From: Methanospirillum hungatei
GTDB taxonomy: Archaea > Halobacteriota > Methanomicrobia > Methanomicrobiales > Methanospirillaceae
Length of the DNA: 64,000 bases
Assembly (NCBI RefSeq): GCF_019263745.1
Contig: NZ_CP077107.1
Span: 3,100,001-3,164,000 of the forward strand
Direction of reading: 5' to 3'
Shown here: piece after piece, positions 1 through 64,000 of the stretch
Numbering within the stretch: the stretch's first letter is position 1
How the letters are laid out: each line of letters opens with the position of its first letter
Translations under genes and position numbers: made by a program
Notes under the pieces: generated by a model
Told to the model about the DNA's origin: nothing
What the model saw: only the letters and a program-made list of their open reading frames with translations
Database searches by the model: none

Positions 1-1590
1 AACACCAGATAAGATTTCTGCATTCATTACCGGTATTGCATAGAAATTAACAAAAACTCCTGTTCCGTCATATTTTTGTAAGAGGAGTTCTTCATTTTCG
101 ATAGCTTCCCCTCGTTTTACTTTACTGATAATCTCCTGAAGATTCAATGAACTTCGTGAAAAAATAGGTGCACAAGCAGAGTCTACAGGATGTTTTATCA
201 GTTCATCTGGCTTATATCCAAGAATATTTCTTACAGAAGGCGAAACATAAGAGATATTCATCTCCTTATCAAGGATAATAATTAGGTCAGGTGATCGTTC
301 TGCCATCCCACGAAACCTTTCTTCACTTTCCCTGAGTGCTTCGGCCATATACCGTTCTTCAGTAATATCCTGTGATATCGAACCAAATCGATATCCGATT
401 TCTGTTTTTATTGGAAAAACAGTTTGTCTCGTAAATATTCGTTTTCCATCCGGACGAATTGCCTCAAATATCCTGGGTTCTCGAAAAACAGGAATACCTG
501 TTTTAAGTGAGGTTTGGATTGATTGTACTATTTGTGTCTGACTTATTTCATTCCGATGTTCCGGTGGGACAAGACGATACATCAGGTTCCAAAGATACAT
601 GCCAAGAGCTTCATCCTTTCGAATACCTGATATCCTTTCAGCGCTTGAATTCCATTCAATGATTCTCCCATCTTCGTCGATTAGAAAAACCGCTTCGTTT
701 GTCGCTTCAAAGAAAGATCGAAGGCGGAGTTCGCTTTCGTGGAGTGCATTTACAAATTCTGTCTTCTTGGTCACATCAGTCGTAATACCCCGAAATCCGA
801 TGATTGCCCCGTTTGAATGGATCAAGGGATGTGATCGACAATTGAGTATAACGATATGTCCATTTTTATGAATTGCTGGGATATCAAATGAGGTAAGTCC
901 AGGGTTTCGATTATTAATATTATCAAAGAGCTTTTTAAGTGATTTTTGTCCATCTGGATGAAGAATTGAATTGTATGATTTTCCGATCACTTCATCAGGA
1001 GTATACCCAATAATATCCTCACTTCTTGGACTAATATAGGTAAAAATCCCGTCCAGGTCTATTTCCCAGATAACATCAGGAGTAGTTTCAACAATTGCTC
1101 GAAATTTGGATTCACTCTCCTGAAGAGCTTCTTTCGTCTCTATTAGTTCTTCGAATTGTTTTTGCCGGTCATTTTCTGCTCGCCTTCTTCTGACTGCTTG
1201 TTTTATTTTATGAGACAACTCAGCAAACTGTGACTTGGTTTCCCCCCCTTTCTGAAGATAAAAATCTGCACCATTATTGATAGCCTCAATAACGACTTCT
1301 TCCCGACCACGGCCAGTAAAAAGGATGAATGGGACATCACCATATGAATTCCTCACGACTTTTAAGAATTCTATCCCATCCATTCCAGGCATCTGGTAAT
1401 CAGACACTATAGCATCATAGGTCTGGTTGAGTTGGATTTTTATTGCCTCTTCGGCAGATGTCATGGTATCTACTTGAAATCCACCGGTTCGCTCCAGAAA
1501 TATCTTCCCAATCATGAGAAGATCCGGTTCGTCATCTACATAGAGCAGAGTAATCAAGTCATTTTGATTGAAGGGTTGGTCTGTGTCCAT
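1..1590 (-). CDS. Response regulator receiver - multi-PAS sensor protein, 3' end cut by window edge
   Basis: I read this frame directly on the minus strand; it stays open from the ATG at 1590 to base 1. The first ~125 residues form a receiver domain: an acidic pair in LYVDDEPD (about residues 18-21), the phospho-acceptor Asp in SDYQMPGMDG (about D64), LFTGRG, and a late Lys in LQKGG. At least three PAS domains follow, each opening with a phrase such as ESKFRAIVETTPDVIWEID, LRSFFEATNEAVFLIDEDG or RFRGMAERSPDLIIILD. No kinase domain is reached before the edge; a histidine kinase could lie beyond it, as in many methanogen multi-PAS proteins. The protein has no membrane segment in the visible part, so it is probably a cytoplasmic signalling protein. 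A GTGATC stretch just upstream of the ATG is a plausible ribosome-binding site. The ligand and partner are unknown. Confidence 0.9.
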   Translation of the reverse strand, partial: MDTDQPFNQNDLITLLYVDDEPDLLMIGKIFLERTGGFQVDTMTSAEEAIKIQLNQTYDAIVSDYQMPGMDGIEFLKVVRNSYGDVPFILFTGRGREEVVIEAINNGADFYLQKGGETKSQFAELSHKIKQAVRRRRAENDRQKQFEELIETKEALQESESKFRAIVETTPDVIWEIDLDGIFTYISPRSEDIIGYTPDEVIGKSYNSILHPDGQKSLKKLFDNINNRNPGLTSFDIPAIHKNGHIVILNCRSHPLIHSNGAIIGFRGITTDVTKKTEFVNALHESELRLRSFFEATNEAVFLIDEDGRIIEWNSSAERISGIRKDEALGMYLWNLMYRLVPPEHRNEISQTQIVQSIQTSLKTGIPVFREPRIFEAIRPDGKRIFTRQTVFPIKTEIGYRFGSISQDITEERYMAEALRESEERFRGMAERSPDLIIILDKEMNISYVSPSVRNILGYKPDELIKHPVDSACAPIFSRSSLNLQEIISKVKRGEAIENEELLLQKYDGTGVFVNFYAIPVMNAEILSGV

Positions 1591-2164
1591 TTCGATCACA
1601 TCAGGAGGAATAAAAAACACTGAACTCTATTCCAGTACCCAGTCCCTCATGGACGAAGCGATAAAAGGATAAATAGTGATAGGGGTAGAACGTAATTAAT
1701 CTTATTGATGGTGACAATAAAAATGCAGGATAATCTATAGTGATGTCTTTTAGTAATTGTAAAAAACCGAAGAACAGACATTAAATGACGATTATCTTTA
1801 TTTTTATCCGAATTATAGGAAACGCCAGTACATAACAGAGTGGTATGTCTGGACGAAGGAATACTGAATATACATCACGAGGTTCCAGGTATATCGATGT
1901 TTTGATTGAATTTACTGGATGTTGTCAGGAGCCATATACCGGTTACAAGGTCAGAGAGAGCACGCCGGTTTTTGATCTGGTATCCGGACAATAATTATGA
2001 GTAAAAATAGGTGTTATACCTTCCTTCACCATAAGGGACATTATCCCAATTTTTTAGAGGATTTTTTATCAATGCTACCGTCTTTTTCAGAGATATATCC
2101 GAAAATATTTCATAATACATAAATATTACTCCTAAATATATCCTATATTGTGGGAGTGTATCGC
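1591..2164. other. Intergenic region between divergent genes; one weak small ORF
   Basis: This 574-bp AT-rich interval separates the PAS protein from the plus-strand WNGTW protein and must hold both promoters. A plus-strand frame of 49 codons at 1845-1994 (start MSGRRNTEYT, stop TAA) has no clear ribosome-binding site and no recognisable motif, so I do not call it a gene. A TATA-like stretch (AAATATTACTCC then AAATATATCC) lies at about 2121-2143, a fitting distance for the gene that starts at 2165. I see nothing else. Confidence 0.4.
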
Positions 2165-2863
2165 ATGATAAAAAAACGAACCACAATTGGGATTCTCGTC
2201 ATGATTACTCTGCTCTGTGTGAGTATCGGGACGGCAAGTAATGTATCTGGTTGGAATGGCACATGGCATTCAGAACAATATGAACTTATATTTGTCCAGA
2301 CCGATGATGGAAAGGTTTCTGGAACATATTTGCCATTAGATCCTGAAACAGGAGATCCGGGTGTTATCGAAGGCACATTAGATGAGGATGAAAAAGTCCT
2401 TTCCGGAACATGGATCGAAGACGGAACATGTTTCTTTAAACTTTCAGAAGACGGTAACGCCTTTAATGGGACTTATGAATCTGTTAATTCCCAGGGTCAG
2501 AAGTATGTTGCAGATTGGAATGCATCCCGGATCATGACCGATGATTCAGCAAATGAAACAGGATGGACCGGAACCTGGAGATCAAACACAGAGACGTTGT
2601 ATCTTGTTCAAAATGGCTCAGTCGTATCCGGTACATATGAACCATTTAATCCTGGTGAAAATGATCTTGAAGAACCTGGAGTAATTGAGGGAACTCTATC
2701 TGTTGACGAAACTGAGTTTACCGGAACATGGAAAGAATTCGGGGGATTGAAATACATTCTTTCAGAAGATGCCATGTTCTTTAACGGAACATATGGATTC
2801 GGGACTGCAGACAGTATAGATGACTCAATAGATGATTCCTGGAATGGCACACGGATTTTATAA
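2165..2863 (+). CDS. Secreted protein with two WNGTW-type repeats, function unknown
   Basis: The 232-residue product begins with a Lys/Arg-rich N-terminus and a hydrophobic signal segment ending near GTASNVSG, so it is probably exported. The mature part is two copies of a ~90-residue unit (about 30-115 and 137-225). Each unit runs W(N/T)GTW - YLVQ/FVQ - SGTY - PGVIEGTL - GTW - FNGTY, which suggests a small beta-rich domain of paired strands. There are many Asn-X-Ser/Thr sites typical of archaeal surface glycoproteins. I chose ATG 2165 over the in-frame GTG at 2150 because GGGAGTG sits 8 bases upstream of it. A full paralogue lies at 37379-38074 and a relic at 33598-33817. I do not recognise the family; ligand binding or an envelope role is only inference. 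Confidence 0.8.
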   Translation: MIKKRTTIGILVMITLLCVSIGTASNVSGWNGTWHSEQYELIFVQTDDGKVSGTYLPLDPETGDPGVIEGTLDEDEKVLSGTWIEDGTCFFKLSEDGNAFNGTYESVNSQGQKYVADWNASRIMTDDSANETGWTGTWRSNTETLYLVQNGSVVSGTYEPFNPGENDLEEPGVIEGTLSVDETEFTGTWKEFGGLKYILSEDAMFFNGTYGFGTADSIDDSIDDSWNGTRIL

Positions 2864-2871
2864 TCCCCTCG

Positions 2872-2878
2872 TTTTTTT
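2872..2878 (+). terminator. T7 tract terminator after the WNGTW protein
   Basis: A run of seven T follows CCCCTCG within 10 bases of the stop at 2863. Archaeal transcription commonly ends at such T tracts. No hairpin is needed or seen. Confidence 0.5.
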
Positions 2879-3063
2879 AATGCACCTATCAAATATCATT
2901 ATCAAAATTGGTCAGATATTCCGTTCTCATTCTCCTGATAAGGCATTATCTTAAATATTTAATGAAAAAATCAGGGTTATTGATATTCATAAGAATAGTA
3001 ATGTATCCTGCTTTATTTTTCTTTTCCAAAGGTTTACATCAGCTCATGTTCAATGAGGATGTT

Positions 3064-3939
3064 ATGTCAAATACCAGTAAAGAAGGATTTATTGAAATAT
3101 TCAAACGAAAAATCTGGTTTCGAATGGACGGATCAGAGCATTCAGGTATCCCCCTTCTTATTCTTCATGGAGGACCAGGTGTACCCCATGACTACCTGAC
3201 TCCTCTCTCTATACTCGCCCACGAACGACCAGTTATCTGGTATGATCAATTAGGGTGTGGGAATTCAGATAAATCCGAGGATATAACACATTATACATTG
3301 GACTACTACACTCAGGAACTTGTTGCAATTCGCGAAGCACTTGGCCTGAACGAGGTGCATATTCTTGGTCAGTCATGGGGAACAATGCTAGCAGTTAATT
3401 ACGTTCTTTCGATGAAACCCAAAGGAATACGTTCACTAATCCTCTCTGCCCCATGTCTTTCAGTGACCAGGTGGCACAATGATCAGCGTAAGTATATCAA
3501 TGAGCTCCCAAAAGACGTACGGGAGATAATTATTCGGTGTGAAAAAGAAGGAAGTTGTGATTCTTCTGAATACCAGGAAGCAATGCAGGTTTTTTATAAT
3601 AAGCATGTCTGCAGACTGGATCCCTGGCCTCCGTGTCTTGAAAGATCCATGGAAAAACTAGCATTTGATGTCTACGAACATATGTGGGGTCCTAGTGAAT
3701 TCACGATAACCGGAACTCTGAAAAATTATGAACGAGCGAATGACCTAAAGAACATCACCATACCTACTCTCTTTACCTGTGGAAGATATGATGAAGCATC
3801 TCCAGAATCAACACGATATTATCAGAGTATGCTTCCTGGATCCAAAATGGTAATTTTTGAAGATGCATCTCATTCACATCATCTTGAACAGGAGACTGCT
3901 TATCTCAATACAATCAAAGATTTTTTATTACCATTATAA
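3064..3939 (+). CDS. Proline iminopeptidase-like alpha/beta hydrolase
   Basis: Predicted serine hydrolase of the prolyl aminopeptidase (peptidase S33) type, which removes N-terminal proline from peptides; related members hydrolyse other amides. The oxyanion-hole motif HGGPGVPHDYL is followed by WYDQLGCGNSD, the nucleophile elbow GQSWGT, a late acid in GRYDEASPES and the catalytic His in DASHSHH. The 291-residue length fits the family. ATG 3064 is preferred because GAGG lies five bases upstream; the frame is open back to 2908, but that extension would add an unusual hydrophobic stretch (YLMKKSGLLIFIRI...), so a membrane-anchored longer form cannot be excluded. It lies upstream of another hydrolase in the same direction, with 112 bases between them. 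Substrate specificity cannot be read from the sequence. Confidence 0.85.
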   Translation: MSNTSKEGFIEIFKRKIWFRMDGSEHSGIPLLILHGGPGVPHDYLTPLSILAHERPVIWYDQLGCGNSDKSEDITHYTLDYYTQELVAIREALGLNEVHILGQSWGTMLAVNYVLSMKPKGIRSLILSAPCLSVTRWHNDQRKYINELPKDVREIIIRCEKEGSCDSSEYQEAMQVFYNKHVCRLDPWPPCLERSMEKLAFDVYEHMWGPSEFTITGTLKNYERANDLKNITIPTLFTCGRYDEASPESTRYYQSMLPGSKMVIFEDASHSHHLEQETAYLNTIKDFLLPL

Positions 3940-4051
3940 TAAACTGGATTCAATTACTTTGTCACATATTCATTGGTTTTATGACTTGGGTATAGGACAA
4001 TACCTTTATTCAGGATTATTTATCATCTATGATCAATTACCTGGAGAATGC

Positions 4052-5476
4052 ATGAAAAAATCTAATTTTAAGTATCGCTCAAACCTTTTCATTCTATTAT
4101 GCTTTTTTGTTCTGGTAGGCATCGGAAGCAATGCTACTGCAGATACCATATCCTCTCCGGACGGGAAAGGCTACCGGTTTGAAAAGGACGGGTGGACGTA
4201 CCTCCATATTGAAGGTGCCCCATATGAACGAGGATTCCAGCATGGATATCTGATGGCACCTGAAATTGCTGAAGTTCAGGACACCATCAGGTATCTAACC
4301 TATCATGATACCGGAATGGAATGGGATTATTTTCTTCATGCTGCGAATGAAATGTTCCCAGCACACATCGATGAAGAGTTCCTGACCGAGATGAAAGGAA
4401 TTGCAGAAGGGGCACAGGAGGCCGGAACAAATGTCAGTTTTGAGGAGATTCTTGGGTGGAATGCATACAAGGAACTGACCGGATACTGGTGGCCGACGGT
4501 GAAATCCGAAGCATACAAAAAGATGGAGATTGAAACTGATTCATGTAGTGCATTTATCGCAACTGGGGATTTTACCGAACATGGGGATATTGTCCTTGGT
4601 CATAATACCTGGACAGCATTTGAACGGGCACATTTCTTTGATCTGTTGGCAGATGTTCAGCCTGAAGACGGGAACCGTATCTTCATGCAGACCGCACCAG
4701 GTCTTCTGGATAGCTCTACTGATTACCTGGTGACCAGTGCAGGACTCATGATTGCAGAGACGACGATAAACTCGTTCAATCAATATAAGGCGAATATGTC
4801 TCCTGCTTTTTACCGACTTCGGAATGCTGCACAATATGCAGATAATCTGGATGAATTTGTCTCCATTATGAATACCAACCGGAGCGGCGGGTTTGCGAAC
4901 AGCTGGCTTGTAGGCGATGCCAAAACCGGGGAGATTATGCGGTTTGAACAGGGATTAAAATTCTTCAATGTCACAAAGACAGATAATGGGTATTTCGCCG
5001 GTGCCAACTCTGCTGAAGATCCCCGGATTAGAAATCTTGAGTGTTCAAGTCTTGACCCGACCGATATCAGAACAGGAGTGAGTGCTAGGATGGTCAGGAT
5101 CCCACAGTTAATAGAGCAGTTCAAAGGAAAAATTTCCACTGAAACAGGAAAAAAGATCCTCTCTGATGAGTATGATGTCTGGCTTCAGAAGGAAAACCCA
5201 TCCACCCGGACAGTGAATGGTGTATATTGGCTTGATTCAAATCCCTATCCAAACCGGCCGCCATTTAAACCGATGGGTGCATATGACGGGAAAGTTATGG
5301 ACTCTGAAATGGCGAAAAACATGAGTATAGAGGCCCGGTGGGGATCTCCGTCTGGTAGAGTCTTTGATGCTGATACGTTCCTTTCAGAGCATCCACAATA
5401 TGGATATCTCAAAGGTTACCTCAAATCGTTCCCTACACACTCGTGGAATGTATTTCATGCCGGGGAAAAAGAATAA
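4052..5476 (+). CDS. Secreted phospholipase B-like / C45-type Ntn hydrolase
   Basis: The 474-residue product has a signal peptide (MKKSNFKYRSNLFILLCFFV..., cleavage probably after NATA). It resembles the phospholipase B-like (laminin ancestor) and C45 acyltransferase group of N-terminal-nucleophile hydrolases, which cleave themselves to expose a catalytic Cys. The candidate nucleophile is the Cys in TDSCSAFIATG (around residue 168). Supporting motifs are GHNTW, a PGLLDSSTDY segment and the conserved ETTI, then GGFANSWLVGD. Start ATG 4052 has GGAG five bases upstream; the frame is open further back to 3857 but only into the previous gene. The likely activity is amide or ester hydrolysis outside the cell; the substrate is unknown. 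Assignment to this fold is fairly firm, to one subfamily less so. Confidence 0.75.
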   Translation: MKKSNFKYRSNLFILLCFFVLVGIGSNATADTISSPDGKGYRFEKDGWTYLHIEGAPYERGFQHGYLMAPEIAEVQDTIRYLTYHDTGMEWDYFLHAANEMFPAHIDEEFLTEMKGIAEGAQEAGTNVSFEEILGWNAYKELTGYWWPTVKSEAYKKMEIETDSCSAFIATGDFTEHGDIVLGHNTWTAFERAHFFDLLADVQPEDGNRIFMQTAPGLLDSSTDYLVTSAGLMIAETTINSFNQYKANMSPAFYRLRNAAQYADNLDEFVSIMNTNRSGGFANSWLVGDAKTGEIMRFEQGLKFFNVTKTDNGYFAGANSAEDPRIRNLECSSLDPTDIRTGVSARMVRIPQLIEQFKGKISTETGKKILSDEYDVWLQKENPSTRTVNGVYWLDSNPYPNRPPFKPMGAYDGKVMDSEMAKNMSIEARWGSPSGRVFDADTFLSEHPQYGYLKGYLKSFPTHSWNVFHAGEKE

Positions 5477-5574
5477 CCGTTTTTCCGGCATATTGTAGTA
5501 TCCAGAAAAATATGTGCTTCATCTTTTTTTACATATATTCAGAGAAAAGTACCAAAAATGAGTATATAAATGAA

Positions 5575-7272
5575 TTATATGAGATTTGTTCCGGTATAGA
5601 TACCAGAACCAATCAGCCAGTCATCTCCGGCTGGAAGAACATAACAGAGTTTTAATTCATTATTTGCGGTATCCGGATTATAATAAACCACATAAACAAA
5701 TCCCCCGCCTCTCTCTGCAGTGTAGACTTCCTGAGCAATAATTGGTACACCATACATATCCAAATAGTTCATCCGGTTTGTTCCGATTATTTCTGGTTGA
5801 TAGGGAAGAGCAATGGTAGTGCCATCATATCCATAGGCAAAGATATATGATCCACCATTTGCAAATGATTGATTTATGTCATTAAAATCCTTTACAGCCT
5901 GCTCTTTTCCAACCTCCTGTGCATGACTGACTGCATGTTTTACCCGGTTTATAAGTGCTTTTATATCCTCTTGATTTAATTCTGCATTTATCCAGGGAAC
6001 ATATACACCGGAACCAATGAACCAATTTTCATCAACTGGTTCAATCAAAGACAATTTAAGTTGATTCTGGTACTCATTATGAGGATTTTTATAGATATAG
6101 TAAAGAAATCCTCCTCCTCGTTTGGCTGCATCCAAAAAGGCAGGCATAATTGATAATCCATTCACATCAGTAAGATCCATTCGGCTTTTTCCGATAAGGC
6201 CCTGCTGATACGGAAGTGCCAGAGTTGTTCCGTTCATATCATAAGCAAAAATATACATGTCATCAGTAACATACGCCCCCGAAAGGTTGTTAAAATCGGC
6301 ACAAGCATTCTCCTTACCTTTCATTCGTGCTGCTGCTGCTGCATCCTGAACAAATTGCTTCAGGTCAGAAATACTTGTATCAAGATCTGATGAAGATATT
6401 TGAGTGACTGATCTATTTTCAATATTTGAATCATCAAGGTTTTTAACAAGACCAATTCGCCATTCCTGATTATCCTGTTCCAATGATGTCCACACTGCCT
6501 CACGTCTGACCTGTTTATCCCAGTTTTGATTCCAGAATGTGTATTCTATAGCTCCCTCTTTATTTTCCACAACAGTACGTGAAACATTTCTCATCTCATT
6601 CGTATCATAAATTGGATCCGTGAGGACATTTGTTCCAATCTCTGCCTCACTGGTCTCATAAACAGTCATACCTCCTGTTTCCAGAATGAAAACTTCATAA
6701 CCGGTCTGTTCAGTGAAGGGAACAAGGATAGGACGAAGGAATTCTTCTGGGCGAATCGTTACATCAGTATACCCGAGATATTCATTTTTTTCAGAAAATA
6801 TCGGGTAACTTATTGAAATCCCATAAAACCCTTCTTCAAGATAAAATATATTACTAATCACCGGTTCTTTTCTTTCATTCGCAAACCGGGTTTCATTCTG
6901 ATAACCTAAATCGCTACCAATAAGGCTTATGAATCGGATAGGAGATGCGGCGGTAACATCATTTTCTTTTGAAATAATCAAAGAGGAATGTCCATGTGTA
7001 ACATTAGAGAGTTTTTCTGAGAGAATTTTTGTTGCTTCACTTCCTGACAAACCAGATCTTTTAAGCGATTCAACACTTATTTTATTTTGTTCCTTGACTA
7101 AATCAAGTTCATCCTGAATTTCTGTGATAATCCTATCAAGGGCTAATACCATACTACTATCCTGGACATTTCCTGAATTATTCATTGATTCCTCAGCAAG
7201 CGAATTTATATCGGCAGAAACCGGATACATAAAGATTAGAAACAAAGCCAATATGGCAAATTTTAAGGACAT
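5575..7272 (-). CDS. Secreted protein with an N-terminal Cache-like region and two tandem Cache_2 domains
   Basis: The product has about 565 residues with a signal peptide (MSLKFAILALFLIFMYPVSA). An N-terminal region of ~290 residues, with segments such as YPIFSEKNEYLGYTDVTI and QTGYEVFILETGG, looks like a larger dCache-type sensor fold. Two clear copies of a ~100-residue Cache_2 unit follow. Each contains an FAYxxxGTTxALPYQ strand, an I/IGxxRM turn, the sequence ERGGGFVYVVY or KRGGGFLYYIY, and a closing DxWxIGSGxY. Cache domains bind small extracellular ligands, usually as sensor heads. Here no transmembrane helix or signalling output follows, so the protein may be a free binding protein or partner of a membrane receptor. 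I chose ATG 7272 because it puts the signal peptide at the N-terminus; the open frame continues to 7365. Related Cache units occur at 15443-16654 and 47694-50084. Confidence 0.8.
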   Translation of the reverse strand: MSLKFAILALFLIFMYPVSADINSLAEESMNNSGNVQDSSMVLALDRIITEIQDELDLVKEQNKISVESLKRSGLSGSEATKILSEKLSNVTHGHSSLIISKENDVTAASPIRFISLIGSDLGYQNETRFANERKEPVISNIFYLEEGFYGISISYPIFSEKNEYLGYTDVTIRPEEFLRPILVPFTEQTGYEVFILETGGMTVYETSEAEIGTNVLTDPIYDTNEMRNVSRTVVENKEGAIEYTFWNQNWDKQVRREAVWTSLEQDNQEWRIGLVKNLDDSNIENRSVTQISSSDLDTSISDLKQFVQDAAAAARMKGKENACADFNNLSGAYVTDDMYIFAYDMNGTTLALPYQQGLIGKSRMDLTDVNGLSIMPAFLDAAKRGGGFLYYIYKNPHNEYQNQLKLSLIEPVDENWFIGSGVYVPWINAELNQEDIKALINRVKHAVSHAQEVGKEQAVKDFNDINQSFANGGSYIFAYGYDGTTIALPYQPEIIGTNRMNYLDMYGVPIIAQEVYTAERGGGFVYVVYYNPDTANNELKLCYVLPAGDDWLIGSGIYTGTNLI

Positions 7273-7403
7273 TATGTAGATTTTTCGTAACGAACCAATT
7301 AATAGTTCCGATATTAATATGACAGTTGTGTCCTTTTCGATACGATGATTATAGCGAATATCCAATAACTATCATAATCCTTTATCGATGGTTTCTATAA
7401 AAT

Positions 7404-7850
7404 TTAAGATTTTTTAGCAATCATTTCAATCTCAATGAATGCTCCTTTCGGAAGGCTGGCTACACCGACTGTTGATCGTGAAGGAGTTGCATTTCCCATA
7501 TAGCGGGAATATATCTCATTAACCGTCGAAAAATCAGAGATGTTCGTGAGATATATATGAGTATTTATAACATCATCAAACCCCAGTCCAGAAACAGCCA
7601 GAATTGCCTTGAGGTTTTTCATGACCTGGTGAGTCTAGTCTTCTAAAGTATCTGCGAGAGCTCCGGTTTGTGGATCAATTCCGATCTGACCTGATGTGTA
7701 TTCATAATCATTCACAGCAACTCCCTGGCTGTATGGTCCAATTGGTTTTGGAGCCTGATCTGTGTAGATAATTACTTTGTGTGGGGAATTGATCAGTACC
7801 GTAAAAAGACTCATCAGAACCATGCCCAGAATAATGCATACAATTGCCAT
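7404..7850 (-). pseudogene. ridA: RidA/YjgF-family protein with N-terminal membrane segment, interrupted by in-frame TAG
   Basis: RidA proteins hydrolyse reactive enamine/imine intermediates. The whole domain is present in one frame: QAPKPIGPYSQGVAV, TSGQIGIDPQTG, then NLKAILAVSGLGFDDVINTHIYL, the Arg-bearing PSRSTVGVASLPKG and IEIEMIAKKS. A single TAG codon at 7635-7637 splits it between ALADTLED and THQVMKNL. Family members usually have a Gln or similar residue here (Q-T-x-Q), so a CAG to TAG transition explains it. The frame is intact on both sides, so the change is recent or read through. The first ~20 residues form a hydrophobic segment, unusual for a normally cytoplasmic family, suggesting a membrane-anchored form. 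Downstream ATG 7622 could start only the C-terminal half. Confidence 0.8.
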
Positions 7851-8478
7851 TAAAATAGTATTTTATCCTCTTTCAGATTCATAAAATGTTTTTTGTGTAT
7901 TTCATATTATAACTAGTCACTTCTTTTTTTTCCATCTATGCCATTTGATCCACTTTTTCTGGAATAAAAGATGAAAACTACAACCATCAATTGAGAGGTA
8001 AGGTGCAGAGCATTTTTTACTGTCAAACTCATATGATGATGAATGAGGCCCATTTCTGGAAAAAATAATAGAAAATCCGTCATAAAAATAAAGGGAATGT
8101 GCCCTGATTTTTGCCCCCATATCGTCCCGCTATTGGGGGATCTCACGTTATTAGTACAGTTTCTTAAGGATGATGGGCTAGTACAATAGCGGGCCGCTAT
8201 TAAATCGGTTTATGTTCTTAAATCACAAAATAAATCAAAATAAATCGGAATTTTTTTCTGGTTCTTATTAGAATGAAAAAAATAGTAAAATTGACCGTAT
8301 TTTCGAAAAATAAGCAATAAAAAATTGGGATGAAAAGTTATCCTTAATAATTACTATATATAATTTTCATTGCCGCAAACAATAAAACCATCTTTTAAAC
8401 AGAGAAGCATATCCTTTTCATTAATTTCGATATGATTTATCACGAGAATATCATGTGAAAAATCGTGATACATACTCT
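7851..8478. other. 628-bp intergenic region with a dyad cluster
   Basis: This AT-rich stretch lies between the ABC operon end and the ridA start, and would hold the ridA promoter. Frames at 7913-8146 have no coding features and I do not accept them. The distinctive structure is the inverted-repeat group at 8126-8201, listed separately. The part from 8203 to 8440 is very AT-rich with A-runs and holds nothing I can name. Confidence 0.4.
8126..8201. repeat. Triple half-site dyad, CCCGCTATTG and partners
   Basis: CCCGCTATTG at 8126-8135 has its exact reverse complement CAATAGCGGG at 8184-8193. The right copy is also half of a perfect 17-bp palindrome, AATAGCGG-G-CCGCTATT, at 8185-8201. The word TAGTACA recurs at 8152-8158 and 8179-8185. 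The G+C-rich dyads stand out from AT-rich surroundings. They could form a stem-loop or bind a dimeric protein; no function is proven. Confidence 0.5.
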
Positions 8479-9228
8479 CTATCTGGATGTCACATCCCTG
8501 GTAACTTCACGGACACATTGCATCATAAAGAAATCTGCTAAATCTCTGGGGCGTTTACAAGGGATCTGAATCTCTTTTATAACGCATGATGGTCTTTTTG
8601 AAAGAATTAAAATACGATCTCCCAGATAGACTGCTTCTTCCGGATTATGAGTTACAATAAAAAACGTTGTTCCAAGTACATCACGAATTCTGATCACTTC
8701 ATCCTGAAGTTCACGTCTGGAAAATGGATCTAGTGCACTGAATGGTTCATCCATAAGGAGAATTTCCGGTTCAATGGCAAGAGCACGGGCAACCGCAACC
8801 CGCTGCTTCATTCCACCTGATAACTGATGGGGAAGGGCATTCGCAAACTCTTCCATGTGTACAAGAGTGAGCAACTCTTTCACTTTTTGTGTAATCTGCT
8901 CATTAGGGATCTTTCGAACTTTCATTCGAAGACCATATGCAATATTGTCATAAACAGAGAGCCAGGGAAAAAGACCATGTTCCTGAAATACCATTGCAGT
9001 GTGAACAGGATCAAAGACATTTCCTTCACTCCCACAGATAGTCCCGGTATCGGCAGATTCGAGTCCTGAAAGGATACGAAGTACCGTTGATTTCCCACAC
9101 CCGGAAGGTCCCATCAGACAGACTATCTCTCCTTTATTTATTACACAGGAGATGTCTGATAATGCTTGAAAATGTGTTTGTTCATTCTGAAACTGTTTTG
9201 ATATTCCTTTTAGGACTAAAACCTGCAT
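8479..9228 (-). CDS. ABC transporter ATP-binding protein (SsuB/TauB/NitD type)
   Basis: This 249-residue ATPase powers the adjacent importer. It has a complete set of motifs: Walker A GPSGCGKST (about residue 41), Q-loop VFQEHGLFPWL, signature LSGGMKQR, Walker B ILLMDEPFSALD, and the switch His in VTHNPEEAV. The family imports nitrate, sulfonates, taurine or thiamin precursors, so the substrate is probably a small organic or oxyanion nutrient. The ATG overlaps the permease stop by one base (TAATG) and is preceded by GGAG, indicating translational coupling. It is the last gene of a three-gene operon transcribed leftward. Confidence 0.93.
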   Translation of the reverse strand: MQVLVLKGISKQFQNEQTHFQALSDISCVINKGEIVCLMGPSGCGKSTVLRILSGLESADTGTICGSEGNVFDPVHTAMVFQEHGLFPWLSVYDNIAYGLRMKVRKIPNEQITQKVKELLTLVHMEEFANALPHQLSGGMKQRVAVARALAIEPEILLMDEPFSALDPFSRRELQDEVIRIRDVLGTTFFIVTHNPEEAVYLGDRILILSKRPSCVIKEIQIPCKRPRDLADFFMMQCVREVTRDVTSR

Positions 9229-9998
9229 TACTCCTTCCCCTGCCAGTTAAAGAGCTTTGTTTGTCCCATTCTGAAGAAATAATCTGCAACAATACCGATC
9301 ACCCCGATGATAATCATACCAGCAACAATGACCTGTATCTGTCCCAGATTATATGCAAACATAATCAGATATCCTAGGCCAGCACTTGTTCCGGGTAACA
9401 TCTCAGCTGCTACAAGACACATCCATGCAACCCCGAATGCCAGACGCAATCCAGTCCAAATTGAAGGTAAAGCTCCAGGAATGACTACCGTTTTGAATAT
9501 TTCTAAGGTCGTGGCTCCAAGAGTCTGTGCAACTTCAAGCCATCGTACCCTGACACTCCTGACTCCTTCAATCGTACTGATAAAGACCGGAAAAAACGAA
9601 CCGATGAAAATAATAAAGATGAGAGAGCCGAATCCAATTTTAAACCATGCAATCGCTAGAGGCATCCAGGCAATAGGTGGGACTGGTCGTAAGATCTGGA
9701 TAATGGGATTAACATAATCCTCTGCAGATTTTGACCACCCACATAAGAGCCCTAAAAATACACCAATTAATACCGCAAGGAAAAATCCATTTAAAACACG
9801 CTGAAGACTGGTGAAACTGTTTTGATATAGTGAAGCCCCACCAAATAATGGGTCAAAAGGGTGAATCAGGACTGGAATGATTGTTTCCCAGCCGGGCAGT
9901 ATGAAACTGTTTTGAATGTATATCGAAAGAACCTGCCAGATTAAGATAATTCCTACAGGTATGGCAAGTCCCTTGATAAATCCATGAAACCGCTTCAT
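9228..9998 (-). CDS. ABC transporter permease (SsuC/TauC type)
   Basis: The 256-residue membrane protein has about six hydrophobic helices, beginning with GLAIPVGIILIWQVLSIYI, and the cytoplasmic coupling loop of binding-protein-dependent permeases in the segment EVAQTLGATTLEIFKTVVIPGALPSIWTGLRLAFGVAW. That loop docks on the ATPase encoded next. The start ATG shares ATGA with the end of the binding-protein gene. Together with its neighbours it forms a NitT/TauT-type importer in the cell membrane. Length and motif spacing are normal for the family, in contrast to the rearranged binding protein upstream. Confidence 0.93.
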   Translation of the reverse strand: MKRFHGFIKGLAIPVGIILIWQVLSIYIQNSFILPGWETIIPVLIHPFDPLFGGASLYQNSFTSLQRVLNGFFLAVLIGVFLGLLCGWSKSAEDYVNPIIQILRPVPPIAWMPLAIAWFKIGFGSLIFIIFIGSFFPVFISTIEGVRSVRVRWLEVAQTLGATTLEIFKTVVIPGALPSIWTGLRLAFGVAWMCLVAAEMLPGTSAGLGYLIMFAYNLGQIQVIVAGMIIIGVIGIVADYFFRMGQTKLFNWQGKE

Positions 9999-11206
9999 AG
10001 TGCTCCAAAACTCGGAAGTCCGTATAGGGAGATTTGTATTCCCTCATATTCAAATGCTTCCCGCATCATTTCTTCCTGAATTGAACTTTGAGGAACAGCA
10101 ATAATTAACGGCTGCCCTGAAAAAGACCGATTTTCCACCCATTCAATAAATGAGTTCCAATCGTCACAGGGAGCCTGATCATCCACAACCAGACCAGAAC
10201 CCCCTGCATTAATAGAATGAATAATCGAAGCAGGATTGCCCATTGATATCTGCATTAGGGTGGGGACACTCCCGATATATGCAACGTCAATCGCTCTCTG
10301 TCCAAGCCCGGTCATAATCCCTCCTCCGACTTGGCCAGGCAGTAACTGAACGTCGGCAACCGGTTTGTCATTGACAATAAGTTGACATTCATCCGGTCGG
10401 TCGGATGTGTCAGATCTTGGTGCAAGACAAAATCCATAGGTTTCACAAATCCTATCAGATTCTATGATTGTAACATATAGAGGAGCATACAGATCAGCAG
10501 AAGGAAGATACCCAATCCGGACAGATGAAGGAGTCTTGGAAATATGTGGTTTTGAGCCATTGAGGAGATCTAAAGCACGTTTGTATACCGAACCAACCGT
10601 ATTTGATGAAGAATGATCTGACATTATATTATCTGACAGGGATTTTTCAATTAAACCTAGATCCGGAAGAGATGCATTATCGGTAAATACAATGTGAGGA
10701 AACGCATTTTTCTCTAACTCAATAGGATCAAGGAAAAGACCTGCTGACCTGATGGGTTTAGAGCCATACACCCATCGTGCGGTAATGTTGACAGCCTCAC
10801 CTGGGTCATCATATATTTTTTGTATTCCGGCAATTGTCACCGCAGACAGGAGGGAGGCAATTTCTGGGTATTCAGTAATAAATGAATTTCGCATTACGAG
10901 AACATTACATGCAGTGTTCTCCCATTTCCTGTCAGGCGGAATATCTGCATCCCTGGCAATTACCTTTCCAATCCCTCCCATCTCTGCCGTCGAGACAACT
11001 GACTCCCACACAAAAAAGGCATCTACCTGGCTGGTATTCAGGAGCTGGGGCATAATTCCTGATGTTCCATATACTATCTGAACCTGGGGCTGGTCAGGAA
11101 TATCCCTTACTCTGTAATTTGAAGGCAACTCGTAAACGAGAACCAGAGATGCTATAATAATTATACAAATCAGGAGAATATACCCTGCCCTCATTCCAAG
11201 TACCAT
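9995..11206 (-). CDS. Membrane-anchored ABC substrate-binding protein with swapped (circularly permuted) lobes
   Basis: Binding protein of a NitT/SsuA-type importer, 403 residues, held outside the membrane by an N-terminal helix (YILLICIIIIASLVLVYEL). Normal members run N-lobe then C-lobe. Here the C-lobe comes first: IMPQLLNTSQVDAFFVWE (about residues 52-69), ERK-free stretch IPPDRKWENTACNVLVMR, then YPEIASLLSAV and the C-terminal helices to about 215. The N-lobe follows: VRIGYLPSADLYAPLYVTI (about 229), VADVQLLPGQVGGGIMTGLG, IDVAYIGSVPTLM, GGSGLVVDD, and AVPQSSIQEEMMREAF, ending ISLYGLPSFGAL. Both ends carry a version of the crossing strand (QVQIVYGTSGIMPQLL and IQISLYGLPSFGAL), as expected after tandem duplication and loss of the outer lobes. 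The frame is continuous, and the gene overlaps the permease by ATGA. Substrate is unknown. Confidence 0.85.
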   Translation of the reverse strand: MVLGMRAGYILLICIIIIASLVLVYELPSNYRVRDIPDQPQVQIVYGTSGIMPQLLNTSQVDAFFVWESVVSTAEMGGIGKVIARDADIPPDRKWENTACNVLVMRNSFITEYPEIASLLSAVTIAGIQKIYDDPGEAVNITARWVYGSKPIRSAGLFLDPIELEKNAFPHIVFTDNASLPDLGLIEKSLSDNIMSDHSSSNTVGSVYKRALDLLNGSKPHISKTPSSVRIGYLPSADLYAPLYVTIIESDRICETYGFCLAPRSDTSDRPDECQLIVNDKPVADVQLLPGQVGGGIMTGLGQRAIDVAYIGSVPTLMQISMGNPASIIHSINAGGSGLVVDDQAPCDDWNSFIEWVENRSFSGQPLIIAVPQSSIQEEMMREAFEYEGIQISLYGLPSFGAL

Positions 11207-11370
11207 AGCACGAGGCCTTATTTATCAGTACGTTTAACAAGAGGTGCATCAGATTGAGGTTCATATCCATAATAATTGATCAATATAAATATCTCGAACT
11301 TCTGCTGTTTATGAATCTTCCTCTTGAGCACAGATAGGATATTGAAAATCCACAGAATAGTCAAAAATTC

Positions 11371-11399
11371 TTATATCATACATACATTAAGAACGTTCT
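11371..11399 (+). promoter_or_regulatory. Candidate TATA box and 10-bp palindrome before the 24-residue-repeat protein
   Basis: TTATATCATA at 11371-11380 resembles an archaeal TATA box. It is followed by the perfect palindrome AGAACGTTCT at 11390-11399, about where transcription would begin. The repeat protein starts 15 bases further on without a clear ribosome-binding site. A regulator binding the palindrome would block initiation; this is inference. Confidence 0.4.
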
Positions 11400-11413
11400 A
11401 TGAACGATAGATA

Positions 11414-11710
11414 ATGATGAATATATACACCACGTCATTTCACCCGGACAGTCCTGATGAACCAGTCCCGTGGTATGAAATTGTTGAGAACGAAATTTAT
11501 ACCACCCTCTATCATCCGACTCACCCCCAGGAACCTGTTTCCTGGTTTATAATACGAGAACAGGAGATTTTCACTTCACCAGACCATCCAACACATCCTG
11601 ATGAACCTGTTGCATGGTTTGAAATCAGAAAGAATCTGATATACCCTTCAGAAAACCATCCGACCCATGCGGATAATGATCTGCCCTGGTTTGAGATCAG
11701 AGAGATATAA
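11414..11710 (+). CDS. Small protein made of four 24-residue repeats (HPTHPxEPVxWFEIR)
   Basis: The entire 98-residue product is four tandem units of 24, 24, 24 and 23 residues, with consensus I-Y/F-T-x-x-x-H-P-T-H-P-x-E-P-V-x-W-F-E-I-R-x-x-x. Conserved His, Asp/Glu and Trp residues recur at fixed spacing, which suggests four beta-hairpin-like blades or a metal- or ligand-binding surface. It has no signal peptide or membrane helix, so it is probably cytoplasmic. Regular repeats with codon-level variation show that it is translated and under selection rather than a recent DNA expansion. Start is ATG 11414 or 11417. It stands alone between the ABC operon and htpX, both on the other strand. I do not recognise a named family. 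Confidence 0.8.
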   Translation: MMNIYTTSFHPDSPDEPVPWYEIVENEIYTTLYHPTHPQEPVSWFIIREQEIFTSPDHPTHPDEPVAWFEIRKNLIYPSENHPTHADNDLPWFEIREI

Positions 11711-11773
11711 TATCCTCATCATTTATTCAAAAGATGTCAATTACCAGGATATCGAAAAAAGAAGAATAGATAA

Positions 11774-12652
11774 TTAATATCCGCGGAGCTCAGCCCGAAC
11801 TTTTTCGAGGTTTTCTATCCGCTTCTCAAGTGATGGATGAGTAGAGAAGAGCCCTGCAAGAGTCTTTCCTGAAAGGGCCGGAATGATATAGAATGCATTT
11901 GCACCTTCTGCTGCAACCTTTGCTTCAGTTGGCAGACGATCCATCCGTCCGCTGATCTTCTGAAGAGCAGAGATCAGAGCATCAGGATTAGTAGTAATAT
12001 ATGCTGCACCTCGATCTGCTGCAAATTCCCTGTATCTGGAGAGTGCCATCATCAGGAGAGTTGCAATAACCCAGACAACCGCTGCAACAATTCCTGCAAT
12101 TATCCATGCACCGCCTTGTTCACGATTGCTGAATAATGAAGCAAACAGGAAGTTGTTCATGATCATTGAGGCAATCATGGCAACAAAACTTGCAACTGTC
12201 ATCGTAAGAATGTCACGGTTCTTGACATGTGAAAGCTCGTGTGCCAATACTGCTTCAAGCTCGTCCTTGTTTAAGGTCTGCATGATAGAATCTGTTACAG
12301 CGACGACAGCATGATTCGGACTTCTGCCAGTTGCAAATGCATTTGGCATTGGAGAGTGCATCACGGCAATTCGTGGTTTTGGCAGATCTGCCTCTGTACA
12401 TAACTTTTCGATCATGCGATGAAGATCAGGGGCTTCATCATATTCGACAATCTTAGCACCAGTACTCATGAGTACCAGTTTGTCAGAGAAGAAGTACTGA
12501 ACAACGCCCATTACAACTGCTATCACGATAATAAATCCAGATGGCAGTCCAAGGGCAAACAAGATACCCATGAATACCAGATACACGAGTAAGAGCAGTG
12601 CCCATGTCAGGAGTATACGTCCTGTCAGGCCTGCATCACGTTTCCATTTCAT
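11774..12652 (-). CDS. htpX: HtpX-type membrane zinc metalloprotease
   Basis: Integral-membrane M48 protease involved in quality control of membrane proteins. The zinc motif is AHELSHVKNRD with His138, Glu139 and His142; the third ligand is the Glu in SRYREFAADRGAAYI. Two hydrophobic helices near the N-terminus (LLTWALLLLVYLVFMGILFAL and FIIVIAVVMGVVQYFF) and two more after the active site (about residues 150-200) give the usual topology. Other family landmarks are MPNAFATGRSPNHAVVAVT and STHPSLEKRIENLEK near the end. The length of 292 residues is normal. It is monocistronic as far as can be seen. Confidence 0.95.
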   Translation of the reverse strand: MKWKRDAGLTGRILLTWALLLLVYLVFMGILFALGLPSGFIIVIAVVMGVVQYFFSDKLVLMSTGAKIVEYDEAPDLHRMIEKLCTEADLPKPRIAVMHSPMPNAFATGRSPNHAVVAVTDSIMQTLNKDELEAVLAHELSHVKNRDILTMTVASFVAMIASMIMNNFLFASLFSNREQGGAWIIAGIVAAVVWVIATLLMMALSRYREFAADRGAAYITTNPDALISALQKISGRMDRLPTEAKVAAEGANAFYIIPALSGKTLAGLFSTHPSLEKRIENLEKVRAELRGY

Positions 12653-12741
12653 ATTGCTCTAAGGTATTATTATCTCCGAGGATAAAGAGTTATACCGATC
12701 CACTGAATATATCTGCCTGAACAGAAGAAGAAAGGATTTAA

Positions 12742-13203
12742 TCAGGTATCAATGACCGCCATGCGGACCGCCTCTTCGGGACCGGTGCAGGCAATAACAC
12801 CGGGTATGTCCCAGGTGGAAAGACCATACACAGGAATTTGAGATTTTAAAGCATACGCGATCTCAGTCAGTGTACCATATTCTCCTCCTATTGCAATGAC
12901 AGCATCACATGAACCGATAAGAATGAAATTTCTGGCATGATTCATCTGCGTTTTAATAATTGCAGATAGGAAAGGATTCCCTTCACAACCAGGAACAATA
13001 CCAATAGCGACTCCTCCTTCCTGAATAGCCCCCTGGCATGATGCTTCCATTATTCCACCCATTCCACCGGAAAGGAGAATGGCTCCTGCACGGGCAAGCA
13101 GGGACCCGACCATTTTTGCCTGAAGAATTTCTGATTCAGATGCATTCGACGCTCCGATAACTGCGACCTGCTTTTTTCGTTGCCATGCCTGGTCCGAAGT
13201 CAT
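12742..13203 (-). CDS. TIGR00725/LOG-like Rossmann-fold protein
   Basis: This 153-residue protein has a Rossmann-like nucleotide-binding fold: VAVIGASNASESEI at the start, LLSGGMGGIMEASCQGAIQEGGVAIGI, and the family motif IGGEYGTLTEIAYALK. Relatives include the TIGR00725 group and, more distantly, LOG phosphoribohydrolases, which use PGGxGTxxE. Here the loop reads IGGEYGTLTE, so the glutamate is kept. Its reaction is unknown; a nucleotide-derived ligand is likely. ATG 13203 is chosen over ATG 13227 because GAGGG lies eight bases upstream of it. No operon partner is evident. Confidence 0.8.
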   Translation of the reverse strand: MTSDQAWQRKKQVAVIGASNASESEILQAKMVGSLLARAGAILLSGGMGGIMEASCQGAIQEGGVAIGIVPGCEGNPFLSAIIKTQMNHARNFILIGSCDAVIAIGGEYGTLTEIAYALKSQIPVYGLSTWDIPGVIACTGPEEAVRMAVIDT

Positions 13204-13615
13204 AGTGATACCCTCTACTGGAAGCATACATCAGCCTTTCTATCGGAAAATCTTGTAATTTGACTGATCTGCATCCGAAAATTCTTCCCCTATTGTAATC
13301 CTCAATATACTGTAGTCATATATAAAACGAAGCAGATATAAAAAAATAATGAGATCTTGAATCGTGCAAACATCCATTCCTAATTGTTCACTCTGGAATG
13401 GCCCAAACAATTTTCCTACCCTGATATACCCTATCAGATCTTGATATTCATGAATCTGCTCTGATTGAGATATATGAACTCAATATGGTAATTCAATCCA
13501 TTCGTGAGTAGGAAAATCATCTCAAAAGGGAATTTTAGAAAACCCAAATATCCGAGAGAATAAGTATACAGATTTTTGATTGACTAAAGGTATTATACCA
13601 GAAAAATTGATGTAA
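13204..13615. other. Intergenic region between divergent genes
   Basis: This 412-bp AT-rich interval must carry the promoters of the TIGR00725-like gene and of the hydrolase at 13616. ATATATGAACTCAATATGG near 13470 and TTGATATTC nearby are AT-rich but give no clear pattern. I see no small gene, repeat or strong hairpin. Confidence 0.4.
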
Positions 13616-14320
13616 ATGACAAAGAATACAATTAAAATTAACAATATCCCGGCGTTATTATGGGGCGAAAAGAGCAACAAACTATTCATTGCGGTTCATG
13701 GTAACCTTTCGCATAAGGAAGATACTGTCATCGAACTTCTCGCGAATGAGGCAATTAAGAAGGGTTATCAGGTATTAAGCTTTGATCTCCCGGAGCATGG
13801 AGATCGGAAAGGAGAGGAAATCCCATGTAAGGTGCAGCATTGTGTCCATGATCTCAAAGAAATCGGGAAGTATGCTCAAGAACACTGGGACCAGGTATCC
13901 CTCTTTGCCTGCAGTATGGGAGCTTACTTCAGCCTGTTAACCTATCGTGATATTGGTCTGAAAACAGCCCTTTTTCTCTCTCCGGTGGTTGATATGGAAC
14001 GAATCATCCGGAATATGATGATGTGGTTTCAAGTATCTCCGGAGCGGTTGGAGAAAGAAGGGACGATAGATACCCCGGTTGGTCAGAAGTTATATTGGGA
14101 TTACTTCTGTTATGTGTTAGAGCACCCGGTTGACAAGTGGGATGTTGATACCCGAATCTTATATGGAGCACAGGATAATCTGGTCGAGGTTGATACCATC
14201 AGCAATTTCATCGAAAAATTTCCGTGTACCCTGGAAATTATGGATGAAGGAGAACATTATTTCCATACGGATGATCAGATAAACGTATTCACACAGTGGC
14301 TGGAAAAAAATATTGAATAA
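13616..14320 (+). CDS. Alpha/beta hydrolase, cytoplasmic
   Basis: The 234-residue protein has the alpha/beta hydrolase core: FIAVHGNLSHKED (oxyanion loop), LSFDLPEHGDRKG, nucleophile elbow FACSMGAYFSLL with Ser100, acid in ILYGAQDNLVEVD, and terminal His in DEGEHYFH. The elbow is C-S-M-G rather than G-x-S-x-G, since position -2 is Ala-Cys; this is tolerated in some esterases. It lacks a signal peptide. The likely role is hydrolysis of a small ester or amide, but the substrate cannot be assigned. It is a single gene, and the tract after the stop is AT-rich. Confidence 0.8.
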   Translation: MTKNTIKINNIPALLWGEKSNKLFIAVHGNLSHKEDTVIELLANEAIKKGYQVLSFDLPEHGDRKGEEIPCKVQHCVHDLKEIGKYAQEHWDQVSLFACSMGAYFSLLTYRDIGLKTALFLSPVVDMERIIRNMMMWFQVSPERLEKEGTIDTPVGQKLYWDYFCYVLEHPVDKWDVDTRILYGAQDNLVEVDTISNFIEKFPCTLEIMDEGEHYFHTDDQINVFTQWLEKNIE

Positions 14321-14602
14321 GTGTATCCCATGGTATCGAGAAATAATGGAGATATCTGATATGGGAGTATCTACAATTCCAATCAGTATCTTGAAATCTC
14401 CCTATAATTTCCTTTAGTTTACCGGTCAATTAAATATTTTTTACTGGAATAAATTTTGCAATTACTTCACGTGTACCTGCGAAAACCTCTATTCACACCT
14501 ATTCATTAATTTGCTCAAATATCCAGTGATTAAGGGTACAACAGCCATATTATTCCCGGGAAAAAACAACACGATTATATAATAACATATAGAATAGGGA
14601 GT

Positions 14603-15175
14603 ATGGGCTATTGTGTACAACTTGGAATTCTCTGTTCATTGGTTCTAGTTTTTTGTACTGGATTCTGTTCTGCTGCTGAATCATCCTCCGCTTTGATCTA
14701 TATCCAAGGGAGTGAAAGTGCAATCACGAACGGATCAAATGGGATGATAATTACGGTAAAGGATGTCGTTCCATATTTCCATATTACCGATGGTGTAGAA
14801 AGTAAATTAGTTCCGGTAGGGTCTCTTGCCGATATTTCCTACCCCGTACAAGCAGTAGTTAATCTTTTTAATGCTGAAAATGAAACCAACTCAATAATTC
14901 ATGTCTCAAATCTTTCTTTATCGGATGAGAATAAGGTTCTCACCCTTGATGTCACCCCGCTTGAGTTTTATGAAGGTGAGAGGCTAAAATCCTTTGTGAA
15001 TGGGCAGACACCACTATCAGACGAGAAGATCGGTGAATACAATCGTGCCGGTATTTATTTAGAAGCAGTCTGGGAGGCACCATCAAATGCTCTGAATTGT
15101 ATCCCTTGTTTCTGTTGTGATTTTGGAGGTAGTGGAGAGTGTGGGAATATATGCGAATGTTGTACACCTACATGA
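14603..15175 (+). CDS. Secreted protein with an eight-cysteine C-terminal tail, function unknown
   Basis: The 190-residue product has a signal peptide (GILCSLVLVFCTGFCSAAES), then a ~110-residue beta-rich middle with phrases such as GMIITVKDVVPYFHI and VLTLDVTPLEFYEGERL. The C-terminus holds eight cysteines in 23 residues (C-IP-C-F-CC ... EC-GNI-C-E-CC). Such a cluster could bind a metal or FeS centre, form disulfides, or carry lipids outside the cell. AGGGAGT directly before the ATG supports the start. A T7 tract follows the stop, so the gene is probably transcribed alone. I do not recognise a family. Confidence 0.75.
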   Translation: MGYCVQLGILCSLVLVFCTGFCSAAESSSALIYIQGSESAITNGSNGMIITVKDVVPYFHITDGVESKLVPVGSLADISYPVQAVVNLFNAENETNSIIHVSNLSLSDENKVLTLDVTPLEFYEGERLKSFVNGQTPLSDEKIGEYNRAGIYLEAVWEAPSNALNCIPCFCCDFGGSGECGNICECCTPT

Positions 15176-15211
15176 TGTTACTGGTAATTTAGTAGGGAAC
15201 TAATTCATCCC

Positions 15212-15218
15212 TTTTTTT
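15212..15218 (+). terminator. T7 tract after the Cys-rich protein
   Basis: Seven T residues follow TTCATCCC 37 bases after the stop codon at 15175, a typical archaeal termination signal. Confidence 0.45.
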
Positions 15219-15442
15219 GTGAGATACTTAGCCGGTTTTTGTTCTTTTGGATAAAAAAACCCTGAGATAAACTGTCTTTTCTTTTCTGTGATATCTATGT
15301 ATAATGAATGATAAACAAACCTGGGAGTCATTGGTGATGAGATCTGATCCGATAATCCGGAACACGATTCCGATTGCAGGCAAAGGAAAAAGGATAATTA
15401 AGTATACCTTATGATAATCCGAAGAGGTTTTTGGTATTCTGT

Positions 15443-16654
15443 TCAGGGTTCCTCTTGCATCTCCGAGCAGTTCAGATACCTGCCAGCCCCGACGATATAC
15501 CGGGCGTCATCACTCCCGGTGCAGAGTTCGATATAACTCTTCTTTTTGTAGAGGATGAGTGATTTCGGGTTTGAGTATACGTAACTAATCCAGCCTTTTC
15601 CTTTCTTTAAGGCAAGTTCCGTCAAATCATCCCGGAACATGTTCCCTACCGCATCAGGTTTTCCTGAATAATGGGTTCCTACGGTCTGGGGATTGACTCC
15701 GTTCCCAAGAAGGGTTACATTGGTATCAAAGACGAATACGTAGAAATTTGGATCGGTAGAATCCACATACGGGCTCTCACCTGCGTTAATACTGGCAATT
15801 GTTCCGCTGGGATCACTTTTCAAGTCTTCAATGGTCTTTTGGACAAGATCGACCAACATCTCATCGGTAATATCACTATCCATACATCCTATCGGAAGAT
15901 ATTTCAAGAAAATCTTCTCATAGTCGGTGCTACCGCTTTCAGCCCGGTTCATCTTGAGCTGCTTGAGAGTATTGTTCACCGCAGAAACGAACTCCTCAGA
16001 TGTATCCGGATTAAAAGCAAAGTAATCTTCAAAATAAGATATCTCCTTTTGTTGTGCAAATTTGGATGGATCTTTGGCATACGTCGCAATAGCTTTCTGA
16101 CCCGGATAATCTCCATAAGCAAATGCATTGACAGAGCCGTCATCAACCAGTTTTATTGCGTCTTCTGCGGTGAGGACTTCAATAAGGTTCTTTTCGTTAG
16201 CACCTGCATTCAGAGTGGAATTGATGGTTCGACTATCTTTAATGACTGCTATCTTCAATGCTGCGATATCACTTTTTTCTGACAGATTTACGCCCTCATT
16301 CGTATAGATGAGATCACGATCGGTAAAGAAGGGCCCTGCCCATAAGAAATCATTCTCCCGTTCAGGAGTCCGGGTGATGGTAAAAAGAACCGTATCAGGG
16401 GTTGTTCTAACGAGGTTATATCCCTCAGACCAGGGAAGGAGCTTGAATGAACTCCGGTTTATGTCACTTCCCATTTTCTGCAAAATCTTCTCGAAGAGGT
16501 CCACAGAAATGCCCTGTAATGTTCCATTATCAACGAAGTTTAGAGGATAGTAATCTTCTGTGATAATCTGGATGTCTTCTGGTATTACCGTTCCGGAACA
16601 AAAGGTCGGAAGAGTGAGAAACCCTATGAGGAGAAATACTATTATTCGTTTCAT
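15443..16654 (-). CDS. Secreted SBP_bac_3-type sensor/binding protein with C-terminal Cache domain
   Basis: The 403-residue product has a signal peptide (MKRIIVFLLIGFLTLPTFCSG). Residues ~28-265 match a family-3 solute-binding domain: ITEDYYPLNFVDNGTLQGISVDL, TRTPERENDFLWAGPFF, LKIAVIKDSRTINS, and AFAYGDYPGQ. Residues ~270-395 are a Cache_2 unit: INAGESPYVDSTDPNFYVFVFD, GTHYSGKPDAVGN, GKGWISYVYSNP and YIVGAGRYLNC. This pairing suggests an exported two-domain ligand sensor. No transmembrane helix or kinase is attached, so it may cooperate with a separate receptor. The same arrangement, extended by a propeller, occurs at 47694-50084, so the two genes are paralogues. Downstream on the same strand is the C-terminal half of a disrupted PAS sensor. 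Confidence 0.85.
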   Translation of the reverse strand: MKRIIVFLLIGFLTLPTFCSGTVIPEDIQIITEDYYPLNFVDNGTLQGISVDLFEKILQKMGSDINRSSFKLLPWSEGYNLVRTTPDTVLFTITRTPERENDFLWAGPFFTDRDLIYTNEGVNLSEKSDIAALKIAVIKDSRTINSTLNAGANEKNLIEVLTAEDAIKLVDDGSVNAFAYGDYPGQKAIATYAKDPSKFAQQKEISYFEDYFAFNPDTSEEFVSAVNNTLKQLKMNRAESGSTDYEKIFLKYLPIGCMDSDITDEMLVDLVQKTIEDLKSDPSGTIASINAGESPYVDSTDPNFYVFVFDTNVTLLGNGVNPQTVGTHYSGKPDAVGNMFRDDLTELALKKGKGWISYVYSNPKSLILYKKKSYIELCTGSDDARYIVGAGRYLNCSEMQEEP

Positions 16655-16698
16655 AAATTCAGGTTTTTAGGTCAAATGTAAAACTATAAATATTCACC

Positions 16699-17718
16699 TC
16701 ATTGTATGATGATTCCTTTCATACCGTCGGAGAAAGAAATGAGTTTCATAGATACAGGTTTTTTTGTATTATCCCCGCAGGTGAGTTCAAAGATCTCTTT
16801 TTGAAATTCTGACGTATCTTTCTCATTCTTCTTTACCATCTCTTCCAAAATCTTTTGAGCATTTTTGTCCGGAAATGCCTTCTCTGCCCAGGTATTCCAG
16901 GAAGAAATAGCACTCAGATCATACCCAAATTCATCTGAAAACTTCCGGTTCAAATATAAAATGGTATTTTGCTTGTCCAGTATCATGACCGGAATATCCA
17001 GGGCTGATGCAAATTCTTTAAATTTCTGTTCACTCCTGGATAACCGCTGCTCTGTCATCCTTCGGGCAAGTGCTATTGATGCCTGGCGAAAGAATGATAA
17101 TATTACCTGTTTATTTTCGAGTTTTTCATCCTTACCAAGACATATCCCGACCAGTCCGAATAATTGTTCCTGCCATACCAGTCCGGTGAGATATATTTTT
17201 GCAATGTTAAATGTCAAGGATGCTTGTTCACATGCTTCTTTTGGAAATATATGGGCACATGCATCATAAAATGAATATTCTTCTTCTTCATAAAATGGCT
17301 TGAAATGCATAACCCGCATTTCCTTAAAAGTAAAGGCATTCTCATGGAAAGGGGCAGAATAAAAGAAATCTTTAACCGGAAATTTCATTCCGACCGGATT
17401 AAAACCAAACAGTTGTGTGACTCCTTCCCGTGTTTTTTCATCTTCTATTGCTCGAAAAATAAATTGTCCCTCCGTCTCATCATAGGAATGAATATAGTAT
17501 CGTGGATTTTCTGGGACAAGACTTTTCAATTGGTCTGCAATATATACATAGATGTCAGATTCCGGGGGAAGGTCAACCAGTTCTTCAGCCGTCCGGGCTA
17601 AAAACTCCATATTTTTTAGATGACGTTTCTTCTCGGTTATATCCTCAAGCACTATGGTAAGGCCCTTCTCTTTTTCCTCAAACAGTGTAGGGATAACTTC
17701 CATTTTGTAAAAAAAATC
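16699..17718 (-). pseudogene. C-terminal part of a PAS/GAF sensor split by IS66
   Basis: This fragment opens inside a PAS domain (YKMEVIPTLFEEKEKG, then LTIVLEDITEKKRHLKN), continues with a GAF-like region of ~200 residues (DIYVYIADQLKSLVPENPRYYI to LSFFRQASIALARRM) and ends with a second PAS domain (FKEFASALDIPVMILDKQN...). The upstream part lies on the far side of the IS element at 19348-19802. Joining ...NNID to FFYKMEVIP through one copy of GATTTTTT (minus strand) restores a single frame of about 488 codons. The ATG 17703 could start only a truncated protein. No kinase domain is present, so the intact protein was probably a ligand-sensing regulator. Confidence 0.85.
17711..17718. repeat. 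Left target-site duplication of IS66 (AAAAAATC)
   Basis: AAAAAATC here is identical to 19348-19355 on the far side of the element. Eight bases is the duplication length characteristic of IS66-family transposition. Confidence 0.9.
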
Positions 17719-19347
17719 GTAACTATTCAGTCGGCTTAGGCTAATGCAAGATTTTGAGAGAGTAACGACTCTCCACTAATATCTTTGGTTCTATTTGGTG
17801 ACCATGGAAAATTATGAAATGCTGAAACAATTCCTTCAATAACATTAATTCCATTTTTTCTTATAGTTGAGATGTAACTTCTGATCAGAGCAATCGCACT
17901 GGCTGTATCGAAGCTTCTAAATCCACCTGATATTTTCATTTTTACCTTCATCATACGAATATCTCTCTCGGCCTGATTATTGTCGAATGGAACGAGAGGA
18001 TCATTTATAAATCTCAACACACTCTCTCTCCACTCTTTTAGCCTTTCGAGTAAGTTTCGTACAAATCCCTTTTTCTTCCTGCCCCTTTTTACTTCATCTA
18101 CAACCGGTGGAGGATTTTCATCCAGTCCTATCTGTATCAATTCATCGTATGACTCCATCAGACTGGTACGAATGATTGGAGGAATAGGAACCCCAACTCC
18201 ATGAAATATCTCTTTGTTTTCTTTTGCCCCTAATAATAACTCAATAAGATCATAAGGCCATTTTTGAGAGGTTTCTTCTTCAACCCGGATGAGTTCTCGG
18301 ATAATATGAGCACAACAAAAACTGTGTTCGCAGGAATAGGAAAGATAAGGACCCCAGAAATCATGAACACTAATCCCATGAAATTCAGGAAGGATTCCAA
18401 TATTATCCATTCCTTCTTTACCTCTTTTTCTCTGAAGGGAATAATGAGTTAGGTTAGGAGTACAGGTCACATGAAGCCAATGAAGTTTTCCTTCTACTCT
18501 GACTCCAGTTTCATCATTATGGATTACGGGCTCATTTTGAAGAACGTTTACAATATCATCCTTAAATGATTGTAATTTCTTCGCTAGATTGTGAGTTAAA
18601 TTTACGATTGTTCCAGGACTAACAGAAAAACCGAAAAGAACTGAGCAGATTTCAGTTACTCGTTCATAAGGGATTAATTGATGATGAGAAAAATAGGTCA
18701 GATAAGATTTGACTCTGGATCCATATTGAACTGGATGTGTAACATCTTCGGGAAAATCCCCTGATGTTTTTAAACCACAATGAGGACAGCAGATAGTGAA
18801 AGACTGATGTTCTGTTATCTCGATTGTGGGAGGAGGGGGAAGATCAAAAACCTGTCTTTTTTCAATGCCGAGTATTTTTCCAGAAACAAGGCTATGTCCA
18901 CATTTGGAGCATTCATGAGGTTTATGATATTCGATATGATCTGGATGAGGACTCTGCCTTAAGGTTGTCCCTTTATGGCCGGGTTGACCTCCCGGATATT
19001 TCTTTCGAGAATCTGATTTATTTCGATTCTTTTTAGCATACCCATCAGAAGATGGTGGTTTTCCGCTATTTCGACTATTGAGGTTTAGCCTGGATTCGAG
19101 TTCTTTGACTCTGGATTCTAATTGATCAATTCTTTCATGTAGGTGAACAATATATGCAATTACTTCAGGAGGACATTCAAGTATTTTGGCTTTGAGTTCT
19201 TCTGGAAAGTCCATTTGATAATTTAACGTTAATAGTCATTATAAAAAGATCTTTCGGTAAAAATGAATTTTTAGAAGAAGAGGACTAATATTAGAGTAGG
19301 TTTTCAGATGGACGGGATAAGGGCGCTGAGACCGGCTGAATAGTTAC
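17719..19347 (-). mobile_element. Complete IS66-family insertion sequence (1629 bp)
   Basis: The element is bounded by imperfect inverted ends that start GTAACTATTCAG(T/C)CGG and is flanked by perfect 8-bp duplications. It carries a single long gene, a TnpC-type transposase, without the accessory tnpA and tnpB genes of classic IS66. Such single-gene IS66 relatives are common in archaea. Perfect ends and duplications, an intact transposase and an otherwise undamaged target gene all indicate a recent insertion. Confidence 0.92.
17736..19214 (-). CDS. IS66-family transposase (TnpC type)
   Basis: The 492-residue transposase starts with a coiled-coil helix (IDQLESRVKELESRLNLN) followed by the IS66 hallmark NSRNSGKPPSSDG at about residues 46-58. 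A zinc-binding region follows with CSKCGHSL and CCPHCGLKTSG. The DDE active site can be read as the Asp in VIHNDETGVRVEG, the Asp in VHDFWGPYLSY and the Glu in NNQAERDIRMMKVKMKISGGFRS. All three acidic residues are present and the frame is unbroken, so the protein is probably active. The stop codon lies 17 bases inside the left end of the element. Confidence 0.95.
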   Translation of the reverse strand: MDFPEELKAKILECPPEVIAYIVHLHERIDQLESRVKELESRLNLNSRNSGKPPSSDGYAKKNRNKSDSRKKYPGGQPGHKGTTLRQSPHPDHIEYHKPHECSKCGHSLVSGKILGIEKRQVFDLPPPPTIEITEHQSFTICCPHCGLKTSGDFPEDVTHPVQYGSRVKSYLTYFSHHQLIPYERVTEICSVLFGFSVSPGTIVNLTHNLAKKLQSFKDDIVNVLQNEPVIHNDETGVRVEGKLHWLHVTCTPNLTHYSLQRKRGKEGMDNIGILPEFHGISVHDFWGPYLSYSCEHSFCCAHIIRELIRVEEETSQKWPYDLIELLLGAKENKEIFHGVGVPIPPIIRTSLMESYDELIQIGLDENPPPVVDEVKRGRKKKGFVRNLLERLKEWRESVLRFINDPLVPFDNNQAERDIRMMKVKMKISGGFRSFDTASAIALIRSYISTIRKNGINVIEGIVSAFHNFPWSPNRTKDISGESLLSQNLALA

Positions 19348-19355
19348 AAAAAATC
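19348..19355. repeat. Right target-site duplication of IS66 (AAAAAATC)
   Basis: Perfect copy of 17711-17718, directly abutting the terminal GTTAC of the element. Confidence 0.9.
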
Positions 19356-19802
19356 AATATTATTTTTTGAAAACCGGACATCATGTATGACCTGTTCTTT
19401 TGTAACCGAGGTGATTATTGAGAGGGCTTCAGGGGTGGAAATGATTGGAAGTCCATTTTCGAGAATATTTCGCCCAACGAGATCTTCCTTGGATAGTTCG
19501 GAAAATGTGAGATACTGATCATTCACCTGGACGATGTTCATGTTCAGGTCCAGGATTATAATCATATTCTTAGTAAAACAGAGAAATGCTGACATTGGGA
19601 CCCGTTGCGAGAGCCAGTATACTTTTGCTGACCCAACTTGTCTAGCCTCTGCTTTGCCTTCTGCATGAAGTACTTCCAGATACTTTGCGGTAAAATTGCG
19701 GTCCTTTTTTATTTTTCTTGAGAGATCCGTGATAGTAAGTCCTCGTGGGCTTGACTTCAGGCTCTTGAGGATCGCAGTATATGCTTCCTGAACCTCTGTC
19801 AT
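19348..19802 (-). pseudogene. N-terminal part (HTH-PAS) of the sensor split by IS66
   Basis: The fragment encodes about 151 residues: a winged-helix-like N-terminus (EAYTAILKSLKSSPRGLTIT, DLSRKIKKDRNFTAKYLEVLHAEG), as in archaeal HTH regulators, and the first half of a PAS domain (MIIILDLNMNIVQVNDQYLTFSELSKEDLVGRN). It is cut at ...KNNID by the IS element, which supplies a stop codon (TAA at 19344-19346). With the 16699-17718 part it would form an HTH-PAS-GAF-PAS regulator. No ribosome-binding site is seen before ATG 19802, so the message may be leaderless. Confidence 0.85.
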
Positions 19803-20077
19803 GTTAAAAAATTATTGATAGACTTCCGGGAGATTAAGGTTTATGTTGGTCCGGGTGTGGGAAAAATGCTGGTGGGAACAATAAAAACTTATGTTAAAAA
19901 AAACACCCATGAAGCTCTGCCTCATGTTTAACTCATGAAAACCTATCATCCAGAGTCCATTTAAATTTCACATAGGTTTTCAGCGAAAATTATTCAATTC
20001 ATAGATGCGGACAAATCCTAAATTGTATTCCAATTTGGCTGCGCAATGTAAAATCATAAAAATGAATGAATTACAAT

Positions 20078-20755
20078 TTATTTTGTACCAATATTAAATG
20101 ATGAAGAGTGAATTACTTTATAACAACGAACAGAAATTCCCATAACATTTAATGGTTTGAAAATATATTTCATTGCCCAGTTCTTAACATCCTCATCTTT
20201 AACATCCCAAAATATCAATTCCGGATCTAAATTTTCTTTTCCATCTGTTAATTTTTGGAATAAGAGAGTTGGTGCAGTATTTTCATAGGAATTATCATAT
20301 ATCAAAACCTCATCTGCTGCAAGGATCATTTGGGGCAAAAAAGAAATGGAACATTCATATCTACTCCTGATTTTATCTTCTGGAACATCATGTCCTCCTT
20401 CTAGAACACGATTTCGAACCCTGGCTACATTTATATCCGGATTTTTTGTTGTGACATAAGTCAGATGGACCCTATAGCCACAATTTTTCGCATAATTCAT
20501 TATGTCAAGGCGGCTTTCATGAGAAAATACCGTTTCCCATGTGAAAGACAAGCCATTAGATAACATTTCACGAATTTGTCTGTTGGTTTCTTCCTAAGCA
20601 CACTATAATTTTTCAAAACTATCAGACATCTTTGAAATTATCGGATGTTCTCGTGCACAATAATCTGCATTTATGAAAATTCGATTATCATCTTCAGGAA
20701 CTAAAGTGGACTTACCAGATCCGTTTGGTCCGGCAAAAATAGAGAATATCCTCAT
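20078..20755 (-). pseudogene. Zeta-toxin-like kinase interrupted by two TAG codons
   Basis: Zeta-family enzymes are P-loop kinases; the well-studied ones phosphorylate UDP-N-acetylglucosamine, while archaeal relatives have unknown targets. The frame from ATG 20755 gives Walker A FAGPNGSGKSTLVPED and FINADYCAREHPI. After residue 50 come TAG (20603-20605), two codons, and TAG (20594-20596). The domain then continues as EETNRQIREMLSNGLSFTWETVFSHESRL, YRVHLTYVTTKNPDINVARV, GGHDVPEDKIRSRYE and DEVLIYDNSYE. Only the stop pair breaks an otherwise complete 226-codon frame, and both could derive from CAG. The ATG overlaps the stop of the upstream companion gene by one base. Neither half alone would keep both nucleotide and substrate sites. 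Confidence 0.85.
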
Positions 20756-21081
20756 TATTCAGAGTAACCGAGGATTTTATATGCCCTACGAGAAGCTGCT
20801 ATCAATTTTTTATCAGTATTTTTAAATGAAGGAATAAACCCTTTTTCATTCCATTTTGTTTCATTTGAAATCCTGATACTTTCAGGAGACATCCTCATCA
20901 TAATCCGGTTTTTTTCAGTTTCTTCTAATGGAACACAATGTAATAAAGTACTATCTTCTTTTTTTCCCGAGAATATTTTTTCTGTGGTTATTTTTTGGGT
21001 CTCTATTTTTCGAGAAAATGATTGTTCTCTCTGATTCCGGGTTTTTCTGGTTTTTCTCGTGGGTAAATTAGAAAATCTCAT
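20755..21081 (-). CDS. Basic companion protein upstream of the zeta-like gene
   Basis: The 108-residue product is Lys/Arg-rich at its N-terminus (LPTRKTRKTRNQREQSFSRK) and has no membrane segment. The gene is translationally coupled to the zeta-like kinase (TAATG), a layout shared by toxin-antitoxin pairs in which the first product restrains the second. The sequence offers no recognised antitoxin fold; the C-terminus (KLIAASRRAYKILGYSE) is helical. A role as antitoxin is inferred from position only. No ribosome-binding site precedes the ATG; an AT-rich stretch 10-20 bases upstream may be the promoter. Confidence 0.6.
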   Translation of the reverse strand: MRFSNLPTRKTRKTRNQREQSFSRKIETQKITTEKIFSGKKEDSTLLHCVPLEETEKNRIMMRMSPESIRISNETKWNEKGFIPSFKNTDKKLIAASRRAYKILGYSE

Positions 21082-21235
21082 AACTTAATTATGTAAAAAT
21101 ATTGGTAATCTAAAAATTATGTATTTTCCTATATTCAAAAATGAAAAATGAAAATCCCATCGTTAACCGAAAGTAAGATTTCATCTTCGGACAAATTGTA
21201 AATTGAATTTCCAATTTGTCCAATCAGGTACATTC

Positions 21236-22411
21236 ATGATCCTACGAGCAGCCGGAGAAAAAATACGAGAATTAGCATCAGGATTTCCTGCCGTAGTTGT
21301 TACCGGACCACGTCAATCCGGTAAGACAACCCTGGTAAAACACCTGTTTCCTGACAAACCCTATCTCCTTCTTGAAGAACCTGATACCCGGAGATTTGCA
21401 GAAGAAGATCCCAGAAGTTTTTTGGGTCAATATCTGGATAAAGGAGCAATCATCGACGAAGCTCAGTATGTTCCTGAACTCTTCTCATATTTACAGGGAA
21501 TATTAGATCAAAGTGAAAGTCCTGGCCGGTTTATCCTGACCGGATCACAGAATTTCCTCATGATGGCTAAAATATCCCAGTCACTAGCCGGGAGAATTGG
21601 AATTATAAAACTTCTACCCCTTTCAATGAATGAATTGAATCAGGCAGGACAAGAGTGTGACCAGTATGAGGAATACTTGTATCAAGGTTTTTATCCCCGG
21701 CTCTATAACTCCACTATTCTTCCATCAGATTTCTATTCGTCCTATGTTCAGACATATCTTGAACGGGACTTAACCCAACTAAAACAAGTCCATAGCCGAT
21801 CTACTTTTCACATATTTCTCAAAATGTGTGCAAACCGAATTGGACAGATAGTTAATTTCACATCCCTTGGTGCTGATTGTGGTATCAGCCACAATACTGC
21901 CAAAGAATGGATATCTCTGCTTGAAACGTCGGGAATTGCATTTCTGATTAAAACGCATCATAAAAATTACAATAAACGCCTCATACAGATGCCAAAATTA
22001 TATTTTTCAGATCCCGGACTTGCAGCATATCTTGCAGACATCAAATCTGCCGACGAGATTGTAACTCATCCCCTGAAAGGAGGACTTTTTGAGACGTTAA
22101 TCATCGGAGAATTTCTAAAATACAGATATAACAGAGGCCTGGATTCTAATCTCTACTTTTGGCGTGATAAAACAGGGCATGAAATTGATTGCATCATAGA
22201 AAAATCAATACATGAAACAATATCTGTAGAAATCAAGGCCGGCAGGACAATAGCCGGAGATTTCTTTAAAAATATTCATTATTACAATAGATTGTCAGGA
22301 CAGAGTCCGGATAGATCATTCATTGTGTATGGGGGTGACCAGGATCAAAACCGGAGTGATGGAAGAATAATAGGATATTCACATCTTGATTCGATATTCG
22401 AATTTCTCTAA
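21236..22411 (+). CDS. AAA+ ATPase with DUF4143-type C-terminal domain
   Basis: The 391-residue protein belongs to the large group of prokaryotic AAA ATPases with an N-terminal P-loop domain and a C-terminal DUF4143 nuclease-like region. Walker A is VVVTGPRQSGKTTLVKHLF, Walker B-like GAIIDEAQYVPELF, and sensor 1 FILTGSQNFLMM. The middle HTH region (TSLGADCGISHNTAKEWISLLETSGIAFLI) is followed by the DUF4143 motif LYFWRDKTGHEIDCIIE...VEIKAGRTI, which has the D-E-x-K arrangement of PD-(D/E)XK nucleases. Such genes are common in accessory islands and their role is unclear. ATG 21236 is preferred over the upstream TTG at 21203, which adds only 11 residues. Confidence 0.88.
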   Translation: MILRAAGEKIRELASGFPAVVVTGPRQSGKTTLVKHLFPDKPYLLLEEPDTRRFAEEDPRSFLGQYLDKGAIIDEAQYVPELFSYLQGILDQSESPGRFILTGSQNFLMMAKISQSLAGRIGIIKLLPLSMNELNQAGQECDQYEEYLYQGFYPRLYNSTILPSDFYSSYVQTYLERDLTQLKQVHSRSTFHIFLKMCANRIGQIVNFTSLGADCGISHNTAKEWISLLETSGIAFLIKTHHKNYNKRLIQMPKLYFSDPGLAAYLADIKSADEIVTHPLKGGLFETLIIGEFLKYRYNRGLDSNLYFWRDKTGHEIDCIIEKSIHETISVEIKAGRTIAGDFFKNIHYYNRLSGQSPDRSFIVYGGDQDQNRSDGRIIGYSHLDSIFEFL

Positions 22412-22702
22412 CAAAAACAAGTCAGTTATTCTATATGTGGTTATCTTTTTTGTTCAGAATAAATTACAAAAAAAAAATTGTTTAATACACTCAATGAGAG
22501 AGTTAATATTGAAATTTAATGAAACAGGTCAATAATTAGAAAGGAAGAATTGACAATAATATTCAGAGGTTATAATATCATCTGAATTAAAATTAAATTA
22601 ACTATTCAATGTATAATTGATTTATCCTTCAGTTATTTCTATACGAACGCAAATATTCTATATAATTAAATGGTGTCACAGCATTGACAGATTACATCGA
22701 AA

Positions 22703-23077
22703 TTGGAGAGAGATTGGATCAAGCAGGCACTCCCTGATCTTCAGATTGCAGATAAAAATATGTCAATTGGATGCTATGATTCTGCAGCATTTTACTCACA
22801 CCAGTCCGTTGAAAAATTATTAAAAGGGTTAATTTCACATTCTGGCTACTCAATCCCGAGGACTCATGATTTAGAACGGTTAGGAGATATGCTGGATTGT
22901 CCAGAAGATGTTTTATCAGATCTTATTGATCTCATGGGTGATTATCAGACATCACGATATCCTGACATGAGTGAGATAATTCCCTGTGAGTATTATACAG
23001 AATCAATTGCCCGTGATAGAGTACGGAAAGCAAAAAAGGTATTTGCAGTACTGTATCATGAGGGGAATTATCAATGA
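22703..23077 (+). CDS. HEPN-domain protein (putative toxin of a HEPN-MNT pair)
   Basis: The 124-residue alpha-helical protein has the HEPN pattern: HQSVEKLLKGLISHSG (helix 2), then PRTHDLERL, and YQTSRYPDM late. In HEPN-MNT pairs the HEPN protein is an RNase-like toxin and the MNT partner neutralises it, often by nucleotidylation. TTG 22703 is the only plausible start because an in-frame TGA lies at 22685 and no ATG intervenes. The gene ends in ATGA overlapping the MNT start. An AT-rich, gene-free region of 290 bases precedes it. Confidence 0.85.
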   Translation: MERDWIKQALPDLQIADKNMSIGCYDSAAFYSHQSVEKLLKGLISHSGYSIPRTHDLERLGDMLDCPEDVLSDLIDLMGDYQTSRYPDMSEIIPCEYYTESIARDRVRKAKKVFAVLYHEGNYQ

Positions 23078-23403
23078 ATGATCCTGTTGTAGAAGTATTC
23101 AGATCTGAAATAATCCCAAAATTAATAGAGTATTTCATACCTGAAGAAATTATTCTGTTTGGCTCAAGAGTGGCAGGAAATGCTCATGAAGAATCAGATC
23201 TGGATGTAATTATTGTTTCAGAAATTTTCAAAGACATTCCTTTACATGAGAGATTCCCTATGGTCCGGAAACGGGTTAGGACGCCCTATTCCATCGATTA
23301 TCTTTGTTACACTCCGGATGAATTTGAACGAATGAAAACACGTTCAAGTGTTTTGGAAAGTGCATTATCCGGGCCTCACCAGATGGTGCTTGGATCAGCT
23401 TGA
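23074..23403 (+). CDS. MNT-type minimal nucleotidyltransferase (antitoxin of the HEPN pair)
   Basis: The 109-residue protein has the nucleotidyltransferase signature FGSRVAGNAHEESDLDVIIVS (G-S, then two Asp separated by one residue) and a third acidic position in RTPYSIDYLCYTPDEF. It is translationally coupled to the HEPN gene. Partners of this type transfer nucleotides to the HEPN protein and silence it. Motif residues are intact. A second pair with the reverse gene order lies at 28242-28947. Confidence 0.88.
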   Translation: MNDPVVEVFRSEIIPKLIEYFIPEEIILFGSRVAGNAHEESDLDVIIVSEIFKDIPLHERFPMVRKRVRTPYSIDYLCYTPDEFERMKTRSSVLESALSGPHQMVLGSA

Positions 23404-23527
23404 ATTGTTTATTATTCCCCATTAATCAAATCTGTTTTTTATACGTAATTATTCATTCATAAAACAGGTGATATCAGAGTTTTACTTCGAATTCAAAAAA
23501 TTTCAACCCATTCATCACCAGAATATA

Positions 23528-23881
23528 TTATACTTTTATCTCAATTATTCCCTTGTCCTCCATATACGGAGTTCGCTCCAATAGCCGGGCCGGATCAACT
23601 GCCTCGGTGGGCATACGTCCACCAAATTCCCGTGGACCCTTATACACTCCGTCCGGAGATAAGTCACGGTCATGTTTTTTGAGCCAGTAAAACCGGTGAC
23701 AATACAAATACACTCCTTTCGTATTGGAATCCCTTTTCTCAACCAGTTCATATCCGATAAGTTTTGAAAATTCCTGAATTCTCTTCCCGATGGTTTTTAC
23801 CGGAAACCGGGATGAGGTGCTCAGATATTGGTCCTGTCGTAAATATGAATAATTTTGAGGATTTTCAAGCCATGTAATCAT
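23528..23881 (-). CDS. Small protein ending the primase/helicase cassette
   Basis: The 117-residue product (KTIGKRIQEFSKLIGYELVEKRDSN, then YLYCHRFYWLKKHDRDLSPDG) resembles a small winged-helix-like, DNA-associated protein but matches no family I know. Its ATG overlaps the end of the upstream helicase fragment (ATGA), so it belongs to the same transcript. It is the last gene of the cassette. A role in replication of a mobile element is inferred from context only. Confidence 0.6.
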   Translation of the reverse strand: MITWLENPQNYSYLRQDQYLSTSSRFPVKTIGKRIQEFSKLIGYELVEKRDSNTKGVYLYCHRFYWLKKHDRDLSPDGVYKGPREFGGRMPTEAVDPARLLERTPYMEDKGIIEIKV

Positions 23882-25269
23882 AATTTCTTCTCCTTTTCGT
23901 TCAGGTTCTTCATTTCATCGTAGTGTTTCTGACAGACCTGGTTATAAGGCCTGCCTGGAATCCAGTAGAGTTGTGATAACCGGTCTGGTTCTCCGCATCC
24001 TTTGCATCTGCAGAATATATCAACCATGTTCTCCGTTGGGACAGGCACGTATTCATCAACAGAAAGGTCAGGATCCAGGCCATGATATGATAAAAACTCC
24101 CGGAGCGTTGTAATTTCAGACTGTATAGAAGATTCCCTTCCTGCAGAAGTATCCTCTGAAATATGTTCTGACCTTTCATCAGATCTACCTGATATTTCAC
24201 CAACAGAGGGAACCGGTTCGGAGGAAGAACTCCTGTCAGAAATCCCGGACTGCCGGGTATGATACTCAGGTCCTTTCATACATTCAGGGCATTCTGGGAT
24301 TTCTCCTCCAGATTCGTCAAAGTAATACCTCTGCATAATCTCTATCCATTTCTTCCTGCTCGGGACGAATAATGCCCGGACATTTTTAATCCCTTTCGCT
24401 GTCTGAATTCTTTTCTGCCTGAGTTCCATATCAATTCCTCCAAGCGTCCGTGTTACTGTCCTGGAACTGCATTTCAGGCCTTCAGCTATCATTTTAGGAA
24501 GAACCACCTGGATTCGTCCCTCATAATAATATTTCCCGAATTCAGGGTCTCCCATCAGATCTTCTTCCCCCTGTGCCAGTGACAGGGCATAATTAAACAT
24601 CCCTCCTTCCATGGATTCTGCTCTTGTCCGCCGGATCTCTTTCTGCCTGGCGTTCAGGTACTGCAAAAACCGTTCCTGACCATCCGGAAAAAGTGTCAGG
24701 ATAACAGAAAGCGGCCTTGCCATCTGTTTCAGCCGCCCTTCTATTCCCATTCCATTACAGGATAGCATGCAGTCTTCTGATACTTCTGACCAGTGCTCAA
24801 GGGTAAACCTGGCAATAAGAGCTCTTATCTCTGCTACTTCATCAGTGTACCGGGATGGAAGTTCAGGGGGAATATCCTCCCTGGTTGTTTCATCCGGAGA
24901 GAAGGATAGGCATCTTCCTTCGGTTGCAGAGTCTCTGAACGGTTGTCTCATGGCGATGAGCTTGGGACCAAAGGGATCAAAGATATGAATCTTAGAAAGG
25001 TCGCCTTTATCTGTGAGAAGGAACGGATTATCTTTTTCAAATCCCAGGTTAAGGTATTTGACCAGGGGATCGGACTGGTCTCCTTTCAGGTCTGATTCGT
25101 CAATGAGAAGTGTTCCCATCCATTTCTCCTTAAACCGCATGATACCAGAGAGCGAAGATGCTCCCGAAGCACGGATAGGATAAAAACAGAGATCAGAAAT
25201 GACTTTCAGAAACCGGCTTTTTCCTTTCCCGGTATCTCCTAAAACCGGAGGTACGGAGTTGTACTGCAC
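23878..25269 (-). CDS. Virus/plasmid-type helicase, ATPase part (3' half of a frameshifted gene)
   Basis: This part carries the P-loop VLGDTGKGKSRFLKV, an acidic Walker B-like GTLLIDESDLKGD, DPFGPKLIAMRQPF and a downstream helical domain with HTH-like AEGLKCSSRTVTRTLGGI. The C-terminal ~100 residues are a Ser/Glu-rich linker and a zinc ribbon-like end (CRCKGCG ... CQKHY). It resembles SF3-like/D5 or P4-type replication helicases of archaeal plasmids and viruses. The apparent GTG start at 25269 has no ribosome-binding site, and the sequence before the P-loop (VQYNSVPPVLG) continues the upstream frame's SWYFPK. One base is missing in an A-run at about 25270, so the two fragments were one gene. 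Frameshifting during translation is an alternative. Confidence 0.75.
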   Translation of the reverse strand: MQYNSVPPVLGDTGKGKSRFLKVISDLCFYPIRASGASSLSGIMRFKEKWMGTLLIDESDLKGDQSDPLVKYLNLGFEKDNPFLLTDKGDLSKIHIFDPFGPKLIAMRQPFRDSATEGRCLSFSPDETTREDIPPELPSRYTDEVAEIRALIARFTLEHWSEVSEDCMLSCNGMGIEGRLKQMARPLSVILTLFPDGQERFLQYLNARQKEIRRTRAESMEGGMFNYALSLAQGEEDLMGDPEFGKYYYEGRIQVVLPKMIAEGLKCSSRTVTRTLGGIDMELRQKRIQTAKGIKNVRALFVPSRKKWIEIMQRYYFDESGGEIPECPECMKGPEYHTRQSGISDRSSSSEPVPSVGEISGRSDERSEHISEDTSAGRESSIQSEITTLREFLSYHGLDPDLSVDEYVPVPTENMVDIFCRCKGCGEPDRLSQLYWIPGRPYNQVCQKHYDEMKNLNEKEKKL

Positions 25270-25973
25270 TTTGGAAAATACCAGGAATAAAGGGCATAGT
25301 AGACAAATAACTCATAGTCTCTCTCTTCAGCATCCAGGTACCGGTACAGATGGTCCCTTATCCGGGTATAAAGATCTCCCGGAGAGAGGAGCTGTGCAGC
25401 TTTGAGAAGGTCAGTCCTGGGTAACCCTACAATATAGGACGTGGTACCCCGATCCTGGTGGATGGGGAGCTCCGGAGGGACGGTCCTCATACCTGATATA
25501 TCAGTCTCTTCAACAGAGAATAGCACTTTTCCTTCCGCTAGATGAGCATAGGAATACCGATCACCTTCACTGATACAGGTGAGGTAGAGGTTCCCGTCTT
25601 TCTCAAAATACGGAATATGCCGGATTAATTCCTCTTCCTCAGGAGCGTCATATTTTTTCACAGTTTCAATATATGAAAATGCCAGATCCTTGATGTCCCG
25701 AAGGGTTTCATAGTCAAGTTGTTGGTATTCTTTGAGTTTTTTATTTCTTTTTTGCAACGTTTTGATAACCACATCTGATCGTTTCCGGTTGGAGAGCAGA
25801 TACACTGCAATATCCCAGTATTCACGGTTAAGATCTCCTTCTTCGTCAGGGTCTTCGGAGATGAGGTATGCTCCCGATTCTTTTACAGCTGAATAGGATC
25901 TATCTCCGGCCATAACTAACGCTCTTCTCGTCTTTTCGTTAAACTGGGGCATTGATGTTATTGCTTCTGTCAT
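25239..25973 (-). CDS. N-terminal part of the frameshifted helicase
   Basis: The 244-residue fragment is acidic and helical (DPDEEGDLNREYWDIAVYLL, LKEYQQLDYETLRDIKDLAF) and includes a strand-rich middle (EKDGNLYLTCISEGDRYSY). The last in-frame part, LFVYYALYSWYFPK, is the usual approach to the P-loop; after it the frame turns into CSTTPYLRF and stops. The natural continuation VQYNSVPPVLGDTG is in the next frame. The ATG 25973 overlaps the upstream primase-like gene by ATGA. Together with that gene and the ATPase half it makes up a replication cassette. Confidence 0.7.
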   Translation of the reverse strand: MTEAITSMPQFNEKTRRALVMAGDRSYSAVKESGAYLISEDPDEEGDLNREYWDIAVYLLSNRKRSDVVIKTLQKRNKKLKEYQQLDYETLRDIKDLAFSYIETVKKYDAPEEEELIRHIPYFEKDGNLYLTCISEGDRYSYAHLAEGKVLFSVEETDISGMRTVPPELPIHQDRGTTSYIVGLPRTDLLKAAQLLSPGDLYTRIRDHLYRYLDAEERDYELFVYYALYSWYFPKCSTTPYLRF

Positions 25974-26380
25974 CTTCTTCTCCTGGCCTTCTTCCAGGCA
26001 ATTCTCTCTAAAAACCTCACTTCCGGCATCTCGCTATTGAGCTGGTCAAGATGTCTTTTCATCACATCCGTATCGTATATCCCTCCACAGGGCATGATTC
26101 CCCTGCATACTGCATCCCATTGTGCAGCATCATAACCGGAACCGCACCGGAAACAGTATACGAAGCCCTTTGAAGGATTCATAGATATATTTCCTCCCCG
26201 CTCAAGGTGTGCCATTACATTTGGATCATCATACCGTTTGCCATGTGATACCTTGTTCCAGCCTTTTTCTTTGTGTCCCTTCTCTCCGGCCGGGATTTGG
26301 AGAAATACCAGGTCTTCACACTGTATCTGCCAGGGAATAAGATCGCAGGAGGTGTGGCTGAATGATATTCCCACACTCAT
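25970..26380 (-). CDS. Primase-like protein opening the replication cassette
   Basis: The 136-residue protein has an N-terminal region like primase-polymerase enzymes (LVFLQIPAGEKGHKEKGWN, then VMAHLERGGNISMNPSKG) and a short zinc-knuckle-like YCFRCGSGYDAAQW. It is much shorter than typical Prim-Pol proteins, so it may be reduced or may act as an accessory factor. GGAG seven bases before ATG 26380 supports the start. The gene is first in a leftward, tightly overlapping cluster with the split helicase and a small protein. No integrase or terminase gene is in the window, so this may be an incomplete integrated element. Confidence 0.6.
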   Translation of the reverse strand: MSVGISFSHTSCDLIPWQIQCEDLVFLQIPAGEKGHKEKGWNKVSHGKRYDDPNVMAHLERGGNISMNPSKGFVYCFRCGSGYDAAQWDAVCRGIMPCGGIYDTDVMKRHLDQLNSEMPEVRFLERIAWKKARRRR

Positions 26381-26585
26381 GTACTACTCCTGCGGGGTCC
26401 ACTATACGGAAATGGGGATTGAATTTCTCCTGAAATGGTCCCAACCATTGGTTTTGAACATGTGCAGAATGTTTGTGTTTTTGGTTTGTAGCTCATTATT
26501 ATCCCGATACTGGTCCAACAATAATACGTGATTAATGGCCTTTTTTTTCTCATTTGTTCTCTATACTGTCGTATGTTGTCACTCT

Positions 26586-26599
26586 TATATATATATATT
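26586..26599 (+). promoter_or_regulatory. TATA-rich promoter candidate for the 26667 gene
   Basis: A 14-bp alternating TATATATATATATA run lies about 70 bases before the ATG at 26667. It is a strong match to an archaeal TATA element, though it could simply be AT-rich spacer. Confidence 0.35.
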
Positions 26600-26666
26600 G
26601 GTATTGTATAACTAGTAATTAATTAACCATAATCTATTATTACTAATGGATTCTTATACATAAGAT

Positions 26667-27569
26667 ATGAGTGAGAGGAGAACGCGGGGTCAGGGCAATA
26701 ATCCGGGTGTTACGAAACGAAAGATAATCGAGATATTATTAAAACAATCAGACTGGACACCTGAACCAGATATCCGGGATGAAATCGCCAGTGAACTTGC
26801 AATTAAAGAGCCTAAAAGTACGAAAATTCAGCTCGCTGCTGCACTCGAAGAAGGACTCCTACTCAAAGAAAGCCGTAGCGGGGTGAATTACTGGAATATT
26901 AACTTCAATTCTGATGTAATTCCTGAATTCATTAAGGATATTGTAACGACGCTTCCGGAGAAGGACCGGATTTTGTTTTTCAAATCTCTCTATGTCCAGG
27001 AACTGGTGCTTAAAATTGCAGGATTTTTAGCAAAAAAGAATCATCCAAAAACCCGAATGGGATATAGCAGCACAAAAATTTCATATTACTGGGGATTTTT
27101 AAACGACGAAATAATCCAGAACAGTGATGATGATGATGATGATGATCTCTCTGAGGATCTGAAGAAGAATGTAGCTTTTTACCGGTATGTTGTGACTCAC
27201 TCTCCCTCTTTTTTCCTGTATTACTTCCAGGATGCTGGAGGTATTGAACCATACCTCAAATCAATTCTTGGATCCTATATGCTCAAGACCGATTGGAAGG
27301 ATTTTGATTTCCTCTATTTTGTCGGGACAATGGGACTTATCGTTGATTACAGCCGGTCCGAAGGAGAGATGTATGAAGAAATCGCTCAATTCCTGACTGA
27401 GAACAAAATAGATATCTTTTTTCATACATCCCTGAAATACCCGGAACGGTTGTTTGAGAATATGATTCAGGCACATAAGATGTTACAAGAGCGGCATACG
27501 TTCGATTCCGGAGAGAATGGTACTCAAAAAGCCTTTACTCTTGATTCCAGTATGTTTCAGAAACTATAG
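26667..27569 (+). CDS. Unknown cytoplasmic protein with N-terminal helix-turn-helix-like region
   Basis: The 300-residue protein begins with a basic region and a helical segment (KRKIIEILLKQSDWTPEPDI, then TKIQLAAALEEGLLLKESRSG) that resembles a winged-helix DNA-binding domain. A helical middle follows, with an unusual acidic run of seven Asp in NSDDDDDDDLSE (about residue 153), then aromatic-rich helices (FFLYYFQDAGGIEPYLKSIL). It has no signal peptide. I do not recognise the family. It ends in TAG and shows ordinary codon use. Its place in an island of mobile and toxin-like genes suggests an accessory role, but nothing in the sequence defines it. Confidence 0.65.
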   Translation: MSERRTRGQGNNPGVTKRKIIEILLKQSDWTPEPDIRDEIASELAIKEPKSTKIQLAAALEEGLLLKESRSGVNYWNINFNSDVIPEFIKDIVTTLPEKDRILFFKSLYVQELVLKIAGFLAKKNHPKTRMGYSSTKISYYWGFLNDEIIQNSDDDDDDDLSEDLKKNVAFYRYVVTHSPSFFLYYFQDAGGIEPYLKSILGSYMLKTDWKDFDFLYFVGTMGLIVDYSRSEGEMYEEIAQFLTENKIDIFFHTSLKYPERLFENMIQAHKMLQERHTFDSGENGTQKAFTLDSSMFQKL

Positions 27570-27586
27570 TTTGTCAGGGACATAGT

Positions 27587-27921
27587 AGGTGCAGCTCATG
27601 CAGCTCTTGTAGCAGGATCTGTGCACACACCTGGTTAAATTTTTCTGGATGGCATGAAATCTGGAAGTTAAATTATCTAAATGAGAAAATATCCGGATAA
27701 ATCCTGGGTACCAAGGAGTTTATTTGTCCTTCGGGTTGCTTCTGTCAATATTCGCTTTGCCCGGAGATATGGTTTCAATAACAGGAATTTTAATTTTTTT
27801 GAAGATATACCAATATATTTCAGGTTTTTGGTAGTAGATATAATAGGAGTATCTTTTTTTTGAAAATTTTTCGAAGGGGGACTTCCCTGAATGTGCTACA
27901 AGAGCTGCATGAGCTGCACCT
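27587..27921. mobile_element. 335-bp element with perfect 28-bp terminal inverted repeats (MITE-like)
   Basis: Bases 27587-27614 and 27894-27921 are exact reverse complements over 28 positions; within each arm GCAGCTC is repeated (GCAGCTCATGCAGCTC). The interior of ~280 bp is AT-rich and contains only a doubtful 60-codon frame (27681-27863). Perfect long ends around a non-coding core fit a miniature inverted-repeat transposable element or a large stem-forming RNA. I see no convincing flanking duplication. It lies between the unknown 26667 gene and the second HEPN-MNT pair. Confidence 0.6.
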
Positions 27922-28084
27922 TGTCATCTCATCATAGTAATCCAGATGACTGGTAGATCATGAAGGTAAAAATAAAATTACATGTGATTCCATAATTATT
28001 GTGCAATTCAAAAGGTTTTAGAATAATATAAGTAAAACGATGGTTATTCTAAAGCCTGGACTCTATATGCACTTCATTGTATAA

Positions 28085-28118
28085 GCACACCTTTCAGGAT
28101 TATTCCAGAAAGGTGTGC
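28085..28118. terminator. Stem-loop with 11-bp perfect stem
   Basis: GCACACCTTTC (28085-28095) pairs exactly with GAAAGGTGTGC (28108-28118) around a 12-base loop. It lies ~125 bases beyond the end of the leftward HEPN gene, so it could end that transcript or be a small structured RNA. There is no following T tract on either strand. Confidence 0.4.
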
Positions 28119-28241
28119 ATTATACTACTAATCAAGAATGAATAAAGAAGATTATAAACAATAATGTTAGAAAAAAATTCGGACTGGGTACTTGACCTGG
28201 AGAAGCTTCACAAAATCATCTGATTTTTTCCTTATGTAACT

Positions 28242-28640
28242 TTAATCCGGTAATTTAGCTAACTCACTTAAAACCCAGGAATAAACATTTTCAGCAATTT
28301 CAAGAGACTCTGCAAATTCTTCTCCGGTTATGGGTTCATATATTCCTGGATATCGTGTTTGCACTGCAAATTCTGTGAGGTCTGAAGCAATTATTACCTG
28401 ATGCGGTATTGTAATCCCGGTTTTTGCAAGGTATTCTATTAATATACTAATATTATGAGTTCGTGGAGCTTCGATATCAATTGCAATAAGAAGTCCTTTC
28501 AACGATTTTTCTACTGATTGTTGACAATCAAAGCAGAGATCTTCAAATAATATCTCATCAGAGGTCTGCCCAGATTGTGCTCTGCAAAGATTACTTCGTG
28601 AACGGATTAGCCAGTCTTCAACAATTGGTCGGTTTTTCAT
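28242..28640 (-). CDS. HEPN-domain protein of the second HEPN-MNT pair
   Basis: This protein of about 132 residues has the HEPN helices: CFDCQQSVEKSLKGLLIAIDI, then APRTHNISILIEYL and FAVQTRYPGIYEP. The likely role is RNase-type toxin controlled by the MNT protein encoded just upstream. ATG 28640 is preferred over the TTG at 28655 because AAGGT lies six bases before it; the start falls inside the MNT gene (23-base overlap), implying coupled translation. Compared with the pair at 22703-23403 the order is reversed and the sequences are clearly divergent, so the two pairs were probably acquired separately. Confidence 0.85.
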   Translation of the reverse strand: MKNRPIVEDWLIRSRSNLCRAQSGQTSDEILFEDLCFDCQQSVEKSLKGLLIAIDIEAPRTHNISILIEYLAKTGITIPHQVIIASDLTEFAVQTRYPGIYEPITGEEFAESLEIAENVYSWVLSELAKLPD

Positions 28641-28947
28641 AAAGTACCTTTCCAAATTGAGCTATTTCACGATATATCAGGTGAGGATTATTTTTATGTG
28701 TATTGAATGAATCAGGAGTTTCGACCAGGATGTCCACCGGGACTCCAACTCCATATAGGGATCGATATAGCATCTTGGCTGTTTTTCTCCTCTCTTTTAA
28801 TCCGGTTTTAAGGACACAGATATCATAATCGCTCTCTTTATTGTGACTATCCTTTGCACGTGAACCAAAAAGGATGATAGAATCGGGATCTATTGCTTCG
28901 ATAATTATCCGGATCACTTTTGCAAGAGAGGTATCATCCATTATCAT
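28618..28947 (-). CDS. MNT-type nucleotidyltransferase of the second pair
   Basis: The 109-residue protein contains IILFGSRAKDSHNKESDYDICVLK, with the G-S and D-x-D residues needed for nucleotide transfer intact, and GVPVDILVETPDSF for the third acid. It precedes and overlaps the HEPN gene. ATGs at 28947 and 28941 are both possible. In known systems such enzymes inactivate the HEPN partner by adding nucleotides to a Tyr. Confidence 0.88.
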   Translation of the reverse strand: MIMDDTSLAKVIRIIIEAIDPDSIILFGSRAKDSHNKESDYDICVLKTGLKERRKTAKMLYRSLYGVGVPVDILVETPDSFNTHKNNPHLIYREIAQFGKVLYEKPTNC

Positions 28948-29029
28948 TCTTTTCGAGAGGAAAGGATAAATGGATTACTATGAGGTACTGATGAGAAACC
29001 AGGGATAGACTAGGGTTCGGAGATGAGAT

Positions 29030-29524
29030 TTATACATCTTTCTGGTACATGACCACATCAAGGATTTTGCCGAATTTTTCCCCGACGTTCCGGAGATGAG
29101 CGGCTTTTGTGTACCCCATATGTTCCAGCAATCGGATACTGGCATAGTTTTCCCCACAAAGTGTCCCTATTAGCACATGGATACCTCCTTTTTTTGCTGC
29201 CCCCTCAATATGGTGCATGGCTAAAGTTCCGATTCCCTTTCCTGTAAAACCCGGTTTTAAGTATACACTTACTTCTGCAGTCCGGTCATATGCCTGTCTT
29301 TTTTTAAACCGGGAGAGAAAACAGTATCCGATGACCTCGTCTGCTTCGTGAATGAGAAAGGAGGGGTACCGGGGATTGTTAAGGTAGATGATCTCCTCCA
29401 GTTTCGGGAGGGTTATTTTTTCGCTGTGGAAGGTTGCGGTTGAGTGGAGGATGTAATGATCGTATATCTCTTTGATCTCCGGGAGGTCTCTATGGGTTAC
29501 GGGAGTGAAATGAGTCATTACCAT
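29030..29524 (-). CDS. GNAT-family N-acetyltransferase (phosphinothricin acetyltransferase-like)
   Basis: The 164-residue enzyme is predicted to transfer acetyl from acetyl-CoA to an amine. Family landmarks are DLPEIKEIYDHYILHSTATFH near the start, the VIGYCFLSRF strand, the acetyl-CoA loop LKPGFTGKGIGTLAMHHI (Q/R-x-x-G-x-G/A type) and HMGYTKAAHLRNVGEKFGKILDVVMYQ at the end, which matches the phosphinothricin/methionine sulfoximine acetyltransferase group. Those enzymes often detoxify amino-acid analogues. The start is ATG 29524 or 29518. It appears monocistronic. Confidence 0.9.
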   Translation of the reverse strand: MVMTHFTPVTHRDLPEIKEIYDHYILHSTATFHSEKITLPKLEEIIYLNNPRYPSFLIHEADEVIGYCFLSRFKKRQAYDRTAEVSVYLKPGFTGKGIGTLAMHHIEGAAKKGGIHVLIGTLCGENYASIRLLEHMGYTKAAHLRNVGEKFGKILDVVMYQKDV

Positions 29525-29922
29525 CTGGTATGGATGGGATGGTATTGATTGTTTCGAAGGAGGGAATTATAATTTTTCAGGGATAAGGGGGGGAGATTAT
29601 GGTTTTTTATTTTAAAGGTTTATAAAAAGATTGAAGTGATTAACTCATATTAAAAACCTTTGTAACTATTCAGCAGGTTGATTCATATACTGTTGACGTA
29701 TTGGGTACCAAAGAGGGGCTCATCTCAAATTTTGGCAAACAGGGTGTATTTTCAAGCGCCAGTATCACCCCCTCAATAACATTAATTCCATTGTTTCGAA
29801 TCGTTGAGATCAGCGAAAAAGGAGTTTTCGTGAATATTCACTACGCGAAACACTCATATTCATATTCCGATTTGGGGGAAATTATCCGAGCAAACCGTTC
29901 TTGAAACCCATGTAAGAATAGT
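29525..29922. other. Interval holding the IS66 relic
   Basis: This ~400-bp stretch between two leftward genes has no intact gene. A T-rich spacer lies at 29570-29660, the relic at 29662-29812, and unassigned sequence at 29813-29922. Confidence 0.4.
29662..29812 (-). pseudogene. Relic of an IS66-type element: one end plus the transposase C-terminus
   Basis: GTAACTATTCAG at 29662-29673 is identical to the ends of the intact IS66 at 17719-19347. On the minus strand the adjacent ~140 bases encode STIRNNGINVIEGVILALE..., matching the transposase tail STIRKNGINVIEGIVSAFH, and end in TGA (29670-29672). A 20-base stretch TCAATAACATTAATTCCATT is identical in both. The rest of the element is missing beyond about 29812. 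This is the end of an older, diverged copy. Confidence 0.75.
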
Positions 29923-31386
29923 TTATTCTTCTGGTACAATTATCTCCTTTTCAAACACTGCCAGGGTATTCTCTAACCGGGAAAGAAGATTCGTCTTCTC
30001 CTCTTCTGTGAGGTAACTATACCTGATACTGTTTTTGTTTATCTCTCGTATTTCGTTATACGACACATCCGGATGATTCAAAGTAAATATTACATATTCC
30101 TGGGTGAGATTCGTATATTCAATACCAGGATCATCGGTTGAAAGGATAACCGGAACATCATGAGACAGATATACAGAAACCGGATGCTCCGGCCCACTGA
30201 TATTGAGAATCTGTTCATTACTGGTAAGCAAAATCTCCACCGGAATTTCTTTCTCTTTCATCAATTCAAGGGTATTCTCCCAATCGTCTTCTTCCTGGAT
30301 GGCTACCCCATGTCCGATTCGGGAGGCATTCCCGGTGGTGATTGCATCAGAAATATGGAAACCTAAATCCTTTTTCCCTGCAATCTGTTTTGTTAATTCT
30401 CCGGCATGGAGTTCAATATGTACATCCGGGTATACTGAATGGAGATAGGCAATCATCTCCATGTGAAGATGATAATCATCTGCGGAATACTGGTCAGCCT
30501 CATCCCCGACCAGCGTAATACCGGAAATTACCGGTGACTTGTTGGCAATCTCAAAAGCCTGGAGAAGGTCGGTGAAAACCTCCTTTTTTGGATAGAACCT
30601 GAGAGCCTCATAGATATACCGGGTGGTAACGTTTTTCCCATCCGGATGAGAGAGTTCCCCCGATATCTGATCATATGATGAGTGTTTGTCTACCTTTCGT
30701 TCAATTATTTCAGCAAGACCGGCCTTCAGGAGATCATCCCTGAGCTGAGACAGGTTATCATTCCAATCAACTATGGATACTACCTTCCGGACATCATCTC
30801 CATTCGTCTGTGAAGTCATGAGTTCCACATAGAGAATATTTTCGTTCGCAGCCCTGTCACGGATGGTTGCATACACATCTCCATCATAGTAGGTGACCGG
30901 ATCAATAAGATCAAACGTATGAAAAAACCAGTCATGACCCGACTGAGTAGTGAACGGAAAGTCTTTCATTGTCCAGAAATGTACGAGGTCTGAATAGAGG
31001 GTGGAATTATTATATGCATAGGAGGTCGGAACCAGATGCTGTGTATCAGTATAATTATATGGCTGTCCGGTCACCTGGTCAACCAGTTGCCCATCTTTTG
31101 GATTTACGAATAATCCATGCCGAACTGAAATATTGATGATATCATCCGGATGCATTGCTCCTGATGCATGGATATGAATATCTCCGCCCTTTGGCATCTC
31201 CTTAAAAAAAATCAAGAGATCATCAGGATTCTTTCGAATTGTTTCAAAATATATCGAAACAGTAGTACCCTGATAACCCGTATCTGATATCTGCACTATA
31301 TATGAATCCTGATTTTCCACGAGAAAAAGACCAAAATAACCGAGAAACAGTACAAAAAGGATTGCATTACATTTTAGAATATTCAT
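29923..31386 (-). CDS. Secreted adenosine deaminase-like metal hydrolase (ADGF type)
   Basis: The 487-residue product has a signal segment (NAILFVLFLGYFGLFLVENQ) and a metal-dependent amidohydrolase core: the zinc pair in GGDIHIHASGAMHPDD, LHAGEL, the His in RIGHGVAIQ, and the catalytic Asp pair in STDDPGIEYTN. Residues between, such as KSPVISGITLVGDEADQYS, fit the adenosine deaminase barrel. ADGF-type members act outside the cell, converting adenosine to inosine. A nucleoside scavenging role is inferred; the enzyme could also act on other deaminable substrates. All metal ligands I can place are present. Confidence 0.85.
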   Translation of the reverse strand: MNILKCNAILFVLFLGYFGLFLVENQDSYIVQISDTGYQGTTVSIYFETIRKNPDDLLIFFKEMPKGGDIHIHASGAMHPDDIINISVRHGLFVNPKDGQLVDQVTGQPYNYTDTQHLVPTSYAYNNSTLYSDLVHFWTMKDFPFTTQSGHDWFFHTFDLIDPVTYYDGDVYATIRDRAANENILYVELMTSQTNGDDVRKVVSIVDWNDNLSQLRDDLLKAGLAEIIERKVDKHSSYDQISGELSHPDGKNVTTRYIYEALRFYPKKEVFTDLLQAFEIANKSPVISGITLVGDEADQYSADDYHLHMEMIAYLHSVYPDVHIELHAGELTKQIAGKKDLGFHISDAITTGNASRIGHGVAIQEEDDWENTLELMKEKEIPVEILLTSNEQILNISGPEHPVSVYLSHDVPVILSTDDPGIEYTNLTQEYVIFTLNHPDVSYNEIREINKNSIRYSYLTEEEKTNLLSRLENTLAVFEKEIIVPEE

Positions 31387-31473
31387 GGAAGATATACAGT
31401 AATTTGACCTGCAGGATGGATGAATGATTCGAAATTGGTGGTACCCAATTCCTGTAAAAAATATAATCGAAAA

Positions 31474-33486
31474 TCAGATGGAAGGAATAGAAGCCGGGAG
31501 TACGTCCGGGATTGATGGTACCGTTCCTATCCCGGAATCCAATTTGATAGATATTCCAGGCATAATACCCTGAGGTTTTTGCCCACCGGTACTCCCCGTC
31601 GTCAGTATTCCTGTTTTTATTCCTCCAAAATCGGTACGGTTTTGATGTGATGATCTCAGGACGGGATTTAGTGTTATCTGTCCGAAGTACCGGACCTGAG
31701 GCCATTTCAGAGAATAAGATCCGGTCCAGGTTGTATACCCATCTCTTATAAGGGAGATCGAATGGGCTCCCCCAGGCACAAGATACCGTGTCATCATATT
31801 GGGTGTGGTTATCCCGATTTTTTGAGCATCATCCACCCAGATTTCAGCATTCGAAGGGAAAGAACCGATAAAGAGATAACAATCCCGCTCAGGATCTCCA
31901 GATGGAATGGTAACAATTCTGGTTATACTATGGGTTTGCATCCCGTTCGAGATCACCAGGGTAATCGGATAATTTCCAGGTGATTTATACCGGTGAGTGA
32001 TATTCTGTGAATAATATTCAGGTTTTGTATCGCCATTGACATCCCATTTCCATGAATTAATTCCCTGTCCTGTACTGGTATCCGTGCAGATTATCGTCAT
32101 TGAATCTTTGTCGATAACCAGATCGAAATCTGCCGATAGGGAGGGGGCTGAATATCCGATAAAATAAGGATCTGTAACAGCGTTTGGATATCGGGAACTC
32201 ATCATAGCAGTTTGATTTGATGAAGAATACACATAACCGGGTTTTGTGGTACTTTTCCCCTGATTATTCCAGTTTCCATCCGGAATCAGGAAATTTTTGG
32301 TAACCAGTTGCTGGTTGGTATTATCTTCCCCCTTTATTACATTAAACCAGATAATTCCTTTGATATTTGGATATTTTTGAAGAGTATTCTTGTTATACAG
32401 ATATGTGACCTGATTGTTTTTCAAAGATAATTCATCCGCCGAAATTCCGTTGCCATCAGCACTAGTCTCCATGAAGATCATTGGATGATTCCGATCCCGA
32501 GCATAATAATAATAAAATCCGGCGAGATCATCCAGAGTCGTGGGACCGTTTTTCCAGGGGTACCAGGTCATCCCGACCCAGTCAACAAAGTCTTCCGCCA
32601 TCTGATTTCCGTTATCATCCGTCCCGGGCCAATAAAAAATCCGGTCGTTTTTCGTCTGGGCAATATTGCCTGCCCACACCATTTGGACGGATGGATTGGC
32701 ATGTGCACGGACGATGGTGTATGCTGACCGGAACATCTGTCTCCATGCTTTTTTGTTTTCGTTGTCTCCAGCATCAATCCCGGTTGGATTTACTATTTTC
32801 TGTGTATTAAATTCAAGCCCGAAGCAGAGGAGAATTGTTGCGGGTTTTCCGTTTGAGTCAGCATATTTCTTACTTAATGCATCACATTTCTGGGCAATCT
32901 CGGTTATAATAGCAACACCAGTCATAGGAGCATGATATCCATTTTGAGCAGTCAGATCCAAAAGTCCGTTAGTCTGAAGTGCCCAGGGGTAGAGTACCAG
33001 GACTGGAATACCATTCTGCTGGAGGACCTTTTCAGCCCAGATATAAGGAGCGGGAGATTCTGTGTATGGGATTTTTCCATAATCATTATCCGGATAATAA
33101 TACAGATTGTAATAACGGGAGAAAAGAAGTTGTTTTTTCCCCCCACCAGGTTTCAGTACATTAATAGCTGTTCGAAACGTTTCGATTCCGGTGTCTGTCT
33201 CTTTTAATTCTTCATTACTATTGCCAGTCTTTTTCTCCCCATATTCCAGGGGATGATCAAGGATTTGGGTTTCATACGGGGCATTGTTAGATTTTCGGTA
33301 ATAATTGACACACATAGCATTGTTCGCCCCCTGGTTTCCCCCAAGATATGCACCGATATAACATCCAGTATCGTTGAGTAAACCTTCAGCTACAGTTGGA
33401 ATATGATACCCGGTTCCTGATGCTGATGAAATAATTAACCCAATACTGCAAAGAAGTAGAAAAAACCCGTAGTTTTTATTACTCAT
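31474..33486 (-). CDS. Secreted glycoside hydrolase-like protein with PKD and PEGA domains
   Basis: The ~670-residue product has a signal peptide (FFLLLCSIGLIISSASGTG). Residues ~30-390 look like a GH26-like/clan-A barrel, with a candidate acid/base Glu in CFGLEFNTQK and a nucleophile Glu in MIFMETSADG; VDWVGMTWYPW and IKGIIWFNVIKG are typical barrel strands. A PKD domain follows (LSADFDLVIDKDSMTIICTD ... YKSPGNYPITLVISNG), then a PEGA-type domain (FPSNAEIWVDDAQKIGITTP ... ISLIRDGYTTWTGSY). The likely role is a surface enzyme acting on a polysaccharide, with beta-sandwich anchors; the tail after ~610 is low complexity. ATG 33486 is chosen over the in-frame GTG 33495. The substrate is not known. 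Confidence 0.78.
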   Translation of the reverse strand: MSNKNYGFFLLLCSIGLIISSASGTGYHIPTVAEGLLNDTGCYIGAYLGGNQGANNAMCVNYYRKSNNAPYETQILDHPLEYGEKKTGNSNEELKETDTGIETFRTAINVLKPGGGKKQLLFSRYYNLYYYPDNDYGKIPYTESPAPYIWAEKVLQQNGIPVLVLYPWALQTNGLLDLTAQNGYHAPMTGVAIITEIAQKCDALSKKYADSNGKPATILLCFGLEFNTQKIVNPTGIDAGDNENKKAWRQMFRSAYTIVRAHANPSVQMVWAGNIAQTKNDRIFYWPGTDDNGNQMAEDFVDWVGMTWYPWKNGPTTLDDLAGFYYYYARDRNHPMIFMETSADGNGISADELSLKNNQVTYLYNKNTLQKYPNIKGIIWFNVIKGEDNTNQQLVTKNFLIPDGNWNNQGKSTTKPGYVYSSSNQTAMMSSRYPNAVTDPYFIGYSAPSLSADFDLVIDKDSMTIICTDTSTGQGINSWKWDVNGDTKPEYYSQNITHRYKSPGNYPITLVISNGMQTHSITRIVTIPSGDPERDCYLFIGSFPSNAEIWVDDAQKIGITTPNMMTRYLVPGGAHSISLIRDGYTTWTGSYSLKWPQVRYFGQITLNPVLRSSHQNRTDFGGIKTGILTTGSTGGQKPQGIMPGISIKLDSGIGTVPSIPDVLPASIPSI

Positions 33487-33597
33487 ACAAAACACCCGAT
33501 GAGGACACTGTGTATTGCTAAAAGCTCCTTTGGGTGATAAAAATACCTAATAATACCAGGGTGAATCAAATCCTTCTGAATTACCCGGGAAAAAAGA

Positions 33598-33817
33598 TTA
33601 CTTGGAAAAGGTCATTTGCTCTACTACAGCATCGGACTCAAGGCTTTTTGAGATGGTTGCATTTATCGACAAGCCATCTTCAGCCATGACAAATGTATAC
33701 CCACCTTTTTCTATCCAGGTTCCGGTATACGACATTCCATCTTCTGATATCGTCCCGTTCATAACTCCGGAATTATCATCAATATCGGCAAGAGGTTCGT
33801 TTATTCCGGTTAGTACA
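33598..33817 (-). pseudogene. Relic of a WNGTW-repeat protein, C-terminal end
   Basis: On the minus strand this stretch matches the last ~70 codons of the gene at 37379-38074, down to the terminal TFSK stop at 33598-33600 and the GTWIEKGG(Y/F)TFVMA(E/D)DG segment. The N-terminal part and start are missing. It ends abruptly at about 33817 against the hydrolase relic on the other strand. Confidence 0.75.
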
Positions 33818-34014
33818 ACTTGTGATGTAATGCCTGTTTTCGGGACAGAGGATATTCTAACCCCACAGGAAATATCTTTTCAGATTGCAGGGCATATAAA
33901 TGGATCCTGGATTGTTCGGTTCAAAGGTCTGCCATATACCGGATACGATAAATCTCCTTCCAGTGTGGACAAAATGCACTGAATTTCCTTGAATTGAATG
34001 TATCACCGACATGA
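33818..34014 (+). pseudogene. Relic of the alpha/beta hydrolase at 39856, C-terminal end
   Basis: The plus strand encodes DVMPVFGTEDILTPQEI, then FQIAGHINGSWIVRFKGL and YTGYDKSP, matching residues ~225-275 of the 39856-40713 hydrolase. A shift near GACAAAATGCACTGAATTT breaks the frame before the end. The fragment lacks the Ser nucleophile half of the protein, so it is not functional. Confidence 0.75.
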
Positions 34015-34078
34015 TTCAAAATTTCTTACACTAATAAAGACAATAATTGATATACCTAAAAGTTAAAATGGATAGAAT

Positions 34079-35113
34079 ATGGAAGAGATCCTCCTCCATA
34101 ATTCTTTCATCCTTTTTGAAATTATATGTGTAATTGCTGTTTTTGCAATATTTATTATCCGAAGTAATTATTTTACTGAGATCCTTGAACACCGGCCCAG
34201 GATTATCACACAGATTCTCTTTATGGTCTTTTATGGGCTTCTTTCCATAATTGGAACCGTCACGGGAATCGGCCTCTTTGGATCGATTGGAAACGTCCGT
34301 GATATCGGCCCGATGATGGCCGGTCTGACCTGTGGTCCGGTGATTGGACTTGGAGCAGGAATAATTGGAGGAGTGTACCGGTTTTTGCAGGGAGGACCGT
34401 ATATGTATACCGGTCTTTCTGCCCCGATACTCTGTGGGATCCTCGGGGGAGTATTGTATCTTGCAAATAACCGGGAATTTGTGCCAACCTGGATGGCAAC
34501 ACTCTATATGGCGTTATGTGATACCCTCATTTCCATTTATACCCTGACTATCGTAACCCCTCCTGAACAACTCTGGACAATTACCCGGAATATCGCAATT
34601 CCGATGATTGTTGGTTCTACCGTCGGTGTGTTTATCTTTTCTTATTTTATCCATGCACAGATGGCGGAGAGGAAACGAGATCAGGAATATAAACAGCTGG
34701 AAAGACAAAACGCTGATAGAAAAAATCTTGAATCAATAATCAATACATTAGCAGATCCTGTTTTTCTCATCGATAAACAGTATACCTGGAGATTAGTGAA
34801 TGACCGGTTCTGTCAGTTTTTTGGGAAAACCCGGGATAGCCTTATTGGAAGACCGGTTGCAGAATTCCTTCCCGCTGAAGAGTATGAGGTCATCCGCGAT
34901 CAGAGTGAACGGGTATTTCATACCGGAAGTTCTCTAGAGACCGAAATGATTGTTACCGGCCTTAATGGTCAGAATTTTACCGTTATTTCTAAAAATACGC
35001 TGTATGTGGATTCGAATGGTCAGGAATATATTGTCGGGATTATCCGTGATATTTCTATGCGGAAAAAGATGGAGGAAACTATCAAAGAAAGTGAAGCCCG
35101 ATTATCATCCATA
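34079..35113 (+). pseudogene. N-terminal part of a LytS-like sensor kinase, split by an IS
   Basis: The fragment has five to six hydrophobic helices of the 5TM receptor (5TMR-LYT) type, with signature stretches GSIGNVRDIGPMMAGLTCGPVIGLGAG and GVYRFLQGGPYM. A coiled linker (ERKRDQEYKQLERQNADRKN) and a PAS domain (LESIINTLADPVFLIDKQY ... GIIRDISMRKKMEE) follow, then it is cut at LSSI by the IS. Joining ...SSI to LQSSPLMQFVIDKNHRV (via the single CATA) restores the frame, giving a multi-domain histidine kinase with the 36197-37244 part. It would sense an envelope or small-molecule signal. The IS supplies an immediate TAG. Confidence 0.88.
35110..35113. repeat. Left CATA target duplication
   Basis: CATA at 35110-35113 is repeated at 36197-36200 around the 1083-bp element. 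Removing the element and one copy restores the sensor frame. Confidence 0.8.
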
Positions 35114-36196
35114 TAGGAGTTACGCAGATTGCCCTCCAAAAAAATTATAGCGCATATTTTGGCCTCTGAATATACTCTGAAATTGCAACTTTTGTGATTT
35201 GCCATTGAGCATTGTAAGGAGTAACACCATTCAAAAAATTGTTGACTTCGAGTCTTAGATATGCTCGAAGTGAGCAGTTAATATGATTTCGTTGAATAAT
35301 TGCTTTCCTAGCCTGACAATTTTCAACTCCACACAGTTCTTTAATTGCCCTGTGATAGTTCTCAATTGTCCAACAAATTGACTGTAAAACAAGCCTATCT
35401 TCATTATTCAACGGAATATAATTTGTGATCCAATACCTACTTGCACCTTTACGATTCACAGAGTGAAAAAGGCGAATAAATCCATATTTTTTCAAATGAA
35501 CTTCTAATCCATCTTCTGGAATCGCCAATTCTGATACTTGGACATTACCTAGGGCGTCAGGATTCACCATTCGATTTTTTTAACTCGTGTGAAATAATTC
35601 CACCCAAGTCGGTTAATGAACTTTAGATTCTCATTCCCAGAATACCAACTATCAAACATGATAAATGAAGGTTTAAATCCCCTCATATACGCCGTTTTAG
35701 CCATTTCCTGTAGATGATCATTTTTTGTCTTATCATCAACATCTTTATCATAAATTCGATAGTCAATGGGGAATGAAACGATTCCATCTGTCCAAATCAG
35801 GGTAATTAATCCAATTCCTTTAACGACCTTATGGTGCTTCCCGCTCCATTGATAGTAAGTTGCTTCAATCTTTTTAGAATGATTTTTATCGAGAACAGTG
35901 TCATCAAGAACCAACCAGCCGCTTTTTCGTTCAACAAATGGTTCTACCTCTCCCCACAACGTCTCAGGTGTTAGAGACTGTCTTGTTAGAAATCGGTTAA
36001 AAGTGTCGTGCGATATCGAAGATTCAGAGGTTGAATAACAATCGGCTACTTTTACACAAGAAACATCACAGCGAGCAGCGATGAGATAATTGATGTAATC
36101 AACATCCGTTGGCTGTTTGGTTACAGGCACGTATATTATTGGTGTTGTTAATATATATAGATCTTTCTATGATAAAAGTTAACTGCGTAACTCCTA
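35114..36196 (-). mobile_element. 1083-bp IS4/IS701-like insertion sequence
   Basis: The element begins TAGGAGTTACGCAG and ends with the exact reverse complement CTGCGTAACTCCTA (14-bp inverted ends). It is flanked by 4-bp CATA duplications and encodes one transposase in two frames. The family is inferred from the DDE protein (IS4/IS701 superfamily). Clean ends and an undamaged host gene indicate recent insertion. Confidence 0.88.
35145..36130 (-). CDS. Transposase of the IS4/IS701-like element, encoded in two frames (-1 frameshift)
   Basis: The first frame (36130 to 35564) covers ~188 residues with the first Asp in WLVLDDTVLDKNHSKK and the second in FIMFDSWYSGN. The second frame (35570 to 35145, start MVNPDALGNV) carries the catalytic Glu region (SICWTIENYHRAIKE). 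They meet at A7 (minus strand; 35575-35581), where a -1 slip turns VKK-IEW-stop into VKK-NRMVNPD. A7 slippage is a known way IS elements make full-length transposase, so the protein is probably ~328 residues. A one-base deletion cannot be excluded. Confidence 0.85.
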
Positions 36197-36200
36197 CATA
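36197..36200. repeat. Right CATA target duplication
   Basis: Second copy of the target duplication; see 35110-35113. Confidence 0.8.
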
Positions 36201-37244
36201 TTACAAAGTTCACCCCTGATGCAGTTTGTGATTGATAAAAATCATCGGGTATTATATTGGAATAAGGCCATTGAGACATTTTCAGGTATTTCTGCAAGCA
36301 CCATAATCGGAACGACAAATCATTGGAACCCCTTTTATCGGAAAGAGCGTCCGATGCTTGCTGATTTTCTGGTAGATGAGGATGTTAAGAATATATCCCA
36401 GTGGTATAGCGATAGAGTGATAAAGGCACCATATGTGAGTGGATCGTATGAAGGAATAGAATTTATGCCAGATGCAGAATCACCTGGAGGGTGGTTTTAT
36501 TTTACTGCTGCACCGGTCCGGGATATCAATGGGCGGATCATTGGAGCAGTTGAAACATTTCAGGATATCAGTGAAACTAAAAAACTTGAATCTGCATTGC
36601 AACTCACCCTTAAAAAATTAAATCTCTTATCCAGTATAACCAGGCACGATCTGCTCAATAAATTATCAATTCTTTCAGGACTGTGGTATCTCATCACCGA
36701 ATATGTACATGATCCAGAGGGAACAGAGATTCTTACAAGAGTTAAGGACACGAATGAATCTATTCAGCGTCAGTTAGCAATGACCCGTGAATACCAGGAG
36801 CTCGGAATCAAGGCTCCGGTATGGCAGAACCTATCCGACGTTTTTCATTCAGCGGTCAGGGAACTTGATTCCGGGCCGTTTGTGATTGATATTCCAGAAT
36901 CTTCGATTGAGATCTTTGCAGATGCTCTCCTTTCAAAAGTTTTTTACAATCTTTTTGAAAATGCAATCCGACATGGAGAGAAAGTCAGTCATATCCGGGT
37001 ATTGTATGCAATAACTGATAAGGAACTTCACATCACGGTGAACGATGATGGGGTAGGAATACCCTCTGGCGAAAAAGAGTACATCTTTGAACGGGGATAT
37101 GGTAAAAATACCGGGTGGGGATTGTTCCTTTCAAAAGAGATTCTTGAAATAACTGGAATTACTATCCGGGAAATCGGGACTCCGGGAGAAGGAGCAGTTT
37201 TTGAGATCATAGTACCTAAAACGGGATTCAGGAAAGAGGATTAA
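36197..37244 (+). pseudogene. C-terminal PAS-histidine kinase part of the split LytS-like sensor
   Basis: The fragment reads YILQSSPL then MQFVIDKNHRVLYWNKAIET, a second PAS domain, followed by GWFYFTAAPVRDINGRI, a phospho-acceptor helix (SITRHDLLNKLSILSGLW, His in RHDL) and an ATPase domain with NLFENAIRHG, the VNDDGVGIPSG loop and GYGKNTGWGLFLSKEI. The kinase core is complete, so only the insertion prevents a normal protein. The ATG at 36219 might still start a soluble truncated kinase. Methanogen kinases of this type often pair with response regulators encoded elsewhere. Confidence 0.88.
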
Positions 37245-37378
37245 GAGGATCCGGGACGGAACACAATAAGAAATGGTTCAAATCCTTTGGTTTAAATGTT
37301 ATCTGGAACCATTTCATAAAAATAGCTGTAAAGAAATTACACGGCGAAATGAGATATTCTGAAAATATCTAAAAAAAA

Positions 37379-38074
37379 TTACCTGGTGAAGGTCATTTCT
37401 TCAGCAATCGCATCAGGTTCAAGGCTCTTGGTGATGTTTACATTCATTGAATTGCCATCATCAGCCATTACAAAGGTAAATCCACCTTTCTCGATCCATG
37501 TTCCGTTAGATGTCATCCCATCCTCTGATACGGTTCCGTTCATTACTCCTGGATTATCATTATTATCGGGAAGTGGCTCGTTTGTTCCTGTGAGTACGAA
37601 TCCATCCTGGGTGAGATTATACGATTTCCACTCGGAAACATAATTTCCAGTCCAGGGATTTGCTGTATCTACAATTTCGCCTATCCGTGTCGCATTGCTG
37701 GTATACTGTGCTGGTTCGGTCATCGGACCCTGGGGATCGGTACTTCCGTTGATGGTAAATGACATTCGGTCGTTTGAAAAGGTATTTGTACTTTTTCCAC
37801 TTTCTATCCAAATTCCTGAATAGGTTTTTCCATCGGAAGAGAGGGTTCCTTCAAGATAGCCAGAATCATATTCAAGAAGATCCATGGGAACATAGGCACC
37901 AGAAATTCCAGATTCATCCTGTGATATATAAAGAGTGTATTGTGGAGATGACCAGGTACCGTTCCATGCATATTCTGATGCTGTTTTTATATCGGTTGCG
38001 TTCTCTGCGGATACAATCCCTGTAATCAGAATTGATAATACCAAAAATAAGCCAATTTTGCTAATAATCTTCAT
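37379..38074 (-). CDS. Secreted WNGTW-repeat protein, paralogue of 2165-2863
   Basis: The 231-residue product has a signal peptide (GLFLVLSILITGIVSAEN) and two repeat units of the WNGTW family: YAWNGTWSSPQYTLYISQDES and NPWTGNYVSEWKSYNLTQDG, each with GTL/GTV and GTWIEKGG-type returns. It shares the unit layout and numerous Asn-X-Thr sites with 2165-2863, and its terminal part with the relic at 33598. ATG 38074 is preferred over the in-frame TTG 38080. It is flanked by the sensor kinase and a binding protein, transcribed opposite to both. The function is unknown; three copies in one window suggest a locally amplified surface-protein family. Confidence 0.8.
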   Translation of the reverse strand: MKIISKIGLFLVLSILITGIVSAENATDIKTASEYAWNGTWSSPQYTLYISQDESGISGAYVPMDLLEYDSGYLEGTLSSDGKTYSGIWIESGKSTNTFSNDRMSFTINGSTDPQGPMTEPAQYTSNATRIGEIVDTANPWTGNYVSEWKSYNLTQDGFVLTGTNEPLPDNNDNPGVMNGTVSEDGMTSNGTWIEKGGFTFVMADDGNSMNVNITKSLEPDAIAEEMTFTR

Positions 38075-38358
38075 AAACAATCACTTGTTAGCATGCGAAA
38101 GGTTATCATGTGGGGAGATAAAGATGTCGGAATACTGTGAGAGTAAAAAAATATGTGATAAAATTACCCTGACTCATGTGTTCTTATTTGCATCTCCTTT
38201 TTGAGATTTATCATATCCAGGTAGAGATCTCTTCTGCAATATTCTACCCCCAATGAGAGAATTCACGACTTAAAAACATGTAATTTTCGGAATCATGCCT
38301 TCAGATGACAGAGATATAAATAATATTCACTTAAATATCTTCAATCCAAAGAAAATTT

Positions 38359-39639
38359 ATGGAAAACCTGTCGCCATTGTATATATTGAATCGAATATTT
38401 CTCCTTATGGTCATCTGCACAATTTCCCTCTCCGGATTCGGTGCTGCAGATAGTACGGCTAATGAAGAAGAGATCTCTCTTTATGCCTTAATTCCTACTG
38501 GAGAAGATATGTTATCAAAGGGGGAGGCAACGAAAGCGGCTCTGGAAATTGCATCAGAGGATATGAATGCCTTGTATGAAAAGACCGGATCTAAGAAAAG
38601 AGTCGTTGTTAATACCACCGATTACACATTAGAACCAGGTTCAGCCCTCGCCGCCATAGAACAATTGAATTCTCTGGGAATTCACATGGTCCTGGGGTAT
38701 TTTGCCAGTAGCGAACTGACAGAAATCAAACCATTTGCTGATTCACATGACATGCTCATCTTGTCAACAGGGAGCACAGCAACTTCACTCTCTGTTGATG
38801 ATAACATACTCCGATTCAATCCTGACGACTCAAACATGGCTGATACAATAGTAATGCTTCTGAAAAATGAGGGCATTCATGATATTGTTCCCCTGGTACG
38901 GGATGACATCTGGGGCAATGAACTGAGCTTGTTAATTCATGAAAAAATGGAAACAGATATGACCCTGGATGATATCGAACGATACGATCCTGAAGTAAGT
39001 TCCTATGAAGATGTTGTATCCAGGCTTGATACTCAGGTCGGAGCCGTTCTGGCAGAAGAAAAAGCAGAGAATGTAGGGGTGCTGGCACTTACGTTTGGTG
39101 AGATAGCACCGATCATGGAGGAGGCATCTGATGCAAAGTATCCAAACATCTCACGTGTCCGATGGTTTGGAACCGATGGAAACACCCTGATTCCTGACAT
39201 CACGAACTCACGAGTTGCATCGAAATTTGCAGAAGATCAAAAATTTACCGGAACAACATATTCCCGTTTCATTATGGCCCAGGAAACGCCGGTTACGGGT
39301 GAATTTATCACGAAAATTGGGTATGACCCTGACGGATATGCATATGGTACCTATGATATGGCGAAAATCGCAGTACATGCAATCGAACTCAAGGGATCTG
39401 ATGATGCACGTGCATTAAAGACAGCAGTAACTGCAGTTGCAGATATGTATTCAGGCCCTACTGGTGAAACATCTCTTATTGAAACTGGTGACCGATCTGA
39501 GATCCATTATGCATTCTGGACTGTAACAACCGATTCATCTGGAAAGGGTACCTGGGAGTTTGTCGGTGAAGCAAACAAATGGGAAGGCGAATCATCACCG
39601 GTCATCACCATGAAAGAAGATCATTTGAATGAAGAATAA
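38359..39639 (+). CDS. ABC-type branched-chain/periplasmic binding protein (receptor-ligand family)
   Basis: The 426-residue product has a signal peptide (IFLLMVICTISLSGFGAADS) and a type I periplasmic binding fold: ISLYALIPTGEDMLSKGEATKAALEIASEDM, LEPGSALAAIEQLNSLGIHMVLGYFAS, MLILSTGSTATSLSV, VVSRLDTQVGAVLAEE and a late GDRSEIHYAFWTV. This matches the Leu/Ile/Val or amide-type ligand-binding receptors. No permease or ATPase gene adjoins it, so it may serve a distant transporter or a sensor. The distance to the next gene is 216 bases with no operon signal. Confidence 0.85.
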   Translation: MENLSPLYILNRIFLLMVICTISLSGFGAADSTANEEEISLYALIPTGEDMLSKGEATKAALEIASEDMNALYEKTGSKKRVVVNTTDYTLEPGSALAAIEQLNSLGIHMVLGYFASSELTEIKPFADSHDMLILSTGSTATSLSVDDNILRFNPDDSNMADTIVMLLKNEGIHDIVPLVRDDIWGNELSLLIHEKMETDMTLDDIERYDPEVSSYEDVVSRLDTQVGAVLAEEKAENVGVLALTFGEIAPIMEEASDAKYPNISRVRWFGTDGNTLIPDITNSRVASKFAEDQKFTGTTYSRFIMAQETPVTGEFITKIGYDPDGYAYGTYDMAKIAVHAIELKGSDDARALKTAVTAVADMYSGPTGETSLIETGDRSEIHYAFWTVTTDSSGKGTWEFVGEANKWEGESSPVITMKEDHLNEE

Positions 39640-39855
39640 CCATCCTTTCTTTTCTTGAGAATCAGATCCAGGGATTAGAAAAGATCCTGGTACTCACCCT
39701 CGCCGATGTTGATACTACCACCAGTAATACCCACAGATATGCGGGAGATTGTTCATATGAAATCCATGGCTAGTACTGACCTAAATAGAATAATTATGGG
39801 ATAATTAATTACCTAATGAACCGTATGCTCATATTATCCTACAAGGAGGAATTCC

Positions 39856-40713
39856 ATGAACAACTCTCTAAAGATTATATTGACAATTTCGATTACTATT
39901 TGCTTCATAACCCTTTTAGGAGCAGCCGACACTCCCGACACTGATCAATATTATGGTGCGATGGAACCATTCATTCCCACGGTCCCCACGATCTCATTTA
40001 ACGACACCCCGGTTCAATATGCAGAGGTAAACGGAGTAACCCTCGGGTACCGGGAGTTTGGTTCCGGAGAGCCGCTCCTGATGATTGAGGGGTTCGGTGC
40101 CACCATGGATAACTGGGGGGAGAGTTTCATTGGCATCCTTTCCTCCAAATACCATGTGTATACCTATGATCACCGGGGAATGGGATATAGTAGTGATGGC
40201 GATATCGCTCCCTCAATGACACAATATGCAGATGATGCTGCAGCCCTGATGTCTGCTCTTGGGCATGAGCGTATGCATGTGTATGGCGCTTCAATGGGCT
40301 CCTCGATATCCCAACAACTGGTCATAGATCATCCTGACCGGGTATGGAAATTAATCCTTGATTCAAATACCTATAGTGTCTTAATTCCGGAAACGAAAGC
40401 CTTACATAATGTTATCGAGACTGTAGCAAGTAACTCATCAGAACCACAAGGGCTTCGAAATGAAGCTCAAGCAAACCTAAAGTGGAATGGATCCTTTGAG
40501 GGTCTTTCAGGGATTGATAATGATGTAATGCTTGTCGTCGGGACTGACGATGTTCTTACTCCTGATGAGGTTTCTCTTCAGATTGCAGGGAGAATCAATG
40601 GATCATGGCTTGTGCGATTCAAAGGACTTCCTCATACTGGATACCACAAAGCCCCGATCCAGTACGGACAGAATGCCTTAAATTTCCTTGCAATGAATGA
40701 ATCGCCCATGTGA
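39856..40713 (+). CDS. Secreted alpha/beta hydrolase
   Basis: The 285-residue product starts with a signal peptide (IILTISITICFITLLGAADT) and has the hydrolase core GEPLLMIEGFGATMDNW, YTYDHRGMGYSSDGD and the nucleophile elbow VYGASMGSSISQQL. Between the elbow and the late acid (LVVGTDDVLTPDEV) the usual lid domain is replaced by a short segment, making the protein smaller than typical lipases or haloperoxidases. The His is probably in LPHTGYHKAP. AAGGAGG directly upstream supports the start. A relic of its C-terminus lies at 33818-34014. The substrate is unknown. Confidence 0.82.
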   Translation: MNNSLKIILTISITICFITLLGAADTPDTDQYYGAMEPFIPTVPTISFNDTPVQYAEVNGVTLGYREFGSGEPLLMIEGFGATMDNWGESFIGILSSKYHVYTYDHRGMGYSSDGDIAPSMTQYADDAAALMSALGHERMHVYGASMGSSISQQLVIDHPDRVWKLILDSNTYSVLIPETKALHNVIETVASNSSEPQGLRNEAQANLKWNGSFEGLSGIDNDVMLVVGTDDVLTPDEVSLQIAGRINGSWLVRFKGLPHTGYHKAPIQYGQNALNFLAMNESPM

Positions 40714-40737
40714 ATACTAAATTCCCGGTAATACGTT

Positions 40738-40745
40738 CTTTTTTT
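40738..40745 (+). terminator. T-tract terminator after the hydrolase
   Basis: A run of seven to eight T follows ATACGTTC within 30 bases of the stop at 40713, a typical archaeal end signal. Confidence 0.45.
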
Positions 40746-40880
40746 GGAATTATGGTAACCGGATCAACTCACCGAACCATTTTTCTCGGGTATTCAGAGA
40801 AAAAATCCCTAATTATGGAGTATATGGAGAAATACTCGCCTTTTACAATTCCTTATTTGGTTTTAAATTGACAGTACTGT

Positions 40881-41720
40881 ATGTCTATATGGAAATATGG
40901 AATATTCCTTGTCTGTTTATGTTCATTTTTCTTGATTTCTCTCCCGGTTCTGGCAGTAGATCCGGGATCAGGAAATCTCACTCAGATCTGGCAACAAATG
41001 CAGGATTACCGTTTTGTGGATCTCACCCATACTTTTGAACCAGGTATCCCACACTGGAAAGGGGATCCAGATGAGACAGTAGAAACCCTCTACTCGTACG
41101 AACCAGGGAATGGAACACTCGGTTCAGGTTTTTATATGCAGTATTATTGCCATGTCGGGCAATGGGGAACTCATGTTGACCCTCCGGCACATTTCATAAA
41201 AGGACTCCGAACCCTTGATCAGATAAGTCCACGGGAGATGATTCTCCCCCTGGTAGTGATAGATATTCACGAAAAGGTGTATCAAAACCCGGATTATGTT
41301 GTCACAATTGATGATGTAAAGGACTGGGAAGAGAAAAACGGTCAGATACCTGAAGGCTCTTTTGTCGCTCTTCGGACCGACTGGTCAAAACACTGGCCTG
41401 ACCAAGATGAAATGCAGAATACCGATTCCTTCGGGGTTGCCCACTATCCGGGATGGAGCCAGGAGGTACTCACCTACCTGTATGAACAGCGAAATATTAC
41501 TGCATCCGGACATGAAACAACCGATACTGACCCAGGTATTGTTGTAAGCCAGGACAAATATCCACTGGAGACCTACATTCTTTCCCAGAATAAATATCAG
41601 GTTGAATTATTGACAAATTTGGATCAGGTTTCTGAAGTTGGAGCTCTGATCGTTGTTGCATTCCCAAAACCTCTCGATGGATCTGGATTCCCAGCCAGAG
41701 TTTTTGCTATATGCCCGTAA
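40881..41720 (+). CDS. Secreted cyclase/kynurenine formamidase-like metal hydrolase
   Basis: The 279-residue product has a signal peptide (YGIFLVCLCSFFLISLPVLAV) and the cyclase-family metal motif HVGQWGTHVDPPAHF (H-x-G-T-H-x-D-x-P-x-H), a strong signature of kynurenine formamidase and related hydrolases. Further family segments are VDLTHTFEPGIPHWKGDPDE, VALRTDWSKHWP and ITASGHETTDTDPGI. Export is unusual for formamidases, so the substrate may be an amide or lactone outside the cell. It is followed by ~315 bases without a gene. Confidence 0.85.
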   Translation: MSIWKYGIFLVCLCSFFLISLPVLAVDPGSGNLTQIWQQMQDYRFVDLTHTFEPGIPHWKGDPDETVETLYSYEPGNGTLGSGFYMQYYCHVGQWGTHVDPPAHFIKGLRTLDQISPREMILPLVVIDIHEKVYQNPDYVVTIDDVKDWEEKNGQIPEGSFVALRTDWSKHWPDQDEMQNTDSFGVAHYPGWSQEVLTYLYEQRNITASGHETTDTDPGIVVSQDKYPLETYILSQNKYQVELLTNLDQVSEVGALIVVAFPKPLDGSGFPARVFAICP

Positions 41721-42036
41721 AAAAGAAAAATGAAACAATGAGTTAATTTTTTAAATCAGTAACTACCTCCCCTTTTCCTATAACGACCTTCTTAAAAAGA
41801 AGTACATCTATCCATATTCTTTTGTATATTTTCAGTAGATCTCCATCTCAAATCCCGGGTTAATAAAATCTTGCGTTTATACATCATACAGAGATAATCA
41901 TCACTTCGCTTCTCTCCTGCGTTGAGGGGAGTTGGATATCCATCCAGTCATAAAAGACATATCAGAGAGAATTTTTAGAATTAAAGAAAAGAATATCTTA
42001 ATATCATCACACCTACATCATCTGAATATCGTTATT
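41721..42036. other. Intergenic region upstream of the 5TMR protein
   Basis: This ~315-bp AT-rich interval has no accepted gene. A TTG at 41932 directly after GAGGGGAG keeps the downstream frame open, but the spacing is wrong for a start. Confidence 0.35.
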
Positions 42037-42696
42037 ATGACATCATCACAGCCCCATGGTTTTTTTGGAGATTATCTCACCCTTTTTGCAGCATGTGAAG
42101 TGTATATTTATGTTTTCATGGAGATTGTTACAAAAATTCACGTTGTAGAACAAGTAATCTTTAAAAGGGCAACAAACCGTGACTATATCGGTTTTGTGAT
42201 AATCTTTGGTTTATTCTCTATTTTTGGCACTTATATCGGTATCCCTGTGGAGGATGGAGTTATAAGTAACATCAGGGATCTGTCACCAATGATCAGCGGG
42301 CTTGTGGGTGGCCCATATGTGGGATTCATAGTAGGATTAATCGGAGGAGTTCACCGCTTCTCTCTAGGAGGAGAGACCGCAGTTACCTGTCTGATTGCAA
42401 CAGTTCTGGCAGGGCTCTTTGCAGGCATATTGTATCACCTGAATAAAGGGAAATTACCGGGAATCATCCCTGCTATGGCATTTGCTGCAGCATTTGAAAT
42501 ATTTCATGGATTCATTGGAATGATAATGGTGCAGCCATTGAGTGAAGGAATAGAATTATTCTTCAGGGTAACGCCAAGCATGGTTATTGCAAATGCACTT
42601 GGTCTGGCAATCAGTATCATTATTGTGAATAGTAAAATTGAACTTGAGTCCTTTTTACACCCAGAAGTGCAGGAAAATAAAGAAATAGAGTCATGA
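42037..42696 (+). CDS. Membrane-only LytS-like 5TM receptor domain protein
   Basis: The ~219-residue protein consists of the 5TMR-LYT sensor region alone, about six hydrophobic helices, with motifs ISNIRDLSPMISGLVGGPYVG and GGVHRFSLGGETAVT that match the sensor at 34079-35113 and GILYHLNKG before the fifth helix. No PAS or kinase follows. It could be a free receptor that signals through a partner, or the truncated remains of a kinase. ATG 42037 aligns with the N-terminus of the paralogue; the open frame runs back to a TTG at 41932. Confidence 0.7.
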   Translation: MTSSQPHGFFGDYLTLFAACEVYIYVFMEIVTKIHVVEQVIFKRATNRDYIGFVIIFGLFSIFGTYIGIPVEDGVISNIRDLSPMISGLVGGPYVGFIVGLIGGVHRFSLGGETAVTCLIATVLAGLFAGILYHLNKGKLPGIIPAMAFAAAFEIFHGFIGMIMVQPLSEGIELFFRVTPSMVIANALGLAISIIIVNSKIELESFLHPEVQENKEIES

Positions 42697-42771
42697 ATCC
42701 CAGAGGCACCATTCCGTCAGAGGGAGGGCGAACATAAAAATTAGTATGGTTTTATATTGACGATGATCAGG

Positions 42772-43263
42772 TCATACCTGCTCATCAGCTATCTCATACC
42801 TATAAAACCGGTGATCATTCCAGAGCCATTCACAAGCCAGCACAGCAGGAACAAACATGGGTTTATACCGAATTCTGATACGAAATCTCTTTTTCGTACG
42901 GTCCCGGACTACTCTTTTTCCATGTACCTGTTGATGGCAGGTATGGCAGAGAACACGAAGGTTTCCGGTAGTTGAGTCTCCTCCCATGGAGAGTGGGATG
43001 ATGTGATGGACCGACAGATCTTTTTGTTCTCCACAGATCTGGCATCGGTATCCATCTCTCTGCAGTATCTGCCGACGGATAACATTCCAATACTGCGGTC
43101 GTCTTCCTCTGATGGATGCATGTTCTTGCTCCACCCATGAATAAAAAAGATCCCTACATCGGGGAGAACAGCATGAATCAAAGGATTGGTCGGAATCAAG
43201 AGGCATCTCACACCAGCGACAAAGCCCTGTGTGCTTTTGGATTGTCTCACCGGATTGATTCAT
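42772..43263 (-). CDS. HNH endonuclease
   Basis: The 163-residue protein has a C4 zinc cluster near the start (CRWCEMPLDSDQSF then CCSPRC) and an HNH core (CQICGEQKDLSVHHIIPLSMGG, then NLRVLCHTCHQQVHG). The His-His-Asn and zinc residues are all present. Such nucleases act as restriction or homing nucleases, or in mobile elements. It stands alone and is not next to a methylase, so its target is unknown. Confidence 0.9.
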   Translation of the reverse strand: MNQSGETIQKHTGLCRWCEMPLDSDQSFDSCCSPRCRDLFYSWVEQEHASIRGRRPQYWNVIRRQILQRDGYRCQICGEQKDLSVHHIIPLSMGGDSTTGNLRVLCHTCHQQVHGKRVVRDRTKKRFRIRIRYKPMFVPAVLACEWLWNDHRFYRYEIADEQV

Positions 43264-43409
43264 CCAGACAATACATCAACCTGCAAACATATATTATTAA
43301 CGATTTAATCTATTATCTTCAATAAAATATATTGAACTATGATTTTATTGTAACGAATATATTCTCATGAGAAAAACACTATCTTTACTAAATACTATGA
43401 AAACATGCT

Positions 43410-44282
43410 ATGAACCCAACCGCCCTTCCATACCTGGAAGAAGTACAAACCCATGAAAAAAATGCATCTTCCACTTTCCCCCCACGATCTAAGGAAGACA
43501 ATATTGAGCCGGATGTGAGATGCTCAGCTAGAAACAGGATTGAAACTCATATTCGCCCATATCAAAAGACCTCCCTTGCATGGGAATTATTAACAAAAGT
43601 AAGTCCTATTTCTGTCCTTTGGGACATGGCTGCTTTCACGACCACCGGGCGGCTCAGGATGAATGATCATGGGAGTATACATGCACAGGTCACTGCCGTA
43701 TCTGCCCTCACCATTCTGGATCTTCTCTCCTCATCAGAGATTGAACCTGACATTATGAAAAAGGGGGGTGATCTGGATGATGCGACGCTTATTGTTCTTG
43801 TAAGTGCCGTATGTCATGATATCGGGAATGCCATTCACCGGGATGACCATCTGTCACATTCCATGATGCTGGCTCAGCCAATCCTTGACAATATCCTTCC
43901 AGTTATTTATCCAGATCCGAAAACCTCTCTGCTTATCAGAACATTTATTCTATCTGCAATTCATTCACATCATGGAGATCCAAAACCTCTTACTATCGAA
44001 GGGAGTATCATTAGTGTCGCTGATGCCTGTGATATGACAAAAGGCCGGGCATATCATTCAACCGATATCTCCACCGCTTCCATGCATGCAATATCCACTT
44101 TGGCTATAGATGATGTGAGCATCACCAGAGGGTTGAATCGTCCGGTCGAGATCCAGATTGTTATGTCCCAGATTGCCGGGATGTTCCAGGTCCATGAAAC
44201 TCTGATACCAAAGATCAACGCAGGATTATTAAAAGAACAGATAAATGTCTATATTCCGCTCCAGGACCAGTATATCTATTAA
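43410..44282 (+). CDS. HD-domain metal-dependent phosphohydrolase
   Basis: The 290-residue protein has an HD signature (HDIGNAIHRDDHLSHSMM; metal-binding His and Asp) and later SAIHSHHGDPKPL with SVADACDMTKGRA. It carries no membrane helix. HD hydrolases act on nucleotides or cyclic di-nucleotides; the substrate here cannot be assigned. No ribosome-binding site is evident at ATG 43410, so translation may be leaderless. Confidence 0.85.
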   Translation: MNPTALPYLEEVQTHEKNASSTFPPRSKEDNIEPDVRCSARNRIETHIRPYQKTSLAWELLTKVSPISVLWDMAAFTTTGRLRMNDHGSIHAQVTAVSALTILDLLSSSEIEPDIMKKGGDLDDATLIVLVSAVCHDIGNAIHRDDHLSHSMMLAQPILDNILPVIYPDPKTSLLIRTFILSAIHSHHGDPKPLTIEGSIISVADACDMTKGRAYHSTDISTASMHAISTLAIDDVSITRGLNRPVEIQIVMSQIAGMFQVHETLIPKINAGLLKEQINVYIPLQDQYIY

Positions 44283-44447
44283 AAAAGGCAGGATGGGAAA
44301 TAATCAACACCGATCTGATCAGGATACCAGATTTTTGCACTAATTATTGCAGAGATTCAGGTGTTTTTGATATTCATCAGAACACTTTTTTGGGCCTGAT
44401 TATGGGTTCAAAAAATATTAATTGAATAATGACAAACCTGTCTTAAA

Positions 44448-45005
44448 ATGAACCCAATCGTATTTTTGATTTCATTTCTGCCATGGATACTATTCGGATT
44501 ATTTGCCGGGCATTCTCTGGTTGAACTTGAAACTGCTCTTATTATCTCTTTGGTTATTTCGGTTATCGTCGGATACCGAGATATGCGGGACAAACTCATC
44601 GTTCCCTGGGTGACATTCTCCTTCTTTGTAGGAATGGCCGTAGCCCTGATAGTCCTTCAGTGGTATAGTATCATCCCGTATATTGGAATTGCATCAAACA
44701 CAGTTCTCACGGGAATTGCATTCGGAAGCCTTGCAATTGGTATTCCCTTTACCATCCAGTATGCTAAACGGGATGTTCCCCGCGAACGTTGGGAGAACCC
44801 GGTTTTCATTCAGATTAATAAAGTCCTCACAGCATTCTGGGGGATTCTCTTCCTGCTGGGATTACTGCTGAGTATATACAAGTTCTTTTATCCAGATACG
44901 CTGGGTATCTTTGGAGATGCGTACATGTGGATATCCATTATCGTCGGGATCGTTTTCACCATGAAATACCCGGCTTATGCGAAAGCCAAAAGTCAGACCC
45001 AATAA
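44448..45005 (+). CDS. Polytopic membrane protein of unknown function
   Basis: The 185-residue product has about six hydrophobic segments, starting PIVFLISFLPWILFGLFAGH and LETALIISLVISVIVGY. A charged loop (YAKRDVPRERWENPVF) separates the third and fourth pairs. The final helices (FWGILFLLGLLLSIYKFF, YMWISIIVGIVFTMKYP) are followed by a short basic tail. I do not recognise the family. No operon partner is apparent. Confidence 0.65.
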   Translation: MNPIVFLISFLPWILFGLFAGHSLVELETALIISLVISVIVGYRDMRDKLIVPWVTFSFFVGMAVALIVLQWYSIIPYIGIASNTVLTGIAFGSLAIGIPFTIQYAKRDVPRERWENPVFIQINKVLTAFWGILFLLGLLLSIYKFFYPDTLGIFGDAYMWISIIVGIVFTMKYPAYAKAKSQTQ

Positions 45006-45175
45006 AATACCATGAAATTATCGGCCATACTTTTTGACCGGTTCTACCCATTTAAGGATGTAATTGCAGAGGAACACCGTTTATGAAGGCCCTGTTCCCA
45101 ACAGATGAAGAAATCTCTCTCAAATAACAATCAAAAGGGAGAAGGGGTACCCATGCTGGATAACCGGATGACACA

Positions 45176-45808
45176 TTAATCTTCTTCTATTATGTCAGGA
45201 AACAGAATCTCTGTGATGATATGGGCAGGAAACAACAATAACCAGAAATACAGGGCAAATGTCGGCTTCATAAACGAGATTGGTATTGAGAGCAGAAAGA
45301 TGACCGGGCTGATATAATTCTTAAACGTAGTCAGTCTGACAAAATCTTCTGGCAGATCCTTTTTGATATGCAGATATCTCCGCGATGCATAATGCCAGAT
45401 GAAACCCAGTAATATTCCTGGAGCAGCATACCCCAGTGCAGCAATAATTACCGCCAGCTGGATATGTCCATATTCATTGATGAGTTTCGTAACAAACGGC
45501 ATCATAATGATAAACAGCAGAAAAAAAGTATTCAGCCGCATCAGAATGCCATCATACCCGGTAATAAACCGGAAGATACGGTGATGATTTGACCAGTATG
45601 CAGCAGTTATGATAAAGGTAAGGAAAAAATACAGGAAATGGGAGTATTCATCAACCAGACCCTGGACCAGAAGTGCATCCTGCTGTTTTTGTAGGTCAGG
45701 AACTGCAAGGTCAATTGCCAGTAGTGTGAGAGAAAATGCAAAGACCGCATCACTAATCCCGATAATACGATCTAATCCTCGTCTTTCGTAGTAATCACTT
45801 TTTTTCAT
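45176..45808 (-). CDS. TMEM175-family potassium channel-like protein (DUF1211)
   Basis: The 210-residue protein carries the family's selectivity helix, RIIGISDAVFAFSLTLLAIDL (R-x-x-x-x-S-D-A-V-F-A type), with further helices FLYFFLTFIITAAYW, NTFFLLFIIMMPF and IIAALGYAAPGILLGFIW. Prokaryotic TMEM175 proteins are tetrameric potassium channels of this length. The motif is conserved. It is transcribed opposite to its neighbours and stands alone. Confidence 0.88.
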   Translation of the reverse strand: MKKSDYYERRGLDRIIGISDAVFAFSLTLLAIDLAVPDLQKQQDALLVQGLVDEYSHFLYFFLTFIITAAYWSNHHRIFRFITGYDGILMRLNTFFLLFIIMMPFVTKLINEYGHIQLAVIIAALGYAAPGILLGFIWHYASRRYLHIKKDLPEDFVRLTTFKNYISPVIFLLSIPISFMKPTFALYFWLLLFPAHIITEILFPDIIEED

Positions 45809-45991
45809 ACCTCACTCCGGTTTATATGATAGGCATACCTACAACTACCCGTATGATGGCTACAGTAAGGGCACTTTTTATCAATAATCAAATTATCTCA
45901 TGAGATTTTGGTTTCGTTCATTTTATATTTTTTTCCTGATACAATATGCGTGATGAAACTTCCTTTTGTTTCCAGGACGATATACTAAGGA

Positions 45992-47077
45992 ATGAGCCCT
46001 ATCTTATCTAAGCGGCATTTAGTGGAGGATTTTACAGATTGCTTTGATTTCATTGGAGACCAGTTATCAAAATCCCTCATTCAGGACATTCTTTCAGAAT
46101 ATGAAAAGATATGGGCTGAAGATTCGGAAAGTATTGATATATTGTATGATTGTGAGAGTTTACTTGCTCTTCTCCGTGATCATGAAAAAGCCATCACATT
46201 CTTAGATCAAATCGATGGTGAATATGGATCAGGCATGCGTATGCTCAGACGTGCTTCCCATTATGCTGGTTTAAATGATAAAGAAGGAGTGAAAAAATCC
46301 CTCTATTCACTTTTTTCTCATCCATGCAATGAACATGAAAAAGAATGTGCATTTATAGCTTTTGGTCGTCTAGACGATAAGGTATCTACAGCACGAGTAT
46401 GGAAAGAACTATTAAAAGAGAAAGAACTTGAAAACCAGGTTTTTCATGAGGAAATATTCAGTAATCCAGACTCATATAACTGCCTTTCCCACCTGCATAT
46501 ACGTGAGTGGAATGAGGGAGTCCGCCTCCTCTACCGGTTTGATATCAGGGAAAACCGGGACATTGAATTATATGCCCTGGTCTCAATGATCCATTATCAG
46601 GTTGGCATTGTCTATAATTCTATCATAGATATGATTCAGAATTCCGGCCCATATGAGGCATTTACTGGTATGACGGTTGCTCTTGCCATCTCAACCGGAG
46701 CTCTGTCCTGGATTACTGAACTCAGAGATATGGTGACCATTGATGAACCGAAAGTATATCAGGAACTGATCCTGAACCTTGAGGGGGTGCGGAAATACCA
46801 GACATTCTTTACCATCGGCGAACGATTGCTCACCATACCTACAACCACTTTTCAACCGAATGAGTCATTCCTGTATAATCTAGTCAGAGAGACTGGTGGA
46901 GATGTGTATCAGGTGTATACTCTCTTGAATCTTTTCACAGAGGCAGGAAACGACATAGATTATGAACATCTTCTTGACATATTGCTCAATTTGGATCCTG
47001 ACATCGAGAGAAAAGCGATGATGAGGAGAGAGATGGATGGATCCCTTGGACCTCAACCTCCTTTTGATCTTGAATAG
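45992..47077 (+). CDS. Helical repeat-like protein of unknown function
   Basis: The 361-residue protein is entirely helical, with phrases such as IDILYDCESLLALLRDHEKAI and YGSGMRMLRRASHYAGLNDKEG that look like degenerate TPR units. It has no signal peptide. An overlapping AAGGA precedes the ATG. I do not recognise a family; a scaffolding role is possible because of the repeat-like helices. A TPR protein follows downstream, but with a 169-base gap. Confidence 0.55.
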   Translation: MSPILSKRHLVEDFTDCFDFIGDQLSKSLIQDILSEYEKIWAEDSESIDILYDCESLLALLRDHEKAITFLDQIDGEYGSGMRMLRRASHYAGLNDKEGVKKSLYSLFSHPCNEHEKECAFIAFGRLDDKVSTARVWKELLKEKELENQVFHEEIFSNPDSYNCLSHLHIREWNEGVRLLYRFDIRENRDIELYALVSMIHYQVGIVYNSIIDMIQNSGPYEAFTGMTVALAISTGALSWITELRDMVTIDEPKVYQELILNLEGVRKYQTFFTIGERLLTIPTTTFQPNESFLYNLVRETGGDVYQVYTLLNLFTEAGNDIDYEHLLDILLNLDPDIERKAMMRREMDGSLGPQPPFDLE

Positions 47078-47246
47078 GGTAAGTGTCAGGAAATGTCTCT
47101 GAATTTTTTAAAGCATTTTTTTCAGGTAAGGGTATTTTGTATAAAAACTGTCAGAATATCCTTTGGTATCTCCTTCGTTTAAATCCATCATCCCATCCAT
47201 CTATCAAAGCACTATTCTTAATACAAACTCCGGGGTACCAGTACCT

Positions 47247-47621
47247 ATGGCATACCGTGGTGATCTTGATGCATGGTACAATAAAGGATATGCATTGAAA
47301 GAACAGGGAAAACTAGATCAGGCAATCGCAGCGTTTGACAAGGCACTGGAGGTGGGTCCTGAAGATGCAAGAATCTGGACTATAAAGGGAAATACCCTCC
47401 TTGAACTTGGTCAGCATGAAAAAGCCATTGATGCCTATAATCATGTCCTCCGCACTTTTCCGGATAATGCAGACACCATTGTCAATATTGCTTCAGCTCT
47501 GATTGAAATGGGGAGATATGAAGAGGCAATAAATGAATGTAACCGGGCATTAGAGATAGACCCGGAGCATTATCTCGCCCCGGTCTTTCTTCAGCAGGCC
47601 AAAGAAAAATCGAAAAGCTAG
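47247..47621 (+). CDS. TPR-repeat protein
   Basis: The ~124-residue protein has three tetratricopeptide units: AWYNKGYALKEQGKLDQAIA, IWTIKGNTLLELGQHEKAID and TIVNIASALIEMGRYEEAIN. Each has the canonical W-x-x-x-G and A-x-x pattern. It mediates protein-protein contacts. ATG 47247 is used, although the open frame continues to 47163. It ends in TAG. Confidence 0.85.
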   Translation: MAYRGDLDAWYNKGYALKEQGKLDQAIAAFDKALEVGPEDARIWTIKGNTLLELGQHEKAIDAYNHVLRTFPDNADTIVNIASALIEMGRYEEAINECNRALEIDPEHYLAPVFLQQAKEKSKS

Positions 47622-47693
47622 AGAATTACCCCTCAAATAAACCCAAGGAGAAAACCATCCACAACTTCCTTTTCTGTCTCAAGTAATTATTAC

Positions 47694-50084
47694 CTACGTA
47701 TCATCTCCATGAATCTTTACAAATAAGGAGGTCTCTTTCCCATCCTTGGTAATATAGCCGTTTGCATAGATATTCCCTTCATTATCCAGATGGACTCCAT
47801 AGAGCAATCCTGTTCCGAATGCCTCAAACGTCATCACCCCGTGCTCCCCAAAGGAAGGATCAGGCCGGCCATCCGGACCATACCGAAGGAGAACAGGATA
47901 TCGCTTCCCATGCACCTCTGTCGTCCCGGCGATGATTATCTTTCCGTCCTTTTGTATGTCCTGCCCCCAGGCATAGTCATACCCCAGACCATGATAGAGA
48001 ACGATCCCCTCATCTCCAAATGCCGGGTCAGGAACACCCTGGTTCGTATATTTGAGAAGGATGATGTCATATGAACCGTCTGCGTCCGCTACCGCTCCGG
48101 TGACCAGAATCTCCCCATCCTGTGTGACACTCACCCAGTTTCCGTAATCAGGACCACCTGCTTCTCCCATATAAAAAACGGTCCCATTGAGGCCAAATGA
48201 TTCATCTACCGAACCGTCATTCCGGAGGCGGGTGGTGACTATCGAACTGTTTCCATCACCAGGACGGACCGCTCCCCCGGTTATGACTGCATTATCCTCA
48301 GCATCCAGGGCAATTCCAAATCCATACCGGTCTCCTTCCCCGGTAATGTTCAGGACAAATAACCCGTCATCTCCAAACGTTGTATCTGGCTTTCCATCAG
48401 GTAAGAGTTGTATGGCAATCATCTCCTTATGAACACTCGAGTTCATCTCACCGGTGATCAGGATCTTTCCATCCAGTCGGACTACTATCCCACGTGCTGA
48501 GTCTGTTCCATTCCCCGGCCCTGCATATCTGAATACGCCGTTTTCTCCAAATGTGGTATCCAGTTCTCCATCATATGTATACCGGAGAACGAGGACATCG
48601 GCATCATGACCGTTGTGTTCCCTTCCAGCAACCAGGATTCTCCCCTCATTATCATAAACTACCCCAAATGCATAATCATCCTTTCCGGCACCTCCAGCCC
48701 ATCTCACCACCCCGTTTTTCCCAAATGCAGGATCATTCTTCCCATCTGGAAGATACCGGAGAAGGAGGATATCTTTCTGCATTGTGGTATTTGTCGTCCC
48801 ACACAGGACCATTTTTCCATCAGGCATCACTTCTATCTCAATACTCCGATCCTGTTCTCCTCCGGGTGACTGCCAGAGATAGGCACAGGACATGTACCGA
48901 CCGCTGACGACAATGTAATCATCCCCGTCAATTCCGGTTACGAGCCGGTAGTAGGCCTTTTTCGGATAGATCCCACTCCTTGCCGGATGAGTATAAACAT
49001 AATGGACCCACCCGGTCCCATACGTTCCGGCACCTTCAAATATCTCATCATGATACAGTTTCCCGGTAATATCAGCCTTTTTAGAGAAATTTTTCCCTAC
49101 AAGGAGTGGATCATCGGCATGGGCAACCACCGTTCCTTTTGAATTATAGACAAAGACGTACAAACCCGGATTCACTGGATCCTTAAATGGACCTTCACCC
49201 GAATTTATCCGTGTAATCGAGTCAGATGTGTTTGTGATGATTGCATCACAGGTCAGGTTTACTAGATCGGTGACCATCTGCGGGGTGATATCAGCCTCAT
49301 GACACTCAACCGGGAGATACCGGTAGAGAATCTGAGCATACTCAGATACACCTTCTATAGCCCGGTTCTGCCTCATCTCCCTTATGGTCTCATTGACTGT
49401 AGCCACAAATGCTGGATCAGTATCTGGATGAAAGGCAAGATATTCATCTACGGTTGCAATCTCCATGAACGGAGCGAATAATCCGGGATTTTGTGCATAT
49501 TTACTTATCATTCGTCTTCCGGCCATCTCACCATAACTCCATACATCGGCAGTTCCATTCTCAACCATGGCAATGGCCTGTCCGGGGGTTTCTGCAACGA
49601 TTACCTGGTCAGGTGATGTACCGGCATCGATGGCAAGTTGAAGACCGCTGTCGTTCCTGATTGCAACAATTCGGTACGATGTGATGTCTGAAGAGGTGAG
49701 ATGAGTTTCATGACCCGCTATTCCGAACAAGACTTTTTTATCAGTAAAAAGAGGTCCGGCCCATGTAAACAGATGCTCCCGTTCAGGTATACGGGCAGTA
49801 GTAAAAAGAAGAGTATTGTTTCGGATCAGGGCGGTTTCATATCCCTCTGCCCAGGGACCGAGGTGAAATGAATCCCGGGAGATATCCATATCCATATGAT
49901 GGAAGGCTGATTCAAGAATCTCTACTGAAATCCCCTTTAATTGATTATCTTCAACATAGTTAAACGGGGCATAATCCTCAGTCAGGATGAGAAGGTCAGG
50001 AGGTGCGGGAACTGCAGCGATACTGGTGAGCGAAATTAAATTAAAGAAAAGGAAAAGGAAGAACAGTCCATTTCTCGTACGCAT
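47694..50084 (-). CDS. Exported SBP_bac_3 - Cache - delta-60 beta-propeller fusion protein
   Basis: The 796-residue product has a signal peptide (GLFFLFLFFNLISLTSIAAV), then an SBP_bac_3 domain (ILTEDYAPFNYVEDNQLKGI, FTTARIPEREHLFTWAGPLF; ~residues 30-270), then a Cache_2 unit (GEGPFKDPVNPGLYVFVYN, GTGWVHYVYTHP, YIVVSGRYMSC; ~275-405). The rest is about seven delta-60 repeats (D-G-K-x-x-x-x-G ... L-R-Y-x-x-D-G-x-x-D-x-x-F-G), for example MPDGKMVLCGTTN, LRYLPDGKNDPAFGKNGVV and LVLRYTYDGELDTTFGENGV, which fold as a beta-propeller. The first two domains match 15443-16654. The fusion suggests a surface ligand sensor with an extra binding propeller; no kinase or anchor is seen. Confidence 0.88.
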   Translation of the reverse strand: MRTRNGLFFLFLFFNLISLTSIAAVPAPPDLLILTEDYAPFNYVEDNQLKGISVEILESAFHHMDMDISRDSFHLGPWAEGYETALIRNNTLLFTTARIPEREHLFTWAGPLFTDKKVLFGIAGHETHLTSSDITSYRIVAIRNDSGLQLAIDAGTSPDQVIVAETPGQAIAMVENGTADVWSYGEMAGRRMISKYAQNPGLFAPFMEIATVDEYLAFHPDTDPAFVATVNETIREMRQNRAIEGVSEYAQILYRYLPVECHEADITPQMVTDLVNLTCDAIITNTSDSITRINSGEGPFKDPVNPGLYVFVYNSKGTVVAHADDPLLVGKNFSKKADITGKLYHDEIFEGAGTYGTGWVHYVYTHPARSGIYPKKAYYRLVTGIDGDDYIVVSGRYMSCAYLWQSPGGEQDRSIEIEVMPDGKMVLCGTTNTTMQKDILLLRYLPDGKNDPAFGKNGVVRWAGGAGKDDYAFGVVYDNEGRILVAGREHNGHDADVLVLRYTYDGELDTTFGENGVFRYAGPGNGTDSARGIVVRLDGKILITGEMNSSVHKEMIAIQLLPDGKPDTTFGDDGLFVLNITGEGDRYGFGIALDAEDNAVITGGAVRPGDGNSSIVTTRLRNDGSVDESFGLNGTVFYMGEAGGPDYGNWVSVTQDGEILVTGAVADADGSYDIILLKYTNQGVPDPAFGDEGIVLYHGLGYDYAWGQDIQKDGKIIIAGTTEVHGKRYPVLLRYGPDGRPDPSFGEHGVMTFEAFGTGLLYGVHLDNEGNIYANGYITKDGKETSLFVKIHGDDT

Positions 50085-50253
50085 ACCAGAATATTAATTT
50101 TCACTCATTTATAAGATCCTGCAGCAATATTTGCCAGAGAACCGGAAGGGAGAATAATGGGAAATTAGGTGAATCATGTGAATAATGAAAATTTGTTTCT
50201 GGATACTCCTGATTGGGCTAAGGATTTCCCAATCGGAAAAAATTAGAGGAGAG

Positions 50254-51531
50254 TTAGAGATAATATTGTTCGTTATATCCAAGTTCCTGTGCCTTCTTCT
50301 CTGCAACCTCAGCCTGGAGATATTCACCAAGGCCGGTCAGGATCTTACTCTTCAGATGCCATTGGTCTCCGGAACTCTGGGAGTTCATATAAGGCTCTAA
50401 CTCAGTTAATGCTGTGGAATATGTTGATTTCGCTTCCACGGTTTCCCCAAGTTGTTCTTTGCTATAACCCCGTGCCCACCAGGAGTAGAGTCCGTTAAAT
50501 ACATTGTTTTTCCGGTCTGGATCCATCTCATAGATCGTAGTGACGTTCTCAAAAATCCCATGTGCCTCATCAAACCTGTTTAAGTCCATGAGAATGTCCC
50601 CTTTCATCATCAGGAGATCAGTATTATTCTTCTCAAACGAAAGACCGGTTTCTACCGGGACGAGTGCTTCTGTGTACCGCTCCATATCCCTGAGCGCTTC
50701 AGCTTTAGAGAGATAGGTATTGGAATATTCAGGATTCAGGCTGATGGCCTCATCAAATGCCGCTAATGCCTCTTCTTTCTCACCCAGATGGTAGAGAATC
50801 ATGGCTTTTGATCGCCGTGCTTCTGCCCAATCAGGGTACCAAACCAGGGCGTTTTCAAGATAGGGGAGTGCTTTTTCGTATTCGTTCATTCCCAGATATA
50901 AAAATCCGATATTTCCATCAACTCCACCATACTGGGGAGAGAGTACTTTTACCTTTTCAAAGGCCTTAATTGCATTCTGATTCTGCTTTAATCCCTGATG
51001 ACTCCATGCTGAGTAATAATGGGCAAACACGTTCTTTGAATTCAGGGCAAGGGCTTTGTTGAAGGATTGTAATGACTCAGGGATTTTGTTCTTCTCCTGT
51101 TCGACTCTTCCCCGTTCAATCCAGACCCAGTCATCATAGGGTGACAGGTTGATTCGTTCTTGTGTTTTATTGAACAGTTCATCGTACTTTTCCTGCAGAA
51201 CAAGCGATACAAAGAGCCCTTTCCATGCAGGAACGGAGGAGGGGGATTTCTGGATCACAAAGGAGAACTGACGCTCTGCTTCAGATGCATTTGAGGCTTT
51301 GAGGGCGGTTTTTCCCAGAGTTAATGACGAGGAGACATCAGAGAGTGTTTTGTTGATTCCTTGCTGATAGTCGGTCAGGTATGTTGACTCATCAGGTATG
51401 TCTGCGATAAGTTCCTGAAGATTATCAAAGGTATGATTTCCGGTAAAGGGAATGCCTGCAGAAGATACAGGGCTGCATATAATTAGAAAAAAGCAGATAA
51501 TAAAGATTAGAACTGGTTTTTCCCCTAACAT
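50254..51531 (-). CDS. Secreted/anchored TPR-repeat protein
   Basis: The 425-residue protein has a signal segment (PVLIFIICFFLIICSPVSSAG) and at least eight tetratricopeptide units, including SVPAWKGLFVSLVLQEKYDE, GNIGFLYLGMNEYEKALPYL, EARRSKAMILYHLGEKEEALAAF and TYLSKAEALRDMERYTEALV. TPRs act in protein complexes, here probably outside the membrane. It lies 170 bases from the fusion protein on the same strand and ends in GYNEQYYL. No specific role is visible. Confidence 0.82.
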   Translation of the reverse strand: MLGEKPVLIFIICFFLIICSPVSSAGIPFTGNHTFDNLQELIADIPDESTYLTDYQQGINKTLSDVSSSLTLGKTALKASNASEAERQFSFVIQKSPSSVPAWKGLFVSLVLQEKYDELFNKTQERINLSPYDDWVWIERGRVEQEKNKIPESLQSFNKALALNSKNVFAHYYSAWSHQGLKQNQNAIKAFEKVKVLSPQYGGVDGNIGFLYLGMNEYEKALPYLENALVWYPDWAEARRSKAMILYHLGEKEEALAAFDEAISLNPEYSNTYLSKAEALRDMERYTEALVPVETGLSFEKNNTDLLMMKGDILMDLNRFDEAHGIFENVTTIYEMDPDRKNNVFNGLYSWWARGYSKEQLGETVEAKSTYSTALTELEPYMNSQSSGDQWHLKSKILTGLGEYLQAEVAEKKAQELGYNEQYYL

Positions 51532-51774
51532 ACTACCATATTCCTGTGTAAGTTATTATGTATTCCCATTTAGTATCAATTCACCAGATAGGCCCTTATC
51601 CCAATAACTCGAAAGCCGAGTAAAATATTCGAAAAACGGGAAAGAAATATTGTATAATATTTTAACCCCTTTTCAAAATTTTCCAGGGTTAACAAATGAA
51701 ACGATGGATATTTATTATGAGACGGTATCTCTCAAAACCTTGTATTTTCGATAAAGAGTGAAAATGCCCATTTT

Positions 51775-52977
51775 TTAACCAATTAGCTGTTTTTTCTCTG
51801 CAATTGATCTTACATAAAAAAGGACAAATAATGTCAGCCCAAAAAATGCCAGAATAATTGCAAAATTAAGGACCGGAATCTGGTCAAAAATGAGTAATGA
51901 TATTCCGATAAGGATCATAAGGATGCCGGTAAGAATTGCTAGGAGTACTAAAAAGATTAATATCAGGATATCATTACCCTCTTGTTTACAGACTTCTTTT
52001 TCCGACTTTGATCTTGGTCTGAGGAGGTGATAGAGCAGGTAAAAGCCCCCCATTATATTAAAAAGTGAGATGAAAAGAGCCAGATAGATTATAAAAATAT
52101 CCGGAACTATGATCGTAATGGTGCCGAATGCAACAAATATAATCCCAATTAAGATAATTAGCCAGTTTCGATCGAATTGTAATGTGAGCATATCACCGAC
52201 GACCAGTGCTTGAACACCCAATAAAAGTACTAGCGTACCCATCTGGGCACTATACGCAAATGGTATTAATCCTATAGATTTTAGAACCAACAGAGACCCA
52301 CTCACGAGCATAAAAAATCCGTACTGCATCTCCATTACTGTTCTCAGCGACATACACGAATGGGAAATAGGTATAGTAGATTCAGTGGAAATTTGCCCTG
52401 GTTTTTGCAGATTATATGCAAGATAGAAGAGATTAATGCCAAATAAAAGAAAGAAGACTGCAAATAATTCTATATGAATTATCTTTGGTAAAAATATCTG
52501 GATTATTGTCGTTATTACTATGAAAGATGTAATAATGTAGACTGTTGCATATCTGTAGATCAGGTGGCTGTATACCTTCTTTCCATGTGTTTTCCATAAT
52601 TGGTACATATCATTTGAAAGAAAAATATTCAAAAGCAGTAAAATTCCTCCTACTCCGTAAAGGATTATTACAAGTATCTTTGGAATATCACCGAGTATCC
52701 CGGGGACAAAAATTGATACAAAACCTATGATTGTTACGATACTACCAAAAGCTAGTACCGGCCAAGTTCTCAAAGTATGTCTAACAGGTGTTTTCCCCAA
52801 TATTTGCAAATGCAGGCCACAGATTATGAGAAGGAGACCATATATTCCATGTTGATAATAAGGCAAAAATCCTCTTGCCACGAATAACAACACAATACCA
52901 AGGACAAACATCAATACGCCACAAGCCAGGAGAAAAATCACCTCAAGAGGAATTTTTACTTCATTATTTTTTTTCAT
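51775..52977 (-). CDS. HdeD/DUF308-like polytopic membrane protein
   Basis: The 400-residue protein has about 11-12 hydrophobic helices in units of two to three that look internally repeated: the first (IFLLACGVLMFVLGIVLLFVARG) and the third (VLAFGSIVTIIGFVSIFVPGIL) resemble DUF308 helix pairs. It has a basic start (MKKNNEVKIP) and a terminal LYHLLRPRSKSEKE loop. Such proteins are integral membrane proteins of unknown function in stress-related clusters. A run of T lies after the stop on the minus strand. Confidence 0.7.
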   Translation of the reverse strand: MKKNNEVKIPLEVIFLLACGVLMFVLGIVLLFVARGFLPYYQHGIYGLLLIICGLHLQILGKTPVRHTLRTWPVLAFGSIVTIIGFVSIFVPGILGDIPKILVIILYGVGGILLLLNIFLSNDMYQLWKTHGKKVYSHLIYRYATVYIITSFIVITTIIQIFLPKIIHIELFAVFFLLFGINLFYLAYNLQKPGQISTESTIPISHSCMSLRTVMEMQYGFFMLVSGSLLVLKSIGLIPFAYSAQMGTLVLLLGVQALVVGDMLTLQFDRNWLIILIGIIFVAFGTITIIVPDIFIIYLALFISLFNIMGGFYLLYHLLRPRSKSEKEVCKQEGNDILILIFLVLLAILTGILMILIGISLLIFDQIPVLNFAIILAFFGLTLFVLFYVRSIAEKKQLIG

Positions 52978-53128
52978 GTATGCAGATCAAGGTTTGAAGT
53001 ATATCTCTACCACATTCATGTAAGTTTGTATGAATTTCATGAATCTTTTGCAGATTCTAATATGTCCCCATCTTTTCAAAGTATTCTTCCCGGCATATCT
53101 TTTTCTTTATATGGTAAAACGAAATACG

Positions 53129-54250
53129 TTATTTATCATGAGGTTCCCGATGCACCACCCGTACCCGGTCCCCAAGTTCCAGAATAATCTCTTCTACCCA
53201 GGTATCCCAATCCACCGGTTCATTCGGAACTTTTCCGGCAATTTCAATTCCCAGGTCGTCATCCCGCTCCCTGACAGCCTGCAAGACCACACTGCCTGGT
53301 GCATATCCTTCCGGCACAATCCCATCAATGTCCCCATCGGTAATCCCAAGAACCGGAATACCCCGGAAACACCCGATATGACCACAGATTGAGGTCGTAT
53401 CATCCCCGATTGTGACTAAACCGCATATTTCAGGATTAAACGCTCTAAAACAGGACATGGCAGCGTGATCAATGACGACGACATGTCCTTTTTGCACGTT
53501 TCGGGTACCTTTCTTTGGTCGTGATATCCTGATATTTCCACTCTTGCACCAGGCTTTCGATACATCCGGGCATCCAAACCGTACGAGTTTTTCGACTCCG
53601 TGATCTTTGAGGTCAATCCCGGATACTGCCTGAATAGTCCCATTCTGAAGAGAGATAATCGCTTCTTCACTAGTTGCATACCCGATAATAATCCCGTTTA
53701 CAAAAACTGGTTCACCAGGAAGACAACCACCGATAACTCGTGTATCAGGAGGACTGATATCGTGATAGTTTCCAGAAACGACCGGATATCCGGTTATCTC
53801 TGACAGCCATGTTGAGAGAGAGGGATCGCCAGGTTCCCAGGTAAAGATCTGGCAGGTTCCGGGATCGATAAGAATGAGCCCCCGATCTTTGAGGTGGGAG
53901 TGGATGAGAGACCCGAACCGGTGAGCAGAAGCATTGGTTTTTGCCCGGTGGATGAGAACAACCTGATCTAACGGGGATTCAGCAAGGATTTCGCTGGGTC
54001 TTCTTCCGTCATAGGTAACTAAAAGCCCGGATTCTTCAGCAGCTGTCCGTGCCATGACTCCGGCAACGAGTGATAACCGTGGGTGAAGGAGGGAGATGAG
54101 TCTGGCTGCATCGCCATAGTCAAAGACATCGGCTCCGTGAAAGATGAGGGTGAGATCGTGAGTCGGGATAAAAAGGCCTCCTTGAAACCAATTATGAGGT
54201 ATTATTGTGAATAATCTTGAAGGTTCACCCTCTGGATTTCTTTCATACAA
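53129..54250 (-). CDS. DUF2117-type archaeal protein
   Basis: The ~373-residue protein contains the family motif LTLIFHGADVFDYGDAARLI near the start, GGCLPGEPVFVNGIIIGYAT in the middle and GHIGCFRGIPVLGITDGDIDG near the end. This matches DUF2117, a methanogen-associated protein whose role is unknown. The only standard start is TTG 54250, inside the upstream PIN relic. A perfect AAGGAGG lies just before an ATC codon at 54169-54167 (codon 28), where homologues would begin. A shorter protein from 54169 with an unusual start, or a mutated ATG, is therefore possible. Confidence 0.8.
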   Translation of the reverse strand: MYERNPEGEPSRLFTIIPHNWFQGGLFIPTHDLTLIFHGADVFDYGDAARLISLLHPRLSLVAGVMARTAAEESGLLVTYDGRRPSEILAESPLDQVVLIHRAKTNASAHRFGSLIHSHLKDRGLILIDPGTCQIFTWEPGDPSLSTWLSEITGYPVVSGNYHDISPPDTRVIGGCLPGEPVFVNGIIIGYATSEEAIISLQNGTIQAVSGIDLKDHGVEKLVRFGCPDVSKAWCKSGNIRISRPKKGTRNVQKGHVVVIDHAAMSCFRAFNPEICGLVTIGDDTTSICGHIGCFRGIPVLGITDGDIDGIVPEGYAPGSVVLQAVRERDDDLGIEIAGKVPNEPVDWDTWVEEIILELGDRVRVVHREPHDK

Positions 54251-54624
54251 TCAAAGTCAGAATCATCAGAAAAAAATGCTTTCGCCTCGTAATGATAAGC
54301 AGAGGCAGCGTGAATTGCATCCCTTGGCCGAATTTTATACGTAGTGATAAAATCCTGTGCTATCGTTAATATTTCATGATCTGGCTCTATTAACCTCATA
54401 TTAGGGAATGAAAGAAATTTTTCCCCTGCACGAATGGATTCATCTATGCCAATTTTTTTCCTGACAACAAAAACAATTTCGTCCCAGGTAAGAATTGATG
54501 TACAAGCCTGGACATTATGGTTTATGATGTCATTTAATATTTGTTTAGACTGATGAACTTGAGGATAAGAATTTTCATCATACAGGATCGCTTACAGAAA
54601 GACATTTGAATCAAGATAGATCAT
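54202..54624 (-). pseudogene. PIN-domain (VapC-like) toxin interrupted by a stop at codon 11
   Basis: PIN proteins are Mg-dependent RNases of toxin-antitoxin modules. The frame starts MIYLDSNVFL, then TAA (54592-54594) replaces the usual Tyr/Ile, and continues AILYDENSYPQVHQSKQIL, AGEKFLSFPNMRLIEPDHEI and RPRDAIHAASAYHYEAKAFFSDDSDFD. The catalytic Asp set (LDS, E in TWDEIV, D in RPRDAIHA, DSDFD) is otherwise complete, so one nonsense change inactivates it. The start overlaps the end of the AbrB-like gene by 14 bases, the typical coupling for such a pair. Confidence 0.85.
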
Positions 54625-54871
54625 AATTTATTCTCTCTACATTCTCTTTTTCGATGATATCTTTGAATTTGATTGGTTTTTTCAGCTTATCTTTAACAAT
54701 TGAACAAAAATCTTCAAGAAATGATTCAGAATAATGTGGGCTTATCACGATCTTTCCATCATCAATAGAAAACTCCAGATGAACTCCAGGTTTTAAATTG
54801 AACTGATCCCGATTTTTTTTGGGATAACAACCTGACCCTTTTCTCCAAGAGAACGTATTGAAGAAATTCAT
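54611..54871 (-). CDS. AbrB/SpoVT-like antitoxin with a frame-shifted N-terminus
   Basis: The 86-residue product has the second half of an AbrB domain (RDQFNLKPGVHLEFSIDDGK) and an antitoxin-like tail. Residues 2-20 read NFFNTFSWRKGSG..., whereas the +1 frame reads ISSIRSLGEKGQVVIPKKI, the expected AbrB start. So the gene has an extra A at codon 2 and one base missing in the A8 tract, two changes that cancel. The result is a translatable but altered N-terminus. AAGGTGG lies just before the ATG. It precedes the PIN toxin, which is also damaged. Confidence 0.75.
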   Translation of the reverse strand: MNFFNTFSWRKGSGCYPKKNRDQFNLKPGVHLEFSIDDGKIVISPHYSESFLEDFCSIVKDKLKKPIKFKDIIEKENVERINYDLS

Positions 54872-55063
54872 ACCACCTTGCAGGAATTTATTCTATAATA
54901 TGATAAATATATCAATAATGAGTGATTACCTCCAGCTGAAGTCACGGGTCCATTCATAAAAACTACCCCAATATTCACTTATCCGGCCACCATCTAATTT
55001 AACCCAGTCATTTGTTTTTACCATTGTAATCAGGTTGAGGAGTAATAACAACTCATTAAACAA

Positions 55064-56158
55064 ATGCACATCGAAATATACTCACGAATGGGCCATTCAA
55101 TTACTCCACCACTCCGGATCATTTCATGGAACCTTACCATCCGATGTCCGCTCAAATGCCCACATTGCTATTCTGATGCCGGGACTCGTGATGTGTCAGA
55201 CCCGCTCTCAACTACTGAAGCATTTGACATCCTTGATCAGATTAAAGCGACCGGAAACCCGGTTGTAATACTGAGCGGGGGAGAGCCGATGATGCGGGAA
55301 GATATCTTCGAGATAGCTCGGTATGGAACCGGACTTGGCCTAAAGATGGCAATGGGAACAAGCGGATATCTCTTTGATGAAAAGACTATTCAAAACCTGA
55401 AGAAATCTGGTATTTCCAGTGTAGCATTCAGTATTGACTCTGCCGATCCCGTCGTCCATGATTCATTCCGGGGATCTCCGGGAGCATGGAATAGGGCAGT
55501 CAATGCCATCCGGTCCTGTGTCGGGGAGGGGATCGGGGTTCAGATTAATATGACCATAATAAAACCTGATCCCGTTGAACTTGACCTGGTTGTGGCTCTG
55601 GGAAAAGAACTCGGTGTCCATACCTACCAGATCTTCATCCCGGTTCCAACTGGACGGTCAATGCAGGAGAACTATGAACGATATGGGACCTACGAGGAAC
55701 TGCTGAAGTACATCATCCGCCGGTATGCAGATGATCCCATTTCCCTTCGCCCCACTTGCATCCCCCAGTTCCGTCGGGTTGCAGAAGAATTGGGAGTTAC
55801 TCATCCCCGGTGGGGACGGGGCTGTCTTGCAGGAATCACCTATTGTCGAATCTATGCAAACGGTGATGTGACGCCCTGCCCCTACCTTCCGGCCATTGCG
55901 GGTAACCTCCGGGAAACACCCCTGTCTGAACTCTGGGCAGGATCTGAAGTGTTCCAGGCCCTCAGGGATTATAACCGGCTCCAGGGAAAATGCGGGATCT
56001 GTGAATATAAGACCATCTGTGGTGGGTGCCGGGCCAGGGCATTTTCTGAATACGGCACTATGGTTCAGAGCTGTGGAAGTCTGGTCAGGCCAAAGGATAT
56101 CGAAGGAGAACTTTGTGCCGAAGATCCACTCTGTCCTTATCAGCCAAAGAGGGGATGA
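55064..56158 (+). CDS. ahbD: AhbD heme b synthase (radical SAM)
   Basis: The 364-residue enzyme catalyses the final step of the siroheme-dependent route, oxidative decarboxylation of Fe-coproporphyrin III to heme b. The radical SAM cluster is CPLKCPHC at C28, C32 and C35. Family segments include NPVVILSGGEPMMREDIFEIARYGTGLGLKM and FIPVPTGRS. A C-terminal auxiliary-cluster region follows: GCLAGITYCRIYANGDVTPCPYL, then GKCGICEYKTICGGCRARAF. These match AhbD rather than AhbC. It is first in a four-gene rightward operon; the next gene starts three bases after its stop. No ribosome-binding site is apparent before ATG 55064. Confidence 0.9.
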   Translation: MHIEIYSRMGHSITPPLRIISWNLTIRCPLKCPHCYSDAGTRDVSDPLSTTEAFDILDQIKATGNPVVILSGGEPMMREDIFEIARYGTGLGLKMAMGTSGYLFDEKTIQNLKKSGISSVAFSIDSADPVVHDSFRGSPGAWNRAVNAIRSCVGEGIGVQINMTIIKPDPVELDLVVALGKELGVHTYQIFIPVPTGRSMQENYERYGTYEELLKYIIRRYADDPISLRPTCIPQFRRVAEELGVTHPRWGRGCLAGITYCRIYANGDVTPCPYLPAIAGNLRETPLSELWAGSEVFQALRDYNRLQGKCGICEYKTICGGCRARAFSEYGTMVQSCGSLVRPKDIEGELCAEDPLCPYQPKRG

Positions 56159-56161
56159 GAA

Positions 56162-56656
56162 ATGACTCTGGATGATATGGACCTTCGGATTCTTGATACC
56201 CTCCAGGACGACTTTCCTCTGGTCCCTGATCCATGGGAAGTAATAGGAAGAGCGGTGGGAATGTCTGGAGAAGAGGTGCAAAAAAGGGTAAACCGCCTTG
56301 CAGATTCTGGGATTATCCGGGGGATTGTTCCAACCTTTGAATCAGGAAAAAGAGGTCAAATGGCATCAACGCTTATAGCACTCCGGGTTCCAGAAAGACG
56401 AATAACTGAAATTGCAGCCATTGTGAATGAGTACCCTGAGGTATCCCATAACTTCAGGCGGGAGCATGAGTATAACCTCTGGTTTACTATTGCAGCTGCC
56501 TCATCTGACCGGATAGATGAGATAATTCGGGAGATCCTTGAAAAGACTGTAATACCACCTGATGCATATCTTAACCTCATCACCATAAAGCGGTATAAAA
56601 TAAATGTAACATTTCCACTCCTTGATTTTCACGGGGGCTTTCATGGACAGTTTTGA
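56162..56656 (+). CDS. ahbA: Siroheme decarboxylase subunit (AhbA/AhbB type)
   Basis: The 164-residue protein resembles Lrp/AsnC regulators (DMDLRILDTLQDDFPL, EVQKRVNRLADSGIIRGIV) but, with the next gene, belongs to the siroheme decarboxylase pair that removes two acetate carboxyls to give 12,18-didecarboxysiroheme. HNFRREHEYNLWFT, with its conserved His, is a family hallmark. It starts three bases after ahbD and overlaps the next gene. Which of the two is subunit alpha is tentative, so the gene symbol should be read as ahbA or ahbB. Confidence 0.85.
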   Translation: MTLDDMDLRILDTLQDDFPLVPDPWEVIGRAVGMSGEEVQKRVNRLADSGIIRGIVPTFESGKRGQMASTLIALRVPERRITEIAAIVNEYPEVSHNFRREHEYNLWFTIAAASSDRIDEIIREILEKTVIPPDAYLNLITIKRYKINVTFPLLDFHGGFHGQF

Positions 56657-57128
56657 TCAGATACTTCTTCGTGAACTTGAAAAGGGAATCCCACTACAAT
56701 CTCATCCCTATTCAATTATCGGAGAACGAATTGGAATGACCGGGGAAGAGGTTATACAAAGAATTGAAAACCTCAAACAGGCAGGTGTTATCAGGCGGGT
56801 AAGGGCACGGATAAACCAGCGAAGTGTGGGTATAATTGCAAATGCCCTGGTCGGATGGAAAATCCCGGAGGAAGAAACAGATAATGCAGGAAAAGCTCTT
56901 GCAGCACTCCCCGGTATTACCCATTGTTATCAACGGTCAATTGTTCCCGGACGATGGGAATATTCACTCTATACGGTTCATCACGGATGGTCCCATGAAC
57001 AGGTCATCCAGGAGATCAGAATGATTGCAGAAAAAACCGGATATCATGACTTTATTATCCTTTTCAGTACAGATGAATATAAAAGAACACCCCATACCCG
57101 GGTCGATGACCTAGATTGTGTAATATGA
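56643..57128 (+). CDS. ahbB: Second siroheme decarboxylase subunit
   Basis: The 161-residue partner has the same Lrp-like helix-turn-helix (FDQILLRELEKGIPLQSHPY, IGERIGMTGEEVIQRIENLK) and a ligand region (LPGITHCYQRSIVPGRWEYSLYTVHHG). ATG 56643 follows a G-rich ribosome-binding site (GGGGG) and overlaps the previous gene by 14 bases. The pair would act as a heterodimer on siroheme. The assignment to subunit beta is by order only. Confidence 0.85.
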   Translation: MDSFDQILLRELEKGIPLQSHPYSIIGERIGMTGEEVIQRIENLKQAGVIRRVRARINQRSVGIIANALVGWKIPEEETDNAGKALAALPGITHCYQRSIVPGRWEYSLYTVHHGWSHEQVIQEIRMIAEKTGYHDFIILFSTDEYKRTPHTRVDDLDCVI

Positions 57129-58303
57129 ACCGAATTACTCAATGTCTGCATGGTAAAGGAACCGTCAGCTCTATGATGGCCGGAGAGGGGAAGACTGATG
57201 AGATTAGGCCGGAATATCTTGCCTATTCTCCAACTCTCCGGCCCGTTGTCTTCTGGAACCTGACCCGGAGATGTAACCTCTCCTGTGAACACTGTTACAA
57301 TGCATCAGGAAGAGACCGGGGAACGGAAGATGAGTTGTCAACGAAAGAGGCATTATCCTTTCTTGATGACTGTAGGGAACTTCGTGTCCCGGTTCTTCTG
57401 CTTACCGGTGGAGAACCCCTGATGAGGGATGACATCTGGGAACTTGCATCCTATGCCCGTGATATTGGTATTAAAACGGCTATCAGCACAAATGGAACTC
57501 TAATCACTCCGGAGATTGTGAAAAAGATCAAGGAATCCGGAATCGGCTATGTAGGCATCTCACTTGATGGGGCACGGGCAGAGACTCATGACCGATTCAG
57601 AAATTCTTCGGGAGCCTTTGAAAAATCAGTCCAGGCATTTTCATATTGCCAGGAGGCTGGGATCAGGTGTGGTGTCAGAGTCACCCTGACTCGTGAGAAT
57701 ATGCATGAACTCGGTGACCTGATTGACCTTGCTCTTCAGATTGGAGCATGCAGGTTCTGTGTATACTGGCTGGTTCCATCCGGACGGGGTGCTGCATCAT
57801 ATGATGCCCTCCAGCTGACCAGAGACGAGGTATGTGCTGTCCTTGACCTATTGCAACAGTATGCACAAAAAACGGAATCATCGGTTATGGAATTTCTGAC
57901 GGTTGACGGACCGCAGGATGCAATACATCTGCTTGAGTGGATGGAAAATTCCGGTTATGAGGATCTGCCTGAAGCAAAAAATCTTGTTGCCTCCATGAAA
58001 GGAGGATGCAGTGCTGGTATAAGGGTGGCAAATGTGACCGAGACCGGGGAGATCTATCCATGCCAGTTTGCACAATTACCAGAGTTTCGAATCGGTTCAA
58101 TACGGGAATACCCTTTCTCCAAACTCTGGAACGACTCTGAAAATCCGGTCCTGAAAATGTTCAGAGAAAAAAAGGAACATCTGACCGGAAAGTGCCGATC
58201 CTGTTCATACCTTGACCTCTGCGGGGGAGGATGCCGGGTCAGGGCATACTGGCAGTCCGGTGATTTTTATGCTGATGATCCGTTCTGTTTAATAAAAAGG
58301 TAG
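57125..58303 (+). CDS. ahbC: AhbC Fe-coproporphyrin synthase (radical SAM)
   Basis: The 392-residue enzyme converts 12,18-didecarboxysiroheme to Fe-coproporphyrin III by removing two acetate chains. The radical SAM motif is CNLSCEHCYN at C50, C54 and C57 (CX3CX2C); VFWNLTRRCN before it and LLLTGGEPLMRDDIWELASYAR after it match AhbC. A C-terminal cysteine region (GGCSAGIRVANVTETGEIYPC, CRSCSYLDLCGGGCRVRAYW) binds a second FeS cluster. The ATG overlaps the previous stop by ATGA. Together with ahbD, ahbA and ahbB it forms the complete siroheme-to-heme branch. Confidence 0.93.
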   Translation: MNRITQCLHGKGTVSSMMAGEGKTDEIRPEYLAYSPTLRPVVFWNLTRRCNLSCEHCYNASGRDRGTEDELSTKEALSFLDDCRELRVPVLLLTGGEPLMRDDIWELASYARDIGIKTAISTNGTLITPEIVKKIKESGIGYVGISLDGARAETHDRFRNSSGAFEKSVQAFSYCQEAGIRCGVRVTLTRENMHELGDLIDLALQIGACRFCVYWLVPSGRGAASYDALQLTRDEVCAVLDLLQQYAQKTESSVMEFLTVDGPQDAIHLLEWMENSGYEDLPEAKNLVASMKGGCSAGIRVANVTETGEIYPCQFAQLPEFRIGSIREYPFSKLWNDSENPVLKMFREKKEHLTGKCRSCSYLDLCGGGCRVRAYWQSGDFYADDPFCLIKR

Positions 58304-58453
58304 TTTTTGGTTCTCTTAATTCAACCATTCTTTTCCGCTGATAGTGAAGGTTCTTAAAAGAAGGAGTGAAATCTGAATCAGCTTTTATAAAAATCTAGTT
58401 TTTCCGAAAAGAATTATCGGTGAAGAATATGAATAAATACAGAAGATTGATAC

Positions 58454-58900
58454 ATGTCCACCCAGAATCATGAGATGGTTGCTGAAAAACTGATTGAACT
58501 ATTGGAGATTGGAATTGATCAGTTTACTCGAAATACCCGCCCCTTTTTATCAGGTATACAAGAGGCACAGTATCGGCTTCTTTATTATCTCTGTCAGTTT
58601 CCCATGGAAAGTATGACCAATCTTGGAAAGATGATGTATATCTCAAAACCATACATGACTGTTCTTGTTGATTCTCTCATCAAAGATGGGTATGTGCAGC
58701 GTCTGTCTGATCCCCATGATCGACGAATTATAAATATTGCCATAACTGATGCCGGACGTGAAAAATTACGGGAGATACGGGTGCTTATGGCTGAAAACCT
58801 TCGAAATCAGATCCAACGGATAAAGCAATCAGATCTTGATGTGCTTGAATCGGCAGCGACACAGATTATTGAAGTCTACAAGAAATACCTAATCCGGTAG
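58454..58900 (+). CDS. MarR-family transcriptional regulator
   Basis: The 148-residue protein has the MarR winged helix: AQYRLLYYLCQFPMESMTN, then LGKMMYISKPYMTVLVDSLI and the wing SDPHDRRIINIAITDAGREKL (D-P-x-D-x-R). It probably binds DNA as a dimer and senses a small ligand. It lies 150 bases after the ahb operon and upstream of a second MarR gene, and both precede an exporter. It ends in TAG and is followed by T tracts. Confidence 0.9.
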   Translation: MSTQNHEMVAEKLIELLEIGIDQFTRNTRPFLSGIQEAQYRLLYYLCQFPMESMTNLGKMMYISKPYMTVLVDSLIKDGYVQRLSDPHDRRIINIAITDAGREKLREIRVLMAENLRNQIQRIKQSDLDVLESAATQIIEVYKKYLIR

Positions 58901-58923
58901 TTTTTTTGCTGTTTTTTCTATTC
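58901..58923 (+). terminator. T-tract terminator after the first MarR gene
   Basis: T7 then T6 runs (GTTTTTTTGCTGTTTTTTC) directly follow the stop codon, a strong archaeal end signal. The second MarR gene then needs its own promoter. Confidence 0.5.
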
Positions 58924-58984
58924 TTTTCTAAAATAAGTTTCATTTATTTTTGATTGTTTTTTGGAGGGTGATACTTTTTATGCA

Positions 58985-59035
58985 CTATTCAATAAAATAA
59001 TTGTTCATTAAGAAAACTATTTATTTACTGAATAG
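58985..59035 (+). promoter_or_regulatory. Candidate MarR operator/promoter before the second MarR gene
   Basis: CTATTCAATAAA at 58985-58996 and TTTACTGAATAG at 59024-59035 are inverted copies matching at 11 of 12 positions around AT-rich sequence. MarR proteins bind such dyads, so this may be autoregulatory. The ATG lies at 59058. Confidence 0.4.
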
Positions 59036-59057
59036 ATATATGTTCATGTAGAACGGA

Positions 59058-59501
59058 ATGAAGAATGAGACTACACAGGATCAGGCCTTAGATGTTCTGA
59101 TAGATCTGATGGAATTTTACCATGAAAAACTCTTCAAGGCAGAGTACGAGGAGTTAACCGGAATACAAGTAGCACAATTTCGCCTCCTAATCCAGTTGCA
59201 TAACACTCCTATGCTTCCCATGTCAACATTGGGAAAAATGCTTTACATATCCAGGCCTTATATGACTTCTCTCGTAGAATCTCTTGTCCAGGAAAATCTT
59301 GTTGAAAGGCATTATAACCCCCATGATCGTCGTGTCATCAATGTCAGTATCTCTGAAAAAGGACGAGAAAAACTGCTATCCATCAGAAATCGAATTCGGA
59401 AACAGTTAAAATGCCTGATATCAGGTCTTCAGGAGTCTGACCTGCAAATTCTCTGCACATCTGGGAAAGATCTCACAGGAGTAGTCTCAAAAATTCATTA
59501 A
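59058..59501 (+). CDS. Second MarR-family regulator
   Basis: The 147-residue protein aligns along its whole length with the one at 58454: VAQFRLLIQLHNTPMLPMST, LGKMLYISRPYMTSLVESLV and the wing NPHDRRVINVSISEKGREKL. It is therefore a local duplicate. Position directly upstream of the COG1361-like protein and the RND exporter (81 bases) suggests it controls them. The inducing ligand is unknown. Confidence 0.9.
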   Translation: MKNETTQDQALDVLIDLMEFYHEKLFKAEYEELTGIQVAQFRLLIQLHNTPMLPMSTLGKMLYISRPYMTSLVESLVQENLVERHYNPHDRRVINVSISEKGREKLLSIRNRIRKQLKCLISGLQESDLQILCTSGKDLTGVVSKIH

Positions 59502-59582
59502 TTCCGACTACCAAAAACTCATCCCATAGCAATCGTTCATCCTTCTACAAAACATGCAATGAGATGAGATGTCAGGAGTTAT

Positions 59583-61043
59583 TTGGATAAAACCCTTGAA
59601 AAACCGGATAAAAACGGTTCTCCTGATTTTTGGACCGTTGGGGCAAACACTATGACAAATAATTCTCATTCATTGATACCAGAAAAGCAGGTATCTTTAT
59701 CGGATTCACATCAAAAAACTGGAAGAACTTGTATTTCAATTGGCTGGAACTTCTTACTCATTTTGACAACTCTCATGGTGCTCTCTGCGTGTATTACAAC
59801 CCCTGTTTTAGCAGGAACAAAATACATGTCAGGATCTCCGGACCTTTCTGTCAGTATAGACGGAAATAATGAATTTACTCCAGGTACATCTGTTCCTTTA
59901 ACGGTTATGGTCCAGAACTCCGGATTAAATCAGATGAAATTTGTGCAGTCAGGAATTGTTGAAACAGATGACAATCCAAGTACGGCAAAGATGGTTACCG
60001 TAACGCTTCATCCAGGAGACTGTCCGATCCTTGTAAAATCCGATTCACAAATGATTGGTGACGTTGATAGCTCAGAAAGTGTTCCGGCAACTTTTGAGAT
60101 TCGGATTCCTGATGAGGCACGAGCCGGAACATATAATGTGCCGATTGTTCTTGACTACACCTATCTTGGAAATTCAGAACAGGTTGGAACCGATAGCATA
60201 GTTTATCGGTATATCAACAAGAAAGACGAAAAAATCCTACCTTTTGTAGTAAAATCTGCAATTAATCTTGACATTGTTGATATTCAATCAGATAGCATCA
60301 GTGCTGGAAGCTCTGGTTATATTACACTGACTTTAAAAAACACCGGTACAGATGCAGGTAAAAAAGCAGTTGCTAAATTGGTTCGTGATGAAAATTCTCC
60401 GATCATTCCGGTAGACAGTAATGTGTTTTTGGGAGAATTTAATCCGGATGATACCATGCAGGCAAAGTTTAAGGTTTCGGTATCAGAAGATGCTGAGCCC
60501 CAACAATATCCCCTGAGCCTGCTCGTTACCTATGAGAATGCAGATGGAGAAACCGTTGATACTCCCGTTCAAAAGTTTGGCATTCCGGTTGGATCTAAAG
60601 TAACATTCACCATAACCAATCCTCCAGCAGAGATTAGACCTGGACAAAAAGTTATTCTCGAGGTTGCATACAGGAATGATGGATCTGTTCCAGTGTTTGG
60701 CGCAGAAGCCAGATTAAGTGCAGTGGATCCATTCACCAGTGACGATGATCTTGCATATATTGGAGACCTCAAACCAGGAGAGACCGGGATTGCACACTTT
60801 AAGGTATCTGTTGGAAGTGATGCTACAGTCAAATCATATGGTCTTGACTCAGAAGTAAAATACCGGGACGCTCTGGATGACAGTCAGATATCTGATACCA
60901 TTAAAATACCAGTGACAATTGTAGAGAAAGAAGGTATTGGAGCCCTGCTAGGAAATCCCATTGTCATAGCTGTACTGCTCATGATAATTCTTGGGGCTGG
61001 ATATTACGTATATACGAATCGGAAGGCCATGCCGACGAAATAA
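59583..61043 (+). CDS. Exported COG1361-like surface protein with C-terminal anchor
   Basis: The ~486-residue protein has an N-terminal segment with a hydrophobic stretch (WNFLLILTTLMVLSACITTPVLAG), three or more Ig-like CARDB-type beta domains (SVSIDGNNEFTPGTSVPLTV, SIVYRYINKKDEKILPFVV, LKNTGTDAGKKAVAKL, FTITNPPAEIRPGQKVILEV) and a C-terminal membrane anchor (IVIAVLLMIILGAGYYVYTN). COG1361 S-layer-related proteins often accompany RND exporters in archaea. TTG 59583 has AGGAG four bases upstream and is used; ATG 59652 is the alternative. It is 12 bases from the exporter gene, so the two are one operon. Confidence 0.82.
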   Translation: MDKTLEKPDKNGSPDFWTVGANTMTNNSHSLIPEKQVSLSDSHQKTGRTCISIGWNFLLILTTLMVLSACITTPVLAGTKYMSGSPDLSVSIDGNNEFTPGTSVPLTVMVQNSGLNQMKFVQSGIVETDDNPSTAKMVTVTLHPGDCPILVKSDSQMIGDVDSSESVPATFEIRIPDEARAGTYNVPIVLDYTYLGNSEQVGTDSIVYRYINKKDEKILPFVVKSAINLDIVDIQSDSISAGSSGYITLTLKNTGTDAGKKAVAKLVRDENSPIIPVDSNVFLGEFNPDDTMQAKFKVSVSEDAEPQQYPLSLLVTYENADGETVDTPVQKFGIPVGSKVTFTITNPPAEIRPGQKVILEVAYRNDGSVPVFGAEARLSAVDPFTSDDDLAYIGDLKPGETGIAHFKVSVGSDATVKSYGLDSEVKYRDALDDSQISDTIKIPVTIVEKEGIGALLGNPIVIAVLLMIILGAGYYVYTNRKAMPTK

Positions 61044-61055
61044 GGGTGTAACCTT

Positions 61056-63299
61056 ATGAATTCTATTTTTTCTGGTCTGGCAAATCTGATAGTTCACAAA
61101 CCAGGACTTGTATCAAAGGTAGTCCTGGTGATGATGGTTGTGTCCCTTTTTGGGATGACGATGCTGTCAATGGCCACGGGGAACGCTACTTATACTGACA
61201 TAACATCTCCACGGGGGATTATGTTGGAACATTATACCGATACTTTTGAGAAAGAATCGGTGATCCTGATCTTGGAATGTGATGATTCAACAAGCCCACA
61301 GGTTTTGAATTATCTGAATACCATAACTCCGTCTTTACAACACCACCAGTATGTTAATTCTGTAACCAGTATTGTTGATGTGATAAAACCTCTTCATAAT
61401 GGAACGATTCCATCATCTTCACAGGAAATAAAAGAGGTCAAATCAAAAATTCCAGACACCATCCTGAGTAAACTGGTTCCATCCCAGCTTATGACCCTTG
61501 TTCAGATAACTCTTCAGCCAGGTCTTTCAGATGACCGGAAGACAGTTGCTCTGAATAATATCCAATCATTCATTGACAGTACCAGTATACCTCCTGGTGT
61601 TTCTATCCATATTTCCGGTCAGGCTGCATTTCAACAACAGATGAAGCAGGAGATGAGCAAATCAATGGGAATCCTCATCGGTGCAGCTCTCATTCTCATG
61701 GTTATCGTGCTCAGTCTTCTCTTTAGTTATGTCAACCACCGGTTTTTACCTATTCTGATGGTAGCAGTTGGTCTTTTGCTGACCTTCGGATTTATGGGTC
61801 TTTTTGGTATTCAGATCAGTATGACCGTGATGGCTGCATTTCCAGTCCTATTAGGTCTTGGTATAGACTATGCGATTCAGATTCACTCGCGACTTGAAGA
61901 AGAAGCAAGAGATCATCCACTCTCTGAAGCCATAACAACAACCATAACCAAGACTGGGCCGGCAGTTATGTATGCTATGTTTGCAACAGCAATCGGATTT
62001 GCAGCCATGTATGTCTCTCCGGTTCCGATGATTCAGGGATTTGGCCTGGTTAGCATTATCGGAGTTATGTTCTGTTATCTGACATCATTAGTTGGCATCC
62101 CTCTCATCGCAGTTCTTATTCAATATAAACCAAAAGGCCATGGAACCTCAAAGATGGCAGATACTATTGATAATGGACTTTCAAAGACAGCGGTCTGGAT
62201 AGCAAAACGCCCGGTTCCCATTCTGATGGTGGTATTATTCGTTGCAATCATAGGTATTCAGGCTGATACGATGATACCGGTCAGTACTGATGAAAATACC
62301 TTTGTGCCGTCAGATATGCCTGCAAAAGTGAATATGGAGAAGGTAACCCGCGTATTGGGATCTACGACATCAATTCCTCTTCTTATTACTGGGTCAGATG
62401 TTCTCTCGCTTGATACCATTCAATGGATACAAACATTCTCTGAGTTTGAAAAAGAGACCAAGTCTAAAATAATTGGTGTTTCAAGCATTGTGGATTATAT
62501 TTTACTCTATAATGATGGAGTAATGCCCCGGACACAGAGTGAATTAAACACTGTTTTAGATAAAATTCCGGATACTCAGAAGGAACAATTTGTCAATGGC
62601 AGGATGGAAACTGTCATTCAGATCTCGACGGTTGATCTCGAGACCGACCAGATGACAAGTATAAAGAAGCAGATTGAAGGGGATCTTGTCTTTATCACGC
62701 CCCCACCAGGGGTTCAGGCTCATATTACGGGTTCATTTGAACTCTTCTCTACCCTTGTACCGGAGCTTGTTGACAGTAAGGAACTTATGATCTACCTGGG
62801 ATTCCTGTTTATCGTCGTCTTTCTGATTGTTGTATACCGGAATGTAAATGCTGTTTCTCCAATTGTTCCGATTATTGCCATTGTTGGATGGAACGGCGTT
62901 GCAATGTACGTATTTGGGATTGATTATAATCCTATGACAGCATGTCTTGGGTCCATGACTATTGGTATTGCTGCGGAGTGGACAATTCTTGTGATGGAAC
63001 GGTACCTTGAAGAGCGGGAGGTTACCCCTGATCCTATTGAAGCGATTAAAAATAGTGTCAGAAAGATTGGATCTGCTATTCTGGTTTCAGGGCTTGCTAC
63101 GTTCTTTGGATTTTCAGCATTACTCTTTGCTACCTTTCCAATCATCAGTAATTTTGGCCTGACAACGATCATCGCTCTTGCATTTTCATTGATTGGAGCG
63201 ATTGTGGTGATGCCAGCAATATTATCCTTCATTGATCAGATTGTTCATGGGGTTGAAAAGATTGAAGAAGAAGTTCTTCATATCCCTCATAAACCATAA
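61056..63299 (+). CDS. RND/MMPL-superfamily exporter (HAE3/HpnN-like)
   Basis: The 747-residue membrane protein has two halves, each with one N-terminal helix, a large external loop and five helices, as in RND exporters: helix LVSKVVLVMMVVSLFGMTML, then loop, then helices including SMGILIGAALILMVIVLSLLF and FMGLFGIQISMTVMAAFPVLLGLGIDYAIQIHSR. The second half repeats it: IYLGFLFIVVFLIVVYRN, AWTILVMERYLEER and FSLIGAIVVMPAILSFIDQ. The motif G-x-x-x-D in LGLGIDYAIQ is the proton-relay site of archaeal members. It probably exports hydrophobic compounds with the COG1361-like protein. MarR regulation is likely. Confidence 0.92.
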   Translation: MNSIFSGLANLIVHKPGLVSKVVLVMMVVSLFGMTMLSMATGNATYTDITSPRGIMLEHYTDTFEKESVILILECDDSTSPQVLNYLNTITPSLQHHQYVNSVTSIVDVIKPLHNGTIPSSSQEIKEVKSKIPDTILSKLVPSQLMTLVQITLQPGLSDDRKTVALNNIQSFIDSTSIPPGVSIHISGQAAFQQQMKQEMSKSMGILIGAALILMVIVLSLLFSYVNHRFLPILMVAVGLLLTFGFMGLFGIQISMTVMAAFPVLLGLGIDYAIQIHSRLEEEARDHPLSEAITTTITKTGPAVMYAMFATAIGFAAMYVSPVPMIQGFGLVSIIGVMFCYLTSLVGIPLIAVLIQYKPKGHGTSKMADTIDNGLSKTAVWIAKRPVPILMVVLFVAIIGIQADTMIPVSTDENTFVPSDMPAKVNMEKVTRVLGSTTSIPLLITGSDVLSLDTIQWIQTFSEFEKETKSKIIGVSSIVDYILLYNDGVMPRTQSELNTVLDKIPDTQKEQFVNGRMETVIQISTVDLETDQMTSIKKQIEGDLVFITPPPGVQAHITGSFELFSTLVPELVDSKELMIYLGFLFIVVFLIVVYRNVNAVSPIVPIIAIVGWNGVAMYVFGIDYNPMTACLGSMTIGIAAEWTILVMERYLEEREVTPDPIEAIKNSVRKIGSAILVSGLATFFGFSALLFATFPIISNFGLTTIIALAFSLIGAIVVMPAILSFIDQIVHGVEKIEEEVLHIPHKP

Positions 63300-63304
63300 T
63301 TTTC

Positions 63305-63315
63305 TGTTTTTTTCA
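63305..63315 (+). terminator. T-tract terminator after the exporter
   Basis: TTTTCTGTTTTTTTC follows the stop at 63299 with a T7 run, marking the likely end of the MarR/exporter transcript. Confidence 0.5.
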
Positions 63316-63420
63316 CAGAATTCAGTTTTTAACGATCATTTTCTGAATAATCTATGGTAGTGTATTAAATGAGTAGAGAGGTAGGATATATCTCTTTCAA
63401 ACGCGATGCTCATATAGGGT

Positions 63421-64000
63421 ATGCATACAATAAAACAGCGGATTGAAGCCTCCTTTTTCACCAATAAAGGAGGAACCAGGTCAAATAACGAAGATGGGTT
63501 GTTGGTTTTAAACACGCTCATATCCAATCTATCCATGAAAATTCCTGAATCATTTCATGGAGATGTTACACATGCAATCTTTTGTGTTGCAGATGGTATC
63601 GGAGGGGAACAAAAGGGTGAAGTGGCAAGTCAAGTTATCCTGACACATCTTCGAGATCATTTCTCGGAAATAACTGATGAAGAGACCTTCTCCTCTGTTG
63701 CATATGGAGCGAAAGAACAACTGGAAATGTACGTGGAAAAATATCCAGAAGCATCAAATCTTGGCTGTACTCTTGCAGGGCTTATTATTCATGATGATAA
63801 AGCACTTATTTTTAATATCGGGGATTGCAGGGTATATAGGATTAATGGAAAATTCTTTGAACGGATAACGAAGGATCATTCTGTCGTTCAGCATCTTCTT
63901 GAAGAAGGAGTAATTACCGAGGACGAGATGCGGTATCACCCACGGAAAAATATCGTTACATCCTCTATTTCTGGCGATGGAATAAAAGATTCTATCCATG
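63421..64000 (+). CDS. PP2C-family protein phosphatase, 3' end cut by window edge
   Basis: The visible ~193 residues match the N-terminal two-thirds of a PP2C (PPM) Ser/Thr phosphatase: NNEDGLLVLN, AIFCVADGIGGEQKG (metal-binding Asp and G-G), GCTLAGLIIHDDKALIFNIGDCRVYRING and ITKDHSVVQHLLEEGVITEDEM. The metal Asp set visible so far is intact. It would dephosphorylate regulator or kinase substrates in the cytoplasm. ATG 63421 has only a marginal GGG nearby, so the message may be leaderless. The rest lies beyond the window. Confidence 0.88.
   Translation, partial: MHTIKQRIEASFFTNKGGTRSNNEDGLLVLNTLISNLSMKIPESFHGDVTHAIFCVADGIGGEQKGEVASQVILTHLRDHFSEITDEETFSSVAYGAKEQLEMYVEKYPEASNLGCTLAGLIIHDDKALIFNIGDCRVYRINGKFFERITKDHSVVQHLLEEGVITEDEMRYHPRKNIVTSSISGDGIKDSIH

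Follow-up and report, generated by a model that had tools for sequence, protein, structure and literature searches.

The 64,000-nucleotide stretch of Methanospirillum hungatei DNA analyzed here (the window) contains a gene at 9995-11206 whose product appeared to carry the two halves of an ABC substrate-binding protein in reverse order. Is this protein a circularly permuted member of the NitT/TauT type, and is it used? The first-pass annotation had proposed both, on the strength of an unbroken 403-codon frame and an ATGA coupling to an ordinary permease and ATPase. The ORF list of the window contains a single intact minus-strand frame of that length at this position, and the stop codon of the binding-protein gene and the start codon of the permease gene do share ATGA at 9995-9998. 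The next two genes are similarly tight, base 9228 being common to the permease and ATPase genes (Table 1). Both resemble Sao, Tau, Ssu, and Ntr types in NCBIfam, and the binding-protein gene is thus coupled to permease and ATPase genes of a NitT/TauT system. Its start may lie at 11194, at Met5, since several homologs begin at the equivalent methionine.

Table 1. Features of the permuted binding-protein operon and of the encoded chain (positions in the window; aa, residues of the 403-aa protein)
Feature	Position	Strand	Evidence
Permuted substrate-binding protein gene, 403 aa	9995..11206	-	ORF, profile matches, AlphaFold pLDDT 87.6, homologs
ABC permease, BPD_transp_1, NitT/TauT/Ssu type	9228..9998	-	Pfam 4.8e-22; best NCBIfam SaoP/TauC/NtrB/SsuC; ATGA overlap
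ABC ATPase, same operon	8479..9228	-	Pfam ABC_tran 3.3e-32; best NCBIfam SaoA
N-terminal membrane helix, aa 7-26, probable uncleaved anchor, without lipobox Cys	11129..11188	-	AlphaFold helix 7-26
First strand after anchor, aa 41-46: predicted lobe II second strand, start of permuted body	11069..11086	-	AlphaFold strand; profile ~165 at aa 38
Body part 1, aa 38-197: remaining lobe II and ordinary C-terminal tail	10616..11095	-	Ordinary-order profile 165-321
Linker, aa 198-226, old C terminus to old N terminus, partly low confidence	10529..10615	-	AlphaFold; alignment gaps
Body part 2, aa 227-397: lobe I and first strand-helix unit of lobe II	10016..10528	-	N-lobe profile aa 227-395; profile 77-165 at aa 294-392
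Lobe II first strand and helix, aa 367-387, IIAVP..SSIQEEMMREAFEYE, now C-terminal	10046..10108	-	AlphaFold E367-371, H376-387
Extra terminal strand, aa 391-394, predicted second version of strand aa 41-46	10025..10036	-	AlphaFold E391-394

We compared the protein with models of known binding-protein families. Pfam NMT1_2 (PF13379) matched with an E value of 2.4e-11 (44.4 bits; gathering cut-off, 24.7), and residues 35 to 123 of the protein fell on the end of the model (147 to 230 of 252). In the alignment with NCBIfam SsuA_fam (TIGR01728), residues 50 to 144 fell on positions 140 to 229 of 290; the score of 55.1 bits is far under the cut-off of 163.5, and an ordinary paralog from the same genome scores 171 bits. 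We then used a profile of 331 positions built from 25 ordinary-order homologs only. Residues 38 to 197 of the window protein aligned with profile positions 165 to 321, and residues 294 to 392 aligned with positions 77 to 165, so that the order of the stretches was swapped. When the protein was rotated in silico, they became one match covering positions 77 to 321, the best stretch rose from 54.2 to 91.2 bits, and NMT1_2 matched in a single stretch (37 to 230 of 252; 49.9 bits). All 43 further proteins with this permuted layout that were rotated responded like the window protein, with the junction at approximately profile positions 158 to 173, whereas the 25 ordinary homologs lost score in a mirror-image way (for example, from 523 to 247 bits). 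The match was poor ahead of profile position 77; lobe I of the window clade has diverged, and the gain in score on rotation is therefore smaller than in sister clades.

When one profile per segment was made from family sequences and the two were searched against ORFs in the fetched loci, the C-terminal segment came first in 112 ORFs and second in 5, the latter all relatives outside the family. A single-sequence search of PDB sequences with the window protein returned nothing. A profile search of the same sequences returned taurine-, nitrate-, bicarbonate-, and sulfonate-transport proteins, with TauA and 3un6 matched in the same inverted order; the family-profile stretch from body part 1 matched TauA residues 146 to 219. 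Proteins of the SsuA/TauA/NrtA type have the N-lobe before the C-lobe, and the profile order found here is the inverse. Given the NMT1_2 E value and the 43 proteins that behave alike, the swapped order exceeds chance. The C-lobe-like segment that had been placed ahead of an N-lobe-like segment is borne out by the stretches that fuse on rotation, and the first ~200 residues do correspond to the C-terminal portion of that profile type (SsuA/TauA). The proposed permutation and NitT/TauT-type relationship are supported by both Pfam and the ordinary-order profile. We concluded that, at the level of sequence comparison, the window protein is confirmed as a circularly permuted variant of the SsuA/TauA/NrtA type (NMT1_2) and is not a standard member.

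An AlphaFold model of the window protein (m162503bd9024), built with 21 homologs, had a pLDDT of 87.6 and a pTM of 0.82 and contained the expected series of strands and helices. The linker region included residues with pLDDT below 50 (189 to 200) and a helix at 200 to 215. Lobes were assigned to elements of the model by sequence correspondence. In the model of the ordinary paralog from the same genome (L156), lobe II runs through a strand (150 to 153), a helix (159 to 170), a strand (180 to 183), a helix, and a strand (200 to 204). In the permuted model, the strand at 41 to 46 is followed by a helix at 49 to 57 and then by a strand at 63 to 67. The strand that is single in the paralog (180 to 183) is doubled in the permuted model (41 to 46 and 391 to 394), in agreement with the earlier claim that a version of the crossing strand occurs at both termini. 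In the predicted structure, the cut falls past the first strand-helix unit of lobe II, and this lobe now carries both termini. The description of the protein as lobe-swapped accordingly needs one correction: the C-lobe part does precede the N-lobe, but the chain was opened within lobe II and not between the lobes. The expected move of the anchor to the other lobe holds, with the N-terminal helix at 7 to 26 leading into a lobe II strand.

A chain-order Foldseek search of the PDB with the permuted model gave no query TM above 0.30 among the 50 matches listed. These matches were weak and partial (best E value listed, 3.8e-4) and were mostly to glutamate-receptor chains and unrelated binding proteins. 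As a control, we used the L156 model (pLDDT, 89.6), which matched 3un6, SsuA, and TauA with TM values of 0.82 to 0.86 by target length and E values near 1e-20. The weak result for the permuted model is informative only because this control matches SsuA and TauA. The two-lobed fold with its cleft is probably retained in the permuted protein, as the model suggests. Chain-order structure searches and family models overlook permuted proteins such as this one.

We next consider how widely the permuted order occurs. The homolog sample comprised 296 genomes of the phylum, 75 from Methanomicrobiales and 221 others. A search for homologs with the same lobe order had been suggested, and such homologs were abundant: 51 full-length collinear matches (441 to 591 bits) in 47 of the 75 Methanomicrobiales genomes. 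None of the 221 genomes outside the order had a match of comparable score, the next score overall being 84 bits. The loci come from Methanospirillum, Methanoregula, Methanolinea, Methanocalculus, Methanofollis, Methanocorpusculum, and relatives, and some belong to cultured strains. The window gene is under purifying selection (dN/dS relative to the nearest relative, 0.149). Judged by its distribution, the permuted family is old, is conserved across Methanomicrobiales, and is a stable natural variant. Two diverged members, L115 (Methanosaeta sp. UBA114) and L114 (Methanomicrobia archaeon), are on contigs that are not labeled as belonging to the order, perhaps as a result of horizontal transfer or binning error. 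At another locus, L071, the permuted gene is interrupted in its linker, leaving separate ORFs for the C-lobe (3959-4564) and the N-lobe (4561-5178). We rejected the possibility that these are two natural subunits, since the break resembles a frameshift in a single metagenome contig; it is probably a sequencing error or a pseudogene in that assembly.

The family has two branches, one of lipoproteins (clade b) and the other containing the window protein (clade a). A lipobox is present in 71 of 72 clade b members. In clade a, the pattern is missing from 21 of 28 members; the other 7 have apparent matches that resemble chance motifs within or next to the transmembrane segment. The predicted N-terminal membrane helix is the probable anchor of the window branch.

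The same layout and breakpoint recur in a second, distant clade of permuted proteins (337 to 373 aa), which comes from other families in the phylum and occupies 27 full-length places in 25 genomes. Its loci (L116-L123, L127, L129, L131-L133, and L163-L170) are mostly coupled to permease and ATPase genes, although the flanks of L163-L165, as fetched, contained no match to the permease or ATPase of the window. Four of four bacterial plasmid matches to this clade that we examined were of ordinary order. Each permuted clade is monophyletic with full support. Whether a single ancient permutation gave rise to both deep clades or two events occurred at the same place is a refinement of the permutation reading and not a competitor to it. 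The shared breakpoint (approximately profile positions 158 to 173) argues for a single event, and joining both clades into one was not rejected by the AU test (p-AU, 0.104); against this, ordinary-order rows separate the two clades in the best tree. We lean slightly toward a single event.

A different breakpoint was found in L171 (4371-5456; G069:C93), at profile position 128/129, exactly ahead of lobe II. An ordinary gene (L143, 1687-2745) occupies the same place in the single-contig genome of a congener (G048). The flanks of the two genes are collinear, with 71 to 78% DNA identity, and the N-lobe block in L171 has shifted downstream, behind the C-lobe. The stretch at the new junction, SGTPKVKDTVKVGW, resembles the linker ahead of the L143 N-lobe, TGTPGVKDLVKIGW. 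L171 thus appears to have been permuted recently and independently, at the boundary between the lobes; the arrangement is known from one 220-contig assembly only, where an assembly error is possible. We think it reasonably likely that archaeal NitT/TauT binding proteins have been permuted at least twice, once anciently by a cut in lobe II (position ~165) and once recently by a cut before lobe II (128/129). L171 and L143 together may offer a near-intermediate for studying how permutation arises.

The route to the permuted gene was probably tandem gene duplication followed by trimming of both ends. Such a process would link the old C terminus to the old N terminus and open new termini at the second beta-strand of lobe II, and a doubled terminal strand is what it would leave. 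Duplication with loss of the outer lobes had been proposed for this gene; the doubled strand fits, and we found no tandem-duplicated intermediate. Alternatively, halves from two different binding proteins may have been fused, converging on a two-lobed layout. Lobe I of the window clade is less like the ordinary profile than lobe II, and a similar acquisition has been suggested for TpMglB-2 (PMC4990184). However, in both the sister lipoprotein clade and the second clade, both halves point to one ordinary family, and rotation merges them into a single match that continues across the junction. We therefore consider a fusion improbable and retain permutation of a single ancestral protein.

With regard to function, we consider it very likely that the window protein is the working, membrane-anchored binding protein of a NitT/TauT (SsuABC/TauABC-like) importer encoded by three genes and that its chain was permuted long ago. 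The anchor would lead straight into lobe II rather than lobe I. A single cleft between the two lobes would close around a small solute, probably anionic or sulfonate-like, and the bound solute would be handed to the ordinary permease/ATPase pair. From the family and the biology, our guess for the substrate is a sulfonate, with coenzyme M and taurine as examples. The frequent conserved neighbors in the 98 loci, beyond the ABC genes, are GatD/GatB-like and ribosomal L10e-like as judged by eye, and a scan of these neighbors for a substrate clue gave no metabolic hint beyond such housekeeping-looking genes. A permuted protein could also have ceased to be a transport binder and serve instead as a tethered sensor, say, or as a domain that regulates the transporter. 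The window clade, which has lost the lipobox and has a membrane helix, and the distant members L163-L165, with no match to the permease or ATPase of the window in their fetched flanks, might suggest this. The tight translational coupling to the permease and ATPase genes is nevertheless kept in most loci, with a co-directional ATPase gene in 80 of 98 and a permease gene in 64 of 98. This agrees with the earlier view that the permuted protein is probably used, and we regard loss of the binding role as unlikely. A mis-assembled or chimeric window with a true gene of ordinary order, for which one could cite paralogs of ordinary order in this genome and elsewhere in the taxonomic order, was rejected as having almost no chance of being correct, since the 112 ORFs come from many independent assemblies, the isolates Methanocalculus chunghsingensis and M. 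taiwanensis and several single-contig genomes share the permuted order across Methanomicrobiales, and clade support is 100/99.

Circularly permuted binding proteins are a favorite engineering approach for biosensors; to our knowledge, few natural ones have been described. The window protein resembles SsuA/TauA/NrtA-type proteins in that both halves match and the operon encodes a BPD permease and an ABC ATPase, and the ordinary paralog from its own genome is predicted to fold as SsuA and TauA do. It differs in being permuted inside lobe II, in scoring under the TIGR01728 cut-off, and in having no chain-order structural match among the PDB matches listed. TpMglB-2 (Tp0684) is a permuted glucose-binding protein for which "Type Ic / Cluster Bc" was proposed, and its authors suggested that tethering might favor permutation (PMC4990184). 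Like the window protein, it is a natural, clade-conserved permutation of a tethered ABC binder that is still two lobed (PMC4990184). However, TpMglB-2 is a bacterial Type I/Cluster B sugar binder with three N-lobe strands moved to the C terminus, and fold class, breakpoint, and organisms all differ. MglB was absent from the profile-search matches to PDB sequences, which gave no sign of a Type I/Cluster B relationship. Permuted glycine-betaine-binding proteins (2B4L, 1R9L, and 1SW1) were found by CPSARST (PMC2395249) and include an archaeal example (1SW1, A. fulgidus ProX). That family belongs to Pfam OpuAC and the window protein to NMT1_2; no OpuAC (PF04069) match to the window protein was reported at an E value of ≤10.

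The first-pass annotation had called the architecture rare. It is not a one-off, since it characterizes an order-wide family and a second clade, and its rarity is relative, permuted binders having been published (PMC4990184, PMC2395249). In the literature searched, we found no report of permutation in SsuA/NitT-type, archaeal, or methanogen binding proteins, which does not prove absence. Natural permutation of binding proteins is thus already known, and its occurrence in an SsuA/NitT-type protein of methanogens is new as far as we found. The family is large, belongs to an ecologically important order of methanogens, and occurs in genomes whose ordinary-order paralogs permit side-by-side tests. 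The route of permutation (duplication and trimming), the survival of the fold and cleft, and any effect of an anchor on the other lobe on docking to the permease are all testable. Adjoining the operon, on the plus strand of the window (11414-11710), is a 98-aa ORF made up of approximately four tandem units of ~25 residues of the form IYTTxxHPTHPDEPVxWFEIRE.
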